A DNA stretch of 64,000 nucleotides from Arthrobacter sp. MMS18-M83 (GTDB lineage Bacteria; Actinomycetota; Actinomycetes; Actinomycetales; Micrococcaceae). The DNA lies in the NCBI RefSeq assembly GCF_026683955.1, contig NZ_CP113343.1, positions 1,488,001-1,552,000 on the forward strand, read 5' to 3'. Shown piece after piece: positions 1 through 64,000 of this stretch. A program made the position numbers and the translations under genes. The notes beneath the pieces were generated by a model. The model did not search any database. It was not told where the DNA came from and was given only the letters and a program-made list of their open reading frames with translations. The stretch's first letter is position 1, and each line of letters opens with the position of its first letter.

Positions 1-389
1 GCGGATTGGGGCAACGGGCCCGCAATGCCCGCGTTGCCGCGCTGACCAGCACGCCGCCACCGCTGCCGGACTTCAGTCGCTTCGCCGAGCGATTCCGCAA
101 AGACGCAGAAACTCCCGATGGCAACATGCGTGCAGCCTACTTCGAGAGCTACAAAGCCGGATCATGCGAATACTTCAATGCGGCCGAACTCGCACGCAAG
201 GTCGCTGCGGACGAAGAAATGGTCTCGGCGTCCTTCGTCACCCCCTACCCGCCCGGATTCCCTGTTTTGGTTCCCGGACAGGTCATCACGGAGGAAATCC
301 TGGCCTTCATGTCAGCTCTGGATACGAGGGAGATCCACGGATTCAATGCCGAGCTGGGATTCAGGGTCCTGACGGGCAAACCCTCGTAA
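1..389 (+). CDS. Orn/Lys/Arg decarboxylase, C-terminal part (cut by window edge)
   Basis: The reading frame is open from the left edge to a TAA at 387-389, so only about the last 127 residues are visible. The stretch VTPYPPGFPVLVPGQVIT (about 75 residues from the end), followed by a FMSALDTREIHG segment, is typical of the C-terminal domain of PLP-dependent ornithine/lysine/arginine decarboxylases. These enzymes release CO2 from a basic amino acid to give a polyamine precursor. The PLP-lysine domain lies outside the window, so substrate cannot be judged. An ATG at position 6 is in frame but is almost certainly internal, because the homologous domain never stands alone. Confidence 0.8.
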   Translation, partial: GLGQRARNARVAALTSTPPPLPDFSRFAERFRKDAETPDGNMRAAYFESYKAGSCEYFNAAELARKVAADEEMVSASFVTPYPPGFPVLVPGQVITEEILAFMSALDTREIHGFNAELGFRVLTGKPS

Positions 390-536
390 CCAGATGGCAC
401 TTAGCGGGCAACGTCGACGACGGCCGGCACGGGTCAAGCGTTAGCCCGCCAACCGCCGTCGTACTTCATGAAACGCTCCTGCAGACTTCAACCCAATCCA
501 CCGACCCTCCATCACTTTTAGGGCAAATACTGTCGA

Positions 537-627
537 CGCTCGCGCACATGAGGTGAGCTAGGGTCGCTCCAAAAGCCCACCTAAGTGAGCGAGCGACGGG
601 CCTGGAGGGCACATACGTGAGCGGGGG
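537..627. repeat. Intergenic 32-bp phased repeat, locus A (three units)
   Basis: The convergent gap 390-633 has no gene. It carries three copies of the GTGAG core (minus-strand reading CTCAC) at 553, 585 and 617, exactly 32 bp apart. Read on the minus strand the cores are CCGCTCACGTATGTG, TCGCTCACTTAGGTG and TAGCTCACCTCATGTG. The same motif and the same period recur at 7655-7885, 17222-17328 and 63088-63200. Nothing else could be recognised between 390 and 536. Confidence 0.7.
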
Positions 628-633
628 TTCCGT

Positions 634-1026
634 TTAGCCGAGCGCGACGGCCAGAATGCCGAGCACGACGGCGAGTAGCGGCGTCGTGCCCTGAAGAACC
701 GCGGGGCGGAGGTACTTTTTGCCGCTCAAGGCAAGCACGATTGCCGCCAGCAGCATGGAGCCGCACGAACTGAAGACGAGGGTCCAACCCACCTGTGGGT
801 GACCGAGCGCGACAAAGACGATCCCGGCGAGCGCGCCAATGGCGAGGAAAAAGTTGTAGAAACCCTGGTTGTAGGCGAGGGGCTTGGTGGTTTCGGCGTC
901 GGCTTGGGAAGTGACGCTGAAACGCTTCCACGTGGCCGGACGGGTCCAGGTGATGGACTCCATGCTGAAGATGTAGACGTGCAGTAAACCGGCAATGAGG
1001 GCAAAAAGCAGGGAGGCCAGGATCAT
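634..1026 (-). CDS. DUF1304 family membrane protein
   Basis: This 130-aa protein is almost entirely hydrophobic, with four predicted membrane helices (about residues 1-20, 50-72, 77-97 and 108-129). The segment HVYIFSMESITWTRP near residue 16 and the YNQGFYNFFLA segment near residue 52 are hallmarks of the DUF1304 family. Family members are small integral membrane proteins of unknown function. The gene stands alone between a convergent decarboxylase and a same-strand aldolase gene 67 bp upstream, so it could be read through from the acid-sugar operon or have its own promoter. Family assignment is firm; no biochemical role can be given. Confidence 0.85.
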   Translation of the reverse strand: MILASLLFALIAGLLHVYIFSMESITWTRPATWKRFSVTSQADAETTKPLAYNQGFYNFFLAIGALAGIVFVALGHPQVGWTLVFSSCGSMLLAAIVLALSGKKYLRPAVLQGTTPLLAVVLGILAVALG

Positions 1027-1093
1027 GTGCTGATCCTAGCCTCCCTGCGACGCCGCGGCCGCCGGCCGCCCCCGCGAGCCGCGCCACCCCCAC

Positions 1094-1954
1094 CTAGCGG
1101 CTGAGCATGTCCAGTGTTGCTCCGGCGAAGGCCGAGGCCGAGGAGTCCCAGCGGCCCAGCAGGCCCTGCAGGTTCTCGCCGTCGGCCCGGAGCGCAGTTG
1201 TCTCGGCCTCGAGCGTGGCGAGGATGCCGGTGCGGAGCTCCGTATTGAAGTTCACCTTGCCCACGCGCATGGACGTGGCCTTGACCAGGTCCGCAGCGGG
1301 GATGCCCGACGCGCCGTGGAGGACCAGCGGAAGCTCCATGCGCGAGGCAATATCCTGCAGCACCTCCCAGTGCAGCTTGGGTTCGCCGGTATAGCGGCCA
1401 TGTGCATTCCCCACGGCGACGGCCAGGAGCTGGGCACCCGTGCGGTATACGAATTCCAGCACCTGGTCCGGATCGGTCAAGCCTGCGGGATGGGCACTGG
1501 TGTCAACGCCGAAAGCCTTGTCTTCGTCACCGGCCAGTCCGCCAAGTTCGGCTTCAATTACGACGTCGGACGCGCCGGCGGCTGCCAGGACCGCCCGGAC
1601 CTCGCGAACCAGGGCGATGTTCTCGTCGAACGGGAGGGATGAACCGTCGGCCAGGACGGCGTCGGCACCAGCAGCCACGGAGTCACGGATGACGCCAAGG
1701 TCCGAGGCATGATCCAGTTGCACCGAGACCGGCACGCTGGCGTCGTCGGCCAGAGCCCGCAGCGCCGCGATCAGCCGCGGACCGGACGGAGCGGCGGCAG
1801 TCTTGGGCGCTACCAACAGAATGACGCCCCGGCCTGACTTTTCGGCTGCGGCCACCACCGCAAGGGCGGTGGTGAAGTCGTAGCACGTGAAGGCCGGGAC
1901 CGCCGCCCCTCGCTCCAGTGCGGAACCTACAAGATCGTCAAGGCGTACGCGCAT
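1094..1954 (-). CDS. Class II (zinc) ketose-bisphosphate aldolase family protein
   Basis: The 286-aa protein has the full set of class II fructose-bisphosphate-aldolase signatures. These are LDHA with metal/base residues D81-H82, DGSSLPF at 103-109, EAELGGLAG around E134/E136, GNAHGRY with H185, LHGASG with H213 and KVNFNTEL at 233-240. The length matches the short GatY/KbaY/FbaA group. Its ATG shares one base with the stop of the GntP permease gene, so the two are translationally coupled. It sits in an operon with a DUF1537 acid-sugar kinase and an LtnD-like dehydrogenase. It therefore probably cleaves the phosphorylated keto-acid made by them rather than fructose bisphosphate. The fold is certain; the substrate is inference. 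Confidence 0.88.
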   Translation of the reverse strand: MRVRLDDLVGSALERGAAVPAFTCYDFTTALAVVAAAEKSGRGVILLVAPKTAAAPSGPRLIAALRALADDASVPVSVQLDHASDLGVIRDSVAAGADAVLADGSSLPFDENIALVREVRAVLAAAGASDVVIEAELGGLAGDEDKAFGVDTSAHPAGLTDPDQVLEFVYRTGAQLLAVAVGNAHGRYTGEPKLHWEVLQDIASRMELPLVLHGASGIPAADLVKATSMRVGKVNFNTELRTGILATLEAETTALRADGENLQGLLGRWDSSASAFAGATLDMLSR

Positions 1955-3420
1955 CAGTGGGCCAAGCCTCCCACCAGGATCCAGGCGACAAAGCTGAGCA
2001 GGAAGCCGGCGACCCCAAGGATGGTAGTGAGCACGGTCCAGGTCTTGAGTCCATCGGACACGGTCAGGCCGTAGTAGCGCACCACAACCCAGAAGCCGGC
2101 GTCGGTCACGTGGGACAGGCCCAGGCCGCCGAAGCCGATCGCGATCACGATGACGGCGATCTGCGCCGGGGTGTAGCCTCCGTGCGCCACGGCAGCCGAG
2201 AGCAGGCCGGTGGTGGTGACGATGGCAACCGTGGCCGAACCCTGCGCGGCACGCAATGCCAAGGAAATGATGAATCCGAGCAGGATGATCGGCACGCCGA
2301 GGGAGTCCAGCGTCTGGGACAGCGCCGCGCCGATCCCGGAGACCTGCAGGACACCGCCGAACACGCCGCCGGCTGCCACAACCATGAGGATCGAGGCGAT
2401 GGGAGGCAGGGCACCTTCGAAGATCTCGCCGGTTTCATTGAGCGACCACTGGCGGCGGACAGCCAGCAGGAAGAAGGCGAGCGCAACGGCCGCCAGAAGG
2501 GCGAAGAACGGGTTGCCCACGAAAGAAGCGACGCCGTACCAGTAGTCCTTCTTGTTGATCAGGAGCGTACCCGCGGTCCCAAGCAGGATCTGGACGATCG
2601 GGGCGGCAATGAGGAAAATGATCAGGCCTGGGCGGGGCGGCGCGACGGCGCTGGCGCCAGGACCGTCGTGGCCCACCCGCACGAGGGAGTCGGAACCGAA
2701 TTCCTCGATCTGGTCACGGACGCCCGGAAGCAGTTCGTAGTCCTTGCGGTTCATGATGCTGGCAACCCAGTAGGACAGGAAGCCCAGGGGCACGCAGATG
2801 ATCAGGGAAATCATCGCGATGAGGCCGATGTCCGCGCCCATGACGCCCGCCCCGGCAACAATGCCCGGGTGCGGGGGAACGGCGACGTGGATGGAGAGCA
2901 TGATGCCGGCCATGGGAAGGCCGAACTTGACGGGGTGCATCTTGGCGATCTTCGCGAAGGCGTAAACGATCGGCACCAGAACGATGATGCCCACTTCGAA
3001 GAACACGGGAATCGCGACGAGGAAGCCCACGGCGGTCAGGGCCACGGCGACGCGCTTGGCTCCGAGCTTCGCGGTGAAGTGGTTGGCCAGCGATTGCACG
3101 CCGCCTGACACTTCGATCATGCGGCCCAACACGGCTCCGAGGGCAATCAGCAGCGCAACCTTGCCCATGGTTCCGCCCACGCCGTTGGCAACAACCGTGA
3201 AAACGTCCGCCAGGGGGATCTGCGCGGCGACGGCAACCAGGATGCTCACGGCGAGCAATGCCACGAAGGCCTGGATCTTGAAGCGGATGATCATCAGCAA
3301 CAGCAGCGCGACGCCCGCAACGGCGATGGTCAGCAGCAGCGGAGTCCCAAGCTCCACGGCCGGCTTGATGGCAGGGGCATCAGCTGCCCGGACTGCCAAG
3401 GAATTGATGAGGGGATTCAT
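1954..3420 (-). CDS. GntP-family gluconate/acid-sugar permease
   Basis: The product is a 488-aa integral membrane protein with about 12-14 hydrophobic segments. The MHPVKFGLPMAGIMLSIHVAVPPHPG region near residue 160 (shown here only as its key PPHPG turn) is characteristic of the GntP/GntU H+-symporter family for gluconate and related sugar acids. The start at 3420 (MNPLINSL) is chosen because AAAGGAGA lies nine bases before it; a start nine codons upstream lacks a good site. The gene lies between the dehydrogenase and the aldolase of the acid-sugar operon. It most likely imports a C4 sugar acid such as threonate or erythronate. Family secure, substrate inferred from context. Confidence 0.88.
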   Translation of the reverse strand: MNPLINSLAVRAADAPAIKPAVELGTPLLLTIAVAGVALLLLMIIRFKIQAFVALLAVSILVAVAAQIPLADVFTVVANGVGGTMGKVALLIALGAVLGRMIEVSGGVQSLANHFTAKLGAKRVAVALTAVGFLVAIPVFFEVGIIVLVPIVYAFAKIAKMHPVKFGLPMAGIMLSIHVAVPPHPGIVAGAGVMGADIGLIAMISLIICVPLGFLSYWVASIMNRKDYELLPGVRDQIEEFGSDSLVRVGHDGPGASAVAPPRPGLIIFLIAAPIVQILLGTAGTLLINKKDYWYGVASFVGNPFFALLAAVALAFFLLAVRRQWSLNETGEIFEGALPPIASILMVVAAGGVFGGVLQVSGIGAALSQTLDSLGVPIILLGFIISLALRAAQGSATVAIVTTTGLLSAAVAHGGYTPAQIAVIVIAIGFGGLGLSHVTDAGFWVVVRYYGLTVSDGLKTWTVLTTILGVAGFLLSFVAWILVGGLAH

Positions 3421-3521
3421 CGGGGGTGTCTCCTTTGACAACGCCAACCTGGACTTGAGGCAGGCGAGAAGGGCGACGACGGGCGGAGGGGGACCGCCGT
3501 CGTCGCGGGTTGTGCGAGGGG

Positions 3522-4421
3522 TTAGTTTGTGCGCCTGGTGGGCGCGACGACCTTGATGACGGCTGAATCGTCGGCGGCGGCGAGGCCTTGGGCCTGGCCG
3601 AGGAGGTAGAGCTGTTCGGCAGCGGCGGCAACGGGTGCGGCCAGGCCGGCGGCGCGGGTGGCCTTGCCGACGATGCCCATGTCCTTGACGAAGATGTCCA
3701 GGCGGCTGAGGACCTCGGCGCCTTCCTCGTTGTACGCCTCGAGGATTCGGGGGCCGCGGTTGGACAGCATAAACGAGCCGGCGGCACCTGCTTCCAGGGC
3801 GGCGAGGGTCTTGGCTTGGTCCAGGCCCAGGGCATCGGCGAGTGCCATTGCCTCGGCGGCAGCAGCGATGTGGACACCGCAGAGGAGCTGGTTGACGGTC
3901 TTCAGTGCCTGGCCGTCGCCGGGCTTGTCACCCACGATGCTCAGGGTGGAGGCCAGCAGTTCCAGCGCGGGGCGAGCCTTTTCCTGCGCCGCCGGAGTAG
4001 CGCCCACCACGATCAGGAGGTCGCCTTCGCCGGCACGCTTGGGGCCGCCGGAAAGGGGTGCGTCAACGAGTTCGACGCCGTACTCCGCCAGGCGGGCGAC
4101 AGTGGCCGGAATCGCTTCGGTACCGACAGTGCTGCCGAGGATCACGACGGCGCCCGGCTTGAGCACGGGCGCGACGCCGTTGGCGCCGAAGAGGACGTCG
4201 TCGAGCTGTTCACCGTTGCGCACAGCAAGGAGCAAGGCATCGGCGCTTTCCGAAGCTTCACGGGCCGAAGCGAAGGTGCGGATTCCGGCGTCGGCGGCGA
4301 GCTTCAACCGCGGTTCGGCGATGTCGAAGCCGTGGACGGTCAGCTGGGTTGCCAGGCGGCTGGCCATCGGCAGGCCCATGGCGCCAAGGCCGAGGACGGC
4401 GACGGTGTAATTGCTGGTCAT
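3522..4421 (-). CDS. 3-hydroxyisobutyrate-dehydrogenase-family NAD(P) oxidoreductase (L-threonate-dehydrogenase-like)
   Basis: This 299-aa beta-hydroxyacid dehydrogenase has the Rossmann motif GLGAMG at residues 11-16 and the substrate loop DAPLSGG at 120-126. The catalytic-lysine motif GDGQALKTVNQ has K174. The ATG at 4421 is preceded by GGAGAACACC, a good Shine-Dalgarno site; an upstream in-frame extension overlaps the kinase gene and was rejected. The family oxidises the C2 or C3 hydroxyl of short hydroxy acids. Next to a DUF1537 kinase (18 bp upstream) the best-known partner is LtnD, L-threonate dehydrogenase. It is therefore probably step one of the pathway, giving a keto-tetronate for the kinase. 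Confidence 0.87.
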   Translation of the reverse strand: MTSNYTVAVLGLGAMGLPMASRLATQLTVHGFDIAEPRLKLAADAGIRTFASAREASESADALLLAVRNGEQLDDVLFGANGVAPVLKPGAVVILGSTVGTEAIPATVARLAEYGVELVDAPLSGGPKRAGEGDLLIVVGATPAAQEKARPALELLASTLSIVGDKPGDGQALKTVNQLLCGVHIAAAAEAMALADALGLDQAKTLAALEAGAAGSFMLSNRGPRILEAYNEEGAEVLSRLDIFVKDMGIVGKATRAAGLAAPVAAAAEQLYLLGQAQGLAAADDSAVIKVVAPTRRTN

Positions 4422-4438
4422 GGTGTTCTCCATTGAAT

Positions 4439-5974
4439 TCAGTGTTGGAAAGTGTTGCTGAGCTTGCGTGTGACTTGCGCCAGGGATTCGTCGTCGCCCA
4501 CGTTGCCGGCGAAGACGATGTACGGGATGCCCTTGGCGGGTCCGTCCACCGGCTCCCACAGGGAGACGATGCCGGGCAGCATGGGGCCGCGGACAATCGC
4601 GTGGCGGATTTCGAGGCCGTGCGCCGCCACGTCCGAGGACGTGATCCCGCCCTTCGCGATCACGAAGCGCGGCGGGAAGGTTTTGAGCGTCCGGTTCACG
4701 ACTGCGACGACGGCGGCAGAGACGGAGCGGGCAATCTTCAGGCTCGCTGCGGCGTCGTCGGTCTTGATGAGCAGGCGGCTCGTGTGGACAATGACGTCGC
4801 CTTTGTGGAGCGCATCGACGACGGCGGCGACCGTTTCGTCGAGGTAGGCTTCAGCGCCGCTAGCGAGAAGTCTTTCAACGTCGATCTCGATGATGCGGGC
4901 GGCGCTGTGTTGGGCCGTCAAGACGTTGAGTTGGCGCGTGGTGAGGCCAACATGCGAGCCAACAACGATCAATCCACCGGCTGTGGAGGGAGTGTTGCCT
5001 TCGTAGGCTTCCTCGCCGCTGAGCGCTTCGCGGATTTCCTGGCCGATGCGGCCGCGAACGAACGGCGGACCAACGCGGTAGAGCAACTTCTTGCCACGGC
5101 GTTCGGCTTCTTCGAGTCCAAGGGCGAGTGCGCGGAGGTCGTTCTCGGTGACGATATCCGCGATGATCGGCGTGGAGTTCGTCGCCGGTTCGATAGCGTC
5201 GGCGATGGCCTTCGCGGAGAGCTCGGGATCTCCGGCGGATCCGTTCGCAACGGCTGCACCGGCACGGATGATGTTCAGGTCGAGGACGATCACGGAGTCC
5301 GCGGCGAAGCGGCCCTGCGACTTCTCCTCCACATACTTGGCCATCTCGGAGTTGGCGAACCCGAAGCTCGCATCCTTGGCGAACTCGGTCTCGGCGACCG
5401 GGGTGAGCTTCCCGGCGTCGTCCCCGGCACCGCGCATGTAGTGCACGCCGCCGATCGTGACGCGCCCGGCGTCGGGGAAGGCGGGGACCATCACGACGCC
5501 GTCGGTGGCTTCTCCGGTCACGTCAGCGACAGTGGCGGCAATGACGTCCGGTTCCAGCGGGTAGTGGCCGCGGAGGGTGGAGTCGGAGCGGCTGACGAAA
5601 CCGAGGCGCAGCCTGGAACCTGAAGCGTCGTCGCCGGCTGCGGCGAGGGCGTTGCGGACGATTTCCTCGTTGCGGGCAGCGGCCTCAACCGGGTCCAGGC
5701 TGCGGGTGTTGGTCAGCACGTACACCGCGGGCTGGGACTGGCTTTCCGCGATGTGGGCGAAGGCCCACGTGAAATCGGAGACCTCCCAGCGGGTGAGGAC
5801 CGGCAGGTTGGCAACTGACTGGGTGCCCGTGGGGTCGTCGTCGAGGACTACCAGGACGCGGGGCGAGGTTGCGGAAGACGCTGCTACGGCGTCGGCAACC
5901 AGCTGAGCGGGGATCTGGACTTCAGCCGGGAAGGCGGCCAGAACATCGGCTTCAAGGGTCACTGTGCACTCCAT
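4439..5974 (-). CDS. Four-carbon acid-sugar kinase, DUF1537 family (OtnK/DtnK-like)
   Basis: The 511-aa protein contains the two diagnostic DUF1537 motifs: DDDPTGTQ at residues 45-52 and SRSDSTLRGHY at 128-138. The C-terminal nucleotide-binding segment includes AKGGITSSDVAAHGL. Characterised members phosphorylate 3-oxo-tetronate, D-threonate or D-erythronate at C4. It is the first gene of the minus-strand operon kinase-dehydrogenase-permease-aldolase. The promoter region upstream holds a 15-bp palindrome identical to one in front of the GntR gene, so it is probably repressed by that regulator. Which C4 acid it uses cannot be read from sequence. Confidence 0.9.
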   Translation of the reverse strand: MECTVTLEADVLAAFPAEVQIPAQLVADAVAASSATSPRVLVVLDDDPTGTQSVANLPVLTRWEVSDFTWAFAHIAESQSQPAVYVLTNTRSLDPVEAAARNEEIVRNALAAAGDDASGSRLRLGFVSRSDSTLRGHYPLEPDVIAATVADVTGEATDGVVMVPAFPDAGRVTIGGVHYMRGAGDDAGKLTPVAETEFAKDASFGFANSEMAKYVEEKSQGRFAADSVIVLDLNIIRAGAAVANGSAGDPELSAKAIADAIEPATNSTPIIADIVTENDLRALALGLEEAERRGKKLLYRVGPPFVRGRIGQEIREALSGEEAYEGNTPSTAGGLIVVGSHVGLTTRQLNVLTAQHSAARIIEIDVERLLASGAEAYLDETVAAVVDALHKGDVIVHTSRLLIKTDDAAASLKIARSVSAAVVAVVNRTLKTFPPRFVIAKGGITSSDVAAHGLEIRHAIVRGPMLPGIVSLWEPVDGPAKGIPYIVFAGNVGDDESLAQVTRKLSNTFQH

Positions 5975-6007
5975 CGTGGGAAATCTCTGCTTCTGAACGT
6001 AAATGTA

Positions 6008-6022
6008 AGATGTCAGACATCT
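6008..6022. promoter_or_regulatory. Putative GntR/FadR-type operator, copy 1
   Basis: AGATGTCAGACATCT is a perfect palindrome of two 7-bp arms around one base, with the GT-N3-AC core typical of FCD-subfamily GntR regulators. It lies 34 bp upstream of the kinase start. The same 15-mer (20 bp if flanks are counted, 6005-6024) is repeated exactly at 6914-6928 in front of the local gntR gene. This makes it a likely autoregulated operator pair. Confidence 0.75.
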
Positions 6023-6043
6023 AATATTTGAATGCTAGTGTGA

Positions 6044-6063
6044 CACACCCGCTTTCGGGTGTG
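6044..6063. promoter_or_regulatory. 8-bp stem / 4-base loop inverted repeat in the divergent promoter region
   Basis: CACACCCG and CGGGTGTG flank the loop CTTT. The repeat sits between the operator of the kinase operon and the hydrolase start at 6093. It could be a second protein-binding site or a transcript hairpin. No T-run follows on either strand, so it is not an obvious terminator. Confidence 0.4.
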
Positions 6064-6092
6064 CAAGTGTCAGTCGTCACTATGCTTGGCGC

Positions 6093-6914
6093 ATGCTTCA
6101 AGAGCCTCCCGCCGTCGCGGCACTGCACGTGGACATGCGCCTTCCAATGGCCGCCAGCACGACGCCGGGCCTTCAGTCCCAGCCTCCCGTCCTGTTGCTG
6201 CACGGCTGGGCTTCGGCTTCCGCTTATTGGGAGCCGCTCGCCGCCGAATTGCTCGACGCCGGGCGTTCAGTGTGGATCGTCGATTTGCCTGGGTATCACC
6301 GCGGGGATGCATTGCCTCCGGGCTTCCAATGGACGCTTGATTCGGCAGCCGCTTCCGTTGCAGCGATTGCCGCCCGGGATACCTCGCCGGTTCACATAGT
6401 TGGCCACTCAATGGGTGGCAGCGTCGCCCTGACGCTAGCGGCCGCGTATCCGGAGCTGGTGGCGAGTGTGGCGCTGATCGGCATGGTGCCGGCCCCGCCG
6501 AACGATGCCTTCAAGTCAATGCTCGAATCCCAGCTCGGCCAAGGCTTCATTGACGACGCGACGCGCGCCAAGTGCATGAAAGCCTGGTTCGGGGCGTTGC
6601 CTACGGAGGACGAACGGCTGCTGAGCCGCGGATTCGAGCTCCCCTTTGAGGTCCTGGGGCCTAGCGGCCTCGCGGCAATGGCGGGCGTGGCTGCGGATGT
6701 CCCCGAAAAGGTGACCGCACCGACGCTGGTGATCGCCGGCGTCGGGGACCGCCTACGCTCGCTGGACCAGGCGGAAGCCTTCGTGGCGGCCAGCCCCATG
6801 CGAAGGCTGGTGGCAATCCCGAACGCGGGGCACAGCGTCCATTGGGAGCAGCCACATGCTTGTGCGGTGGCGCTCGGCGCGTTTTGGGACAAAAGCCGGC
6901 AACCCTCGGCGTAA
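6093..6914 (+). CDS. Alpha/beta hydrolase
   Basis: This is a 273-aa alpha/beta-hydrolase-fold protein. The oxyanion segment LLLHGW is at residues 34-39, the nucleophile elbow GHSMGG at 104-109 (S106), and a late histidine lies in PNAGHSVHWEQP near residue 247. The start has no clear Shine-Dalgarno. A TATGCT hexamer at 6081-6086 ends seven bases before the ATG, which suggests a leaderless transcript. The gene is divergent from the acid-sugar operon and its stop codon lies inside the operator of the following gntR. It may open a sugar lactone to give the acid substrate, but that is inference; an esterase role is equally compatible. Confidence 0.8.
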   Translation: MLQEPPAVAALHVDMRLPMAASTTPGLQSQPPVLLLHGWASASAYWEPLAAELLDAGRSVWIVDLPGYHRGDALPPGFQWTLDSAAASVAAIAARDTSPVHIVGHSMGGSVALTLAAAYPELVASVALIGMVPAPPNDAFKSMLESQLGQGFIDDATRAKCMKAWFGALPTEDERLLSRGFELPFEVLGPSGLAAMAGVAADVPEKVTAPTLVIAGVGDRLRSLDQAEAFVAASPMRRLVAIPNAGHSVHWEQPHACAVALGAFWDKSRQPSA

Positions 6915-6928
6915 GATGTCAGACATCT
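6914..6928. promoter_or_regulatory. Putative GntR/FadR-type operator, copy 2
   Basis: Second exact copy of AGATGTCAGACATCT, 14 bp before the gntR start and overlapping the stop codon of the hydrolase gene. Identity with 6008-6022 extends over 20 bp. Position implies autoregulation by blocking transcription into gntR, whether from its own promoter or from the hydrolase gene. Confidence 0.72.
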
Positions 6929-6942
6929 AAGAACGGAGCACC

Positions 6943-7644
6943 ATGGCACGCAAGTCGCTGGTCGGCGTCGTAGCTGACGAGCTGCTGGACCGCATCGTCG
7001 CGGGCGAATTTCCACCGGGCACTGTGGTTCCCGGCGAACTCGAGTTGAGTGCAAAGCATGAGGTCAGCCGCATGACCGTGCGCGAGGCGATGAAAACCCT
7101 CGAGGCCCAGCGAATCCTGAGCGTCGAGCGTGGCCGGGGAACGTTCGTCAATCCCTTGAACCGCTGGGCCTCCCTCGAAGCGGTATTGCGTGCGGCTTCG
7201 GAGGGAAAGAACGACGCCGCAGCGGCCATCCAGCTCATCGAGCTACGTCGCATGCTCGAGACCGGCGCCTGCGAACTCGCCGCCTCACGGGTCTCCCCAG
7301 AGGAAATCGACCAGCTGCAGGTTCATGTGTCCGCCATGCAGAAAGCCCACGATTCCAATGACGTGAGCGCATTCGTCGAGGCGGACCTCGGGTTCCACGA
7401 TGTCATCCTGCATGCTTCCGGCAACGTGTTCGTGGCCGTGCTCTTCGAACCCCTGCATCGCGTCTTGGAAACCCGGCGCACCCAGACCTCGCAAATCCCC
7501 GACATCCAGCGGCACGCGATCGGACATCATCGGGCCATCCTGAAAGCCCTCGAAGCCGGAGACTCCCCCCGCGCCCGCGAGGCCATGGACGCGCACATGC
7601 AACAGACCCTGGACGATCTCAAGACGTACGTCCTGGAGGCGTAA
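6943..7644 (+). CDS. GntR-family regulator, FCD (FadR) subfamily
   Basis: The 233-aa protein has an N-terminal winged helix (residues 1-72; GELELSAKHEVSRMTVREAMKTLE is the recognition region, key residues SRMTVREA). A C-terminal all-helical FCD domain carries the metal-binding pattern of D and H residues (ADLGFHD, IGHHRAIL, MDAHM). Such proteins bind sugar acids or other organic acids and release DNA. GGAG lies four bases before the ATG. Context and the duplicated palindrome make it the regulator of the acid-sugar genes. Confidence 0.9.
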   Translation: MARKSLVGVVADELLDRIVAGEFPPGTVVPGELELSAKHEVSRMTVREAMKTLEAQRILSVERGRGTFVNPLNRWASLEAVLRAASEGKNDAAAAIQLIELRRMLETGACELAASRVSPEEIDQLQVHVSAMQKAHDSNDVSAFVEADLGFHDVILHASGNVFVAVLFEPLHRVLETRRTQTSQIPDIQRHAIGHHRAILKALEAGDSPRAREAMDAHMQQTLDDLKTYVLEA

Positions 7645-7654
7645 GCCCGCGCCC

Positions 7655-7885
7655 CCGGACCCTCGCTCACGTATACGGGCCAATCCCCGGACCCTCACGC
7701 ACGTATACGGGCCAATTCCCGGACGCCCGCTCACATATATGGGCCATCTTTCCAACCCTCCTGCAGATCATCTGCAGGAGCGTCCGGCCATTTGGCCTCA
7801 AAGGTGAGCGAGCGTCGGCCGGGAACGCCCCATAGGTGAGCGAGCGAGCGTCGGGGACAAGCCGTAAGTGAGCGAGCGTCGGCCG
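7655..7885. repeat. Intergenic 32-bp phased repeat, locus B (three direct and three inverted units)
   Basis: The 346-bp gap 7645-7990 contains no gene. It holds three direct 32-bp units starting CCGGAC at 7655, 7687 and 7719, each with a CTCAC/GCAC-GTATACGGGCC-like core. Three inverted units follow, with GTGAGCG at 7804, 7836 and 7868, again exactly 32 bp apart. A perfect palindrome at 7758-7780 lies at the centre, so the whole locus is one compound dyad of about 230 bp. Confidence 0.8.
7758..7780. repeat. Perfect 10-bp-arm palindrome at the centre of repeat locus B
   Basis: CTCCTGCAGA and TCTGCAGGAG are separated by TCA. The transcript would form a stable hairpin, but no T-run follows. It may act as a terminator for gntR or as the core of the repeat structure. 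Confidence 0.6.
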
Positions 7886-7990
7886 GACACACGCCCAACC
7901 CCTGTTCCCCCGGCGCCGTCTCGGCTAGTCTGCTTTCACGGCCTGCCAGGCCCGCAGTTCAGGCATCAAGGACGATCATGAGGAGCAAGA

Positions 7991-8200
7991 ATGGCTGACC
8001 ACACATATAGCGTTTCCGAAATTGTTGGAACCTCGTCCGAGGGCGTCGACGCCGCCATCAAGAACGGGATTGCGGCTGCCAGCCAGACCCTCCGCAATCT
8101 CGACTGGTTCGAGGTCAAGGAAATCCGCGGCCACCTCAGCGAGGGCGCCGTTGCCGACTGGCAGGTAACCATCAAGCTTGGCTTCCGCCTGGAGCGTTAG
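7991..8200 (+). CDS. Dodecin family flavin-binding protein
   Basis: This 69-aa protein matches dodecin over its whole length: HTYSVSEIVGTSSEGVDAAI at the start, a tryptophan in LDWFEVKEIRGHL, and the WQVTIKLGFRLE beta-strand at the end. Dodecins form hollow dodecamers that store riboflavin, FMN or coenzyme A and protect against flavin photochemistry. The tryptophan near residue 37 is the family's flavin-stacking residue. It is a single gene with a strong hairpin 40 bp downstream. Confidence 0.93.
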   Translation: MADHTYSVSEIVGTSSEGVDAAIKNGIAAASQTLRNLDWFEVKEIRGHLSEGAVADWQVTIKLGFRLER

Positions 8201-8239
8201 GAACCTGGAGCGTTAGGCCCTACAAAGACCGAAAACGAC

Positions 8240-8279
8240 GATGGCCGCCAGCTTTTCTGTGGAAAGGCTGGCGGCCATC
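8240..8279. terminator. Hairpin terminator after dodecin, shared by convergent genes
   Basis: A perfect 13-bp stem, GATGGCCGCCAGC paired with GCTGGCGGCCATC, encloses a 14-base loop. It sits between dodecin (plus) and the small minus-strand gene ending at 8296. Confidence 0.75.
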
Positions 8280-8295
8280 AGTTGCGAGGCTGGAC

Positions 8296-8568
8296 TCACC
8301 CGCGGGTCCAGACTTGGACGGGGTCACCGCCACAGAGGAGTCGCCGGCCACGACCGGCAAATTCGATCCACAAGAATTCGTGGTCAGAGGAAACTTCGTC
8401 AACGAGCCCAGCGTCGAAGCCCCACTTGTCTTCGTGGATCCAGACGGTCTCGCCGCGGCTGAGTTCGGACCACTTCGACGGCGGCAGGTTCAGTGACGCT
8501 CCAGCGGGCCGCTGGGCCGACGTCGTGAAGTGGCTTGGGCCCCAAGCCCCTAGGGTTTCGGGACTCAT
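8296..8568 (-). CDS. Small hypothetical protein
   Basis: 90-aa protein of unknown family, rich in Trp (WGPSHF, KWSEL, VWIHEDKWGFD, VQVWTRG) with no membrane segment or signal peptide. Its ATG overlaps the stop of the upstream 68-aa gene by four bases (ATGA), which argues for a real two-gene operon. I do not recognise a function. Confidence 0.55.
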   Translation of the reverse strand: MSPETLGAWGPSHFTTSAQRPAGASLNLPPSKWSELSRGETVWIHEDKWGFDAGLVDEVSSDHEFLWIEFAGRGRRLLCGGDPVQVWTRG

Positions 8569-8771
8569 CGGGATTCAGCGACCAGGTACTGGCGATGCCA
8601 CACTGTTGCCACGCCATTGTAGGAAGGGAAGACATGGCCCTCGAAAAAGGTGTGCACGGCGTGGGGTTCGCCTTCAGGGCTCCACTGACCGGATGCCGGG
8701 CAATGCGAGCCTGTGGATCCCGCGGACCCGGCGGTGGCTGCCCGTTCCCGCAGCAGCGCGATGCGTTTCAT
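8565..8771 (-). CDS. Small hypothetical protein (SGQW-type)
   Basis: 68-aa protein with the sequence features CPASGQWSPEGEP, FFEGHVFPSYNG and VWH. This resembles a group of small actinobacterial proteins with a Cys-Pro-x-Ser-Gly-x-Trp turn and an acidic/aromatic second half; function is unknown. AGGATG lies about ten bases before the ATG. It overlaps the next gene by four bases, so the pair is probably co-translated. Confidence 0.5.
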   Translation of the reverse strand: MKRIALLRERAATAGSAGSTGSHCPASGQWSPEGEPHAVHTFFEGHVFPSYNGVATVWHRQYLVAESR

Positions 8772-8916
8772 CGTTGAATTCCATCCTTGATATGCGAAAA
8801 GGTCTGGATCCAGCCTAGAACGCCATCCAAGGGCCGCCCAATGGGCACATAGACAGAATCATGCCAATTCACTATGCAGCAGCACAGTGACATGAAGCAC
8901 ATTCGGCTGAAACCCC

Positions 8917-9819
8917 TCAGCCCTCGCTTGCCGCCTGCCGCTCGGAGAGCTCCGAGCTCGTCGGCGTTCCCGCACCAAGCGCCGTTCCCGCACCAAAGCT
9001 GCCCAGCAGTTTGAGCGCATCGTCCGACGGCGAACCCGCCTTTGCGGAATAGACGCGCAGGACTTGGTCCGGGTCCTGCGGCAGGGCCAGATTCTCGAAG
9101 TTGAGCTCAACGTCCCCCACCGCGGGGTGATGCAAGCGGACGGTGCCTGCCGAACGGGCCGCCACGCGATGCCCTGCCCACCATTGGCGGAAATGTTCGC
9201 TATTGACAGCGAGCTCGCCCACCAACTGGTTGGCTTGGGGATCGTCAGGGTGGCGTCCAGTGTCTGCCCGCAGGGATCCAGCAGCTTCCGCGGCCACGGT
9301 TTTCCAATCCCGGAACAGTTCCCGCGCCTGGGGATCCAGGATCAGCCAACGCGTGAGGTTTCGCTCGGCGGGAGGCATGGCGGGGAAATCGGCAAACAGC
9401 AAAACCGCCATGCGGTTGGCGCCAAGGACGTCGCTCCGCCGGCCGAGCAGGAGCGCGGGAACGTCGCCCACTGCGTCCAGGAGTTGGCGCAGCGCAGGCC
9501 GCACCCGCGTGGTGGGAGCCGGCGCCTTGGCGCTCTCCGCGCAATGCTCCAGGAGGTCCATCATGTGCGCGTGTTCGCTCGAGTCCAAGCGAAGTGCCCG
9601 CGACACTGATTCAAGGACCGCCCGGGACGGATGGATGTGGCGGCCCTGTTCGAGGCGTGTGTAGTAGTCGCTGCTGACATCGGCCAAGCGGGCGATCTCT
9701 TCCCGGCGCAGCCCGGGGACGCGGCGCGCGCTGGACGCTTCGGGCAACCCTGCATCCTCCGGCGACATCCGGGCACGCATGGCTTTGAGGAATCTTCCAA
9801 ACTCGGCGCTTTGACCCAT
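8917..9819 (-). CDS. XRE-type regulator with MmyB-like ligand-binding domain
   Basis: The protein is about 300 aa. The N-terminal helix-turn-helix (residues 1-75) includes the MSPEDAGLP and RRVPGLRREEIARLADVSSDYYTRLEQGR motifs (key residues R-E-E-I-A and YYTRLEQGR). A C-terminal MmyB-like domain (about 100-270) has the NLTRWLILDPQARELF and HHPAVGDVELNFE patterns. The start at 9819 is preferred because GAAGGGAAG precedes it at normal spacing; an in-frame start 14 codons upstream is possible. Such regulators commonly sit beside a redox enzyme they repress. Here it is divergent from an aldo/keto-reductase operon, with a palindrome between. Confidence 0.88.
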   Translation of the reverse strand: MGQSAEFGRFLKAMRARMSPEDAGLPEASSARRVPGLRREEIARLADVSSDYYTRLEQGRHIHPSRAVLESVSRALRLDSSEHAHMMDLLEHCAESAKAPAPTTRVRPALRQLLDAVGDVPALLLGRRSDVLGANRMAVLLFADFPAMPPAERNLTRWLILDPQARELFRDWKTVAAEAAGSLRADTGRHPDDPQANQLVGELAVNSEHFRQWWAGHRVAARSAGTVRLHHPAVGDVELNFENLALPQDPDQVLRVYSAKAGSPSDDALKLLGSFGAGTALGAGTPTSSELSERQAASEG

Positions 9820-9864
9820 GCCCCCATTCTTCCCTTCTGGAGGACCCGTTTCTACGGCCAAGGG

Positions 9865-9881
9865 TAGGACTGCGAGTCCTA
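9865..9881. promoter_or_regulatory. Putative operator of the MmyB-like regulator
   Basis: TAGGACT-GCG-AGTCCTA is a perfect 7-bp-arm palindrome in the 164-bp gap between the regulator start (9819) and the aldo/keto reductase (9984). No other dyad of this quality is present there. Confidence 0.6.
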
Positions 9882-9983
9882 GGAAAAACAGGGGGCGCCA
9901 AAACTACTGATTGTTGTGCCGAAAGTGCATAGGCTCGAGAAAGCCGGCAAGGCAATCCACCCACCAAGACGAAAGGGCCGGAC

Positions 9984-10829
9984 ATGTCCAACGCTCAGAA
10001 TTCAACCGTTCCCGGGCTCGTCCTGAACAACTCGGTCACCATCCCCCAGCTCGGCTTCGGCGTCTTCCAGGTCCCACCCGCCGAAACCCAGAAGGCCGTG
10101 GAGGACGCCCTTGAGGCCGGGTACAGGCACATCGACACCGCCGCGGCGTACCGGAACGAATCCGGCGTCGGTGCCGCGATCAAGGCTTCCGGCATCGCCC
10201 GGGAGGAACTCTTCATCACCACCAAACTGCGCAACGGCGAACAAGGCCGCGCCGCGGCGGCATTCAACCACAGCCGTCGCGAACTCGGCCTCGACGTCAT
10301 CGACCTCTACTTGATCCACTGGCCAGTGCCGTCACAAGGCCTGTTCGTCGACGCATGGAAGGCCCTGGAAAAGATCCATGCCGACGGCGGCGCACGGGCA
10401 ATCGGTGTCTCCAACTTCCTGCCGCCCCACCTCGATACGCTCCTGGCGTCCGCCGACGTCGTACCCGCCGTCAACCAGATCGAACTGCACCCGACGTTCC
10501 AGCAGCGAGACCTGGTGGCGAAGAGCCGCTCGCACGGGATTGCAGTCGAGGCCTATAGCCCGCTGGGCCAGGGAGCGGACCTGGGGTCTGCCACGGTCAC
10601 CGACCTGGCCGAAAAGCATGGTGCCACCCCGGCGCAGATCGTGCTGGCGTGGCACCTCGGAACCGGCAACATCGTCATCCCCAAGTCCGTCCACCCGGAG
10701 CGGATCCGCCAGAACCTCGCAGCGGCGTCGCTGCAGCTCACCCCGGAGGAACTGGCAGCAATCAGCGCGCTCGACGCCGGTGCCCGCCTCGGTGCCGACC
10801 CCGCCGTCGCGTCCTTCAGCCAGATGTAA
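9984..10829 (+). CDS. Aldo/keto reductase (AKR5-like)
   Basis: 281-aa NADPH-dependent aldehyde/ketone reductase of the 2,5-diketogluconate-reductase type. The catalytic tetrad is visible: D and Y in HIDTAAAYRNE (about 48-58), K in ITTKLRN (about 77) and H in LIHWPVP (about 112). The C-terminal cofactor motif VIPKSVHPERIRQN is also present. It opens a co-directional operon of five genes and is divergent from an MmyB-like regulator. Physiological substrate unknown. Confidence 0.92.
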   Translation: MSNAQNSTVPGLVLNNSVTIPQLGFGVFQVPPAETQKAVEDALEAGYRHIDTAAAYRNESGVGAAIKASGIAREELFITTKLRNGEQGRAAAAFNHSRRELGLDVIDLYLIHWPVPSQGLFVDAWKALEKIHADGGARAIGVSNFLPPHLDTLLASADVVPAVNQIELHPTFQQRDLVAKSRSHGIAVEAYSPLGQGADLGSATVTDLAEKHGATPAQIVLAWHLGTGNIVIPKSVHPERIRQNLAAASLQLTPEELAAISALDAGARLGADPAVASFSQM

Positions 10830-10876
10830 AACGTCCACCAGGAACAAAACCCACCACAGCGTAAGGAACCCAAACC

Positions 10877-11848
10877 ATGCAGTACACCCACTTGGGCCGC
10901 TCCGGCCTTAGCGTCTCCCGCCTGTGCCTCGGAACCATGAACTTCGGCCCGCAGACGGAGGAATCTGCCGCCCACGCAATTATGGATTCCGCCCTGGACT
11001 CCGGCATCAACTTCTTCGACACCGCCAACGTCTACGGCGGCCACGACAACCGCGGCTGGACCGAGGAAATCATCGGCCGCTGGTTTGCCAAGGGCGGCGA
11101 GCGCCGCGAACGCGTCGTCCTGGCCACCAAGCTCTACGGCACCATGACGGACCGTCCCAACGAGTCCAAGCTGTCCGCGCTGAACATCCGTCGAGCCTTG
11201 GACGCCAGCCTGAAGCGACTGCAAACCGACTACATCGACGTCTACCAGTTCCACCACGTGGACCGGAACACGCCGTGGGATGAGATCTGGCAGGCTATCG
11301 AGGTTGCTGTCCAGCAGGGCAAAATACTGTATTCCGGCAGCAGCAACTTCGCCGGCTGGCACATCGCCCAGGCCCAGGAGGCGGCAGCGCGGCGCAACTA
11401 CAACGGACTCGTGAGTGAGCAGTCCATCTACAACCTGCTCACCCGCAACGTCGAGCTCGAAGTCATCCCGGCTGCCCAGCAGTACGGCCTCGGGCTGATC
11501 CCGTGGTCGCCGCTGCACGGCGGTCTGTTGGGCGGGGTTCTGAAGAAAGAGCGCGACGGCGTCCGGCGCCTTGAGGGCCGCGCGGCCGAGACCCTGAAAA
11601 AGCACGAAGAGCAGATCCGCCAGTATGAAGACCTCGCCGACGACCTTGGCCACGAGCCGGGCGATGTGGCGCTGGCCTGGTTGCTGCACCAGCCGGCCGT
11701 GACCGCACCGATCGTGGGACCGCGCACGCAGGAGCAGTTGGACGCCGCCATCAGGGCTTTGGATGTCACCCTCGACGCCGACGCACTCAAGCGGCTCGAC
11801 GACATCTTCCCGGGCCACCGGACCGCACCGGAAGACTACGCATGGTGA
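10877..11848 (+). CDS. Aldo/keto reductase (larger, YajO/Kv-beta-like group)
   Basis: 323-aa AKR with the signatures LGRSGLSVSRLCLGTMNFG, FFDTANVYGG, VVLATKLYG and YQFHHVD (tetrad D/Y/K/H), and IVGPRTQEQLDAA near the C-terminus. It belongs to a different AKR family from its neighbours, so the operon does not hold simple tandem duplicates. AAGGAACC precedes the ATG. Its last codons overlap the next gene by seven bases, which implies coupled translation. Confidence 0.92.
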   Translation: MQYTHLGRSGLSVSRLCLGTMNFGPQTEESAAHAIMDSALDSGINFFDTANVYGGHDNRGWTEEIIGRWFAKGGERRERVVLATKLYGTMTDRPNESKLSALNIRRALDASLKRLQTDYIDVYQFHHVDRNTPWDEIWQAIEVAVQQGKILYSGSSNFAGWHIAQAQEAAARRNYNGLVSEQSIYNLLTRNVELEVIPAAQQYGLGLIPWSPLHGGLLGGVLKKERDGVRRLEGRAAETLKKHEEQIRQYEDLADDLGHEPGDVALAWLLHQPAVTAPIVGPRTQEQLDAAIRALDVTLDADALKRLDDIFPGHRTAPEDYAW

Positions 11849-12849
11849 CTTCAGCCCCTTTGCGCCTGCTGTTCATCGGCGGGACCGGGACCATCAGCGC
11901 GGCGGCCGCGAAGCTCGCCGTCGCGCTGGGTCACCGGCTCACTGTCCTCAACCGCGGACTGACCTCGGACAGGGCCCTCCCGGCAGGAACCGAACTGCTC
12001 CGGGCCGATATCCGCAACGCCGCCGAGGTGTCGGAGGTACTGAACGGACGCGAGTTCGACGTCGTCGCGGACTTTATCTCTTTCACTCCGGAGCATGTCT
12101 CGGCCGCGATCGAGCTGTTCCGCGGCCGGACCGGTCAGTACGTGTTCATCAGCTCGGCGTCGGCCTACCAGAAGCCGCCCGCACACTTGCCGATACTCGA
12201 GTCGACGCCGTTAAGAAACCCGTTCTGGAAGTACTCCCAGGAGAAGATCGCCTGTGAAGACCTCCTCACCCAGGCCTACCGTGACGACGGATTCCCGGTC
12301 ACCATCGTCCGGCCCTCGCATACCTACGACCGCGCTCGGATCGCGTTACTGGGCGGTTGGACGGACATCCATCGCATGCGGGAGGGGCTGCCGGTGATCG
12401 TCCACGGTGACGGTACCTCGCTGTGGACCCTCACCCACACGGATGACTTTGCGGTGGCCTTCGTGGGGCTCCTCGGCCGGCCTCAGGCTGTGGGTGAAAG
12501 CTACACCATCACCTCGGACGAAGCGCTTCCCTGGGACCAGGTTTACCGGCTCTTCGCAACGGCGGCAGGGGCCCCGGAACCCGAACTGGTGCACATCGCC
12601 TCGGAGACCATTGCCGCGCACTCCCCGGAGCTTGGACCCGGGCTTCTGGGGGACAGGTCCCACTCCGTGGTCTTCGATAACACCAAGGTCAAAACCCTGG
12701 TGCCCTGGTACCGGGCAGAAATTCCGTTTGCCGCAGGAGCGCGGGAGATCGTCCGGTGGCATGATGAACATCCAGGCATCAAGCTCGTGGACCAGGACTT
12801 CATGAAACTCAGCGACCAACTGGTCCAATGGGCGCGGAGGCCGATCTAA
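11842..12849 (+). CDS. NAD-dependent epimerase/dehydratase family protein
   Basis: 335-aa extended-SDR-like protein. The N-terminal Rossmann motif FIGGTGTIS is at residues 11-19, SSASAYQKP near residue 107 ends the central strand, and YSQEK (about 131-135) fits the catalytic Y-x3-K. It lacks the canonical TGxxGxxG by small changes, as is common in atypical SDRs related to UDP-glucose 4-epimerase and CSP41-like proteins. Located between two aldo/keto reductases in an operon, it probably acts on the same carbohydrate. Exact reaction unknown. Confidence 0.85.
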   Translation: MVTSAPLRLLFIGGTGTISAAAAKLAVALGHRLTVLNRGLTSDRALPAGTELLRADIRNAAEVSEVLNGREFDVVADFISFTPEHVSAAIELFRGRTGQYVFISSASAYQKPPAHLPILESTPLRNPFWKYSQEKIACEDLLTQAYRDDGFPVTIVRPSHTYDRARIALLGGWTDIHRMREGLPVIVHGDGTSLWTLTHTDDFAVAFVGLLGRPQAVGESYTITSDEALPWDQVYRLFATAAGAPEPELVHIASETIAAHSPELGPGLLGDRSHSVVFDNTKVKTLVPWYRAEIPFAAGAREIVRWHDEHPGIKLVDQDFMKLSDQLVQWARRPI

Positions 12850-12868
12850 CAACTGAGAGGACAGGACC

Positions 12869-13699
12869 ATGGCACTTGCTCCGACCGTCAGGCTCAATGA
12901 CGGCAATGCCATTCCGCAGATCGGCCTCGGAACCTGGCCGCTCGACGACGCCGAGGTAGCCGCGGCGGTGGTGTCCGCCGTCGAACTTGGCTACCGGCAC
13001 GTCGACACGGCCTACCGCTACGGAAACGAGGCCGGCGTCGGGCAAGGTGTGCGGGACTGCGGCATCCCGCGCGAGGAACTGTTCATCACCACCAAGCTGG
13101 ACGGCACCTACCAAGGGCGCGATCGCGCCGTCGACGGGCTTGATGGCTCCCTCAAACGCCTCGGGCTGGACTACGTGGACCTCCTGCTGATCCATTGGCC
13201 GCTCCCCCAACGGAACCAGTTCGTCTCCACCTGGGAGACTTTCGAGCGGCTCCAGGCCGAAGGGAAGGCGCGATCGATCGGCGTGTCCAACTTCAAGCCC
13301 TCGCACCTCGAGCGGCTTCTGGAGGAAACGGCGGTGGTGCCGGCCGTCAACCAAATCCAAATCTCACCGTCCATCACACGGATCGACGAGCGTGCCTTCA
13401 ACGGCAACCACGGAATCGCAACGGAGTCATACAGCCCGTTGGGAGCCGGGCGGGATCTCCTGAACGCTCCTGTCCTGGCCGCGATCGGGCGGAAACACGG
13501 AAAGACGCCCGGGCAGATTGTGCTGCGCTGGCACGTCCAGGAAGGGCTTGTGGCCATCCCGAAGTCGGCCAATCCGCTGCGCATGAAGGAAAACCTGGAC
13601 GTGTTCGGCTTCGCCCTGGACCATGAAGACATGTCGGCGATCGCCACGTTGGACGCTGGTGCGGATGCCGGCGTCGACTCGGACGTGCAAGGACACTGA
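12869..13699 (+). CDS. Aldo/keto reductase (AKR5-like, third copy)
   Basis: 276-aa reductase with HVDTAYRYGNE, ITTKLDG, LIHWPLP and AIPKSANPLRMKEN, i.e. the complete D-Y-K-H tetrad and cofactor loop. It is clearly related to the product of 9984-10829 but too divergent to be a recent duplicate. GAGAGGACAGG precedes the ATG. It ends eight bases before the lactonase gene. Confidence 0.91.
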   Translation: MALAPTVRLNDGNAIPQIGLGTWPLDDAEVAAAVVSAVELGYRHVDTAYRYGNEAGVGQGVRDCGIPREELFITTKLDGTYQGRDRAVDGLDGSLKRLGLDYVDLLLIHWPLPQRNQFVSTWETFERLQAEGKARSIGVSNFKPSHLERLLEETAVVPAVNQIQISPSITRIDERAFNGNHGIATESYSPLGAGRDLLNAPVLAAIGRKHGKTPGQIVLRWHVQEGLVAIPKSANPLRMKENLDVFGFALDHEDMSAIATLDAGADAGVDSDVQGH

Positions 13700-13706
13700 G
13701 GCAGGC

Positions 13707-14777
13707 ATGGCAGAGAACATCGATGGAACCCTCGTCTGGGCGGGTTCGTACACAGCGGACAGCAACGGGCACGGAACGGGCATTGGTGCCATTGCCGCCG
13801 GTGACGACGGGAGCCTTAGTTGGCTGGGCACCGCCGTCGAAGCGCCGTCGCCGTCGTTCCTTGCCGTTCACCCCACCCTTCCGGTGGTCTTCGCGGTAGC
13901 CGAGGCTGCCCAGACGGTCCGTGCCTACCGGCGGACGGGGCCCTTCGGCCTCGAAGCCCTCGGTGAGGCCTGGCCCGCGGGCGCCGCAGCCTGCCACGTC
14001 GCCGTAGACCCGGACGGCCGCTTCATCGTGGTGGCCTGCTGGGGTGACGGCAACGTTCTGCTCTACGGGCTCGACGACGACGGCGGCATCACCTCTCGCT
14101 TTGCCGCGCCACCGGCGAAGGATCCACACGCCGGCGTCGACGGCGGCATCGACATCGCCACGGGCGGCACCCGGGTGAGCCGCGCCCACGCGAGCCTCAT
14201 GCTCGACGACGGCCGGATCATGACCACCGACCTCGGCTTCGACCTCGTGCGGGTGTGGAACTATTTCCCCGACACCGGCCTGCTCCCCGACCACCAAATC
14301 GCTCTCCCCATGGGCAGCGGCCCGCGACACTTGGTCCAGCACCCCTCCGCGGATGCCGTATTCATCGTGACCGAGTACTCCATCGAAGTGGCGCTGCTGC
14401 TCCCCGGTGCGGACGGCCGCTTTGTGCTCCACAGTCGCGGTCCCGCGACGGCCAGCGGCGCTTCCGACGGCGATGCAGCCGCCGAAATCGCGCTGTCCCC
14501 GAACAATCGCTTCGTCTACACGGGCATCCGCGGCTCCAACCGGATCTCGGTACTGGCCGTCGAAGGCAGCGGAACCCGGCTCCGACCTGTGGCCGACGTG
14601 CCCAGCGGAGGAGACTGGCCCCGCCACCATCTGGTCCGCGACGGCTGGCTCCACGTGGCGCACGAGCGGTCAAACCAAGTCACTACCTTCGCCTTGGACC
14701 CGGCCACCGGCATCCCGGGCGAGGTCCTGGACCAGTTGGACACGGGTTCGCCGACAGCGCTGGTCGTAGCACTCTGA
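13707..14777 (+). CDS. Lactonase family (7-bladed beta-propeller, 6-phosphogluconolactonase-like)
   Basis: 356-aa protein of the YbhE/Pgl lactonase family. It shows repeated blade sequences such as SPSFLAVHPTLPVVFAVAE, AACHVAVDPDGRFIVVACWGDGNV and GSGPRHLVQHPSADAVFIVTE, each ending in the usual P-x-x-x-V-hydrophobic strand (key residues HP and NE/TE turns). The ATG at 13707 has GAGG just upstream; the longer open frame overlaps the preceding gene. A lactonase after three aldehyde reductases suggests an oxidative/reductive sugar or sugar-lactone pathway. That link is inference. Confidence 0.87.
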   Translation: MAENIDGTLVWAGSYTADSNGHGTGIGAIAAGDDGSLSWLGTAVEAPSPSFLAVHPTLPVVFAVAEAAQTVRAYRRTGPFGLEALGEAWPAGAAACHVAVDPDGRFIVVACWGDGNVLLYGLDDDGGITSRFAAPPAKDPHAGVDGGIDIATGGTRVSRAHASLMLDDGRIMTTDLGFDLVRVWNYFPDTGLLPDHQIALPMGSGPRHLVQHPSADAVFIVTEYSIEVALLLPGADGRFVLHSRGPATASGASDGDAAAEIALSPNNRFVYTGIRGSNRISVLAVEGSGTRLRPVADVPSGGDWPRHHLVRDGWLHVAHERSNQVTTFALDPATGIPGEVLDQLDTGSPTALVVAL

Positions 14778-14792
14778 CCCGGCTAATCCACA

Positions 14793-14840
14793 CGTGAGGT
14801 CTCGCCCCTTTCGCGCCCCCCAAAAGGGCGAGATCTCACG
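14793..14840. terminator. Bidirectional terminator between lactonase and malQ
   Basis: Arms of 19 bases pair with two mismatches: CGTGAG-G-TCTCGCCCC on the left and its complement ending GAGATCTCACG on the right, around a C-rich 10-base loop. AAAA/TTT tracts are at the inner ends. It lies in the convergent gap. Confidence 0.7.
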
Positions 14841-14855
14841 ACTCGATGGTGGTGG

Positions 14856-17066
14856 CTAGGCCCGCACAGCCTCGTCAACCGCGGCCAACAAGGAATTGAA
14901 CCGCGGGTTCGCATCGAGGTCATCAATCAGCACCGCACGGCCGCGTTCGTCGGCCAGTGGCACTTGCCAGTTGGGGTAGACCTCGGAGGTCGTGCCCGGC
15001 TGATTCTGCACCCTCCGCTCCCCCACGGCATCCACCAACGCAACGCCCAACAGCACAGACGGTGCCTGTGCCAGCAGCCGATGCAACGCCTCGATGACCT
15101 GTTCCTCGCCAAGCATCGAAGCGCCGTCGGCTCCGCCGCCGTCGGCCGGCAGCAGGCCGCGTTCGCGCAGCAACCCCATCATCTTGTCCAAGGTGGCCTC
15201 GTGCTCGGCCCGTTCCTCGGCCACGCTTCGTTCAAGCAAGCCCAGTTGGCCCCGGAGTTCCACGTGGTCGCCGGCGAGATACCCGGCGGTCGGCGGCAGG
15301 TCGTGGGTGTTGACGCTCGCGAGGGCCTGCGTTCGGTACCGTTCGGGCGGCAGGGGCGAGTCGCCGTCGTTCTCGAACCACAGGATAGACGTGCCCAGGA
15401 TGCCGCGGGCCGCAAGGTAGTCCCGCACCCACGGCTCGAAGACGCCCAAGTCCTCGCCGATGACCACCGCGCCCGCGCGGTGCGCTTCCAAGGCGAGGAT
15501 GCCGATGAGGGCCTCGTGGTCGTAGCGGACATAGGCGCCGTCGCGAGCGGAGTTGCCAGCGGGCACCCACCACAAGCGGAACAGCCCAAGGATGTGGTCC
15601 ACACGGATGCCGCCGGCATGGCGAAGGACGGTGGAGAGCATCGCGCGCAACGGCGCGTAGCCCGCCTCAGCCAAACGGACTGGGTGCCACGGCGGCTGGT
15701 TCCAGTTCTGGCCGAGCTGGTTGTACATGTCCGGTGGTGCGCCCACGCTGACACCGGGCGCGAAGCTGCTGCGCAACGTCCAGGCGTCGGCGCTGCTGAG
15801 GTCCGCCCCGACGGCGAGATCGTGCACCACTCCCAGCCGCATGCCGGAACCCTTCGCCGCAGCCTGGGCCGACTCAAGCTGCTCATCACAGATCCACTGA
15901 AGCCAACGGTGGAAACCAATCCGATCGGCCAAAGCCTGGCGCATCGACTCAACTTTGGGCGAGCCGAGCGTGGCCGTGGGGTCCCGCCAGAAGGGGTCGT
16001 CCGGGGATCGGTCCTCACGGATGGCGCACCAAAGGGCGAAATCGTCCAAGCCTGGGCCGGCCTCGCGGCAGAATTCCTTGAAGGCACGCTGCCGGGCCGG
16101 AGAAAGCTTGACCGTGTGAAGGAGTTCCAAGGCAGCGAGCTTGGCTGCGAAGATTTGGTCCCGGTCCAGCCGTTCCGCGTCCTTGTTGAGCGCGTGGACG
16201 TGATCCAACAGCCGGTCCAACGTTGCCCGTTTCCGGGGCTTCACATATGCCAGTTCGGGAATGGCTTCCACGCGGATGTACAGAGGGTTGAAGAATCGCC
16301 TGGTTGACGGAGAATACGGCGACGCTTGAACCGGCGGCACCGGATCTGCGGCATGCAGGGGATTCACCAGTACGTAGTCGGCCCCGCGTGCGCCGGCCAA
16401 TGACGCCAAATCGGCCAGGTCCGCGAAGTCTCCGATGCCCCACGAGCGCTTGGAGCGCACGGAGTACAGTTGCGTGGCGAGTCCCCAGCCGCGCCGTTCC
16501 TCGAGCTGTGCCGCGGTCCGCAGCTTGGCCGGAACCACGGCCAGCGCGGCGGTGGCCGTCACGCCGTCGGACTCGGCCATGAGCGAATGCCAACCAAGCG
16601 GCAACCCGGCCGGCACCTCAAACGTGGCACGGCCGGTGGGCACTCCACCCACGTCACGCGGCGGCGCCCAGTCCTCCTGTTGGGCGGCCGCAAGTTCCGT
16701 TCCATCCTCCAGCGAGATCGTCAGGCGCGCCGGCGAACCGTCGCGGACGTGCACGTGCACGGCCGCCGTCGTTCCCTCTTGGACGACGACGGCGGGCGGC
16801 AGCATCCGCCGCCACGGCGCCAGCTCTGCCTCCACAAGGGCCGCCTCGATCTGGGCGTTGGAAGCCGCAGCTACCCCCAGGGCGCCCAGTACTTGAACCA
16901 GCGTGGTTGGCGAAACGTTGTGCTGCAGCCCATCCCAGCCGTGGAATGATGTCCCGACGCCATGAGCGTCGGCGAGCCGGTGAAGCAGCTCTTCGTCGGT
17001 GGCGGCGTCCAGATTCCCCGTTGTCGGCTGGGTCACGGTGTCCTGCTGGATGGGAGTGTTGGTCAT
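14856..17066 (-). CDS. malQ: 4-alpha-glucanotransferase (amylomaltase)
   Basis: 736-aa GH77 enzyme that transfers maltooligosaccharide units between glucans in maltose/glycogen metabolism. Catalytic residues are visible: the nucleophile Asp in GGIRVDHILGLFRLWW, the acid/base Glu in VIGEDLGVFEPW and the transition-state Asp in VNTHDLPPTAGY. The extra N-terminal region of about 200 residues before LATQLYSVRSKRSWGIGDF is typical of actinobacterial MalQ. The start at 17066 (MTNTPIQQ) has GAGGCGG upstream; a start 23 codons earlier is less likely. It is a single gene with its own promoter region. Confidence 0.93.
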   Translation of the reverse strand: MTNTPIQQDTVTQPTTGNLDAATDEELLHRLADAHGVGTSFHGWDGLQHNVSPTTLVQVLGALGVAAASNAQIEAALVEAELAPWRRMLPPAVVVQEGTTAAVHVHVRDGSPARLTISLEDGTELAAAQQEDWAPPRDVGGVPTGRATFEVPAGLPLGWHSLMAESDGVTATAALAVVPAKLRTAAQLEERRGWGLATQLYSVRSKRSWGIGDFADLADLASLAGARGADYVLVNPLHAADPVPPVQASPYSPSTRRFFNPLYIRVEAIPELAYVKPRKRATLDRLLDHVHALNKDAERLDRDQIFAAKLAALELLHTVKLSPARQRAFKEFCREAGPGLDDFALWCAIREDRSPDDPFWRDPTATLGSPKVESMRQALADRIGFHRWLQWICDEQLESAQAAAKGSGMRLGVVHDLAVGADLSSADAWTLRSSFAPGVSVGAPPDMYNQLGQNWNQPPWHPVRLAEAGYAPLRAMLSTVLRHAGGIRVDHILGLFRLWWVPAGNSARDGAYVRYDHEALIGILALEAHRAGAVVIGEDLGVFEPWVRDYLAARGILGTSILWFENDGDSPLPPERYRTQALASVNTHDLPPTAGYLAGDHVELRGQLGLLERSVAEERAEHEATLDKMMGLLRERGLLPADGGGADGASMLGEEQVIEALHRLLAQAPSVLLGVALVDAVGERRVQNQPGTTSEVYPNWQVPLADERGRAVLIDDLDANPRFNSLLAAVDEAVRA

Positions 17067-17207
17067 GTCCGCCTCGTCTGCAATGTGATTCGTCCGAAGG
17101 TGCATACCGCCCCACGTGCAACACGAGTGAGGCAACTGGTTCCGATTATTGCAGGGCGGCCGGGGCCGTCACAGTTATTCCGACAGCATGACGCTCCTCC
17201 CCCAACG

Positions 17208-17328
17208 GCCGCTCATATGATGTGAGGGAGGGTTGCGCCAAACCGCCACATAGGTGAGAGAGCGTCAGGGAACCCCAACCCTCGCTCACATATGGGCCCC
17301 CAGACCCCAACCCTCGCTCACATACGCC
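17208..17328. repeat. Intergenic 32-bp phased repeat, locus C (two inverted, two direct units)
   Basis: The divergent gap between malQ and the PHP gene holds GTGAG cores at 17222 and 17254 (32 bp apart). CTCGCTCACAT cores follow at 17281 and 17313 (also 32 bp apart). The copy orientation is the reverse of locus B: inverted units first, then direct. Confidence 0.78.
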
Positions 17329-17356
17329 TGAGCACCGCGTGGTACATCATTGAGCT

Positions 17357-18382
17357 ATGGACGCCGTAGACGCGCTCAACGAAACCGCTTTCTGGCTGGA
17401 ACGGGAACTCGCGGACAGCTTCAAGGTCCAGGCGTTTCGCCGAGCCGCGGACATCATCGCCGGCCTGAGCCAAGAGGAACTGGCTGCCCGGGTCAAGGAT
17501 GGCCGCCTCAAGCGAACCAAGGGAATCGGCAGCCGGACCTTCGAGGTGATCAGCCAAGCCCTGGGTGGCAGTGTTCCGGACTACCTTGAGAACCTCCGCC
17601 GCAGCGGCGCCGAGCCGTTGGTCAACGGTGGACACGAGCTGCACGCCGAGCTTCGCGGCGACCTGCACAGCCATAGCAACTGGTCGGATGGCGGCTCGCC
17701 GATCAAGGTTATGGCCGACGCGGCTCGTATACTCGGCCGGGAATATATCGCTTTGACCGATCATTCCCCCAACCTCACCATCGCCAACGGTCTCAGCCCT
17801 GAGCGCTTGATGGAGCAGCTAACGATTGTGGACGGGATCAACGACGGGTACGGCCAGGGTTCCGGCTTTCGGTTATTGGCCGGCATCGAAGTGGACATCC
17901 TGGAAGACGGCGACTTGGACCAGTCCGTGGAACTGCTGAGTCAACTGGGCGTTGTGGTTGCCAGCGTCCACTCGAAGCTCCGATCCGACAAACGGTCCAT
18001 GACACGTCGGATGCTCGCAGCCATCGAAAACCCGTACACAAACGTCCTCGGTCATTGCACCGGCAGATTGGTCCAAGGATCGCGCGGAACGAGGCCCCCT
18101 TCGGAGTTCGACGCCGAAAAGGTGTTCGCGTCGTGTGCGGAGCACTCAGTCGCTGTCGAAATCAATTCGAGGCCGGAACGCCAGGACCCGCCGGATGAAT
18201 TGATTCGAATTGCCCTCGATGCTGGCTGCCTTTTCAGCATAGACAGCGACGCGCATACCCCCGGCCAGCTCGATTTCCTGCAATACGGAGCGGAGCGGGC
18301 AGAAGCCAACGGTGTACCCGCCGATCGGATCATCACGACGTGGCCGTTGGATCGGCTTCTTGAGTGGTTCCAGCTCGGCTGA
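17357..18382 (+). CDS. PHP-domain protein with N-terminal helix-hairpin-helix (PolX-like without polymerase core)
   Basis: 341 aa. Residues 1-85 resemble the helical DNA-binding N-terminus of family-X polymerases (FKVQAFRRAADIIAGL, then the HhH segment RTKGIGSRTFEVI). The rest is a PHP phosphoesterase with metal ligands in DLHSHSNWSDG, ALTDHSP, GIEVDIL, ASVHSKL, LGHCTGRL and DSDAHTPGQL. Nearly all nine PHP ligands are present, so metal-dependent phosphoesterase or 3'-5' exonuclease activity is likely. The polymerase palm is absent. Similar HhH-PHP proteins are common in actinobacteria; the true substrate is unsettled. Confidence 0.87.
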   Translation: MDAVDALNETAFWLERELADSFKVQAFRRAADIIAGLSQEELAARVKDGRLKRTKGIGSRTFEVISQALGGSVPDYLENLRRSGAEPLVNGGHELHAELRGDLHSHSNWSDGGSPIKVMADAARILGREYIALTDHSPNLTIANGLSPERLMEQLTIVDGINDGYGQGSGFRLLAGIEVDILEDGDLDQSVELLSQLGVVVASVHSKLRSDKRSMTRRMLAAIENPYTNVLGHCTGRLVQGSRGTRPPSEFDAEKVFASCAEHSVAVEINSRPERQDPPDELIRIALDAGCLFSIDSDAHTPGQLDFLQYGAERAEANGVPADRIITTWPLDRLLEWFQLG

Positions 18383-18396
18383 CGGCGCCGGCACCA

Positions 18397-19440
18397 TTAG
18401 CCGCGTCGCGCCGCGCGCATCCGTACAGCCGCAACCACCCACACGACGGCGAACAGCCCGATCAGCAGCAGTCCGGCGTCGCCGAGGTCTATTTCGCCCA
18501 GCCACGTGGTGACCGGATCAGTCAGGCCGAAGGCCGTGTTGAGGAAACCGCCCAGCGTGATGATCGAGATGAAAAGGGCCGAGAAGGCCGAGATGCCGGT
18601 GACGATGGCATTGAATCCAAGCTTGCGCTGCGGATCATGGATGGCGGATTTGTACATGCGCATCATGGCCACGCCGTTGATGGAATCGCACAGCGTCATC
18701 GCCGCGGTGAAGGCCAGCGGCAATGCCAGGAGGGCAAGCACGGACACGCCGGCGAGCGACGCCGCCGTCGTGAGCACCAGCAGTCCAATGGTGGTCGCGG
18801 TGTCGAAGCCGAGCCCGAACAAGAACCCGATCACGTAGATATTCCGCGGACGCTGGACCTTGGACAACGGCTTGGACAGGAGCCGAGCAACGAATCCTTT
18901 CGTTTCCAGGTCTTCGAGCGCGATCTCGCCGCCAGCCTGGGCCGCGCGGTACAGCTGTGCGGTGCGGAGGAAAGCCGAGCCGTTGAAGATGCCCATGGCC
19001 AGGAGGAAGAGCCCCGAAACTCCGCTGCCGATCAACCCAAGCACTATGTGTCCGGTGCTGCCGTCCTCCATGAGTTGGCCCGCCAAGCTGGCGCCGCCAA
19101 TCACCATCACGCCGGCCAGGATCACCACCGAGCTGTGGCCCAGGCTAAAGGCAAATCCGACGCTCACGGGGTCTTTGCGCTGTGCCACGAACTTCCGAGT
19201 GGAATTGTCGATCGCGGCGATGTGGTCCCAGTCGTAGCTGTGCTTGATGCCAGCCACATAGGCGGTCAGTACGAGCCCCAGCGCGAGCGGTTGCCCGCCC
19301 CCGGCGCCACCCACCAGCAGGAGCACGACGGCGGCAAGGTGCAGGAGGACGACGGAGCCGAACATGAACGCGAGCCGTGACTTCATCGGGAGATGCTCGC
19401 GCCGGCGGTACATCGAGGCGAACTCGGCAAGTGAAGTCAT
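18397..19440 (-). CDS. Nickel/cobalt transporter, NiCoT (HoxN/NixA) family
   Basis: 347-aa membrane protein with about eight transmembrane helices. The NiCoT signature is in helix 2, HSYDWDHIAAIDNSTRK (His-x4-Asp-His), and GFDTATTIGLL gives the second family motif. It takes up Ni2+ or Co2+ with high affinity. Its ATG overlaps the ureD stop by one base, so it is the last gene of the urease operon and almost certainly supplies nickel for urease. Confidence 0.93.
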   Translation of the reverse strand: MTSLAEFASMYRRREHLPMKSRLAFMFGSVVLLHLAAVVLLLVGGAGGGQPLALGLVLTAYVAGIKHSYDWDHIAAIDNSTRKFVAQRKDPVSVGFAFSLGHSSVVILAGVMVIGGASLAGQLMEDGSTGHIVLGLIGSGVSGLFLLAMGIFNGSAFLRTAQLYRAAQAGGEIALEDLETKGFVARLLSKPLSKVQRPRNIYVIGFLFGLGFDTATTIGLLVLTTAASLAGVSVLALLALPLAFTAAMTLCDSINGVAMMRMYKSAIHDPQRKLGFNAIVTGISAFSALFISIITLGGFLNTAFGLTDPVTTWLGEIDLGDAGLLLIGLFAVVWVVAAVRMRAARRG

Positions 19441-20336
19441 CAGTACTTCCTTAGGTTCAGCGGCGCCCTGCCGTACCAGCGTTCGCGCAAAAGACCAGTA
19501 CAGGCACCAAGCAATCGGTTCAGTTCCCCTGTGCTGTTCGATAGGGACCTTAGGACCAAGCCGGTGATGCCCGCAAGGGTCCGGGTCAGCGACAAGCCCG
19601 AGTAAGCGTCATAGCCGACTGTCAGCCGGTGGAGTTCATCGGCGAGCGCTTGGTCAACCCGGGGATCCACCAGAATGAGCGAACCCAGGTGGCTGTAGCC
19701 CTCCATGAAGCCCATTCCACTCACATCCCCGAGAGGCGGCCGGATCAGGAGGTTGTCCAGCGCAAGCAGCCCCGTGCCGTCGTCGCTCTCCACCCGGATT
19801 TCGTTACGGAGCCGGAGTTCCCGGTACTTGAAGGAAGCGCCGTCCGGCGACCAGCCGGGAGTGATGACTTCCGCCATCATGAGGCTCGACGTCGGATGCA
19901 CAGTGATGTGCGTGTTCTGCCGATAGCTGGCCTCCCGGTAGGCGATGAGCTGGTCCGGAGCCAACTCCAGTTCCGCCCCCTCCCCCAGACGGATAGTCAT
20001 CCGCTGCTCCGCAAAGGACCCAGGAGTGCGATAAATCTTCGTGGCCGATTGAGTCGTCAAAAGCAAGGACGCCCCCGCCTCCACCTCCACGTCCACAACA
20101 TAGAGATCCGCCCCCAAATACGCCCCACCAGGATTGACCATGACATAACAAACCTGCCCGGACCCATCCAAGTAGTGCGGCCTCAATACCCGCAAGGCAC
20201 CCTGATGAAACTGCTGCACGGCCACGGAGCGCGGACCACGCAAGGCGACCCGCAGGCTGAGCTCTCCCCGCGGCTGGACAACAGCAGCAGCGGAGTCCGC
20301 CGGAGAGAGCTCAGCCGCCGTCGCCGTCGTGCTCAT
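19440..20336 (-). CDS. ureD: Urease accessory protein UreD
   Basis: 298-aa urease maturation protein with the family features [42 protein letters not shown] and [12 protein letters not shown] (shortened to key tracts). UreD forms the UreDFG scaffold with UreF and UreG that delivers nickel to apo-urease. The ATG at 20336 overlaps the ureG stop by four bases; the longer open frame is rejected on that ground. Here ureD is at the end of the cluster, after ureG, as in other actinobacteria. Confidence 0.93.
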
Positions 20337-20950
20337 TGCGCCAGGTCGAGCATCAGGACGTCGTGCCGCATCCATGCGATGACCTTGTCGAGCCCTTCGT
20401 CGGTCTTGAGGTTGGTGAAGCAGAAGGGTTTGTCGCCGCGGAATTCCTTGGAGTCCCGCTCCATGACGGACAAGTCGGCCCCAACAAACGGGGCGAGGTC
20501 GGTCTTGTTGATGATGAAGAGGTCCGATTTGATCATGCCTTGGCCGGCTTTGCGGGGGATTTTCTCTCCCTGGGCAACGTCGATGATGTAGATCGAGAAG
20601 TCCACGAGCTCGGGGCTGAACGTGGCGGAGAGGTTGTCGCCGCCGGATTCCACGAAGATGACCTGCAGGTCGGGGTGGCGTTTCTTGAGTTCCTCGATTG
20701 CTGCCGTGTTCATGGACGTGTCTTCGCGGATGGCGGTGTGCGGGCAGCCGCCGGTTTCGACGCCGATGATGCGGTCCTCGGGCAGGATGCCGTTGGCAGC
20801 GAGGATCTTGGCGTCTTCGATCGTGTAGATGTCATTGGTGATGGCGGCCATGGAGATTTCCCGGCTCATGTGGCGGGTCAGGCGCTCTACGAGCTGCGTT
20901 TTGCCGGCTCCAACCGGGCCGCCGATGCCGATCTTGATGGGTTCAGACAT
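20333..20950 (-). CDS. ureG: Urease accessory GTPase UreG
   Basis: 205-aa SIMIBI-class GTPase. P-loop GPVGAGKT at residues 11-18, [10 protein letters not shown], the nickel-binding Cys-Pro-His motif in [32 protein letters not shown] and the guanine motif NKTDLA. It hydrolyses GTP to drive nickel transfer into urease. The gene lies 16 bp after ureF and overlaps ureD. Confidence 0.97.
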
Positions 20951-20966
20951 GTGTCCTCCTATGGTT

Positions 20967-21683
20967 CTAGCTCATGAACATGCGCGCACGTTGCCATTCG
21001 TGCCGCATCTGCGAAATTTCCAGCCCGGGGCTCACGGCCCCGAAGTCGTCCAGCGTCAGGTGCGCGGCCCGCTCGGCGGCGGCAGCGACGTCGTCGTGCG
21101 CCTTTCGCAGCACCCGCTGCCCGGCGTTCTGGCCGAGCGGGATGGCGCGAACGGCGTTCTGCGTCAGGGTAGTGACCGCCGCGAAGAGGTACGCGGCGAG
21201 CGCTTCCTCGAACGGCACGCCGAGCGAGCGCGCGACGACGGCGAACGCCAGCGGCTGATGGCCGGCAGCCCGGCCGGTAGTCACCAGGGCCCGGTACGCC
21301 TCGAGCTCCGCCGAGGGAAAGACTTCGCTCCCGATCTCGATCAGCCGCCCGCCCATCTTGGTACTGGCCTCCCGCAACTGCCGCGGCAGTAGCTGAGCGC
21401 TCAAATGAGCGTCCAGCTCCCCAACGTCCGCCCCCTCATAAAGGAACCGGATGGCCAACCCGTCTGAATAGGTCAACTGCTGCCCCACAAACGCAGACAG
21501 CCAGGTGCTGAATGAGGCTTCATCAGATACGAGCCCACGGTCGATGTACGTCTCAAACCCCAGCGAGTGCGCAAACGCCCCTGTAGGCAACGCGGAGTCA
21601 GTCAGCTGCTGAAGCGCGAGCTGATGAGAGGCGCTCCCAGCCTCGGCAGCAACCGAAGCCGAACTAGTGCGTGTGTTCAGCAT
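20967..21683 (-). CDS. ureF: Urease accessory protein UreF
   Basis: 238-aa protein with the UreF hallmark [19 protein letters not shown] near residue 31 and the C-terminal region for UreG binding. UreF is the GTPase-activating part of the maturation complex. It overlaps the end of ureE by 20 bases in a different frame. Length is normal for the family. Confidence 0.95.
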
Positions 21684-22143
21684 GGCGGAAAGGCACCGGC
21701 ATTACGCGTTCCTGGCGGCGGTACGGCACGCCGACGTGTTTGAGGTAGTCCTCGACCGTGTGGTCGTACTGACACACCATGACTTCGGCCCCGTACTCGG
21801 AGTCGGCGTCGAAGAATTGGGCCTGCAGGTGCCGGTTGCCCAAAGAGTGCGCCACCACGCCCATTTCGTAGATGCTCCGCGCGGCGATGACCAGGACATC
21901 GGTCGGCAGCACGGAGACCACGATGAGGTTCGCATCATCGACGGCGAGGATGTCGCCGTCGCGCAGGTCCCCGGATCCGGCGGGGAGGCGGATCCCAAGC
22001 TCCTTGCCGTGGTCCGTGGTGACGCGTTGGATGCGTTTGACCAGTTGGGCGCTGGGCAGCACAACCTTCTCCTTGTGGAGACCGGCGTACTGTTCGGGAT
22101 TGGGCAGTTCGTGCAGATTGCCCAGGATCTTTTCGATAATCAT
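21664..22143 (-). CDS. ureE: Urease nickel metallochaperone UreE
   Basis: 159-aa protein. The N-terminal peptide-binding domain includes RVTTDHGKELGIRLP, and the C-terminal metal-binding domain has LGNRHLQAQF with its conserved His. The tail ends in HAEHTH, a short histidine cluster compared with the long His tail of enterobacterial UreE. It passes Ni2+ to UreG. Confidence 0.95.
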   Translation of the reverse strand: MIIEKILGNLHELPNPEQYAGLHKEKVVLPSAQLVKRIQRVTTDHGKELGIRLPAGSGDLRDGDILAVDDANLIVVSVLPTDVLVIAARSIYEMGVVAHSLGNRHLQAQFFDADSEYGAEVMVCQYDHTVEDYLKHVGVPYRRQERVMPVPFRHAEHTH

Positions 22144-22159
22144 CTGTTTCTCCGGCGAT

Positions 22160-23944
22160 CTAGAAAAGGAAGTAGCGCTGGGCCATGGGCAGCACGTCGG
22201 ACGGCTCGCAGGTGACGTCTTCGCCGTCGACCGTCACTTTGTAGGTCTCGGGGTCGACGGCGATATCCGGCGTCTCGCCGTTGAACTTCAAGTCCGCTTT
22301 GCTCAGGTTCCGGATGCCGGACACCGGCCGGATGACCCGTTCCAGGCCGAGTTCTCCCGGGACCCCGGCCTCGATGGCCGCCTTCGACAAGAAGGTGATG
22401 GAGGACTGCTGCAGCGCCTTTCCGTGGGTGGCGAACATCGGGCGCATGGTGCGCGGCTGCGGGGTTGGGATGGAGCCGTTGGAATCGCCCATGAGTGCGT
22501 AGGCGATCTGCCCGCCTTTGAGTACCAGGTCCGGCTTCACGCCGAAGAAGGCCGGATTCCAGAGGACGACATCGGCGAACTTGCCCACTTCCACGGAGCC
22601 GATGGAGTCCGCCATGCCCTGCGCGATGGCCGGGTTGATGGTGTATTTGGAGATGTAGCGCTTGATTCTGAAGTTGTCGCTTTCCTGGCCCAGGCCGTTT
22701 TCAGCGCCGTGGCTTGCGCCGGACGGGTCTTTGAGGACGCCTCGCTGCCGCTTCATGGCATCGGCCACCTGCCAGGTGCGGATCACGACTTCGCCCACAC
22801 GTCCCATGGCCTGGGAATCCGAGGACGTCATGGAGAAGATGCCCAGGTCCTGGAGCACGTCTTCGGCCGCGATGGTCTCGGCCCGGATGCGGGAATCGGC
22901 GAATGCCACGTCTTCCGGAATGTCCGGGTTGAGGTGGTGGCACACCATGAGCATGTCGAGGTGCTCTTCGATGGTGTTTCGCGTGTACGGGAGCGTGGGG
23001 TTGGTGGATGCCGGGAGCACGTTGGGCAGTCCGGCGATCTTGATGATGTCCGGGGCGTGCCCACCGCCTGCTCCTTCGGTGTGGAAGGTGTGGATCACGC
23101 GGCCGTCGATCGCCTTGATGGTGTCTTCCACGAATCCGCACTCGTTGAGCGTGTCCGTGTGGATGGCTACCTGCACGTCATATTCATCGGCTACGCGAAG
23201 CGACATGTCGATGGACGACGTCGTGGCGCCCCAGTCCTCATGGACTTTGAGGCCCACGGCGCCTGCGCGGATCTGTTCGGCCAGCGGCTCGATGGCAGAG
23301 GCGTGCCCCTTGCCCAGGAGGCCGATATTGATCGGGAGCCCCTCCGCCGCTTGCAGCATCCGCGAAATGTGCCATTTGCCGGGCGTGACGGTGGTGGCCT
23401 TGGTACCTTCGGCCGGTCCCGTGCCACCGCCCACCATGGTGGTGACGCCGCTGCACAGGGCAGTGGGGACCTGGTCCGGGGAAATGTAGTGGATATGGGT
23501 GTCAACGCCGCCTGCGGTGAGGATCTTGCCCTCCCCCGCGATCATCTCGGTACTGGCGCCGATCACGATGTCCACGCCGTCGGCGATCTGCGGGTTCCCG
23601 GCTTTGCCGATCTTGAAGATGTGCCCGTCCTTGAGCGCCACATCGGCCTTGTAGATTCCGGTGTAGTCGAGGACCACCACGTTCGAAATGACAGTGTCCG
23701 GGACGTCAAGGACCTGGTCCGAAGCTGCGTTGGATCCGGGCAAGCGGCCCTCGCGGGTCACTTGGCCGTTCTGCCCCATGCCGTCGCGCACCACTTTGCC
23801 GCCGCCGAACATGACCTCTTCGCCGTAGACCGTGTAGTCCTTCTCGATCTCAAGGAAAAGTTCGGTGTCCGCCAAGCGGATGGAGTCGCCCGTCGTTGGG
23901 CCATAAAGGTCTGCGTACTGCTTGCGCGAAATTTCAAAGCTCAC
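22160..23944 (-). CDS. ureC: Urease alpha subunit
   Basis: The 594-aa catalytic subunit hydrolyses urea to ammonia and carbamate with a dinuclear nickel centre. Visible ligands: the HIH pair in [12 protein letters not shown], the carbamylated lysine in [13 protein letters not shown] with the following His, His in [14 protein letters not shown], the flap Cys-His in [22 protein letters not shown] (key: C-H-H), and the Asp in SSDSQAMGR. It is about 20-25 residues longer than typical UreC. The extra residues lie in short insertions around [16 protein letters not shown] and before [16 protein letters not shown], not in the active site. It overlaps ureB by four bases. Confidence 0.97.
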
Positions 23945-24327
23945 TGGGCTGTCCCTTCTTTGCTGGCTCCGGGCCCTTCCGTGGCAGCGGCAGCGCCGCC
24001 GTCGTTCTCTCCGGTGCCGGAATCAAGCGATCCGTTGACGGCGTTCCGCAGGCCGTAGACCTCGCGGCTGCCAGCAAGGGCCACCAGTTTGACCGTCTTG
24101 GAGTCGCCGGGTTCGAAGCGTGCGGCCGTGCCAGCGGGGATGTCCAGCCGGCGGCCGTGGGCGGCCTTGCGGTCAAAATCGAGGGCCGGGTTCGCTTCGG
24201 CAAAGTGGTAGTGCGATCCCACCTGGACGGGGCGGTCACCACGATTGACCACCTCGACGGCGATTGCCTCGCGTCCGCTGTTGCACTCAATGGGCTCTGC
24301 TTGGAGCCGGTACTCACCGGGAATCAT
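23941..24327 (-). CDS. ureB: Urease beta subunit
   Basis: 128-aa structural subunit beginning MIPGEYRL, with the conserved [24 protein letters not shown] and a [12 protein letters not shown] strand. It packs with UreA and UreC in the (ABC)3 enzyme. A Ser/Gly/Glu-rich tail of roughly 20 residues follows the conserved domain. Overlaps ureC by ATGA. Confidence 0.96.
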
Positions 24328-24336
24328 GGCGGCCTC

Positions 24337-24639
24337 CTAGCGGATGGGGTCGTGGACGGTGACGAGCTTGGTGCCGTCAGGGAAAGTGGCCTCAATTTGG
24401 ACATCGTGGATCATCTCGGGCACGCCCTCCATGACATCCTCACGGCGAAGCAGCGTTGTCCCGTAGCTCATGAGTTCGGCGACGGTTTTTCCGTCCCGGG
24501 CACCCTCAATCAGTTCGTAGCTGATGATCGCGACGGCTTCGGGAAAGTTGAGTTTAAGCCCGCGGGATTGCCGACGCCGGGCGAGATCGGCCGCGACCAC
24601 GATCATGAGCTTTTCCTGCTCACGGGGCAAAAGATGCAT
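24337..24639 (-). CDS. ureA: Urease gamma subunit
   Basis: 100-aa subunit starting [20 protein letters not shown] and containing [25 protein letters not shown] (key L-N-F-P-E-A). First gene of the operon ureABCEFGD-nickel transporter. The upstream gap (24640-24841) contains a plausible minus-strand promoter: TGGATA and TATAAC separated by 17 bp, at about 24734-24762. No clear nitrogen-regulator site was recognised. Confidence 0.96.
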
Positions 24640-24841
24640 CGGTTCTCCTTAAAAGTTGTGTGCAGCAGAGGCGGACATCAGTTCACTCAAGACTCAGAAA
24701 AGCCGAGGACATCGGGGCAGCTACTACGGTTATAACGCCAAACGTCAGACGTATCCAGTTCGCGCATTCACCTCCCCTCCCGAACGAATTGTGACCAGCC
24801 TAAGCCGACCAGGTTTCAGCCAGATTTCCGCTACTGCTTCC

Positions 24842-25450
24842 TCAAACTTTCCTGGTCTTATGCTTCCTGACCTGCCACACGACAAGGATCGCCACCGCAA
24901 CAACTGCCACCACGGCCGCGGCACCCCGGCCCACCGTGCGGGCCACTTCCTCGTATGAGTTTCCAGCCACAAAACCGAGAGTCACGAACAGGGACCCCCA
25001 AACGATGCCGCCGCTGAAGTTCCAGAATGCGAAGCGCCGGTACGGCATGCGGCTGAGTCCGGCCAGAGCCGGCATGACGGCACGGAAGAAGGCGGTAAAC
25101 CGGCCCAGGAACACGGCGAGGCCGCCCTTGTCTTTGAGGAAGTCCTCGGCCCTTTGCAGTTGGGCACGTCTCTTGTCCAGGATCTTCAGGGCCATCACCC
25201 GGGGACCAAAGTGTTTGCCTATTTCGTAGCCCACGGTGTCGCCCGTGATCGCGGCAGTCACCACAATGGCGATCATGAGCCACAAGGGGAAGATTCCACG
25301 GCTTGCAATCACCCCGCCCACCACAGCCGCCGTTTCACCGGGGATCACAAAGCCCACAAAAATTGCGTCCTCGGCAAAGACGAGGGCGAAAACTATGCAC
25401 CCGATCAGGAGCGGGCTGGTATTCAAGAGTCCATCCAAAAGGGCCTGCAT
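24842..25450 (-). CDS. DedA-family membrane protein
   Basis: 202-aa protein with the DedA/SNARE-associated signatures ALVFAEDAIFVGFVIPGETAAVVGG (E and PGE), FLGRFTAFFRAVMPALAG (conserved FGRF..RxxxP) and the half-membrane re-entrant loops. DedA proteins are polyprenyl-phosphate or phospholipid transporters/scramblases needed for envelope integrity. The start at 25450 (MQALLDG) is where the family alignment begins; the open frame runs 59 codons further without family similarity. Confidence 0.88.
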   Translation of the reverse strand: MQALLDGLLNTSPLLIGCIVFALVFAEDAIFVGFVIPGETAAVVGGVIASRGIFPLWLMIAIVVTAAITGDTVGYEIGKHFGPRVMALKILDKRRAQLQRAEDFLKDKGGLAVFLGRFTAFFRAVMPALAGLSRMPYRRFAFWNFSGGIVWGSLFVTLGFVAGNSYEEVARTVGRGAAAVVAVVAVAILVVWQVRKHKTRKV

Positions 25451-25537
25451 GAAGAACAGTCTGGCAGTTGAAGGCGCACTTGGGCAGGAAGCGTCAGATC
25501 CCATTACCGTTGCTCGTTCGGTGCGGGCCCGTTGAGA

Positions 25538-26938
25538 ATGGTGAGTGTGAACGACAGCTTCGCTGATGCGACCTCCCGCTTGTGGCACGCAATCGGCGCC
25601 GAAGATACGGAATTGGCGGCCGCTCAACTAACGACGACCGGGCCCCGGGCGGTCCTCCCGGCCGCTTTCGACGTGACAGGACTTGCGACGGGAGCGGTTG
25701 CCGCCGCGACGGTGGCCGCAGCGCAGTTCTTCGCAGCTCGCCGCCAGTCAAAGCAGCCAGCGGTGACCGTAGACAGCCTGGAGTCGTGCGCCGCGTTCGC
25801 GTCCGAGAGGCTGTTCACCCCGGTCGGCTGGACCCGGCCACCGCTCTGGGACCCCATCGCCGGCAACTATCGCGCGGCCGACGCCTGGATCAGGCTGCAC
25901 ACCAACTACGCCAGCCACCGCGCCGCCGTCGAGCGGGTGCTGGGCGCCAATGACCGCGAAACAGTTCAGGCCGCAGTGGCCGCGTTGTCCGCCGAGGAAT
26001 TGGAGACGGCCATCGTGGACGCGGGCGGATGCGCCGCGGTCATGCACAACCGCGTCCAGTGGCTCGCCTCGGCTCCAGGGGCGGCGACCGCCGACGCGCC
26101 GCCGCTGACCGCCGTCGAGCGCCGCTCATCCGGTGCCCGCACGCCGGACGCCGTCGGGCAACTGCCCTTCGACGGCGTGCGCGTGCTCGATCTGACGCGG
26201 GTGATCGCAGGACCGGTCTGCACCAAATTCCTCGCGGGCTACGGTGCGGAGGTGCTGCGGATCGACCCGCCGGGCTTTGACGAGGTGCCGTCGCTACTGC
26301 CTGAGACCACGCTCGGCAAACGTACCGCCGCTTTGGATCTCACTGCCTCGACCGACCGCGCGACGTTCGAGGAACTGCTCGCGGGTGCCGATGTGCTCGT
26401 GTCGGGACTGCGGGCCGACGTCCTGAAACGCTTGGGCTACGACGACGAGGCCCTGACCGCCGTGAACCCCGGCCTGATCGTCGCCAGCCTGGACGCCTAT
26501 GGCTGGGGTGGCCCGTGGCGCAATCGCCGCGGGTTCGACAGCCTGGTCCAGATGAGCTGCGGAATCGCCGACGACGGAGCCACCGCCACGGGCCAAGCGG
26601 AGCCGATCCCGCTTCCCGTTCAAGCTCTCGACCACGCTACCGGCTGGCTATTGGCCGCGGCCGTCGCCCGCGCTCTGACCCGACGACTCACGCACTCGAC
26701 GTCCGCCCGCATCCATGGCTCACTCATCGGCACGGCCAACCTGCTGTACTCGCTGACTCCGCCGAACGGCCACCTACCCGTGTCCACACCAGAAGACTTC
26801 ACCTTCATGGCAACCACCACCGCCTGGGGGCCGGCGCGCCGTGTGCCTCTTCCAGGGCGAATCGACGGCGTCCCCGTGCATTGGTCGCAGCCAGCCGGAC
26901 CGCTCGGCCGTCACCCGGCCATGTGGGTCATGCCGTAG
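25538..26938 (+). CDS. CaiB/BaiF (class III) CoA-transferase family protein
   Basis: 466-aa protein. The second half has the class III motifs PFDGVRVLDLTRVIAGPVCTKFLAGYGAEVLRIDPP (key D-L-T-R-V-I-A-G-P) and LVASLDAYGWGGPW-type strand (here VASLDAYGWGGPWRNRRGFD). The usual catalytic Asp of formyl-CoA transferase lies in this region (DSLVQMSCGIA). The N-terminal 200 residues are a diverged repeat of the same fold, as in two-domain CoA-transferases of actinobacteria. Start at ATG 25538; a TTG six bases upstream is possible. Substrate unknown. Confidence 0.82.
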   Translation: MVSVNDSFADATSRLWHAIGAEDTELAAAQLTTTGPRAVLPAAFDVTGLATGAVAAATVAAAQFFAARRQSKQPAVTVDSLESCAAFASERLFTPVGWTRPPLWDPIAGNYRAADAWIRLHTNYASHRAAVERVLGANDRETVQAAVAALSAEELETAIVDAGGCAAVMHNRVQWLASAPGAATADAPPLTAVERRSSGARTPDAVGQLPFDGVRVLDLTRVIAGPVCTKFLAGYGAEVLRIDPPGFDEVPSLLPETTLGKRTAALDLTASTDRATFEELLAGADVLVSGLRADVLKRLGYDDEALTAVNPGLIVASLDAYGWGGPWRNRRGFDSLVQMSCGIADDGATATGQAEPIPLPVQALDHATGWLLAAAVARALTRRLTHSTSARIHGSLIGTANLLYSLTPPNGHLPVSTPEDFTFMATTTAWGPARRVPLPGRIDGVPVHWSQPAGPLGRHPAMWVMP

Positions 26939-26982
26939 CAGGCCGTTAATGGGCCACCAAGCCATTTTCGCTTGGCACAAGT

Positions 26983-27012
26983 AACCCCCGGAACCGCACG
27001 GTTCCGGGGGTT
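26983..27012 (+). terminator. Rho-independent terminator
   Basis: A 13-bp stem (AACCCCCGGAACC / GGTTCCGGGGGTT) with a GCAC loop is followed by TTTT-type sequence on the plus strand. It ends the CoA-transferase transcript and lies just beyond the 3' end of the minus-strand tRNA, so it may serve both. Confidence 0.85.
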
Positions 27013-27017
27013 TTGGG

Positions 27018-27090
27018 TGGGCCCTGTGGGGATCGAACCCACGACCCACGGATTAAAAGTCCGATGCTCTACCAACTGAGCTAAAGGCCC
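27018..27090 (-). tRNA. tRNA-Lys (anticodon TTT)
   Basis: A 73-nt cloverleaf is read on the minus strand. The acceptor GGGCCTT pairs with AGGGCCC; the D arm contains GCTCAGTTGGTAGAGC. The anticodon loop CTTTTAA gives anticodon TTT, and TTCGATC is the T loop. The discriminator base is A and CCA is not encoded. Confidence 0.97.
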
Positions 27091-27333
27091 CTGCCGACTG
27101 TAGAAACAGCCATAAATACTGTACCTCAAGCTCAGGGGGCGTTTTGACACGGCCGACCCCCGCGCCGTCATGACCTCTTTTGAACCGGCCGCCGACGACG
27201 ACGCGCGGCGACTACGGCGTGTCGGGGAGCCTGCGGATTCAAACAGGGTCAGGACGGAACGCACCCCCAACACCCACCGCAACAGCCACCGTTCAAGAGT
27301 GCACGAGCGAAGGCACAGGAGTAGCGTTGGGGC

Positions 27334-27993
27334 ATGAGCGAACAATCGGGACCTCCTGTGTACGGTGGGGCAAATAGGCATCACAAGCCGAAACCCTTCG
27401 CGCCGATTGACTTCGAGCCGTTCGCCGGCGGAGCGGACCCCGCGCGCGTGTCCGAAGCCGCACACCTTGCGGCACAGGCACTCGTGCGGCGCGGCCGCGA
27501 TAGCGACGATCCCAAGATCACCAGGCGCCTCGTGAAGCTCGCCGATGAGCAGGGCCTCGAAGCCATCGCCGAGATGTGGGCCGAGAGCCCGGCACGGTCC
27601 TTGCCCGGCGCCTTGTGGCGGCTCTATGCACTGCGCGCCGCCACCATGCAGGACTCCGAGCGCATCTCCGTGTACTTCAAGGCCGGACGGGACACCGCCC
27701 AGGTTTCACACGTTGTGGCGGGAGCCGCGGAGCCTCCGGGGGCCGACGAAATGAAGCAGATGGCGGACGCCATCCTTTCAGGAGCGTTCGACGGCGATTT
27801 CGACGTCGCGCTGGAACGCTCTGCCGCGTTTTGCCGCGTCGTCGCGCTCGGCCAAGCCACTTTGGCCGACAGCGCAGAACACTCCAATGAGGGTCACGCT
27901 AGCAAGTTGACCCGGAACTCGCACCAACTCGTCAAGACCGCTGAGGACCTTGAGCACGCGGCCAACGCATGGCGCCTCGGTGAGTTGGATTAG
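27334..27993 (+). CDS. Conserved hypothetical actinobacterial protein
   Basis: 219-aa soluble, mainly helical protein beginning with a Pro/Lys-rich tail. No enzyme motif, signal peptide or membrane segment is visible. The region WAESPARSLPGALWRLYALRA and the DFDVALERSAAFCRVVALGQATLAD helix (key residues R-L-Y and F-C-R-V) recur in actinobacterial proteins that I know only as unnamed or over-annotated. Codon bias is strong, so the gene is real. Function not assigned. Confidence 0.7.
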   Translation: MSEQSGPPVYGGANRHHKPKPFAPIDFEPFAGGADPARVSEAAHLAAQALVRRGRDSDDPKITRRLVKLADEQGLEAIAEMWAESPARSLPGALWRLYALRAATMQDSERISVYFKAGRDTAQVSHVVAGAAEPPGADEMKQMADAILSGAFDGDFDVALERSAAFCRVVALGQATLADSAEHSNEGHASKLTRNSHQLVKTAEDLEHAANAWRLGELD

Positions 27994-28231
27994 CGTGAAA
28001 CATGAGGGTGAAGGGCCGCCGAAATCACTCCGAGCGCCAGCTGTCAAGGTTGACTTAGCTCGGCCGACGTAGAAAACTGAAACTGGTGTCGAACCGCGAA
28101 ACCCCCGGGCTTCAACTTATAGCCGCTTCGAGCGGCCTACCGCCGAGAGGCGTATCCGGTTCGGCACCATTTTTATGCCTTTCGGCGAAGACGCCGCTCA
28201 GTCCCCGTCCACCTCGCCCCCCGGAAGCCAA

Positions 28232-28849
28232 ATGAAGCTGCGTCTCTTCCCTCAAGAACCCGCCGGTTTGCAGTTGCTTTCGCAGATGGCTCGTCAGATT
28301 CTTGAGGCCACGGGGACGCTTTCCGAGATTTTCGGAGCCCCTGTCGCAGAGCACGAACGGCTTGTGGAAGAGATGCACGAACACGAGGCGAAATCTACAG
28401 ATCTGCATTTCGCCTTGCTGACCCACATGCGCACGAGCTTCGTGAACCCGCTCCCGCGCGAGGACATGTACGCCCTTTCCCGCTTCCTCAACGAGGCAAT
28501 GGAGAAGCTGGACGCCGCTGGTGAGCTCGTAGCCCTCTATAAGCTGGACCGGCTGCCTAAGCGCGCAGCGGATCAGTTGGAGATCATCAGCCGCCAGGCA
28601 GAACTCACGGTTGATGCCATGCGCCAGCTGGACGACCTGGACGAGCTTGAGGATTACTGGATCGAGGTCCTTCGGCTGGCCAAGCGTGCCGAGCGCAGCC
28701 ACCGGACCTGGGTGGCAGAGATGCTCCGAGACATGAAGTCCGCACAGTTTTCGAGGAACCGGGACGTAGCCAACCAGCTGGTGGACGTCACCAAGGACAT
28801 GCGCCGCGTCGCCACCCAGGTAGGCAGCATCATCGTCAAGGAAGCATGA
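28232..28849 (+). CDS. DUF47 family protein (PhoU-like, Pit accessory)
   Basis: 205-aa all-helical protein starting MKLRLFPQEP with GGAAG just before the ATG. It contains LVEEMHEHEAKSTDLHFALL and the repeated E/D-rich helices of the DUF47/PhoU-like fold, which binds metal clusters. Family members are encoded directly before PiT transporters and modulate phosphate uptake. The gene is one base from the PitA gene. The open frame upstream of 28232 is not family sequence. Confidence 0.88.
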   Translation: MKLRLFPQEPAGLQLLSQMARQILEATGTLSEIFGAPVAEHERLVEEMHEHEAKSTDLHFALLTHMRTSFVNPLPREDMYALSRFLNEAMEKLDAAGELVALYKLDRLPKRAADQLEIISRQAELTVDAMRQLDDLDELEDYWIEVLRLAKRAERSHRTWVAEMLRDMKSAQFSRNRDVANQLVDVTKDMRRVATQVGSIIVKEA

Positions 28850-28850
28850 G

Positions 28851-29864
28851 GTGATGGTCGCGTTCTTCGCCCTCGTGGTGACGCTGGCGGCTGGGTTCGC
28901 TTTCCTCAACGGCTTCCGCGACGTCTCCACCGCCGTCGCGCTCTCTGTGCGCACCCGCGCCCTCACTCCGTCTGTTGCCGTGCTTTTAGCGGCGGTTTTC
29001 AATTTTGCCGGCGTCCTGCTCAGCGGCGGTTTCGCGCTGATTTTCAGCCAATCGTGGGTGGTTCTTCCCCCGGGTATGAATGGGCTGACTGTACTCGCTG
29101 CGGGGTTGTGCAGCGCCATCCTTTGGGGAACCTACGCTTGGTGGCGCGGTGTGCCCCTCTCGTCAACCCACGCCCTGGTGGGAGGCCTGGCCGGTGCCGG
29201 AACTGCGAGCGGAGTCATGGGCGGCGGCTACATCAACGGCGTGGACAATATCATGCTGATCCAGGTGGTTCTGCCTCTGCTGCTGTCCCCCGTGATTGCC
29301 TTCATTGGCGCCTACCTCCTCGTCTGGCCCGTCACCTGGGCCGCGCGCTACACTCAGCCCGATGTTGTGCACGGCCGTTTCCGCCATGCCCAGTCTGTCT
29401 CGGCCGCTGCGGTGGCATTCGGCCATGGACTGCAGGACGGGCAGCGAACTGTGGCCGTGATACTGCTGGGCTCTGTGGCGGCAGGAGTGTCCGGCCACGA
29501 TGACCTCCCGTTCTGGGTCATCCTCCTGACGGCTGTCATGCTCACGGCAGGGACGCTTTGTGGCGGGTGGCGCATCTCTTACACCTTGGGTTACAAGCTG
29601 ACCAGGGTGGACCCGTTGCGGGGATTCGTGGCCCAGAGCCTGACCTCGCTCATGCTGTTTGTCGGTGCCATCGGGCTCCATTTACCGCTTTCCACCACCC
29701 ACACTGTGACGTCAGCAGTGCTCGGAGCAGGAACCAACCAGAACTTTTCCGTCACTAACCGTCGGATGGTGCTGCGGATCCTGGGGTTCTGGGTCGCGAC
29801 GCCGATCGTCACCGCCGCGGTGGCCTTCGTCCTTGGATTAGCCCTCTCGCCGCTGTCGCGCTGA
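28851..29864 (+). CDS. pitA: Inorganic phosphate transporter, PiT family
   Basis: 337-aa membrane protein with about ten helices and the two internal PiT repeats. The first signature is LNGFRDVSTAVALSVRTRAL (diverged from the usual GANDVANA). The second is LPLSTTHTVTSAVLGAG, with WRGVPLSSTHALVGGLAGAG in between. It imports metal-phosphate by cation symport. Start GTG 28851 or ATG 28854; AAGGAAGC lies upstream. Forms an operon with DUF47, adjacent to the convergent high-affinity pst system. Confidence 0.9.
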   Translation: MMVAFFALVVTLAAGFAFLNGFRDVSTAVALSVRTRALTPSVAVLLAAVFNFAGVLLSGGFALIFSQSWVVLPPGMNGLTVLAAGLCSAILWGTYAWWRGVPLSSTHALVGGLAGAGTASGVMGGGYINGVDNIMLIQVVLPLLLSPVIAFIGAYLLVWPVTWAARYTQPDVVHGRFRHAQSVSAAAVAFGHGLQDGQRTVAVILLGSVAAGVSGHDDLPFWVILLTAVMLTAGTLCGGWRISYTLGYKLTRVDPLRGFVAQSLTSLMLFVGAIGLHLPLSTTHTVTSAVLGAGTNQNFSVTNRRMVLRILGFWVATPIVTAAVAFVLGLALSPLSR

Positions 29865-29887
29865 CGGGCGAGCCGCGCCAGGCACGC

Positions 29888-29941
29888 AAAAGCCCGACGG
29901 CGGCAGTCACCTTCCAAGGTGACTGCCGCCGTCGGGCTTTT
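29888..29941. terminator. Bidirectional terminator between pitA and pstB
   Basis: A perfect 26-bp stem with a two-base CC loop, starting AAAAGCCCGACGG and ending in TTTT. Symmetric A and T tracts let it work for both convergent transcripts. Confidence 0.92.
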
Positions 29942-29954
29942 CAGCGTCCAGCGG

Positions 29955-30734
29955 TTATCCGAAGCGGCCGGAGACGTAGTCTTCCGTGGCCTTCTGGGAC
30001 GGGTTGTTGAAGATGGTGGTGGTGTCCGCGAACTCAATGAGTTTGCCCGGCTTGCCGGTGCCGGCAATGTTGAAGAACGCCGTCTTGTCGGAAACGCGCG
30101 CTGCCTGCTGCATGTTGTGGGTCACGATCACCACGGTGTACTCGTCCTTGAGCTCATTGATGAGGTCTTCGACGGCCAAGGTGGAGATGGGGTCCAGCGC
30201 GGAGCAGGGCTCGTCCATGAGGATGACCTGCGGTTCCACAGCGATGGCGCGGGCAATGCAGAGCCGCTGCTGCTGGCCGCCTGAGAGTCCGGAACCCGGC
30301 TTCTCCAGGCGGTCCTTGACCTCGTTCCACAGGTTGGCGCCACGGAGGGACTTCTCCACGAGCGCGTCGGCCGCACCCTTGGTGATCTTCTTGTTGTTCA
30401 GCTTGACGCCGGCCAGCACGTTGTCGCGGATGGACATCGTGGGGAACGGGTTGGGGCGCTGGAAAACCATGCCAACCTGGCTGCGGACAGTCACCGGGTC
30501 CACACCGGCACCGTAGAGGTTGTCGCCGTCGAGCAAGACTTCACCCTCGACGCGCGCGCCGGGCAGCACCTCGTGCATGCGGTTCAGGGTGCGCAGGAAG
30601 GTGGACTTGCCACAACCGGACGGCCCGATGAACGCCGTGACCGATTTGGCTTCGATGTTGATGTTGACGCCTTCAACGGCCAGGAAGCTGCCGTAGTAGA
30701 CGTTCAGATCCTTGACGTCGATCCGCTTAGACAT
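29955..30734 (-). CDS. pstB: Phosphate ABC transporter ATP-binding protein
   Basis: 259-aa ABC ATPase. Walker [10 protein letters not shown] at about 37-45, signature LSGGQQQRL near 148, Walker [14 protein letters not shown] near 170, H-loop in [12 protein letters not shown]-terminal KDLNVYYG is the PstB-typical start. Energises phosphate import through PstC/PstA. Last gene of pstSCAB; closed by the strong terminator at 29888-29941. Confidence 0.97.
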
Positions 30735-30782
30735 GGTGTTCCTTCGGTGCTGTGGTTGGAAGTTTGCAGGTGGCCTGATGGC

Positions 30783-31892
30783 TCAACGGCCGGCCTTGGG
30801 GGCGAAGATCCGGGCGATCAGCCTCGCGCCGAGGTTCAGGAGCATCACTAGGATGATCAGGACCAGCGCGGCACCCCATGCCCGCTGGCTCGACGCGTCC
30901 GGGTTGGACGGCGAGGTCGGGTTCAGGATCTGCGTGTAGATGAATGTAGGCAGCGAGGCCATCCAGCCGCCGAACACGTTGTTGTTGATGGTGGTCGCGA
31001 AACCTGCGGTGACCAAGATCGGTGCCGTCTCGCCAATCACGCGGGCAATCGCCAAGGTGACGCCGGAAGCGATGCCGGAAATCGCCGTCGGGATGACCAC
31101 TTTGAGGATGGTGCGCCACTTGCGGACACCCAGCGCGTAAGCCGCCTCACGGAGCTCGTTCGGGACGATCTTGAGCATTTCCTCGCTGGAGCGGACCACA
31201 ACCGGGATCATCAAGACTGAAAGCGCGACGGCGGCGACAGCACCGGTCTTGGTGCCCGGGCCGACCACGGCGAAGAAGAAGGCCGCGGCAAAGAGGCCTG
31301 CCACGATCGAGGGGATGCCGGTCATGACGTCGACGAAGAACGTGATGGCACGGGCGAGGGCACGATCGTTGCCGTACTCCACGAGGTAGATTGCGGTCAG
31401 CAGACCCACCGGCACCGAGATGACAGTGGCCAGCAGGGTGATCTGCACGGTGCCCAGCAGCGCGTGATAGATGCCGCCGAGGACCTTGGTCCCTTCATCG
31501 ACACTCTTGTTGTCGAGGGCGCCTGTGACGCCGTTCATGGAGGTCGTCAGGAAGCCGGGCGTAATGATGCCCGGGATGCCATTCACGAGGACGGTCCAGA
31601 TCACCGAGATCAGGGGCAGTAGGGCCACAAGGAATGAGCCGACAATGAGGCAAGTCGCGAGTTTGTCGCTCGCCTTGCGGCCGCCTTCTACGGCCGCGCT
31701 CCATCCGACCAGCCCGATCGTGAAGAGGATGGCGGAGACCAGGCCCCAGCCGAAGGCGTTGAAGCCGATCAGTGCAAGGATCGCTGCGCCGAGTACCAAG
31801 GCAACGGCCAGGACGACGTATGGTGCGAAGGCGGGCAGCTGGCCCTTGGTCAGGGCAGAGCGTTTGCGCACCACGGGGGCTGTGACAGTCAT
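30783..31892 (-). CDS. pstA: Phosphate ABC transporter permease PstA
   Basis: 369-aa permease, longer than E. coli PstA because of an extra N-terminal pair of helices (about residues 25-65), usual for actinobacteria. The EAA-type loop REAAYALGVRKWRTILKVVIPTAISGI is present (key E-A-A-x3-G). Its ATG overlaps the pstC stop by one base (TAATG), which indicates coupling. Confidence 0.95.
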   Translation of the reverse strand: MTVTAPVVRKRSALTKGQLPAFAPYVVLAVALVLGAAILALIGFNAFGWGLVSAILFTIGLVGWSAAVEGGRKASDKLATCLIVGSFLVALLPLISVIWTVLVNGIPGIITPGFLTTSMNGVTGALDNKSVDEGTKVLGGIYHALLGTVQITLLATVISVPVGLLTAIYLVEYGNDRALARAITFFVDVMTGIPSIVAGLFAAAFFFAVVGPGTKTGAVAAVALSVLMIPVVVRSSEEMLKIVPNELREAAYALGVRKWRTILKVVIPTAISGIASGVTLAIARVIGETAPILVTAGFATTINNNVFGGWMASLPTFIYTQILNPTSPSNPDASSQRAWGAALVLIILVMLLNLGARLIARIFAPKAGR

Positions 31893-32824
31893 TAGTTGGC
31901 TCCCGAGAATTCTTTGTGCCTGGTGATGATCCAGCGTGCAATCATGTTGACACCGAGGGTGATGACGAACAATACCAAACCGGCTGCGATCAACGTACTG
32001 ACCTTGAGTCCGCTGGCTTCAGGGAAGTTCAAGGCAATTTCCGCGGCGATGGTCTGGTTGCCGGACTGGATCAGGCTTGCGGTCAGAACGCCGGAGGAAA
32101 GGACCAGCGCTACGGCCATGGTCTCGCCAAGTGCACGGCCGAGGCCCAGCATGACGGCGCTTACGATGCCCGGACGGCCGAACGGCAGAACAGCCATCTT
32201 GATCATTTCCCAACGCGTCGCGCCGAGGGCCAGGGCGGCTTCCTCATGGAGCTTCGGGGTCTGCAGGAAGATCTCACGCGAAAGGGAAGTGATGATCGGC
32301 AGGACCATGACGGAGAGGACGATGCTCGCGGTCAGGATGGTCTTGCCGGTAGCCGAAGCCGGGCCTTGGAAAATCGGCAACCAGCCCATGGTGCTGGCCA
32401 GCCAGTTGTAGGCGGGCGAGATCTGGGGGGCAAGGAATGCCGCACCCCATGCGCCGTAGACCACGGAAGGAATGGCAGCGAGGAGGTCCACCACATAGCC
32501 AAGGCCTGAGGCAAGCCTGCGGGGCGCGTAGTGCGAGATGAACAAGGCGACGCCGATGGCAACCGGGGTGGCGATGACAAGGGCGATGACCGCGGCAATC
32601 AGGGTTCCCACCACGATCGGCCCAATGTAGGCGAAGAAGCCGTGGCCACCCTGGATGTCCGCAGGCGGAGCCACAAGCGCCGGAATGGCCTGGATTACAA
32701 GAAAAAGTGCGACGCCGAAGAGGACCAGGAGGATCAGGCATCCCGCGGCCAGGGTGGCTCCGGAGAAGACCTTGTCCCCGGCGCGTCCGGCACCTTGGGA
32801 AGTGGTCAAGGAGTTGGTGGTCAC
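31892..32824 (-). CDS. pstC: Phosphate ABC transporter permease PstC
   Basis: About 310-aa permease with six helices and the loop HEEAALALGATRWEMIKMAVLP (E-A-A-x2-L-G-A). The GTG at 32824 is favoured: GAAGGATC lies eight bases upstream. A GTG seven codons earlier would place this ribosome site inside the gene. Confidence 0.94.
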   Translation of the reverse strand: MTTNSLTTSQGAGRAGDKVFSGATLAAGCLILLVLFGVALFLVIQAIPALVAPPADIQGGHGFFAYIGPIVVGTLIAAVIALVIATPVAIGVALFISHYAPRRLASGLGYVVDLLAAIPSVVYGAWGAAFLAPQISPAYNWLASTMGWLPIFQGPASATGKTILTASIVLSVMVLPIITSLSREIFLQTPKLHEEAALALGATRWEMIKMAVLPFGRPGIVSAVMLGLGRALGETMAVALVLSSGVLTASLIQSGNQTIAAEIALNFPEASGLKVSTLIAAGLVLFVITLGVNMIARWIITRHKEFSGAN

Positions 32825-32963
32825 TTCACGATCCTTCAGATTCACTCAAAAATGGCCAAATTCCCCGCCCCGCCCGGTGATGTTTCACCGGTGCGGGACA
32901 GGGAACCTCGGTATTCAGGGTAGTGGCGCCGCGGTCCGCAGCACCACTACTCCATTGTGGTCC

Positions 32964-34082
32964 TTAGGCCTTGGCCTTGATGGAGTCAACAGCGGTCTTT
33001 GCCTTGTCCTGCAGCGCCTTGGAGAGCGGAGCGGACTTGGCAGAGCCGGCTGCGGCCTGCTGGCCGGCGTCGGAGACTACGTAGCTCTCGAAAGCCTTGA
33101 CCAGGTCAGCGGTTTCCTTCTTGTCGTAGCTGGTGCAGACGACGTGGTAGGAAACCAGGACAACCGGGTAGACGCCGGCAGCGGTGGTGGTGCGGTCAAG
33201 CTTGATGGAGAGGTCGTTGGCAGCGCGGCCGGCGACGGGCTTGCCGAGTTCAACAGCCTTGGCGGCAGCGTCGGCGGAGATCTTGACGAAGTCCGAACCA
33301 ACCTTGATCTGCGCGGTGCCGAGCTTGCCGGAGACTGCGGAGTCGTCGGCGTAGGTTACGGCACCCGGGGTGTCCGTGACGGTCTTGACGACGCCGGAGG
33401 TACCCTTGGCGTTCTCGCCCTTCAGGGATGCGGGCCACAGGCCAGCAGCCTTGTCGGTCCAGACGTCCGGAGCCGCGGCAGCCAGGTAGTCGGTGAAGTT
33501 CTGGGTGGTTCCGGAATCGTCAGAGCGGTTGACCGGGGTGACCTTGAGGTCCGGAAGGGTGACGCCGGCGTTCGTGGCGGCAATGGCGGGATCGTTCCAG
33601 TTGGTGATCTGGCCGCGGAAGATCTTGGCAACCGTGGTTGCGTCGAGCTTCAAGTCCTTGACGTTGGGGATGTTGAAAGCAACGGCGATCGGGGAGATGT
33701 ACACCGGGACGTTGATGGCACCATCGGTGCCGCACTTGGTCTTGGAGGTGGCGAGCTCGGCGTCAGTCAAGTACGCGTCGGAACCTGCGAACTGAGCGGA
33801 GCCGTCGAGGATGGCCTTGCGGCCAGCGCCCGAGCCGTCCGGGGAGTACTGGACCGTGGCACCCGGGTTGGCCGAAGCGAAGTTGGTCTTCCAGGCGTCC
33901 ATTGCGGCGCCCTGCGCCGAGGAGCCGATACCGGTCAGCGTGCCGGTCACCTTGACGCCCGCTGCAGACTGGGTTGCTGCCGGCGCGTTGGTTGCGTTGT
34001 CCGAACCGCAAGCGGTTAGCGCAAGGGCGCCGACTGCGAGGACCGCGATTGCCGCGTTGCGGCCGAAGCGAGTTACCTTCAC
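32964..34082 (-). CDS. pstS: Phosphate-binding lipoprotein PstS
   Basis: 372-aa periplasmic-type binding protein anchored by a lipid. The signal peptide ends in the lipobox LTAC (cysteine about residue 25). Ligand-loop regions GTLTGIGSSAQGAAMDAW, SPDGSGAGRKAIL and RSDDSGTTQNFTDYL (Ser/Arg/Asp residues for phosphate) match PstS. First gene of the operon, 118 bp before pstC; a PHO-box-like repeat lies upstream. Confidence 0.96.
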   Translation of the reverse strand: MKVTRFGRNAAIAVLAVGALALTACGSDNATNAPAATQSAAGVKVTGTLTGIGSSAQGAAMDAWKTNFASANPGATVQYSPDGSGAGRKAILDGSAQFAGSDAYLTDAELATSKTKCGTDGAINVPVYISPIAVAFNIPNVKDLKLDATTVAKIFRGQITNWNDPAIAATNAGVTLPDLKVTPVNRSDDSGTTQNFTDYLAAAAPDVWTDKAAGLWPASLKGENAKGTSGVVKTVTDTPGAVTYADDSAVSGKLGTAQIKVGSDFVKISADAAAKAVELGKPVAGRAANDLSIKLDRTTTAAGVYPVVLVSYHVVCTSYDKKETADLVKAFESYVVSDAGQQAAAGSAKSAPLSKALQDKAKTAVDSIKAKA

Positions 34083-34210
34083 TGGATGTACCCCTTCCAG
34101 GGATTATCTGATGCGTGCCGAGGGAGAAAGTCGGCCTACTAAAGATTTGCGTACGATTTTGTACCTTGATCGACGGTATGAGCCGCAGGTAACGGGACCG
34201 GCCGTCAAAA

Positions 34211-34237
34211 GTGAACGGCAGGTTAACGGCTGTTGAC
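34211..34237 (-). promoter_or_regulatory. Putative PHO box upstream of pstS
   Basis: Read toward pstS the element contains GTTAAC and GTTCAC in direct repeat exactly 11 bp apart, with a weaker GTCAAC 10 bp further upstream. This matches the 11-bp GTTCAC-type direct repeats bound by PhoP/RegX3 regulators in actinobacteria. It lies about 130 bp before the pstS start. Confidence 0.65.
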
Positions 34238-34364
34238 TATTGGCTTACATATGCAGCGTTGCCCTTGCGCTTAGTACGATATGAGGGATTAAGTGACACC
34301 CCTCACTTTTCCGCGGCGCCCGGCCTGCGACTTCCCGATGCCGTCGCCTGAATAGACTTGAGGC

Positions 34365-35495
34365 ATGGCCGCCCCCCAAGGACTTTCAGCAAGCAAGAAA
34401 TTCCTGCGGGCGCGCCTCCGCACCGGGTTTGTCCGCAGCCGGAACTCGCTGGTTCCAGCAATCCAGATGACCGTGTGTGCCGTGGGTGCCTACGCGTTCG
34501 CTGAATACATCCTGGGGCACAAGGGACCGCTTTTCGCCGCCACCTCGTCCCTGATCGCCCTCGGCTTCTCGCGGGATCCGCGGCTTCGCCGGGTCATGGA
34601 AGTCGGGCTTGGCTGCACCCTCGGGATAGTGATCGGCGATCTGCTGCTGCATTGGCTGGGCCCCGGGATCCCACAGGCCGCCGTCGTACTTCTTTTCTCC
34701 ATCCTCTTGGCCCGATTCCTGGACAGCGGCACCATCTTCACCACGCAGTTGGGCCTGCAGTCACTTCTGGTGGTCCTGCTGCCGGCGCCGGAAGGCGGGC
34801 CGTTCACACGCAGCATCGACGCCGTGGTGGGCGGGGTCTTCGCGCTCCTGGTCACCATGCTGGTCCCCAAGGACCCGCGCCGGGAACCCCGTCAGGACGT
34901 CCGCAAGCTCCTGCACGAACTCTCCGAAGTTCTCCGCGAGTGTGCCGACGCATTGATTAACAGCGACTCGACCCAGGCCTGGCACGCGCTTATCCGTGGC
35001 AGGAATTGCCAGCCCCTGGTCGACCGGATGCGGCAATCCCTCAAGGCGTCCGGAGAGGTGGCGACCCTCGCGCCTGCGTACCGGAGGCACCGCGACGAGC
35101 TGACCATGCTGGAGGAGTCGTTGGATTCCATCGATCTCGCCCTCCGCAACAGCCGGGTTTTCGCCCGGCGGCTGACCAGCGCCATCAATCATGCCGCCCT
35201 GACGGACGAGGCGACGGACAGCATCTCCGAAGTCCTCCAGGAGACCTCTGCCGCCGTCGAGGAATTATCTCTCGGTCTCGCGGAAGTGCACGACGGCGCC
35301 CGCCGCGCCCACATGCGCGGTGCCCGGCAGGACCTGGCCGACATTGCCACCCGCCTCCATCCGAAAATGCTCCACGTCCAGAAACTCGAGGGCGAAACGG
35401 TGGTGATGCTCTTCCGCCCGCTCATGGTGGACCTGCTCGAAGCCGCGGGCATGGACCCCCTCGAGGCAAGGGACGTGCTGCCTCCGCTGCAGTGA
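34365..35495 (+). CDS. FUSC family membrane protein
   Basis: 376 aa. The N-terminal 180 residues hold about five to six helices with the FUSC/ArAE motif AATSSLIALGFSRDPRLRRVMEVGLGCTLGIVIGDLL (key R-x-x-E-x-x-x-G-x-x-x-G). A long cytoplasmic helical domain follows. The family includes aromatic-acid exporters (AaeB) and related proteins, often of unknown cargo. Divergent from pstS; single gene. Confidence 0.85.
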   Translation: MAAPQGLSASKKFLRARLRTGFVRSRNSLVPAIQMTVCAVGAYAFAEYILGHKGPLFAATSSLIALGFSRDPRLRRVMEVGLGCTLGIVIGDLLLHWLGPGIPQAAVVLLFSILLARFLDSGTIFTTQLGLQSLLVVLLPAPEGGPFTRSIDAVVGGVFALLVTMLVPKDPRREPRQDVRKLLHELSEVLRECADALINSDSTQAWHALIRGRNCQPLVDRMRQSLKASGEVATLAPAYRRHRDELTMLEESLDSIDLALRNSRVFARRLTSAINHAALTDEATDSISEVLQETSAAVEELSLGLAEVHDGARRAHMRGARQDLADIATRLHPKMLHVQKLEGETVVMLFRPLMVDLLEAAGMDPLEARDVLPPLQ

Positions 35496-35535
35496 CGGGA
35501 CTTGACTGTCCTACCCCTCCACTAGCCTTGTACGC

Positions 35536-36909
35536 ATGGCTTCCAAGACCTCACGCACTTCCAAGACACCCGCGTACAAATGTGCCGAATGTGGGTGGAC
35601 AACGGTCAAGTGGGTGGGCCGCTGCGGTGAGTGCCAGGCGTGGGGAACCGTGGAGGAAACGGGCGCCACGGTTGCGCGTACGACGGCGGCAACAACAGTT
35701 TTGGAGCCGGCGCGCCGCATTGCCGAGGTAGACGGCACCACGGCCGCCTTCCTGCCCACCGGCGTCGACGAATTGGACCGCGTCCTGGGCGGAGGCTTGG
35801 TCCCCGGCGCGGTGATCCTACTTGCGGGCGAACCGGGCGTCGGGAAATCCACGCTTCTCCTGGACGTGGCGGCGAAGTTCGCCCGCACAGGCCAGGACGT
35901 CCTGTACGTTACGGGCGAGGAATCGGCGGCGCAGGTCAAACTCCGCGCGGAGCGGATCGACGCTGTCGCGCACAGCCTCTATCTCTCCGCCGAAACGGAC
36001 CTGGGGCAGGCACTCGGTCAAGTGGAGAAGCTCGAGCCGAGGCTGTTGATCGTGGACTCGGTCCAGACCCTGAGCAGCGCCGATGTCGAAGGCAGCGCGG
36101 GCGGCGTTTCACAGGTTCGCGAAGTGGCCGCGTCCATCATCGCCGCCGCCAAGCGCCGCAACATGACCACCCTCCTGGTGGGCCATGTGACGAAGGACGG
36201 CTCCATTGCAGGTCCGCGCCTTTTGGAGCACCTGGTGGACGTTGTGTGCCAGTTCGAAGGCGAGCGCCATTCCCGGCTCCGCTTGTTGCGCGCGGTGAAG
36301 AACCGCTATGGGGCCACGGACGACGTCGGCTGCTTCGACCTGAACGAAGGCGGCATCGAGGGCCTCGCGGATCCCAGTGGCCTCTTTGTCTCCCGGACAC
36401 GCGAGCCGGTCTCCGGCACCTGCATCACCGTAACCATGGAAGGGCGCCGGCCACTGCTGGCCGAGGTGCAATCCCTTCTGGCCGAAAGTGCCAGCTCACA
36501 GCCACGCCGGGCCACCAGCGGCCTGGACAGCTCGCGCGTGTCCATGCTTCTGGCCGTGCTTCAACAGCGGGCCGGCTGCATCCTGCACAAGGACGACTCC
36601 TACGTAGCCACCGTTGGAGGAGTGAAATTGAGCGAACCAGCCACAGACCTCGCAGTGGCGCTTGCTGTGGCTTCGGCGAAGGCCCGCAAGCCGCTGCCGC
36701 AGCGGCTGATTGCCTTCGGCGAGGTTGGCCTGGCCGGCGAGGTCCGTCCTGTTCCCGGGATCAACCAGCGCATCCATGAGGCGCAGCGGCTTGGTTTCAC
36801 GCACGCCGTGGTGCCCGCGAGTCCCAATGGACCGGGACCGGTTCCGGAGGGGTTCTCGGTCCGCGAGGTGGGGCATCTGGCGGAAGCCCTGGAGCTGCTG
36901 ATTACGTAG
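35536..36909 (+). CDS. radA: DNA repair protein RadA
   Basis: 457-aa Lon-related RecA-like ATPase for branch migration in recombination. An N-terminal C4 zinc finger (CAECGWTTVKWVGRCGEC, about 15-32) is followed by Walker A GEPGVGKST near 97 and the RadA-specific KNRYG motif near 256. The C-terminal Lon-protease-like domain has a degenerate active site (GGVKLSEPATDLAVALAVASA). It lies near disA, whose product RadA regulates in other bacteria. Confidence 0.97.
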   Translation: MASKTSRTSKTPAYKCAECGWTTVKWVGRCGECQAWGTVEETGATVARTTAATTVLEPARRIAEVDGTTAAFLPTGVDELDRVLGGGLVPGAVILLAGEPGVGKSTLLLDVAAKFARTGQDVLYVTGEESAAQVKLRAERIDAVAHSLYLSAETDLGQALGQVEKLEPRLLIVDSVQTLSSADVEGSAGGVSQVREVAASIIAAAKRRNMTTLLVGHVTKDGSIAGPRLLEHLVDVVCQFEGERHSRLRLLRAVKNRYGATDDVGCFDLNEGGIEGLADPSGLFVSRTREPVSGTCITVTMEGRRPLLAEVQSLLAESASSQPRRATSGLDSSRVSMLLAVLQQRAGCILHKDDSYVATVGGVKLSEPATDLAVALAVASAKARKPLPQRLIAFGEVGLAGEVRPVPGINQRIHEAQRLGFTHAVVPASPNGPGPVPEGFSVREVGHLAEALELLIT

Positions 36910-36973
36910 CGGCGGGCTTGGCTTCGGAGTGTCGGGCGCGTCGGGTCGCCACGACCACGGGAGGATTGTCCCT

Positions 36974-37597
36974 ATGACCAAAAGAAATGTGCTCATTGGG
37001 GGACGCCTCTTCTTTGCTCTCCTGACGCTTGTGGCCGTGGGAACGCAACTCACGGTCCACATCGGCTTGGGCTTCGACGCGTGGAACTTCTTCAGCTACT
37101 TCACCAATCTGTCCAACATCTTCGCTTCGGTGGTGCTCTTGGTCAGCGGCTATCGCGTGCTTGTTGGCAAGCGTCCCAGTGAGCTCGACGACGCCACGAG
37201 AGGCACCGCGACGATCGCCATGGCCGTGGTGGGGCTTGTGTTCGGTGCGCTCCTGGCGGGACAAGACCTCGGTTCCCTGCTCCCCTGGGTCAACTTCGTG
37301 GTCCACTACCTGATGCCGGTTGTCATGGTGGCCGACTGGTTGTTCCAGCCTCCGCGCTCCGCCCTGACTTTCAAGCACCTTTGGTATTGGCTGCTCTACC
37401 CGGTTGCGTACCTCACCTACAGCCTGATCCGCGGCTCGTTCGTGAACTGGTACGCCTACTGGTTCATCGACCCCGCACGCGCAGGCGGCTGGGGTGGAGT
37501 GGTGGTCTTCGCAATGGCGATCGCCATAGGATTCCTCGCGGTGAGCTTGGCCATGATGAGGTTGGGAAACAAGCTCGAGCGCCAGGTGAACTACTAA
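36974..37597 (+). CDS. Pr6Pr family membrane protein
   Basis: 207-aa protein with six hydrophobic segments and the family features FFSYFTNLSNIFA, LVHYLMPV-type segment (VVHYLMPVVMVADWLF), and YPVAYLTYSLIRG (key Y-F-T-x-x-S-N and Y-L-x-Y). Function unknown. GGGAGG precedes the ATG at 36974; the longer frame lacks a site. Confidence 0.82.
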   Translation: MTKRNVLIGGRLFFALLTLVAVGTQLTVHIGLGFDAWNFFSYFTNLSNIFASVVLLVSGYRVLVGKRPSELDDATRGTATIAMAVVGLVFGALLAGQDLGSLLPWVNFVVHYLMPVVMVADWLFQPPRSALTFKHLWYWLLYPVAYLTYSLIRGSFVNWYAYWFIDPARAGGWGGVVVFAMAIAIGFLAVSLAMMRLGNKLERQVNY

Positions 37598-37655
37598 GGG
37601 CTCTCCACTAATAGGCCCGCTACAAAGCCCGCCCGCTACCTACCCCGCTTCTACC

Positions 37656-37734
37656 GGACATGCCCCCTGCACGAACCAGGCATTGGACATAACACCACCA
37701 TGTCCAGTCCTCGGCTGGAACGAGGGGCATGTCC
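37656..37734. repeat. Nested inverted repeat (ATGTCC/GGACAT) in the gap after the Pr6Pr gene
   Basis: Outer arms GGACATGCCCC (37656-37666) and GGGGCATGTCC (37724-37734) are perfect over 11 bp. Inner arms TGGACAT (37684-37690) and ATGTCCA (37700-37706) nest inside. It lies in a convergent gap and ends 25 bp before prfC; it could be the terminator for both genes or a protein-binding array. Confidence 0.65.
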
Positions 37735-37759
37735 AGAGGCTTACTTCGTTTCCGGAGGG

Positions 37760-39373
37760 CTATTTCGCGGGGTTGTGCGTGCCGATCGGCACCAGTGTGA
37801 GCTTCGGATGGTTCTTCTCGATCCGGCGCAGCGCCCAGACGTCATTGAACAAGGCCAGGTATTCGCCGTCGGACCGCAACAGCACCTCGGCGCCGGGGAC
37901 GTTCGCGAGCGCCGGCATGGCGTCCGCCGTCGAGATCCTCGCCATCGAGTACGGGAGGCGCTCCAAACGCATCGGAGCATTAAAGTCGTGGGCCATGCGG
38001 TCTTCCACCACTTCGAACTGCATGGGACCGACGGCGGCGAGGACAGGGGCCTGATCGCCGCGGACGTCCGAGCGGAGCACCTGGATGACGCCTTCATGCT
38101 CAAGCTGCTCGATGCCGCGGCGGAACTGCTTGAAGCGGCTGGGATCCTGCGACCTGGCCACCTGGAAATGCTCGGGAGCAAAAAGCGGGATGGCGGGGAA
38201 TTCCACTTGCTGGTCCAGGAACAGGCTGTCGCCCACGCGCAGTGAGGATGCGTTGACCAAGCCAACGACGTCGCCGGGATAGGCCTCGTCGATGACTTCC
38301 CGTTCACGCCCGAACACCTGCTGGGCGTACTTGGTGGCGAAGGACTTCCCTGTGCGGGTCTGCGTAACCACCATCCCGCGCTCAAACACGCCGGAGCAGA
38401 CGCGGATGAAGGCGACGTGGTCGCGGTGGGCTTTGTTCATGCCAGCCTGGACTTTGAAAACAAAGCCAGCAAAGGGCGCGTCAACGGAACGGGGCTCCCC
38501 GTCGACGTCCGGGCGTGGCGCGGCGGGAGGCGCGAAGTCCACCAGGGCGTCCAGGATTTCCTTGACGCCGAAGTTCAAGGCAGCCGAACTGAAGAGAATG
38601 GGCGTTGCCGTTCCGGCGTGGAAGCTCTCCACGTCGAACTCAAGGTTGGACTCAATCACGAGTCCGGCCTCATCGACGGCGTCGCTCCAGTTGTTGCCCT
38701 GGGTTTCCGCTGCCTCTTCCGGGGTGAAGTACTCGGTGATGGCGATGTTCGCGCCGGCGTTGTTGCGTGCGAACCGGGCGAATCGGTCGTTGCGCAAGTC
38801 CCACACTCCGCGGAAGTCGCCGGAAATGCCCACAGCCCAAGTCAACGGCATGGGCTGAAGCCCGGTGCGCTCCGTGATCTCATCCATCAACGCGAGGGCG
38901 TCCAAGCCCGGGCGGTCCCATTTGTTGATGACGGTGATGATGGGCAGATTCCGCTGCTTGCAGACTTCAAAGAGCTTCATGGTCTGCGTTTCCAGCCCCT
39001 TTGCGGCATCCACCAGCATCACTGCGCAGTCGACAGCGGCCAATACGCGGTAGGTGTCCTCAGAGAAGTCAGCGTGGCCCGGGGTATCCAGCAGGTTGAT
39101 CACGGTGTCCCGGTAGGAGAACTGCAAGGCCGCGGAGCTGATGGAAATGCCGCGGTCCTTCTCCATCTGCATCCAGTCGGACACGGTTTCCTTGCGGTTG
39201 GCCTTGCCGCTCGACGCGCCCGCGGTACCGATGACTTTGGCATGCAGGGCAAGAGCTTCCGTAAGCGTGGACTTACCCGCGTCAGGATGCGAAATGACCG
39301 CAAAAGTCCGACGCCGGGAGGCCTCATGGTGAATCGCCTGGACTCGGGCGGGGCTCAGGACTTCTTGGGACAC
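37760..39373 (-). CDS. prfC: Peptide chain release factor 3
   Basis: 537-aa translational GTPase that recycles RF1/RF2. G1 SHPDAGKST near residue 26, G3 DTPGHADFSEDTYR near 94, G4 NKWD near 148. Start at GTG 39373 (VSQEVLSPARVQ) gives the normal family length; the 39 codons upstream are not family sequence. Only a weak AAAG precedes the start. Single gene. Confidence 0.95.
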   Translation of the reverse strand: MSQEVLSPARVQAIHHEASRRRTFAVISHPDAGKSTLTEALALHAKVIGTAGASSGKANRKETVSDWMQMEKDRGISISSAALQFSYRDTVINLLDTPGHADFSEDTYRVLAAVDCAVMLVDAAKGLETQTMKLFEVCKQRNLPIITVINKWDRPGLDALALMDEITERTGLQPMPLTWAVGISGDFRGVWDLRNDRFARFARNNAGANIAITEYFTPEEAAETQGNNWSDAVDEAGLVIESNLEFDVESFHAGTATPILFSSAALNFGVKEILDALVDFAPPAAPRPDVDGEPRSVDAPFAGFVFKVQAGMNKAHRDHVAFIRVCSGVFERGMVVTQTRTGKSFATKYAQQVFGREREVIDEAYPGDVVGLVNASSLRVGDSLFLDQQVEFPAIPLFAPEHFQVARSQDPSRFKQFRRGIEQLEHEGVIQVLRSDVRGDQAPVLAAVGPMQFEVVEDRMAHDFNAPMRLERLPYSMARISTADAMPALANVPGAEVLLRSDGEYLALFNDVWALRRIEKNHPKLTLVPIGTHNPAK

Positions 39374-39715
39374 GGTGCTACTTTCGCTGCGATCTGGGCG
39401 TCGCCCGCGCTGAGGAATGACGGGCCAAACGTGGAATGGAGGCTGGATACGGGCCCTGCGCCGGCCGGGGGCCAACTCAGGGAGCGGCACGATGATGCGC
39501 CAGCCAAGATACCAAGTTTATCCCAGCCCGCGGATCTAGCCGAAGGCGGCTCCGGAAGGCGGCGTTTAACAGGATCGAAACGAGGTGCACAAACCCCCGA
39601 AATCACCAGCCGATAGCTTGAATTGACGGCGGTCCGGCTCATGAGAGCTGCGAAGACCTACCCGCCAGGAAAACACTCGATCAGGCCGGCGATGGCACGA
39701 AAGGACAAGGCACCA

Positions 39716-39944
39716 ATGAAACCGGGGAATGACTTGTTCTACGATCCCTTCGGACCCCCCTCCGGTCCGGGCCCAGCCGCGAGCTCAGGCGCGAGCACCA
39801 CTACGGGCACCGCTACGAGAACCGCTCCGGCCAGGAGCCGGCAGGGACACCGCCCGGACAATCCCCCGAGCGGAACCCAGCTTCCTGCTAGGCAGGTACG
39901 CCCGGATGCCGGAAGGGGTCCGGCGCGGGAAGCGGCGCTACTGA
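39716..39944 (+). pseudogene. Possible small gene with a frame switch
   Basis: An ATG at 39716 with AAGGACAAGG upstream opens MKPGNDLFYDPFGPP, then Pro/Ala/Ser-rich codons. In that frame codon bias decays after about 30 codons. The +1-shifted frame then shows very high third-position GC and ends FLLGRYARMPEGVRRGKRRY, stop at 39944. This looks like one small basic, disordered protein broken by a frameshift, or an unusual overlapping pair. No family recognised. Confidence 0.3.
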
Positions 39945-40226
39945 GTGTGCGACGCGACCTTGAGCGCCTCGCACGGCTCCGGACGGCTCCCTGAGGTCCC
40001 GGGAACCGAGCACAAAGTGGCAGTCTGGCCGCCGCCGTCGGACGCGTTTCGAAGCACCCGCCACATGACCTTCTTTGGGGCACTTTAAGGCTTGCCTGTG
40101 CGGTTCTTGCCGGTCTATACCTCTATCATTGAGCTTGCGGGAAACCTTGTACTTTGATCCTGCTGGCTCACTGCTGAAAACCGGCATAATCGCGGGCGTC
40201 TGCTTGCACCTTTGAAGGGAACACCT

Positions 40227-41303
40227 ATGGCTCGGAGCCCCGAAGAATCGCTCAAGGCGACTCTGGGCAGGGTGGCCCCCGGAACGCCGCTTCGCGACGG
40301 CCTGGAACGCATCCTCCGTGGGCGCACTGGTGCCCTGATTGTCTTGGGTACGGATCGGACCATCGAGTCAATCTGCTCCGGCGGCTTTGAAATCGGCATC
40401 GACTTCTCCCCGACGCGACTCCGTGAGCTCGCGAAGATGGACGGTGCCATCATTTGCGACAAGGACGCAGGGAACATCCTTCGCGCGGCAGTCCAGCTTG
40501 TGCCGGACTCCAGCATCGAGACGCAGGAATCAGGGACGCGTCACAGGACAGCCGAGCGCGTGGCCATCCAGACCGGGGTGCCGGTGATTTCGGTCAGCCA
40601 GTCCATGCAGATCATCGCCCTGTACGTCAACGGTCTCCGGCACGTGCTGGAGGGCTCCGAGAAAGTCCTCGCGCGCGCCAACCAGGCCCTCGCAACCCTT
40701 GAACGCTACAGCGCCCGATTGGACCAGGTCACCAGCGCCCTCTCGGCACTTGAGATCGAGGCCATGGTTACCGTCCGGGATGTGGCAGTCACCCTGCAGC
40801 GCCAGGAAATGGTCCGGCGCATCGCCGAGGAAATCGCACAGTATGTCCTGGAGCTGGGCGAGGACGGCAGGCTGCTCTCCCTGCAGTTGGAGGAGCTCAC
40901 CATGGGCCGTGGCCCGGGCAGCGACGTCATCATCCGCGACTACGCCGGCGCCGATGCCTCACCGGAGGAGATCGATGCCGCCGTCCAGGCCCTCCTTGAC
41001 CTTGGCCCCACTGAGCTGATTGACCTCGGCAAGATCGCGGGCATCATCGGTTTCGCCGGGGGCATGGATGTGCTCGACGCCGGTGTGCAGCCCCGCGGGT
41101 ACCGCCTCCTGTCCGGGCTGAAGTCGGTTCCGAAGGCCGTCGCCGACCGTCTGGTGGAACACTTCGGGGGACTCCAGAACCTCATGGCGGCCACCATCGA
41201 CGACCTCATGACCGTGGACGGTATCGGCGACCAGCGCGCCAGGACCGTCCGCGAAGGGCTCAGCCGCATGGCCGAGGCCAGCCTGCTGGACCGGTTCCTC
41301 TAA
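40227..41303 (+). CDS. disA: DNA integrity scanning diadenylate cyclase DisA
   Basis: 358-aa enzyme making cyclic di-AMP from two ATP. The DAC domain has the catalytic MDGAIICDKDAGNIL (D-G-A) and SGTRHRTAE (R-H-R) motifs at about 72 and 108. A central helical spine follows, then a C-terminal helix-hairpin-helix (LMTVDGIGDQRARTVREGLSR) for branched DNA. ATG 40227 with AAGGGA upstream is preferred over a TTG five codons earlier. Confidence 0.97.
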   Translation: MARSPEESLKATLGRVAPGTPLRDGLERILRGRTGALIVLGTDRTIESICSGGFEIGIDFSPTRLRELAKMDGAIICDKDAGNILRAAVQLVPDSSIETQESGTRHRTAERVAIQTGVPVISVSQSMQIIALYVNGLRHVLEGSEKVLARANQALATLERYSARLDQVTSALSALEIEAMVTVRDVAVTLQRQEMVRRIAEEIAQYVLELGEDGRLLSLQLEELTMGRGPGSDVIIRDYAGADASPEEIDAAVQALLDLGPTELIDLGKIAGIIGFAGGMDVLDAGVQPRGYRLLSGLKSVPKAVADRLVEHFGGLQNLMAATIDDLMTVDGIGDQRARTVREGLSRMAEASLLDRFL

Positions 41304-41336
41304 CCTTTCAACCCTGCATCAGCCCAGCAACGCAGC

Positions 41337-42056
41337 TCAGCCCAGCTGGAAGACGGCCTTGGTGCTCGCTTTATTTCCCAGGACGGCCTTGAACGTGTAC
41401 GTGCCATTGGCCGGTTTGGCCGAGACCGCCCCGCAGCCTTCCAGCGTCCTGTTGCGCTGCCAGGGGAAATTGGCCGTCTCGCTCTTGCCCGGATCAATCT
41501 GCTTCACGAGGTCTTCGCCCTTCGCTTGGCAGTCCTTCGAAGAGAAAATCCGGTCTTCGCCGCTCATCACCAGGAACTCCATCTGGGACGTCCCAACGTT
41601 GACCTGGCACGGAGCGGTTCCGCCGTTGGTGATCTTCATGCTCAGCACCGGGTTCTGCGCTGCCGCATAGGCGGGTTGGTCCGTGGATGCGGTAACCGTC
41701 ACGAGGTTTAGGTCGCAGACCGGGGTCGGAGAGGGGGTCGTCGTGGCCACAATGGGATCCGCCGAAGGAATCTGGACCACGGGGGCCGCGCCGCTCGGAT
41801 CGTTCTTGGACGCACCGGAATCAGCCTTGCCTGCAAGCGAAGAACTCATGGCTACGGCCCCAGCCACGAGCATCGCCAAGACCACCAGCAGGGCACCAAA
41901 AACTACAAGCCTCCGACGGCGGTAAACGGCGGGACTCGACCGGCGCCTTTGCGGCCGCGCTGCACTCCTGGAACGGTTAGCGCTTGCGGTCCGGGCAGTG
42001 CCTTTCGCCGGCGGCGACGTGCGCGCCCGTGGCGGTTGCTTGCCCTTGTTGACCAT
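41337..42056 (-). CDS. Membrane-anchored hypothetical protein with extracytoplasmic domain
   Basis: 239 aa. The N-terminal 48 residues are very basic (Arg/Lys/Pro), followed by one membrane helix (LVVFGALLVVLAMLVAGAVAM, about 49-69). A Ser/Thr/Pro linker and a beta-rich outer domain follow. The outer domain has two Cys pairs (CDLNLV..., PCQVNV..., KDCQAK, EGCGAV) and sequence like DUF4232-type immunoglobulin-like domains (VLSMKITNGGTAPCQVNVG). Function unknown; divergent from mutY. Confidence 0.65.
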   Translation of the reverse strand: MVNKGKQPPRARTSPPAKGTARTASANRSRSAARPQRRRSSPAVYRRRRLVVFGALLVVLAMLVAGAVAMSSSLAGKADSGASKNDPSGAAPVVQIPSADPIVATTTPSPTPVCDLNLVTVTASTDQPAYAAAQNPVLSMKITNGGTAPCQVNVGTSQMEFLVMSGEDRIFSSKDCQAKGEDLVKQIDPGKSETANFPWQRNRTLEGCGAVSAKPANGTYTFKAVLGNKASTKAVFQLG

Positions 42057-42218
42057 TCTTCTAGGCTAGGCAACACTGGGCCGGGATGGCGTCGCACCAC
42101 GCCGCCGAGGCCTGATCGAAGCCAGTATGACGTCGGTCATCCTTGGCTGGCTCCACTACAGTGGATGGCAGGAATCGGCCGCCATCAGGGCTTGCCACGA
42201 ACGCCGACGGGGATCCAC

Positions 42219-43187
42219 ATGCTATTGCCAAGCGCCGCTGAACTTGCCGGCACCCACCACCTTTCGGACTTACACCTGTCCATGGACCGTTGGTTCTCCG
42301 AGGTGGCCCGGGTGCTGCCGTGGCGGTCGCCGGACTGCAGCCCGTGGGGAATTCTGGTCAGCGAGGTGATGCTGCAGCAGACTCCGGTAGTTCGGGTCTT
42401 GCCGGTGTGGGAAGACTGGATGGAACGCTGGCCTGAGCCTGCGGATCTCGCGAGGGAGCCCTCGGGTGAGGCCGTGCGACATTGGGGCAGGCTCGGCTAT
42501 CCCCGCCGCGCGCTCAGGCTGCACGCGGCCGCCGTCGCGATTGTGGAGGATCACGGCGGCAAGGTTCCGGACACGCATGGTGCGCTGCTGAGCCTTCCCG
42601 GCGTCGGCGATTACACAGCAGCGGCTGTGGCCGCTTTTGCGTTCGGGCGGCGCGAAACCGTGGTGGATACGAACATCCGGCGCGTGCATGCCCGGCTCGT
42701 TTCGGGATTGGCACTGCCGGCGCCGTCGCTCACGGCGTCCGAGATGCGCCTCGCCCAATCCCTCATGCCCGACGACGCCCGGCTCTCCGTCCGGTGGAAC
42801 GCCTCCGTCATGGAACTCGGAGCGCTGGTATGCACGGCCCGCTCCCCCAAGTGCTCCGACTGCCCTGTCCGCGGGTCCTGCGCGTGGCTTGCGGCGGGCG
42901 AGCCCGCGCCGACGTACACACCCAAAGGCCAGGCCTGGCACGGCACAGATCGGCAGCTCCGGGGTGCTGTCATGGCCGTCTTGCGCGTGGCCGCTTCGCC
43001 CGTCGCGCGGGAACTGTTCGAGCGCCCCGCAGCCGACCTCGGCTTCGCGGCAGACGGCATAGCGGTTCCCTTGGCTGCCCTGCATCGCTTGAATTCGGCC
43101 CCGGAGCAGCTGGAACGGGCGCTTGAGGGACTCCTGCGCGACGGTCTGGCCGAAATGCACGACGCCGGGCTGCGGCTCCCGGCCTAA
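42219..43187 (+). CDS. mutY: A/G-specific adenine glycosylase
   Basis: 322-aa base-excision-repair enzyme removing adenine opposite 8-oxoG. Catalytic Glu in VSEVMLQQTPV, HhH LPGVGDYTAAAVAAFAFG with the active Asp in VVDTNIRRVHARL. The 4Fe-4S cluster motif is C-x6-C-x2-C-x5-C (CTARSPKCSDCPVRGSC). The usual NUDIX-like 8-oxoG-recognition domain is replaced by about 95 residues of helical sequence, as in other short actinobacterial MutY. ATG 42219 follows GGGGATCC. Confidence 0.92.
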   Translation: MLLPSAAELAGTHHLSDLHLSMDRWFSEVARVLPWRSPDCSPWGILVSEVMLQQTPVVRVLPVWEDWMERWPEPADLAREPSGEAVRHWGRLGYPRRALRLHAAAVAIVEDHGGKVPDTHGALLSLPGVGDYTAAAVAAFAFGRRETVVDTNIRRVHARLVSGLALPAPSLTASEMRLAQSLMPDDARLSVRWNASVMELGALVCTARSPKCSDCPVRGSCAWLAAGEPAPTYTPKGQAWHGTDRQLRGAVMAVLRVAASPVARELFERPAADLGFAADGIAVPLAALHRLNSAPEQLERALEGLLRDGLAEMHDAGLRLPA

Positions 43188-43227
43188 GGTTCCCTTGACG
43201 CTGCTTCCTTTACATCTGGGCTTTCGC

Positions 43228-43914
43228 TCACACGCGGGCCGGCTTGCGGGCTAGAAGGTAGGCCTGCGGGGTTTTTTCATGCTTGCCGTCTGGTTCGCGA
43301 AGCAGTTGTGCTTCCACAACAAGGCCTGCCTGACGTAGGAGTTCCGCGATGCGGCCCGGCGGCAAGCGGTAGGCATCGAGGTCGATCTCGTGGCCATAGG
43401 CGAAATCCAGGTGCCGGGGTTCATCTCCCGCCTGAAACGCCAGCAGGAGCAGGCCGCCGTCCCGGAGGGCCCGATGGAATTGGGCGAACACCGCGGGCAA
43501 CCGAGCCGGCGGAGTATGGATAATCGAATACCAGGCGACAATGCCACCCAGCGCGCCGTCCGCCAGAGGCAGGGCCTCCATGGAGCCTTCATCAAACTGC
43601 AGGCCGGGGTGATCCCGGCGGGCTACCGCCACCATCTCCGGCGACAGGTCGATGCCGAAAGCCGTGAGGCCAAGCGAGTCCAAATGCGCCGTAATCCGTC
43701 CGGGGCCGCAACCAAGGTCCGCAACTACCCCTCCTCCATCCGCCTCTACGAGTTCCGCAAAGGTGCCGAGCATGGCCCGGTCAAACGGCTTCGAGGCTAG
43801 TTCGTTGCGCAGGAGTTCGGCGTAGTCGGAGGCTACCGTGTTGTACGCGGCGCGGGTGGCATGCACGTCCGCGGGTTCAGTCATGCCCAGTTCCGTCATG
43901 CCCAGTTCCGTCAT
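43228..43914 (-). CDS. Class I SAM-dependent methyltransferase
   Basis: 228-aa methyltransferase. Motif I VADLGCGPGRITAHL near residue 65, acidic motif II GIDLSPEMVAVAR near 86, motif III GGIVAWYSIIHTPP. No substrate can be deduced. The start region is a perfect triplicated 15-bp unit giving three in-frame ATGs (43914, 43899, 43884); I take the first. Convergent with mutY. Confidence 0.85.
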   Translation of the reverse strand: MTELGMTELGMTEPADVHATRAAYNTVASDYAELLRNELASKPFDRAMLGTFAELVEADGGGVVADLGCGPGRITAHLDSLGLTAFGIDLSPEMVAVARRDHPGLQFDEGSMEALPLADGALGGIVAWYSIIHTPPARLPAVFAQFHRALRDGGLLLLAFQAGDEPRHLDFAYGHEIDLDAYRLPPGRIAELLRQAGLVVEAQLLREPDGKHEKTPQAYLLARKPARV

Positions 43915-43920
43915 GCCCAG
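43882..43920. repeat. 15-bp tandem repeat over the methyltransferase start codon
   Basis: TCATGCCCAGTTCCG occurs twice in full and once more in part, so each unit presents an ATG preceded by GGGC on the minus strand. Gain or loss of a unit would keep the frame and change the N-terminus by five residues (MTELG). Confidence 0.85.
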
Positions 43921-44170
43921 AACCCTACTGCTTCTTCGCGCGCTGACCGAGAAAGACCTACCGACCCTATTCACGGCTATCGGAAGACCCGAGATTTTCG
44001 CTGGCGGCCGGGGTGGGGATATGGGGTGTATCGAGAGGACTTCGAGCAGTGGTCGGAATTCCTGAGGCAATGTTGCGTTGGCAGCAAAGCAACGTGTACG
44101 CCGTGTGCCTTTGATCAGAGGGCGACAGGGTTATTGGCACCACCACCCCCGGCGATTTCGACTTGGGAAA

Positions 44171-44437
44171 TGAGTCTGCGCGAGGTCCCAGCGGAAGGTT
44201 GGATTTACGGCGCCTACAATCCGAGGGCATCGGGCCCTCGCGACGTGTCCTTTCGGGGATTACTCGCGTGCCATGTTGGAGGCGCAGCGGTACTTCAAGT
44301 GGTTGCGCTGGAACCTGGCCTGCCCGCTGCGCGGCGACGCGCTCCCACCGGCAGTCATTGTGCCTAACGTGTGTCGCTCGGCCGGCGAGCCCGATGGCCG
44401 ACGCCCGAAGGAATGCCCGAACACGCCTAAGCCCTGA
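44171..44437 (+). other. Possible small gene or gene remnant
   Basis: The 550-bp gap between the methyltransferase and the membrane-protein gene has no convincing long gene. One plus-strand frame, open from 44171 to TGA 44437, becomes strongly GC3-biased from about 44258. It contains YSRAMLEAQRYFKWLRWN and a Cys/Pro/Arg-rich end; an ATG is at 44273 (54 codons). No ribosome site is seen and no family recognised. It may be the 3' end of a decayed gene at the edge of the accessory island. Confidence 0.3.
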
Positions 44438-44465
44438 TCTTGTCAGTTGCTCGCGGTATATGGGG

Positions 44466-45404
44466 CTATGCATTTCTCAGGGCGGCATCCATGAGAAGAA
44501 AGAACAATCCTGAGGCAAAGGCAACCGTGATGGCGACGACGAGCAGATTCCCGAACCAGTCCTTCAACCCACGACTTTCGAAGCGTTTCGCGCGCCGTTC
44601 CAGACGCTGACTGCCTGGGCCGTGGATGAACCCGACATACGCGCACCAGTCAAAGAGGGAGGACCAGCTCCGGAGGAGAAGGACCCCTGACATGACGACA
44701 GCGCCGAGCAGCACAACGACGAAGAAGAAACTGTAAGGGGGGTCGGCTTTGAAGAGTTCCATTGCCCGGCCGATGAGGTCAGGCAGTTCTCTCAAGATTC
44801 CCGGAGGTGCGGGGTGTGCCGCCGATGCCGCTTCGACTTTCTGACTGATGGATTCAATGCTGTTGCCACGCCAGCTCTGCGTGGATACACCGATCCAGGA
44901 GTAAATCGCGGCTGCCACGGCAATCACAACCTCAACGACGGTTCCCACGGCTTGCCAGCTCCAGAGACCAGAGGCCGACGTTCTGCGCACGGCGATGAAC
45001 AAAGTGACCAAAAGCCCGCAGGCCATGCCGGCGGTGAACCACATCAGCGGCACGCGGAGCGTGAGGAACAATGCGCCGGCAATGAGCGCCCCTGCCACTA
45101 CGGCCACTATCTCTGCATGCTGGTCTTCGTCGGATTTCGCTCGTTGAGGGGAGGAAATGCTCATGTTCTGATGAACGGTAGTCCGGGCGTCAACGATTTG
45201 GACGTGGCCATCGAAGCTATCCCCGGCCACAACGACTTGGTTGCCGTCCCGGTTCCGGGCATACACTTTCTCGGCTGTTTGATGTCCCTTCTCCGGGCGC
45301 TTCCACCGTGTTTTTCGTGTGAGGAGACCGATCAGCGCTGAGAACACCCATCCGATGGCCGCAGCCGTGACGCTGGAGAGCGTACCGCTCCAAAAACTAT
45401 CCAT
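44466..45404 (-). CDS. Unknown polytopic membrane protein in the RiPP-like cluster
   Basis: 312 aa. One N-terminal helix (about 5-28) is followed by a soluble segment with GNQVVVAGDSFDGHVQIVDART. Five more hydrophobic segments then cluster around 98-140, 148-172, 222-245 and 288-308. No family recognised. It starts 33 bp after the MFS gene on the same strand and so is probably the last gene of the cluster. Immunity, export assistance or an unrelated role are all possible. Its base composition is slightly lower in GC than its neighbours. Confidence 0.6.
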   Translation of the reverse strand: MDSFWSGTLSSVTAAAIGWVFSALIGLLTRKTRWKRPEKGHQTAEKVYARNRDGNQVVVAGDSFDGHVQIVDARTTVHQNMSISSPQRAKSDEDQHAEIVAVVAGALIAGALFLTLRVPLMWFTAGMACGLLVTLFIAVRRTSASGLWSWQAVGTVVEVVIAVAAAIYSWIGVSTQSWRGNSIESISQKVEAASAAHPAPPGILRELPDLIGRAMELFKADPPYSFFFVVVLLGAVVMSGVLLLRSWSSLFDWCAYVGFIHGPGSQRLERRAKRFESRGLKDWFGNLLVVAITVAFASGLFFLLMDAALRNA

Positions 45405-45437
45405 TGAACGTCCTCATATCTGCTAGGTATCGATCTT

Positions 45438-46685
45438 CTATTTCAACTGGCGGATGGTTTTGATGTTGAGCGCGATTGTCGCGGTGAGGATCATGATGAT
45501 TCCTCCAGCGAGGAAGGTTCCTCGGAGGAACCCGGCATCGGCGAGGGCTCCGAGCAGCACGGTTCCGACGGGCTGGAGCACCAGCCCCCCGGTCATGAGG
45601 AGGGACATGACCCGTGATTGCATGTCTTTGGGTGCTGCCCGTTGAACGACGGAGATGTAGTACGTCATCGCTGCGGCGTTCAGGATTCCGCCGATGGCCA
45701 GGGAGGCGACCGCGCCTGCAAAAGGGACGAACGGCAGGATGGTCAGGAAAGGGGCCTGGATGATGTTTAGCCACAGAACTGCCCTGACACTGCGCAGGGA
45801 TTCGCTTTTCATGTAGGCGCTTGCTACCGATCCGATGACGGCGCCGGCTCCGTACCCGGAGAGCAGGATCCCCATGGACAGGCTTCCGCCGGACTGCTGC
45901 GCCAGAAGGGGCAGGCCCACGTAAAGCTGCCCGGCAGTGACAAGGTCGGTGACCGAATCAACGCAGAGCAGCGCAAGCAACCATGGGGTGGCGAGTGCAT
46001 ATCTCAGTCCGGCCATGGTGGATGCGAGCAGACCGGCGCGCTTCTGAAGGTCGGGTAGTTGGCCTTTTGTGGTTTTGCGGGCTGCAGCGAGGACGGATGC
46101 AGAGGTGAGCGCACCGAGAAGGAAGCTGGCGCTGTTGACGGCGATCGCCGCTGCAGCGCCGAGCAGGGCGACGGCGATACCGCCCAACAGAGCCCCGAAG
46201 AGTTGCGATGAACTTGTCACCGCGCCAAATACGCTGTTTCCCTTTTCGAAGTCCCTTTCCGCCAGGAGTTCCGGGGTGAGCGACCGCAGCGCGGGGCTGA
46301 AGACCCCGGAAATGATGCTGCTGCAGAAACTGATGCAGACAATCGCCGGATAGCTGTACCCGGCTTGCAGAAGGACAAGAAGGGCTATGGCACCTGAGAG
46401 GAAAAATCTTGCGAGGTCACATCCGAAGATGGTTTTCAACGCTCCGTACCGGTCTGCGATTGCCCCGCCGAAGACGGTGCCCGCGAGGGTTCCTAACAGT
46501 CCGGAGGAGGTGATGACAGAAACGCCGATGGCACCGTGCCCGCTGTTCAGCGCCCACATGGCAAGTGCGATCATCTGGAACGGGCCGGCGAACTTCGAGA
46601 CTGCCTGCCCGCCCCAGGTGAAGTAGAACTGTTTCCACAGGGAGACCTCGACTCCCGCGTGTTCGGCAACCTCGGCGGTCGACAT
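45438..46685 (-). CDS. MFS exporter (EntS/MFS_3-like) of the RiPP-like cluster
   Basis: 415-aa major facilitator protein with 12 helices. The loop 2-3 motif GGAIADRYGALKTI (G-x-x-x-D-R-x-G) near residue 73 and the overall pattern match the EntS/multidrug MFS_3 group. It begins four bases after the radical SAM stop, so the two are co-translated. The likely job is export of the modified peptide, taking the place of the ABC exporter more usual in such clusters. The cargo is inferred. Confidence 0.85.
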   Translation of the reverse strand: MSTAEVAEHAGVEVSLWKQFYFTWGGQAVSKFAGPFQMIALAMWALNSGHGAIGVSVITSSGLLGTLAGTVFGGAIADRYGALKTIFGCDLARFFLSGAIALLVLLQAGYSYPAIVCISFCSSIISGVFSPALRSLTPELLAERDFEKGNSVFGAVTSSSQLFGALLGGIAVALLGAAAAIAVNSASFLLGALTSASVLAAARKTTKGQLPDLQKRAGLLASTMAGLRYALATPWLLALLCVDSVTDLVTAGQLYVGLPLLAQQSGGSLSMGILLSGYGAGAVIGSVASAYMKSESLRSVRAVLWLNIIQAPFLTILPFVPFAGAVASLAIGGILNAAAMTYYISVVQRAAPKDMQSRVMSLLMTGGLVLQPVGTVLLGALADAGFLRGTFLAGGIIMILTATIALNIKTIRQLK

Positions 46686-46689
46686 GAGT

Positions 46690-47826
46690 TTATGCCGCTG
46701 CTTGCTGGCGGCGCTTGTCCAACACGGTCTCTATGTGCTCGAACAGGCTATAAAGCGTTTCGCAGTGCACGGTCTTGCGTGAGAACCCGTCCTTTTCCGA
46801 GTAGCGGGTACTGATGCGCCCTCCGCCGCAGATGTCCAGAAACTTACAGCCGGAACATTCTTCCGGAACGAGCAGTTGCTGGTCCCGGCAGAGTTGGAAG
46901 AACTCATGATTGTAAAGATCATCGAAGGAATCGCGGTAGATGCTGAGCCCGAGCTCAGTCATTCCGTCGGCGCACGCCCGGAAGTTGTCTGTCGGCTGCA
47001 TGGAACCATCCGTTTCGAGGACCGCAACGTTGACCGGCGCGAAGCCGAACTGGTCGCTGTAGCTCGGAAGTCCGGCGACGGCCCGGATGGCGTCCTGGAA
47101 GAACCGGATACTTACTTCGGCGTTGTCCTCCTGGATCCACGCATCGAAGATATCGATCACCAGGTCCTTGTGCGCGTAGCCGTCCAACGGAGCATCCAGC
47201 GGCTGGACGTAGTTGGCCTCCGGAAGGACAAGATTGATGGTCTTCACCCCCAGGCCACGAAGGTGCTCGTAGATCAGCTTGCCATTTTCGAAGGGGTTCA
47301 AGACGCTGATGGTCCCGACCTTGAGGCCTTTGTCGCCGAATTTTTGTGCAGACTTCAGTCCCCGGATTACCCTGTCGTAGGAGCCTCTTCCGGCAAGGTC
47401 GACTCTGGCTGAATCGTGGGCTTCACGGGTGCCGTCCAGGCTGATGCCGACGTTGACCGAGTATCTGGCCAGCAGCTCGGCCCACTCATCGTTAAGCGTG
47501 ACGGCGTTGGTGGTGATCTTTCGGTGCGTGGTGATGCCGGCGGCGTCGATCTTGTCGAACTGCTCCATCATCCACAAATAGTCCTTCTTGGGCTGAAGAA
47601 GTGGCTCGCCGCCGTGGAGGGTCAGATGGATGTCGGAGATTCCGTTGGCGAGGCAGTGTTCGATGATCTTGGGAACTGCGTGTTCGATGGTCTTGCGCGG
47701 CATAAAGCGGGGCCGGTTCTCAAACGACGTATCCTGCCCGTGGTAGAAGTAGCAATACGAGCAGTTCAAATTGCACCACTCCACTGTCTTGATGATGAAC
47801 GTGTCGATTCCGCTGCCTGCACCCAT
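46690..47826 (-). CDS. Radical SAM/SPASM peptide-modifying enzyme
   Basis: 378-aa enzyme. The radical SAM cluster motif C-x3-C-x2-C (CNLNCSYCYFY) is near residue 18, and the LTLHGGEPLL SAM-binding strand near 70. ISLDGTREAHD and the tract LETDGSMQPTDNFRAC lead into a C-terminal SPASM region with CSGCKFLDICGGG and a later HCETL. The ETDGS...C...C-x2-C-x4-C-G-G-G layout and size resemble peptide maturases of the FxsB/XyeB/GrrM type, which cross-link aromatic side chains. Start ATG 47826 has AAGGTG six bases upstream (a GTG three codons earlier is the alternative). It follows a 23-codon gene, its presumed substrate. Confidence 0.88.
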   Translation of the reverse strand: MGAGSGIDTFIIKTVEWCNLNCSYCYFYHGQDTSFENRPRFMPRKTIEHAVPKIIEHCLANGISDIHLTLHGGEPLLQPKKDYLWMMEQFDKIDAAGITTHRKITTNAVTLNDEWAELLARYSVNVGISLDGTREAHDSARVDLAGRGSYDRVIRGLKSAQKFGDKGLKVGTISVLNPFENGKLIYEHLRGLGVKTINLVLPEANYVQPLDAPLDGYAHKDLVIDIFDAWIQEDNAEVSIRFFQDAIRAVAGLPSYSDQFGFAPVNVAVLETDGSMQPTDNFRACADGMTELGLSIYRDSFDDLYNHEFFQLCRDQQLLVPEECSGCKFLDICGGGRISTRYSEKDGFSRKTVHCETLYSLFEHIETVLDKRRQQAAA

Positions 47827-47849
47827 GGATTTCACCTTGCTAGTTGGAT

Positions 47850-47896
47850 GTCCGGCCCGGGCGGAAGACTCTTCGACTCCCCCGCCGAGGCCGGAC
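47850..47896 (-). promoter_or_regulatory. Stem-loop between precursor gene and radical SAM gene
   Basis: GTCCGGCC and GGCCGGAC (8-bp perfect arms) enclose a second 5-bp stem GGCGG/CCGCC. There is no T-run. Such hairpins between a precursor and its enzyme often stabilise or attenuate transcript so that peptide exceeds enzyme. Confidence 0.6.
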
Positions 47897-47917
47897 TAGG
47901 ACTACTGCCGTGGAGGA

Positions 47918-47989
47918 TTACTCGCTTGAGAACGCCCAGGCGGTGATCTTGTCGTTGGACTCGCCGAGTGCCTTGGTGATGATTTCCAT
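47918..47989 (-). CDS. Putative RiPP precursor peptide (23 aa)
   Basis: A 24-codon frame encodes a peptide beginning MEIITKALGE and ending ITAWAFSSE. Support: GGAG lies seven bases before the ATG, 20 of 23 sense codons end in G or C, and the other frames over the same bases do not. It sits immediately upstream of a radical SAM/SPASM gene and an exporter. The C-terminus has W-A-F and F-S-S, both fitting the aromatic-x-x three-residue cyclophane rule; F-x-S is the FxsB target motif, here with one residue after it rather than two. The acidic/amphipathic N-terminal part would be the leader. Function of the product is unknown. Confidence 0.75.
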   Translation of the reverse strand: MEIITKALGESNDKITAWAFSSE

Positions 47990-48160
47990 GTGATGCTCCG
48001 TTTCTTCATTGATTTTGATGACTCGCCGAGGCCAGCCGCTTTGGTACCGGCATCTGACCCCGACCCAGGACAGCGCCCCGGGTCCGGGTCAACCTTCATC
48101 GCGTTCCGGCCACGAGTGGCCGCCCCCAAATCCAGCTCTGAAGACGCCTGCAAACAAATA

Positions 48161-48194
48161 TTTGCATAGATTTATTTGCAGACCAAGCTTTGCA
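48161..48194. promoter_or_regulatory. Three TTTGCA direct repeats, 14 bp apart
   Basis: TTTGCA occurs at 48161, 48175 and 48189, exactly 14 bp apart, with an inverted copy TGCAAA at 48149-48154. The stretch is AT-rich in an otherwise GC-rich window. It lies in the divergent promoter region of the peptide gene and the regulator. The third copy overlaps the -35 hexamer TTGCAA, which is itself palindromic. Confidence 0.6.
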
Positions 48195-48218
48195 AAGGAA
48201 TTTCCTTTGGAATGGTAA
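48190..48218 (+). promoter_or_regulatory. Promoter of the winged-helix regulator with embedded operator-like palindrome
   Basis: TTGCAA (48190-48195), a 17-bp spacer and TGGTAA (48213-48218) precede the ATG at 48229 by 10 bases, so the transcript is leaderless or nearly so. Within the spacer region lies AAAGGAA-T-TTCCTTT (48194-48208), a perfect 7-bp-arm palindrome. It is well placed for autorepression. Confidence 0.6.
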
Positions 48219-48228
48219 GTTGTGTCTC

Positions 48229-48864
48229 ATGGACGTCTCTGGCATGGATCAAGAAAGCTTTGTCGCTGGCCAGCGACAGAGCCGGATCATGGGTTCGGCT
48301 TCCCTGAAAGCCCTCGCGCACCCGCTAAGGATCGAGATTCTGGAGGTGCTCACGGTCCAGGGATCCCAAAATTCCTCCAGCCTGGCCACACTCCTGGGCG
48401 AGTCCAGCGGAGTGACGAGCTATCACCTCCGTCAACTTGCCAAGCATGGATTCGTGCACGAAATCGAGGGCAAAGGCTCCTCCCGGGAACGCTGGTGGGA
48501 GCGTTCCCGGGGGTCGGTGGGGTTGGATACAGGCGAGAGCTCCGAGACGCCGGCCGACGACGAGACCGTTCGGATGGTCGCCAAAGAGTTCGCCCAACGG
48601 CGCACGGAAGCGCTGATGGACTTCCTCGACAATGCCTGGCAGGTCACCGACGGCGAATGGAAGGACGCCGGGGTCATCACGACCTTCAACCTGCGGATGA
48701 CACCGGGGCAACTGGAAAAGCTCGCAACACGTGTCCGGGACCAGATCGCAGGTCTAGCCGCGGAACTGGACGAGGAAGGCGAGCAGGAAGGCTCCCGCCC
48801 GGTCCAAATACACTTCAACGCCTTCCCGCTGCTCCCCAACCAACAGCACCGAAATCAAGCCTGA
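48229..48864 (+). CDS. ArsR-like winged-helix transcriptional regulator
   Basis: 211 aa. The winged-helix domain spans about residues 15-95: ASLKALAHPLRIEILEVLTVQ, then the recognition helix SGVTSYHLRQLAKHGFVHEIEG (key T-S-Y-H-L-R-Q-L) and a wing with RERWWERS. The remaining 110 residues are helical. Proteins of this layout are common next to actinobacterial transporters. Divergent from the peptide/radical SAM/MFS genes, so it most likely controls them. Start 48229 fits the promoter; ATG 48244 is an alternative. Confidence 0.85.
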   Translation: MDVSGMDQESFVAGQRQSRIMGSASLKALAHPLRIEILEVLTVQGSQNSSSLATLLGESSGVTSYHLRQLAKHGFVHEIEGKGSSRERWWERSRGSVGLDTGESSETPADDETVRMVAKEFAQRRTEALMDFLDNAWQVTDGEWKDAGVITTFNLRMTPGQLEKLATRVRDQIAGLAAELDEEGEQEGSRPVQIHFNAFPLLPNQQHRNQA

Positions 48865-49043
48865 GTCAGTACCCGACGATGCCAGCCACGGGCGCTCCGG
48901 TTTTTTGGGCGTCTGCAACGCCTTGTAGCGGCCTTGCGCCGTGAGGTCGCGGAGCTGCAACGGTCCGTAGATGTCTGTAACGATGTGCCTGCCAGTTGCC
49001 GAAATGGCGGTCCGGGAAGCCGCCGCAGGAATACGCTCAAATT

Positions 49044-49529
49044 ATGCGAAGGTTGTGGGCCATAATCGCATTGATCACGACGGCGCTCGGTTCGGGATGC
49101 CAGCCTCAAGTGACCGTGTGCCCGGCAATTGCAATGGCCCCGGTGGTGTCCCTGACCATTGCCGCAGAGTACGCGCCCACCGTCAAAACCGTGCACTTGA
49201 AGGCGTGCCAGGACGGGAAATGCCGTGAGGCCGATTTGGAGATGCGCCCAGGCAGCGTGTCAGTTCCTCAATCCTGTAGTCCCGAACCCGAGGGGGCGTG
49301 CTCAGCCGTTTCGTCGCCGGATGGCACACGCTACGGTTTCCTGAACATGGGGACACTGACGGCGTCGCTCATCAATGCCGAGGTAACGGGTTCCGACGGC
49401 AACGGTGGGTCCCTGCCGGTCAGGACACTGGATTTCACGCCCAAGAGCGCCAAACCCTGGGGCGAACAGTGTCCCACTGTCATCACGGCAAGCCTGTTGC
49501 TGGACGCCAACGGTCTACGCCAGGCATGA
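49044..49529 (+). CDS. Putative lipoprotein
   Basis: 161 aa. The N-terminal signal sequence MRRLWAIIALITTALGSGC ends in a lipobox-like LGSGC, so the mature protein should be lipid-anchored outside the membrane. The outer part has six further cysteines (e.g. HLKACQDGKCREAD, SCSPEPEGACSAV), suggesting disulfides. No family recognised. The gap 48865-49043 before it shows no gene. The longer open frame lacks a signal peptide and is rejected. Confidence 0.65.
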   Translation: MRRLWAIIALITTALGSGCQPQVTVCPAIAMAPVVSLTIAAEYAPTVKTVHLKACQDGKCREADLEMRPGSVSVPQSCSPEPEGACSAVSSPDGTRYGFLNMGTLTASLINAEVTGSDGNGGSLPVRTLDFTPKSAKPWGEQCPTVITASLLLDANGLRQA

Positions 49530-49588
49530 GCCCCAGGACGCTCAAAACCGGCAGGAGCCACCTCTGCGCTCCTTTTCCTGGAGCCACC

Positions 49589-50284
49589 TCAGATCTCCCC
49601 GAAGCCCTGTTCCACGAGTCGCCGGACGTAATTCACGGCTTTCGACGCATCTTTGCCCCAAGCCTCGACCCTGAGCTTGCCGCCCTGACCCACGGCAAGG
49701 CTCATAAGTTCCATGATTGATGTGCCATCGACGCCGTTAACCGTTGCCTCGACGTCAAGGCCGGCCAATCCACCCGCAATTTTCGCCGCAGGCCTGGCGT
49801 GCATTCCCATGGGGTTGATGAGCTCGAATTCGTCGCTTTCCGCCGGCTCACCCCGGCCTTGGGATTGAGCCGACCCCGCGGCGTCAAAAGTGGGCTCCGG
49901 ACCGAATCGAATCGATTCTGCAGCGGCCTTCACGCTGGCGGCCTCGGCCCCACCTTGGGTGGCCACGGCAGCGGCAACCAGGCCTTCCACCAAGGGGGCG
50001 TCGGCAAGGAGAACCCTGTCCGGCTCACTGCAGAACTCCACCGCTGACTCCGCCGTCATGACTGCGGAGCCAAGGTCCGTCAGCACCACCACCCCGTCCC
50101 CGGAAGCCTCCGCAAGTCCGGCCTCGAATGCGGCGATTGTTCTCTCCAGGTCAGTGCCAATCCGGCCATCATCCGTTCCACCCACCGCGTAGAACCTCAC
50201 ATTGGGGGCCATCTGTGCGGCCAATTCCACCGCGCCTTCCGCGATCTTCCGGCTGTGCGAGACCACCACCAAGGCCACCGTCAT
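49589..50284 (-). CDS. dhaM: Dihydroxyacetone kinase phosphotransfer subunit (EIIA-HPr fusion)
   Basis: 231 aa. Residues 1-130 are the EIIA(Man)-like domain with the active His in VVVSHSRKIAEG (H9) and LTDLGSAVMTAESA. After a linker, residues 148-231 are an HPr domain with NPMGMHARPAAK (active His). It relays phosphate from PEP via the PTS to DhaL-bound ADP. The EI domain found in some DhaM is absent. Last gene of dhaKLM; overlaps dhaL by four bases. Confidence 0.94.
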   Translation of the reverse strand: MTVALVVVSHSRKIAEGAVELAAQMAPNVRFYAVGGTDDGRIGTDLERTIAAFEAGLAEASGDGVVVLTDLGSAVMTAESAVEFCSEPDRVLLADAPLVEGLVAAAVATQGGAEAASVKAAAESIRFGPEPTFDAAGSAQSQGRGEPAESDEFELINPMGMHARPAAKIAGGLAGLDVEATVNGVDGTSIMELMSLAVGQGGKLRVEAWGKDASKAVNYVRRLVEQGFGEI

Positions 50285-50937
50285 TCGGCGGCCCCCTCGG
50301 GGAACCCCGCGGCGGTGGCCGCTGCTCGCAGCAGCAGCGCCGAAGACGCAGCCCCGGGATCACGGTGGCCTGCGCTGCGTTCACCGAGGTAGCTTGCCCT
50401 GCCCTTGCGCGCCACCAGGGGATCTGTTGTCACGGCGCCAACCTCGGCAGCCTCGGCTGCAGCTGCCAGCACGGCCACGGCATCTCCGCCGGCCACTAGG
50501 ACCTCATCCGCTGCTTCGACGGCCGGGGACCACGCATCCACCATTGTTTTATCGCCCAGTTCCGCCTTGCCTCGGGCGACAATTCCGTCACGGGCCGCGG
50601 TCAATGCTCCGGCGAGCGCCGCAGCGTCGATCTCCGAGCTCTCTCCGAGTGCCGTGGCTGCCCGAAGGTACGCGGTTCCGTACAACGGGCCGGCTGCCCC
50701 GCCCACCTTGGACATCAGGGCCATCGCCGCCAGCTTCAGTGCTGCCCCAGGTGTTTCCGGCGGAGTTTGGGCAAGCTTCTCCATGACGGCCTGGAATCCG
50801 CGGTCCATGTTTTCGCCGTGGTCCGAGTCGCCAATCGCACGGTCCAACGCAATTAGCTCCTCGCGATGCTCGGACATGAGCCGCGCGGAGAGCGTCAGCC
50901 ATTGAACCGCCCAGTCGACCCCCAGACGCACAGTCAC
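50281..50937 (-). CDS. dhaL: Dihydroxyacetone kinase ADP-binding subunit
   Basis: 218-aa DhaL with the Mg-ATP/ADP site [17 protein letters not shown] near residue 33 and [31 protein letters not shown] later. Start GTG 50937 overlaps the dhaK stop as GTGA; the longer frame has no support. Phosphorylates dihydroxyacetone held by DhaK. Confidence 0.94.
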
Positions 50938-51935
50938 ATCCCCCAACGCAGGGCCGGAGTGTGAACGGGCGCATCCCATAGTGCTGTCAGTTCGTCATCG
51001 AGCCGCAGCACCGATATGGAGCAGCCCTGCATCTCAAGAGACGTGACGTAGTTGCCCACCAGCGAGCGTTCCACTTTGGCTCCTCTTTCGGCGAGGATCT
51101 GGGCCGCCCGCCGGTAAACAATGTACAGCTCGCTGAGGGGGGTACCACCCATGCCGTTGACGAAGAGCAGCACTTCTTCCCCGGCTCTGATCGCCAGGTC
51201 GTCCAGGACGGGATCCAACAAACGGCCAGTGATGGCGTCGGCGCTCTCCATGGCGATCCGGTGCCTGCCAGGCTCACCGTGAATCCCTATTCCGATTTCA
51301 ATTTCGTCGTCAGCAAGCTCAAAGCTAGGCACCCCGGCATGTGGGACGGTGCAGCCGGACAGGGCCACACCCATAGTGCGCACGTTGCGGACAACCCCTT
51401 CTGCCACTCCCGCGACGGCGTCCAGCGAATCCCCCCGTTCGGCGGCCGCTCCGGCAATCTTTTCCACCAGCACGGTGCCTCCCACGCCGCGCCGGCCCGC
51501 CGTGTACAGCGAATCCTCCACCGCGACGTCGTCATTGACGAGAACCGTGCGGACGCTGATTCCTTCGGCCTGGGCCATCTCCGCCGCTGTCTCGAAATTC
51601 AGGACGTCACCGGTGTAGTTCTTCACGATGTGCAAGACGCCGGCCCCCGAATCGACTGCCGCAGTGGCCGGAATGATCTGGTCAGGCGTGGGCGAGGTGA
51701 AGACGGCACCCGGCACGGCGGCGTCGAGCATTCCGTGCCCAACAAAACCGGCATGAAGTGGCTCATGGCCGCTCCCTCCTCCCGACACAAGCGCCACTTT
51801 GCCGGCCACGGGCGCACCTTTTCGGACGACGAAGATGGGATCCGTATGGACGTCCACGAGCTCGGCATGGGCCATGCCAAATCCCTCGACGGACTCGTCC
51901 ACCACGGAACGGGGATCGTTGATGAGTTTTTTCAT
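50934..51935 (-). CDS. dhaK: Dihydroxyacetone kinase substrate-binding subunit
   Basis: 333-aa DhaK with [25 protein letters not shown] (covalent-substrate His region around residue 56 and onward), [14 protein letters not shown] and the late HGEPGRHR / [17 protein letters not shown] elements (key residues only). Forms hemiaminal with dihydroxyacetone; product DHAP enters glycolysis. First gene of a tight dhaKLM operon. No regulator is adjacent. Confidence 0.95.
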
Positions 51936-52041
51936 GACGTGCTCCTGGGGGTGGCTGGTAGGTGATTTGACCCTACTACCAGCGCCCCGGGCACGGTAGG
52001 GGAATGGTTCCGTATGTGGAAAGCTGCGAACCCGGAAACGC

Positions 52042-52073
52042 AGAAGGGACAGCCCCCAATGGCTGTCCCTTCT
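52042..52073 (-). terminator. Hairpin terminator downstream of the 68-aa gene
   Basis: Perfect 13-bp stem AGAAGGGACAGCC / GGCTGTCCCTTCT with a six-base loop. It lies 50 bp after the small minus-strand gene ending at 52125 and before the dhaK promoter region. Confidence 0.7.
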
Positions 52074-52124
52074 GAAACGTTCCGGTTTGCACCTTGTTGG
52101 TGGGCCGGCGTTAGTGCGCCCGCG

Positions 52125-52331
52125 TTAGTGCGGCGGCCCGCCAACCATCAATCGGCCGGTACTGGGGTCCTGGGCAGTTGCGCCCTTGGCCAACGAGTCC
52201 GGCCAGAGGTTCGTGCACGCTTCCCGCATGCAACCCCCGGTCCCCCGCTTGCGCGACTCCGATGCGGAGCCAGGGCGCGGCATGTCTATCTGGAAACCTG
52301 AAAAGTCCGGAAACATAACGTGGTACTTCAT
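52125..52331 (-). CDS. Small hypothetical protein (68 aa)
   Basis: Starts MKYHVMFPDFSGFQIDMPRP, with GGAGG seven bases before the ATG and high third-position GC. It contains CMREACTNLWPD with two cysteines four apart. It has a terminator of its own downstream. The first 20 residues recall HicB-like antitoxins but the rest does not, and no toxin partner is present. Function unknown. Confidence 0.5.
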   Translation of the reverse strand: MKYHVMFPDFSGFQIDMPRPGSASESRKRGTGGCMREACTNLWPDSLAKGATAQDPSTGRLMVGGPPH

Positions 52332-52452
52332 TTCTCGCCTCCACAGTATGGTTGGCTCGCCGCAACCGAGCCTCGACCAGTTTATCCATCAAGTTGATAT
52401 ACGTAAAGACTTGATGCCTAGGACATTACGGAACCCGCGAGAAATACCGGGG

Positions 52453-52962
52453 CTAGAGGAACTTGATCATGCGGGTGTTGCCCAGGGTGTTCGGCTTCAC
52501 GCGCGCCAGATCGAGGAACTCGGCAACGCCTTCGTCATGGGAGCGGAGCAATTCCGAATAGACCTGGGGGTCCACTGCCGTTTGGTCCGCCATGACTTCG
52601 AATCCGTGGCGCTTGAAGAAGTCCACTTCGAACGTCAGGCAGAAAACCCGGGCAACGCCCAAGGCGCGCGCGTCCTCCAGCAGCTGCTGGACAAGGACGT
52701 GGCCCACGCCCTTGCCGCGCCAATTGTCGTCCGCCGCCAAGGTGCGCACCTCGGCCAGGTCCTCCCACATCACGTGCAGAGCGCCGCAACCGATTACCTC
52801 ACCGTCGGACGACTCGGCAATCCGGAACTCCTGAAGGCTTTCGTAGTAGGCCACGGTTTCCTTGGCCATCAGGATTCGTTGCTCTGCCAGCGGCGCCACA
52901 AGCCTTTTGATCGCGGCAACATCACCGGTACGGGCAGGGCGGATACTGAACGTCGAAGTCAC
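52453..52962 (-). CDS. Amino-acid N-acetyltransferase (short ArgA-type GNAT)
   Basis: 169-aa GNAT enzyme. The acetyl-CoA loop is LAADDNWRGKGVGHVLVQQLLEDAR (key R-G-K-G-V-G), the N-terminal helix RLVAPLAEQRILMAKETVAYYE, and the late FFKRHGFEV. This is the pattern of the single-domain N-acetylglutamate synthase of mycobacteria and relatives (first step of arginine synthesis). Substrate is inferred from that similarity. Confidence 0.85.
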   Translation of the reverse strand: MTSTFSIRPARTGDVAAIKRLVAPLAEQRILMAKETVAYYESLQEFRIAESSDGEVIGCGALHVMWEDLAEVRTLAADDNWRGKGVGHVLVQQLLEDARALGVARVFCLTFEVDFFKRHGFEVMADQTAVDPQVYSELLRSHDEGVAEFLDLARVKPNTLGNTRMIKFL

Positions 52963-53049
52963 AGCCCAATCTTACGAGGCGAGGGGGGCCGGGACGGTTA
53001 CCCCCGCGTTCGGGGCGACTTTCCGCACCAGCCTCCGAGCCGGAGGCGC

Positions 53050-55152
53050 CTATATCCCCAGTTCCTCAGGAACGGGGACGTCTTGCCCCAATACCTGCTT
53101 AGCCAAGAAGTGCTCCACCACGCCGTACCAGACCTTGGCGTGCTGTGGCTGCAGGATCCAATGGTTCTCGTCCGGGAAATACAAGAAACGGTGTTGGGTC
53201 TCGCCGTTGTCGTCGGCAGGCAGCCCGGAACTGGAGAGCAGTTCGTACCAAAGCCTCAGGCCTTCGCCGATAGGCACCCGATAATCCTTGTCGCCGTGGA
53301 TCACCAGCATAGGCGTATTGATCTTTCCAACATGGAGATGGGGCGAATTCTCCATAGCCATCTCTGCGGTCATTTCCTTGAGCCAATACTGCGAAGCGTC
53401 CGTGGTGGGGCCGAACTGGTCCAGGGCCCACAAACTGGCGTGCGTCACGATCGCTTTGAAACGGTCCGTCTGTCCGGCCACCCAGTTGGCCATGTATCCG
53501 CCGAACGACCCACCCATCGCGGCAGTCCGCGTCTGGTCAATCTCGGGCCGCTGGATCACCGCGTCAGTGATAGCCATGAGGTCCGTAAACGGAGCCTTGC
53601 CCCACTCACCCCAGCCGCGCTGGATGTATTTTTGCCCATACCCGGTGGACAATGCGGGGTCGGGCAACAGTACGGCGTACCCCTTCGACACGAGCAACCA
53701 GGGGTTCCACCGCCAGGTCCAGGCATTCCATGAGCCCAGGGGTCCCCCGTGGATCCACAGCAGCAGGGGCGCCGGATTCGCCTCCGAGGCCCCTTCCGGC
53801 AGCGCCAGGTAGGCCGGAACCCGCGATCCGTCCGCCGCGGCCGTCTCCACCCGCTCCAACGAACCCTTGATCTTGGGGCGCTGGGCCGGCGCTGGGAGGC
53901 GCTCCACTTCCCCCGTCACGAGGTCGATCCGCACGGCTTCCGCCGGGAACTCGTAAGAGCTGCGCAGCGCGAAGGCGCTCAGCCCGTCCGGGGAAACCAC
54001 GACGTCGGTGTACGCCGACGCGTCCTGCGTCACCTGGGTGACGGTACCGTCAGCGACGCTGGCCCGGAAGACAGGGGCGGCGCCGTCGTCGTCGGCTGTG
54101 ACGAGGAGCGAGCGCGCATCGGGAAGCCATGCAGCGGGACTTCCCCAGCGGTCCCAACCGGGCGCGAGCGGCTCAAGGTCAAGGGTTTCTCCGCTTGCGA
54201 CGTTCAAAACGTGGAGCTTGACCTGGGGCGCCTCCCCGGGGGTGCTGTCACTTTCACTGACGACCGCGATCCTGCTGTTGTCAGGGCTGACCGGGCCCGG
54301 GAAATAGCTCATCCCCTCATGGTCCAAAAGCACCTTGAGGGAGCCAGAGGCGACGTCGACGGCGGCGAGGACAAAGCGCGTATCGGCCTTCGCGAGCGGC
54401 TTGGCCAGGCTCGTGTAGATCGTGTTGCCGTCGGGGCTGACCACCGCGCGGGTGTTGCGGAGGTTGCCGCCGACGTCGGGAGTCAGATTGCGCAGCTTCA
54501 GGGGCGCAGTAGCGTCCACGGTCGCGGGCTTTCCGGACTCAGCCACGTCCCCGTTTTCCACGGCAAACAGCCTGGGCTGAGCTGGGCCCAGATCGGCGTC
54601 CCAGTAGCGAACCGGGTAGCCGGTGTGCAGAATGGCCGCCACCTTGTTGTCCTTGCGGCTCTTGCGCCGTTCCTCATCATTTTCCTCATCGGTGGAACCG
54701 GCCAGGACCGAGGCGGTCACGAAAGTGGCATCAGCGGCTGACGCGGCCATAACGCCCCCAACGCCACCCGCGCGGGAGTGCACCACCCGGGCCTCCCCGC
54801 CGTCTGCCGGGAGGAGCCACAAAGCGCTCACAGGATCGGCCTCAGGGCTGTCCGGGTCGGGGCGGGCCGAAGTGAAGTAGAGGTCACCGTTGGCGGCAAA
54901 CACCGCGCCGGTCTCGCCTTTGGCGCTGCGCGTGATGCGGCGCGCATGCCTCTTCCCCGCAGGATCGAGTTCCCAAAGAGCCGTCACGTATTCCGTTCCC
55001 TTGGCGTTGAGGGTGGAAACCGTGGTGACCAGGCGGCTTCCGTCCGGGCTAAGGGCCAAGCCGCCAACCCGGGGGATGGCCAGGTAATGGTCGAGATCGT
55101 GGAAAGGAGTTTCGGGTTGTGTGCTCGGGGTCTCTGAGGCATTCGAATCCAT
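53050..55152 (-). CDS. S9 family peptidase (acylaminoacyl/prolyl oligopeptidase-like)
   Basis: 700 aa. A beta-propeller of WD/PD40-type repeats (e.g. LALSPDGSRLVTT, AVVSPDGNTIY, VVSPDGLSAFALR) spans about 30-430. The alpha/beta-hydrolase domain follows: WIHGGPLGSWNAWTWRWN, nucleophile Ser in MGGSFGGYMANW, Asp in MLVIHGDKDYRVP, His in FPDENHWILQP. It hydrolyses short peptides in the cytosol. The ATG at 55152 is preferred; a GTG five codons upstream is possible. No signal peptide. Confidence 0.92.
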   Translation of the reverse strand: MDSNASETPSTQPETPFHDLDHYLAIPRVGGLALSPDGSRLVTTVSTLNAKGTEYVTALWELDPAGKRHARRITRSAKGETGAVFAANGDLYFTSARPDPDSPEADPVSALWLLPADGGEARVVHSRAGGVGGVMAASAADATFVTASVLAGSTDEENDEERRKSRKDNKVAAILHTGYPVRYWDADLGPAQPRLFAVENGDVAESGKPATVDATAPLKLRNLTPDVGGNLRNTRAVVSPDGNTIYTSLAKPLAKADTRFVLAAVDVASGSLKVLLDHEGMSYFPGPVSPDNSRIAVVSESDSTPGEAPQVKLHVLNVASGETLDLEPLAPGWDRWGSPAAWLPDARSLLVTADDDGAAPVFRASVADGTVTQVTQDASAYTDVVVSPDGLSAFALRSSYEFPAEAVRIDLVTGEVERLPAPAQRPKIKGSLERVETAAADGSRVPAYLALPEGASEANPAPLLLWIHGGPLGSWNAWTWRWNPWLLVSKGYAVLLPDPALSTGYGQKYIQRGWGEWGKAPFTDLMAITDAVIQRPEIDQTRTAAMGGSFGGYMANWVAGQTDRFKAIVTHASLWALDQFGPTTDASQYWLKEMTAEMAMENSPHLHVGKINTPMLVIHGDKDYRVPIGEGLRLWYELLSSSGLPADDNGETQHRFLYFPDENHWILQPQHAKVWYGVVEHFLAKQVLGQDVPVPEELGI

Positions 55153-55272
55153 GCTCCGATTCAACACGCAATGTGGGCCAGATCACAGAAGGTTCACTGA
55201 GAGTGAAACAGTGCTTTCAGATATTACGGGGGTTTACTCAAAGCCCGTTCGAACCTCGGAGTTCGGGAACGC

Positions 55273-55312
55273 AAAAGCCCCGTCCATTCCTTTCGGAACG
55301 GACGGGGCTTTT
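55273..55312 (-). terminator. Rho-independent terminator of clpC (also usable from the other side)
   Basis: AAAAGCCCCGTCC pairs with GGACGGGGCTTTT, extended by TTCC/GGAA around a TTTC loop. It is 11 bp after the clpC stop. Confidence 0.9.
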
Positions 55313-55322
55313 GAGTCGGAAC

Positions 55323-57815
<2,493 letters not shown>

Positions 57816-57929
57816 TTCGCCACACTCCTAGCTACGACGTACTTTGATGCTACGTGGCAACGCAGGAATTTTGGGGCGTGTTCGCCACAGGGGAAACATG
57901 GGCGCACCGGGAATAAGTTCACTCACGCC

Positions 57930-58094
57930 ATGGAGCGTCGTTGGCGCGGCTTTGGTGGACTAAACACCATGCTCTACGGCGAAGCGGGGCTTCCCCCTCC
58001 CGCCGTCGCGGGCCGCCTACCCGCCGTCGTTGTACTCAGCGAACACCGTGGCTTCATACCCGACATTCACAGCCTGCCCCATGCCTTCCGGTGA
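57930..58094 (+). pseudogene. Possible remnant of a dienelactone-hydrolase-like gene
   Basis: The 381-bp gap between clpC and lsr2 has no intact gene. The frame from ATG 57930 to TGA 58094 encodes about 54 residues, including AGRLPAVVVLSEHRGFIPDIH. That resembles the first strand and oxyanion loop of dienelactone hydrolases (PAVVVLHE-x-x-G-x-x-x-x-I) and then stops. GC3 is moderate. A decayed gene fragment is the best guess; chance similarity cannot be ruled out. Confidence 0.22.
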
Positions 58095-58157
58095 ATAGAG
58101 CAAGCTGGTCAGTCAAACTGATACCGGCAGCCGGACGAAACGGGTGGGGAAAATGAC

Positions 58158-58185
58158 AATACCCCGGCCGCAAGGCCGGGGTATT
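58158..58185 (-). terminator. Terminator of lsr2
   Basis: 12-bp stem AATACCCCGGCC / GGCCGGGGTATT with a GCAA tetraloop, 11 bp after the lsr2 stop. A T-rich stretch follows on the minus strand. Confidence 0.85.
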
Positions 58186-58196
58186 GATACTTCGTG

Positions 58197-58523
58197 TCAG
58201 GAATTGGCCTTCTGGTACGCTTCCTGAATTTCGGCCTGAATGCGGCCACGGCTGTTTACGGTATAACCGTTCTCACGTGCCCATTGACGGATCTGTGCGG
58301 AGTCCTGGTTTCTTCCTGCGGCAACGCGGCTGCGCGTTGCACGACCGGTCGAAGTTTTACGCGCTTTGGCTACAAACGGCCCGAGAGCTTCCCGCAGCTT
58401 GCCAGCGTTGGCGCTGGACAGGTCCATTTCGTAACTGACTCCGTCAAGGCCGAAACGGACAGTTTCATCCGCGGCGCCCTCATCCAGGTCGTCAACGAGG
58501 ATAATTTTGACTTTCTGTGCCAT
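58197..58523 (-). CDS. lsr2: Nucleoid-associated protein Lsr2
   Basis: 108-aa xenogeneic silencer. The N-terminal dimerisation domain (VKIILVDDLDEG, VRFGLDGVSYEMDLS) and the C-terminal AT-hook-like domain are both present. The latter has IRQWARENGYTVNSRGRIQAEI (key R-G-R). Binds AT-rich DNA and could act on the AT-rich promoter at 48150-48220. The ribosome-site region contains the inverted repeat AAAAGA-CTC-TCTTTT (58525-58539). Confidence 0.97.
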   Translation of the reverse strand: MAQKVKIILVDDLDEGAADETVRFGLDGVSYEMDLSSANAGKLREALGPFVAKARKTSTGRATRSRVAAGRNQDSAQIRQWARENGYTVNSRGRIQAEIQEAYQKANS

Positions 58524-58650
58524 GAAAAGACTCTCTTTTGGAGGGGGCCGGATATGCAGAATAGCTGAACTGCTAATTAAACATTATCGTCCAGGGCATG
58601 GCACATCGTCAAAGCCTCTATTAAATCTTGGGGAGCGGACCCGGAAAGAG

Positions 58651-58827
58651 CTATTTGGCAGGCGTTGAACCGTCGCCCGCCGGGTTCGCAATTCCGAAAC
58701 CGGCTTCTTCCTGGGCTCGTGCTTCTGCTTGGCGCTCTGATTTGTCCGCGTTGAAGATAGCCTTCATCGCAAACCAAAAGAGAAGGCCGACAACAACGGA
58801 CGGCGCAAGAACGGCAATGTATTCCAT
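58651..58827 (-). CDS. Small single-pass membrane protein (58 aa)
   Basis: A short gene begins two bases after the lysS stop. Product: one N-terminal helix (MEYIAVLAPSVVVGLLFWFA), MKAIFNADKSERQAEARAQE, then an Ala/Glu/Gly/Pro tail ending STPAK. It has the layout of small actinobacterial membrane proteins seen downstream of lysS. Tight spacing implies co-transcription with lysS. Function unknown. Confidence 0.75.
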   Translation of the reverse strand: MEYIAVLAPSVVVGLLFWFAMKAIFNADKSERQAEARAQEEAGFGIANPAGDGSTPAK

Positions 58828-58829
58828 AG

Positions 58830-60359
58830 TCAGTGCCCTTCGGGCTTGAGGAGTGGGAACAAGATGGTTTCCCGGATGCCTGCTCCGGTGAATAGCATGA
58901 CCAAGCGGTCGATGCCCAGGCCTATGCCGCCCATGGGCGGAGCACCGTACTCAAGGGCTCTGAGGAAGTCCTCGTCCAACTGCATGGCCTCGACGTCGCC
59001 GGCGGCCGAGCGGCGTGACTGCTCAGTGAGCCGTTCGCGCTGGATGACGGGGTCGATCAGCTCTGAGAAGGCGGTGCCGCGTTCCATGCCACCGATGATG
59101 AGGTCCCAAGCCTCGATCAGGCGGCCGTCTTCCCGGTGCGGGCGGGCAAGGGGCTGCGCGGAGGGCGGGTAGTTGTAGACGAAGGTGGGATTGAGCAGCG
59201 TGGGCTCGACGATCTCGCCGAACAGTTCGACCACCAGCTTTTCGGCATCCCACTTGGGATCCACCTTGACTTCGTGCTTGGCGGCAATCGCCAGCAGTTC
59301 CGCCACCGTGGTCTCAGGCGTGATCTCTTCGCCAATCGCCTCGGAGAGCCCTGGGTAGACGGCAACCCAGGCCCATTCGCCGTCGAGGTCGATCTCTCCG
59401 GCGTCCGTCTGGATGGTTCGGGTACCCACGACGTCGGCGACGTTGAGGATGATTTCCTTCATCCGCTCGGCCATGACGAACTGGTCTGCCCAAGCCTCGT
59501 AGCATTCCAAAGTGGTGAATTCCGGGCTGTGGGTGGAGTCGACACCTTCGTTACGGAAGACGCGCCCCATGTCGTAAACGCGGTCAATTCCGCCCACTAC
59601 GGCACGCTTGAGGAAGAGCTCGGTGGCGATGCGCAACGTCATCTTCTGGTCGAAGGCATTCATGTGGGTTTCGAACGGACGGGCCGTAGCACCACCGTGG
59701 ATGAGCTGCAGGATGGGCGTCTCCACCTCGACATAGCCGCGGCGGTCCAAGGTGTCGCGCACCGAACGGGTAATCGCTGCACGGGTGTAGACCATCTCCC
59801 GGGCTTCATCGCGGACCATCAGGTCCACGTAGCGCTGCCTGACGCGGGTCTCCTCATTGAGTTCAGCATGCAGCACCGGCAGCGGGCGCAATGCCTTGGA
59901 AGCCATGGACCAAGAGTCGGCCATGACGGACAGCTCGCCGCGGCGGGATGAAATGACCTCGCCCTTGATGAAAACGTGGTCTCCGAGGTCCACCAGCGCC
60001 TTCCAGTCCGCGAGGGTCTCCTCGCCGACGTTCGCCAGGCTGAGCATGGCCTGCAGACGTACGGCCTTCCCGTCTACCCCGCCTTCCTGGAGGGTGGCGA
60101 AGCAGAGCTTGCCGGTATTGCGCACGAACACTACCCGGCCAGTGATGCCCACGGTGTCGCCGGTGGTCTCGTCAGCCTGGAGATGCGCGTACTTCTCGCG
60201 GATCTCGGCGAGGGAATGCGTCCGCTCGACACCCACCGGGTAGGCCTCGGCACCGCGTTCGATCAGCTTGCTGCGCTTTTCCATGCGGATACGCATCTGT
60301 TCGCTGGCGTCGGCGGGCTCGGCGGCGTTGTGCGGGGCTGGGGTGTTTGCGGAAGTCAC
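58830..60359 (-). CDS. lysS: Lysyl-tRNA synthetase (class II)
   Basis: 509 aa. OB-fold anticodon domain (about 70-170: TVGITGRVVFVRNTGKLCFATL). Class II motif 2 is FRNEGVDSTHSPEFTTLE near 290, and motif 3 GIGLGIDRLVMLFTG near 480. Starts at GTG 60359, giving the normal family length; the 135 extra codons of the open frame overlap the opposing hydrolase gene. TAAACT lies eight bases before the GTG, so the mRNA may be leaderless. Confidence 0.96.
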   Translation of the reverse strand: MTSANTPAPHNAAEPADASEQMRIRMEKRSKLIERGAEAYPVGVERTHSLAEIREKYAHLQADETTGDTVGITGRVVFVRNTGKLCFATLQEGGVDGKAVRLQAMLSLANVGEETLADWKALVDLGDHVFIKGEVISSRRGELSVMADSWSMASKALRPLPVLHAELNEETRVRQRYVDLMVRDEAREMVYTRAAITRSVRDTLDRRGYVEVETPILQLIHGGATARPFETHMNAFDQKMTLRIATELFLKRAVVGGIDRVYDMGRVFRNEGVDSTHSPEFTTLECYEAWADQFVMAERMKEIILNVADVVGTRTIQTDAGEIDLDGEWAWVAVYPGLSEAIGEEITPETTVAELLAIAAKHEVKVDPKWDAEKLVVELFGEIVEPTLLNPTFVYNYPPSAQPLARPHREDGRLIEAWDLIIGGMERGTAFSELIDPVIQRERLTEQSRRSAAGDVEAMQLDEDFLRALEYGAPPMGGIGLGIDRLVMLFTGAGIRETILFPLLKPEGH

Positions 60360-60382
60360 AATCCCCAAGTTTACCGGGGATT
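60360..60382. promoter_or_regulatory. Inverted repeat over the lysS promoter
   Basis: AATCCCC and GGGGATT flank nine bases that contain the putative lysS -10 (TAAACT on the minus strand). Perfect 7-bp arms; a possible operator. Confidence 0.45.
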
Positions 60383-60434
60383 CCTTGGAGTTCCCTACCC
60401 TCGCCCACGGCGACCGGCGACATAGACTCGGGCC

Positions 60435-61325
60435 TTGGAGACATGGACAGTTGAGACGGACGACGACGGCGGTCACCTTGAGGTGCACTCCTTCCGTCCC
60501 GGGGCCGCGGCCTCCATTCCCGGCGCGCCGAGCGCGGCTGAGGGAGCCGGCGTCGTACTTGTCCACGGCACCTTGGTGACCGATTCCCTCTACTGGCCAT
60601 TCGCCAGGAACCTCAGTGTCCTCCTTGGCCGGCCGGTGCATTCCTACAACCGGCGCGGCCGCGGCCGCTCGGCGCCGCAGCCGCCCGACTACTCTGCCGC
60701 GACCGAGACCAACGACCTTCTTGCCGTGATGGAGGCCAGTGGCTCCACGGATGTTGTTGGGCACAGCTATGGCGGATTCGTGGCACTCCAGGCAGCCCTG
60801 CGAGCACCCATGTCACGGCTCGTCACTTACGACGCGGCAGTTTCCCTGTCCGGCAGCCTGAATGGGCGCTGGCGTCCGCAACTGGAAGAAGCCGTCACAG
60901 CTGGCCAGCTTGACCATGCATGGGCGCATTTGGTCCAGGGGCTTGCTACCGCCGGTCCGATTTCCTATTTACCGCTGGGAGCGCTGCGGGCACTCAGCAT
61001 CCTCTCCGCCAAGACCAGGTTGGGATCCGAGATGAGGGAACTGTTGCCGACGGCGGTGTCCGAGATGCGCGCGATCATCCAGGCCGACTCGCACATCCAA
61101 GACTATGCGGCGATGAAAACGCCGACCCTGATGCTTAGTGGCGGCTGGAGCCCGTCCTACTTTGCCGAAACCGGCCGGCTGCTCGCCGCCGCCATCCCGG
61201 TGGTGGACTTCGCGATAGTCCCCCTGCAGTTCCATGAGGGTCCCCTCCGGCCGGGGAGGCAGCTCGCGGTGAGGATCGCCCGCTACCTCGCCAAGGCCCC
61301 GGGGACGCCGACTGCGGCACCCTAG
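60435..61325 (+). CDS. Alpha/beta hydrolase (tandem copy 1)
   Basis: 296 aa with oxyanion VVLVHGTLVTDSLYWPF, the NRRGRGRSAP strand turn, nucleophile elbow VVGHSYGGFVAL and a late His in LQFHEGP. First of three tandem paralogues. It has only a TTG as initiation codon in the conserved region; TAGACT at 60423-60428 lies six bases before it, consistent with a leaderless transcript. Substrate unknown. Confidence 0.82.
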   Translation: METWTVETDDDGGHLEVHSFRPGAAASIPGAPSAAEGAGVVLVHGTLVTDSLYWPFARNLSVLLGRPVHSYNRRGRGRSAPQPPDYSAATETNDLLAVMEASGSTDVVGHSYGGFVALQAALRAPMSRLVTYDAAVSLSGSLNGRWRPQLEEAVTAGQLDHAWAHLVQGLATAGPISYLPLGALRALSILSAKTRLGSEMRELLPTAVSEMRAIIQADSHIQDYAAMKTPTLMLSGGWSPSYFAETGRLLAAAIPVVDFAIVPLQFHEGPLRPGRQLAVRIARYLAKAPGTPTAAP

Positions 61326-61334
61326 GATGAAACG

Positions 61335-62189
61335 ATGAGAGAACGTGAGGTCCCTACGCCCGACGGCGGCAAGCTGGCCTTATACAGTTACGGCACCGTG
61401 GACGCGCCTGGAGAGCGCCGCGTCGTGCTCGTTGGCGGCGCATTCCTGACCGCACTCATTTACCGCCCCTTTTCCATGGCGCTGGCCAGTGGACTCGGCG
61501 AGGGCTGGGCGGTTGACGTCTACGACCGCCGAGGCCGGGGCAGCTCAACGGAGCTGCCCCCAAACTACTCAATGGCCACGGAGATCGCGGACGTGCGCAG
61601 CATCATGGACGCAACGGGCGCCAGAAACATCCTTGGCCACAGCCTCGGCGGATCCGTGGCACTGAACGCCGTCCAGGAGTTTGCAGGAACAAGCTACGAG
61701 CCGAACAAACTTGCCGTCTACGATGCCGCAGTCAACATCGACGGCAGTATGGACACGGGTTGGCTGGACGGCTTTGCCCAGTCCGTGGATAGCGGAAATG
61801 TGGGACATGCCATGGCTCGGTTGAAGAGGGGCATGCAGCCCGGCAGCGCCTTGGCCAGGGTCCCGGAGCCCATCTTGGCAGGTCTCATGGCCATCGTCTC
61901 CCGGACGAAAGTCAACAAGGTCCTCAAGGAACTCATGCCAACGGGCGTGGCCGAGCTCAAAGCCGCCTACGACGAGGCCGCACACCCCCGGGACTTCTCC
62001 GTCCTGCCTCGAAACACGCGGTTCATGGTGGGTAGCAAGAGCCCCAAGTACTACAAGGTGACCGCCGAACGGCTGTACGCGGCAGTTCCTGGAAGCTCGC
62101 TGGTGGTATCGCCAAAAGGCTTCCACGGATCCATCCCGGCAGCGGTGAAGGAACTTGTGGCGGACATCTCCAGCTATTTCAAGGACTGA
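61335..62189 (+). CDS. Alpha/beta hydrolase (tandem copy 2)
   Basis: 284 aa with VVLVGGAFLTALIYRPF (the usual HG of the oxyanion loop is replaced by GG), YDRRGRGSSTELP, nucleophile GHSLGGSVAL, and His in SPKGFHGSIP. Nine bases after copy 1. Same architecture as its neighbours, including the KELMPTGVAELKAA cap helix. Confidence 0.85.
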   Translation: MREREVPTPDGGKLALYSYGTVDAPGERRVVLVGGAFLTALIYRPFSMALASGLGEGWAVDVYDRRGRGSSTELPPNYSMATEIADVRSIMDATGARNILGHSLGGSVALNAVQEFAGTSYEPNKLAVYDAAVNIDGSMDTGWLDGFAQSVDSGNVGHAMARLKRGMQPGSALARVPEPILAGLMAIVSRTKVNKVLKELMPTGVAELKAAYDEAAHPRDFSVLPRNTRFMVGSKSPKYYKVTAERLYAAVPGSSLVVSPKGFHGSIPAAVKELVADISSYFKD

Positions 62190-62220
62190 CGGAACCCTGC
62201 GGCTCCGTTAGGCTCGAAGC

Positions 62221-63054
62221 ATGACGCGCGAGAACATCACAACGGCCGACGGCGGAACCCTCGAGCTATTCACGACGGGCGGTGACCTGGCGACTGCCGG
62301 CTCCGGCGTCGTCGTCGTGCCTGCCTCCATGGTGACCGCCGCAGACTACTCCAAGTTTGCGCAGAAGCTCAGCGCCGCCCTTGGCCGCCCAGTACACACT
62401 TTCAACCGCCGGGGCCGCGGCGAATCGTCACCGCAGCCGGACGACTACACCCTCGACGTGGACATCCGGGATCTTGCCGAGATCATGAAGCACACGTCTT
62501 GCACCGATGTCTTCGGGCACAGCTTCGGAGGCGCAGTGGCGCTGCACGCGGCACGCACGCTGCCCGTGGAGCGCCTGGCGGTCTACGACCCCGCAGTTTC
62601 CGTCAACCACAGCGTGAAGGCCGGGTGGACGAGCGAATATGAGCGCGCGACGGCGGCTGGAGACTTTGACCGAGGGCTCGCAGTGCTGGTGAAGGGCGTC
62701 GAAACCGAGGGCGCCTTTGCGCGCATGCCCCTCTCCATGCTGACTCTCGTCAACAAGCTGACGTCGGGCACCCCCATGGGTAAACAAATGCGCGAACTCA
62801 TGCAGGCCGGAGTACGCGAGATCAAGGCGGTCATCGCCGCCGACATGCCCGCAGAACCATTCCTGGAGCTCCCGTTGGAGACGCTCATTGTGGTGGGCGA
62901 AAAGAGCCCGGCATACTTCGGGGTAGCGTGCGGTCAGATCCACGACGTCCTCTCCGGATCGAGCTACACCATCCTCCCCGGCCACGGCCACGACGGAGTG
63001 ATCCGGGCACCCGACAAACTCATCGCCGAGCTTTCCGACTTCTTCTCGGGCTAG
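62221..63054 (+). CDS. Alpha/beta hydrolase (tandem copy 3)
   Basis: 277 aa with VVVVPASMVTAADYSKF (oxyanion HG replaced by PA), FNRRGRGESSPQP, nucleophile GHSFGGAVAL, and His in LPGHGHDGVIRAP. Shares the MREL..AGVREIKA cap helix with copy 2 and is the closest to copy 1 in the N-R-R-G-R-G segment. Last gene before the convergent rRNA operon. Confidence 0.86.
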   Translation: MTRENITTADGGTLELFTTGGDLATAGSGVVVVPASMVTAADYSKFAQKLSAALGRPVHTFNRRGRGESSPQPDDYTLDVDIRDLAEIMKHTSCTDVFGHSFGGAVALHAARTLPVERLAVYDPAVSVNHSVKAGWTSEYERATAAGDFDRGLAVLVKGVETEGAFARMPLSMLTLVNKLTSGTPMGKQMRELMQAGVREIKAVIAADMPAEPFLELPLETLIVVGEKSPAYFGVACGQIHDVLSGSSYTILPGHGHDGVIRAPDKLIAELSDFFSG

Positions 63055-63087
63055 CCTGCGGTTCCTGCTCAAGGTCCTGGACCGACG

Positions 63088-63200
63088 CTCGCTCACCTGT
63101 GGGGCATTCCGGCGGGATGCTCGCTCACCTGTGGGGCCTTCCGTGGGGATGCTCGTGCGGTTTTGGGGGCTTCCGGCGGGATGCTTCCGGTGTGGCGGGG
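63088..63200. repeat. Intergenic 32-bp phased repeat, locus D (three to four direct units)
   Basis: CTCGCTCACCTGTGGGGC at 63088 and 63120, CTCGTGCGGTTTTGGGGGC at 63152 and a degenerate unit at 63184 are each 32 bp apart. The remainder of each unit (CTTCCGGCGGGATG-like) also aligns. Lies between hydrolase copy 3 and the rRNA terminator. Confidence 0.8.
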
Positions 63201-63217
63201 TGTGTGTTTAAATGCGG

Positions 63218-63253
63218 GAGACCCCCCAACCACCGTGGTGGCTGGGGGGTCTC
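63218..63253 (-). terminator. rRNA operon terminator
   Basis: A 17-bp stem with one mismatch, starting GAGACCCCCCA, with a two-base loop. It lies 13 bp beyond the 3' end of 5S rRNA; TTTAAA follows on the minus strand. Confidence 0.85.
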
Positions 63254-63266
63254 GACCTGAATGGTT

Positions 63267-63383
63267 GTCCGGCGGTGTCCTACTCTCCCACACCCTCCCG
63301 GGTGCAGTACCATCGGCGCTGTGGGTCTTAGCTTCCGGGTTCGGAATGGGACCGGCGTTTCCCCCACGCTATGACCGCCGTAA
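63267..63383 (-). rRNA. rrf: 5S rRNA
   Basis: Read on the minus strand it begins TTACGGCGGTCATAGCG. It contains CCCGGTCCCATTCCGAACCC in the expected place and ends GGACACCGCCGGAC, pairing with the 5' end. Ends are estimated to within a few bases. Confidence 0.95.
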
Positions 63384-63534
63384 CCCTGTTACCCCGTCAC
63401 CGCCGCCCCCGCGGGGGGTGGTGGTGTGGGAAGACTGGTTACAACATTGTGGTGTTGTTATTCAGTTGTGTTTTGTTCCGGAACGGTTTGTTGTTCGGGA
63501 ACCACATAGTGGACGCAAGCAGTGTTTGTTTGTG

Positions 63535-64000
<466 letters not shown>

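Follow-up and report, generated by a model that had tools for sequence, protein, structure and literature searches.

A predicted triceptide-type RaS-RiPP locus with a 23-residue precursor and an uncatalogued maturase clade in Arthrobacter sp. MMS18-M83

Introduction

Does a 23-codon reading frame beside a radical SAM gene in Arthrobacter sp. MMS18-M83 encode the substrate of that enzyme and, if so, what kind of peptide would the locus produce? The genes lie in a 64,000-nucleotide stretch of contig NZ_CP113343.1 (positions 1,488,001 to 1,552,000), hereafter the window, in whose numbering all coordinates are given. We assigned the locus, with a probability of about 0.8, to a compact triceptide-type RaS-RiPP pathway whose maturase belongs to an uncatalogued clade. 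The evidence came from comparison with three further loci, found in a genus-mate (genome G147, locus L085), a member of the same family (G237, L086) and a member of the same order (G1602, L195).

Layout of the locus

The following features were located in the window.

47918..47989, minus strand: precursor gene, 23 aa (MEIITKALGESNDKITAWAFSSE), core ITAWAFSSE; counterparts in L085, L086 and L195
47850..47896, minus strand: hairpin of 47 bases in the precursor-maturase gap; hairpin at the equivalent gap of 4/4 loci
46690..47826, minus strand: radical SAM/SPASM maturase, 378 aa; CxxxCxxC at residues 18-25, C-terminal cysteines 324, 327, 333 and 355
45438..46685, minus strand: MFS exporter (PF07690/PF05977; TIGR00900-like); homologue directly 3' of the maturase in three other loci
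44466..45404, minus strand: membrane protein with six hydrophobic stretches
48229..48864, plus strand: ArsR-like winged-helix regulator (HTH_20 match)
48148..48212, no strand: operator-like TGCAAA repeats and imperfect inverted repeats in the divergent region
48055..48091, minus strand: hairpin in the precursor 5' leader (folding z-score); matching inverted repeat in L085
43887..48937, no strand: inserted segment absent from the relative G012, 5051 bp by BLAST edges

Transcription on the minus strand would run from the precursor through the maturase and the MFS gene to the membrane protein, with the regulator diverging on the plus strand. The five reading frames of an earlier note on this DNA were all recovered in place, as were its gaps of 4 bases between maturase and MFS gene (46686-46689) and of 33 bases between MFS gene and membrane protein (45405-45437). 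The hairpin that it had put in a gap of "28 bp plus" was also present, but it measures 47 bases in a gap of 91, a figure that presupposes a maturase start at 47826. This ATG (378 aa, the length of the database copy P0001) is most likely the true start, rather than the GTG at 47835. The open frame of the regulator begins at TTG 48190, and its start is likely ATG 48229, judged by eye.

In 4/4 loci the genes for precursor, radical SAM/SPASM maturase and MFS pump were adjacent, in this order and on one strand; together with the hairpin between the first two they form the conserved unit.

Placement of the maturase

The maturase matched the radical SAM domain of Pfam with 72.5 bits and combines the radical SAM core CxxxCxxC with a SPASM-type C-terminal domain, as triceptide maturases do. 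Its three top-scoring curated models all describe maturases of cyclophane peptides, namely FxsB (TIGR04269; 266.7 bits vs. a cut-off of 370), which was the best NCBIfam model, YhhB (NF041707; 263.5 vs. 445), the second best, and XyeB (TIGR04496; 177.2 vs. 450). GrrM/OscB (TIGR04261) reached 118.6 bits vs. 310. The comparison with FxsB, XyeB and GrrM that the earlier note had proposed thus left the enzyme below all three cut-offs; among the 25 of 74 families listed for it, no curated model was above its own cut-off and no StrB model occurred. Against 35 rows of the clade, the FxsB model gave a best E of 1.1e-93.

Alignment A1 comprised the window enzyme and 34 of 120 listed proteins, of 979 found; among the nearest 39 it omits P0001 (the window's own), P0002, P0016, P0024 and P0039, which are short or partly covering. 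Trees were computed from 92 rows (53 listed proteins, 36 loci, the window, G147 and G237) and from a hand-picked subset of 41 rows, with one long YhhB row trimmed to 400 residues. The window clade (support 96/99) stood apart from the clade of FxsB, Haa and YhhB (99/98). Among the at most 50 matches listed, the nearest solved structure was that of ChlB, a cyclophane synthase, whose Z exceeded that of the next family by ten units.

The precursor peptide

The small reading frame was compared across the four loci, which hold three distinct peptides, the remaining clade members, with entries from Streptomyces, Micrococcus, Couchioplanes, Lentibacillus and Bacillus, being covered as protein records only. 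In G147, whose maturase is 95% identical in protein (1063/1138 aligned bases in the gene), precursor and gap were identical to the window over 163 bp (47827-47989). This full identity, flanked by genes differing by several percent, could reflect selection or recent exchange. In G237 (maturase 66% identical) a 28-codon reading frame lies 69 bp upstream of the maturase, and in G1602 (57% identical) one of 24 codons lies 75 bp upstream, both with a ribosome site that looked plausible by eye. Common to all three distinct precursors are ITAW[AS]FS[ST][DE] and, within the leader, the pair A-[LM].

For the 10-residue core, the score found within 500 bp upstream of the enzyme genes of G237 and G1602 was reached by 0/2000 shuffles of the local DNA in each case. 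A DNA pattern for ITAW[AS]F occurred once per genome, at the precursor, in the four genomes searched, and its reversed control gave 0 occurrences. Because the core reappears upstream of enzymes only 66% and 57% identical, the small reading frame is not due to chance and, judged by this conservation, is a gene. The 23-codon precursor of the earlier note was therefore recovered, and the short frame with an aromatic-x-x motif whose conservation it had suggested examining occupied the same place beside the maturase in 4/4 loci read (3/3 others, one near-identical), as in the triceptide class. NCBIfam models gave no match to the three precursors at E up to 10, and the few upstream reading frames listed for 36 distant loci showed no obvious peptide of the ITAW.FS type, in line with expectation outside the clade.

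FxSxx is the C-terminal end of FxsB precursors. The window core ends in FSSE, that is, F-x-S followed by one residue, and G237 and G1602 have F-S-T, so that the position two after Phe is Thr in two of three distinct precursors. The Trp is as conserved as the Phe.

Predicted product and alternative readings

From its genes, the locus is very likely to produce a tiny peptide, to close a ring in it by cross-linking and to export it. In the available text of PMC11002830, triceptide maturases are described as forming a bond between an aromatic ring and the beta-carbon two positions further on. Here, the maturase would bind a leader of approximately 14 residues and abstract a hydrogen from Cbeta of residue i+2, counted from an aromatic residue i; bonding of this carbon to the ring of residue i would close a three-residue cyclophane in W-[AS]-F-S-[ST], after which a host protease would trim the leader and the MFS pump would export the product. 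The likeliest ring, by analogy with MscB, would link C4 of Phe to Cbeta of Ser/Thr in F-S-[ST]. The C4(Phe)-Cbeta(Ser) bond given for MscB (PMC11002830, available text) fits F-S-S of the window; Thr is not among the acceptors named there for triceptide maturases, which counts against the proposed ring. Since Trp is conserved to the same degree, W-x-F may also be joined, in a second ring sharing the Phe. A fused bicycle W-x-F-x-[S/T] from a precursor of 23-28 aa, with the Phe beta-carbon bonded to Trp and the Phe ring to the Ser/Thr beta-carbon, would make a short, drug-like product with an MFS pump of its own for export, although we regard this outcome as less likely than not.

SPASM enzymes are chemically diverse, and the maturase might instead introduce another modification, such as a Trp-centred cross-link alone, an epimerisation, a hydroxylation or another linkage. 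The conserved Trp of the three precursors would suit such chemistry, as would the Thr of two of them, at which a Phe-x-Thr cyclophane needs a quaternary carbon. However, both the closest solved structure among the matches listed and the three closest curated models belong to cyclophane-forming enzymes, and we consider a different modification unlikely. Lower still we rate the reading of the small frame as a regulatory leader peptide (attenuator) of a maturase-pump operon rather than as a substrate. Its small size, its position immediately upstream and the hairpin that follows it in 4/4 loci favour this reading; however, the C-terminal aromatic core of the frame is conserved at the protein level despite variable codons (Ala GCC/GCG/GCT, Ser TCA/TCG/AGC), and no other conserved short frame was seen in the region upstream of the maturase, making an attenuator very improbable. 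That the enzyme is anaerobic sulfatase-maturase-like (anSME) or metabolic, and the short frame its unrelated neighbour, can practically be dismissed, since the enzyme scored 175 bits vs. a cut-off of 349.45 (TIGR03942), lacks two of the first auxiliary-cluster cysteines of anSME in the alignment and branches apart from the anSME outgroup, and since the short frame is conserved. The RaS-RiPP assignment, resting on a tiny precursor, a radical SAM/SPASM maturase and an MFS exporter, thus stood up to the two conditions named beforehand as fatal to it, namely homologous enzymes with no conserved short frame upstream and a sulfatase-maturase or metabolic placement.

Hairpins and regulation

The precursor-maturase gap folded with −43.8 kcal/mol (z −3.97; 0/200 shuffles as good), and z-scores at the four loci were −3.97, −4.00, −5.80 and −3.60, while its sequence differs between window/G147, G237 and G1602. 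The hairpin may keep the precursor transcript in excess over that of the enzyme, if it stabilises the transcript or ends part of it. A role as terminator is doubtful, since the hairpin has no T-run and was absent from the sites picked by the terminator scan, which found 6 terminator-like sites vs. 4.5 in shuffles. The sigma-70 promoter scan gave 0 sites. The stretch with the hairpin in the precursor leader had a z of −2.63, and 2/200 shuffles were as good.

The divergent ArsR-like protein would repress the operon until derepressed. It is 96% identical in G147 and has no match at the G237 and G1602 loci, the latter having another ArsR-type gene upstream on the same strand. An ArsR-like winged-helix regulator, as claimed earlier, is therefore present (HTH_20), but as a part of the layout it is kept only in the near-identical cassette of G147. 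The TGCAAA repeats comprise four 14-nt copies, the remaining three matching the first at 71%, and are short enough for chance to be possible; the divergent region of L085 contains a perfect 15-bp inverted repeat with a TGCAAA word. Because of these two elements, autoregulation appears plausible in the window/G147 pair.

Exporter and membrane protein

The MFS proteins of G147, G237 and G1602 are 95%, 45% and 33% identical to that of the window, whose best model, TIGR00900, scored 145.8 vs. a cut-off of 319.6. Its earlier description as an EntS-like MFS pump was right about the superfamily, but the likeness to EntS is loose (56 bits vs. a cut-off of 324).

The membrane protein has the six helices ascribed to it, in the form of six hydrophobic stretches. 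Its inclusion in the cluster was not borne out, and a conserved immunity gene was rejected, as homologues are missing from L085, L086 and L195 (best E 1.5 or weaker). The 72 further genus genomes searched also lacked one, and the protein database contained three relatives; the protein is probably strain-specific, possibly an immunity protein or a passenger. In G147 a different, two-helix protein lies 3' of the pump instead (L085 17001-17711). By eye, a similar short motif (NSHIAGRDIYIT; GNQVVVAGDSFDGHVQIV) occurs in the soluble stretch that precedes the helices in this protein and in the window membrane protein.

Comparison with known systems

By enzyme and layout the locus is of the triceptide kind, yet it falls outside each named family tested. 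ChlB of the ChlB/ChlA system (PDB 9gm3, 9gmc) is 27% identical to the window maturase. ChlBH, as described in the available text of a preprint (PMC12636437), fuses the radical SAM domain to a HEXXH hydroxylase, which is absent from the 378-aa window enzyme; as a further difference, the precursors of the four loci have 23-28 aa. FxsB and MscB share the cysteine pattern of the window enzyme in aligned rows, and the window core has F-x-S, but the maturase lies in a separate clade, below the FxsB cut-off. Peptides upstream of the three annotated FxsB genes read, with 47 aa (L174), 63 aa (L175) and 114 aa (L200), are all longer than the window precursor, and those loci have neighbours such as HEXXH or N-acetyltransferase genes, with no MFS gene among the genes listed. 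F-S-S is repeated in the peptide of L200 (GenBank annotation), and F-N-S occurs in that of L174 (RefSeq). The FxsB locus L200 is plasmid-borne in a Streptomycetaceae bacterium; its 114-aa peptide (1880-2224) contains a tandem repeat of the GFSSYVSDDPAS type and is likely a multi-core precursor.

YhhB, likewise with a short precursor upstream, forms part of a separate clade, and both YhhA peptides read have an end rich in Y/H/R/N. XyeB and GrrM/OscB are also cyclophane maturases, and the XyeB locus read has a short upstream precursor, but with HlyD and ABC transporter genes where the present locus has an MFS gene. Distinctive of the locus are a precursor shorter than the annotated examples compared (47 to 114 aa) and an MFS gene as the sole recognised exporter; shorter precursors are known from biarylitides (PMC12951456, available text). 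The literature, as covered, contained no description of the ITAW[AS]FS core or of the maturase clade, with incomplete coverage of triceptides, including actinobacterial triceptide maturases; searching by the core motif string returned unrelated papers only.

If the assignment is true, the cyclophane-forming enzymes gain an uncatalogued clade, with a very short precursor and a self-contained three-gene layout that should be easy to express. Triceptide bioactivities are described as not yet elucidated in the available text of PMC12257519, and a locus that comes with a pump and a regulator would offer a handle on that question, while the Thr-containing core would test whether such enzymes form a quaternary beta-carbon.

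Distribution and probable acquisition

The locus was rare in the samples searched, which overlap. With the window genome included, counts were 2/150 in the genus, 2/295 in the family, 1/394 in the class and 1/396 in the order; in samples without it they were 1/4 in the genus of G237 (G237 itself), 0/392 in another genus and 1/247 in genus g37. Weaker matches occurred in 6/13 genomes of a further sample (best E 2.7e-75 to 2.4e-88, far under clade scores), and loose patterns run on named genomes gave relatives of at most 35% identity among the 80 of 479 listed.

G012, the closest of 29 genomes by the dihydroxyacetone-kinase region (87%), aligned at approximately 85% on both sides of the locus and has 74 bp in place of 43887-48937. 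The insert has a GC content of 0.597 vs. 0.65 and 0.635 in its 5-kb flanks; its edges showed no long terminal repeats, only three 7-base matches. A block of 3392 bp (45447 to 48838) is colinear with G147 at 94.5%, and because the sequence on either side is unshared, the regulator-to-pump unit behaves as a cassette. The gene set was probably acquired horizontally. A phage origin was rejected, as viral contigs held no relative of the window protein (the alignment query gave 79 loci, all at most 33% identical), and so was a plasmid origin (173 plasmid records, best identity 35.6% among the 30 listed). On a Calothrix plasmid (L178; 36 kb, typed mobilizable), a radical SAM gene resembling FxsB is flanked by a NACHT gene and an integrase.

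No protease gene was recognised inside the inserted segment. A reading frame at 53050-55167, some 4 kb past the insertion in a part that G012 shares, resembles an S9-type peptidase by eye. Upstream of the G147 cassette, two related reading frames of approximately 250 aa (MKIQ...DWFVPEV) lie on the minus strand of L085, at 3334-4089 and 12204-12971.
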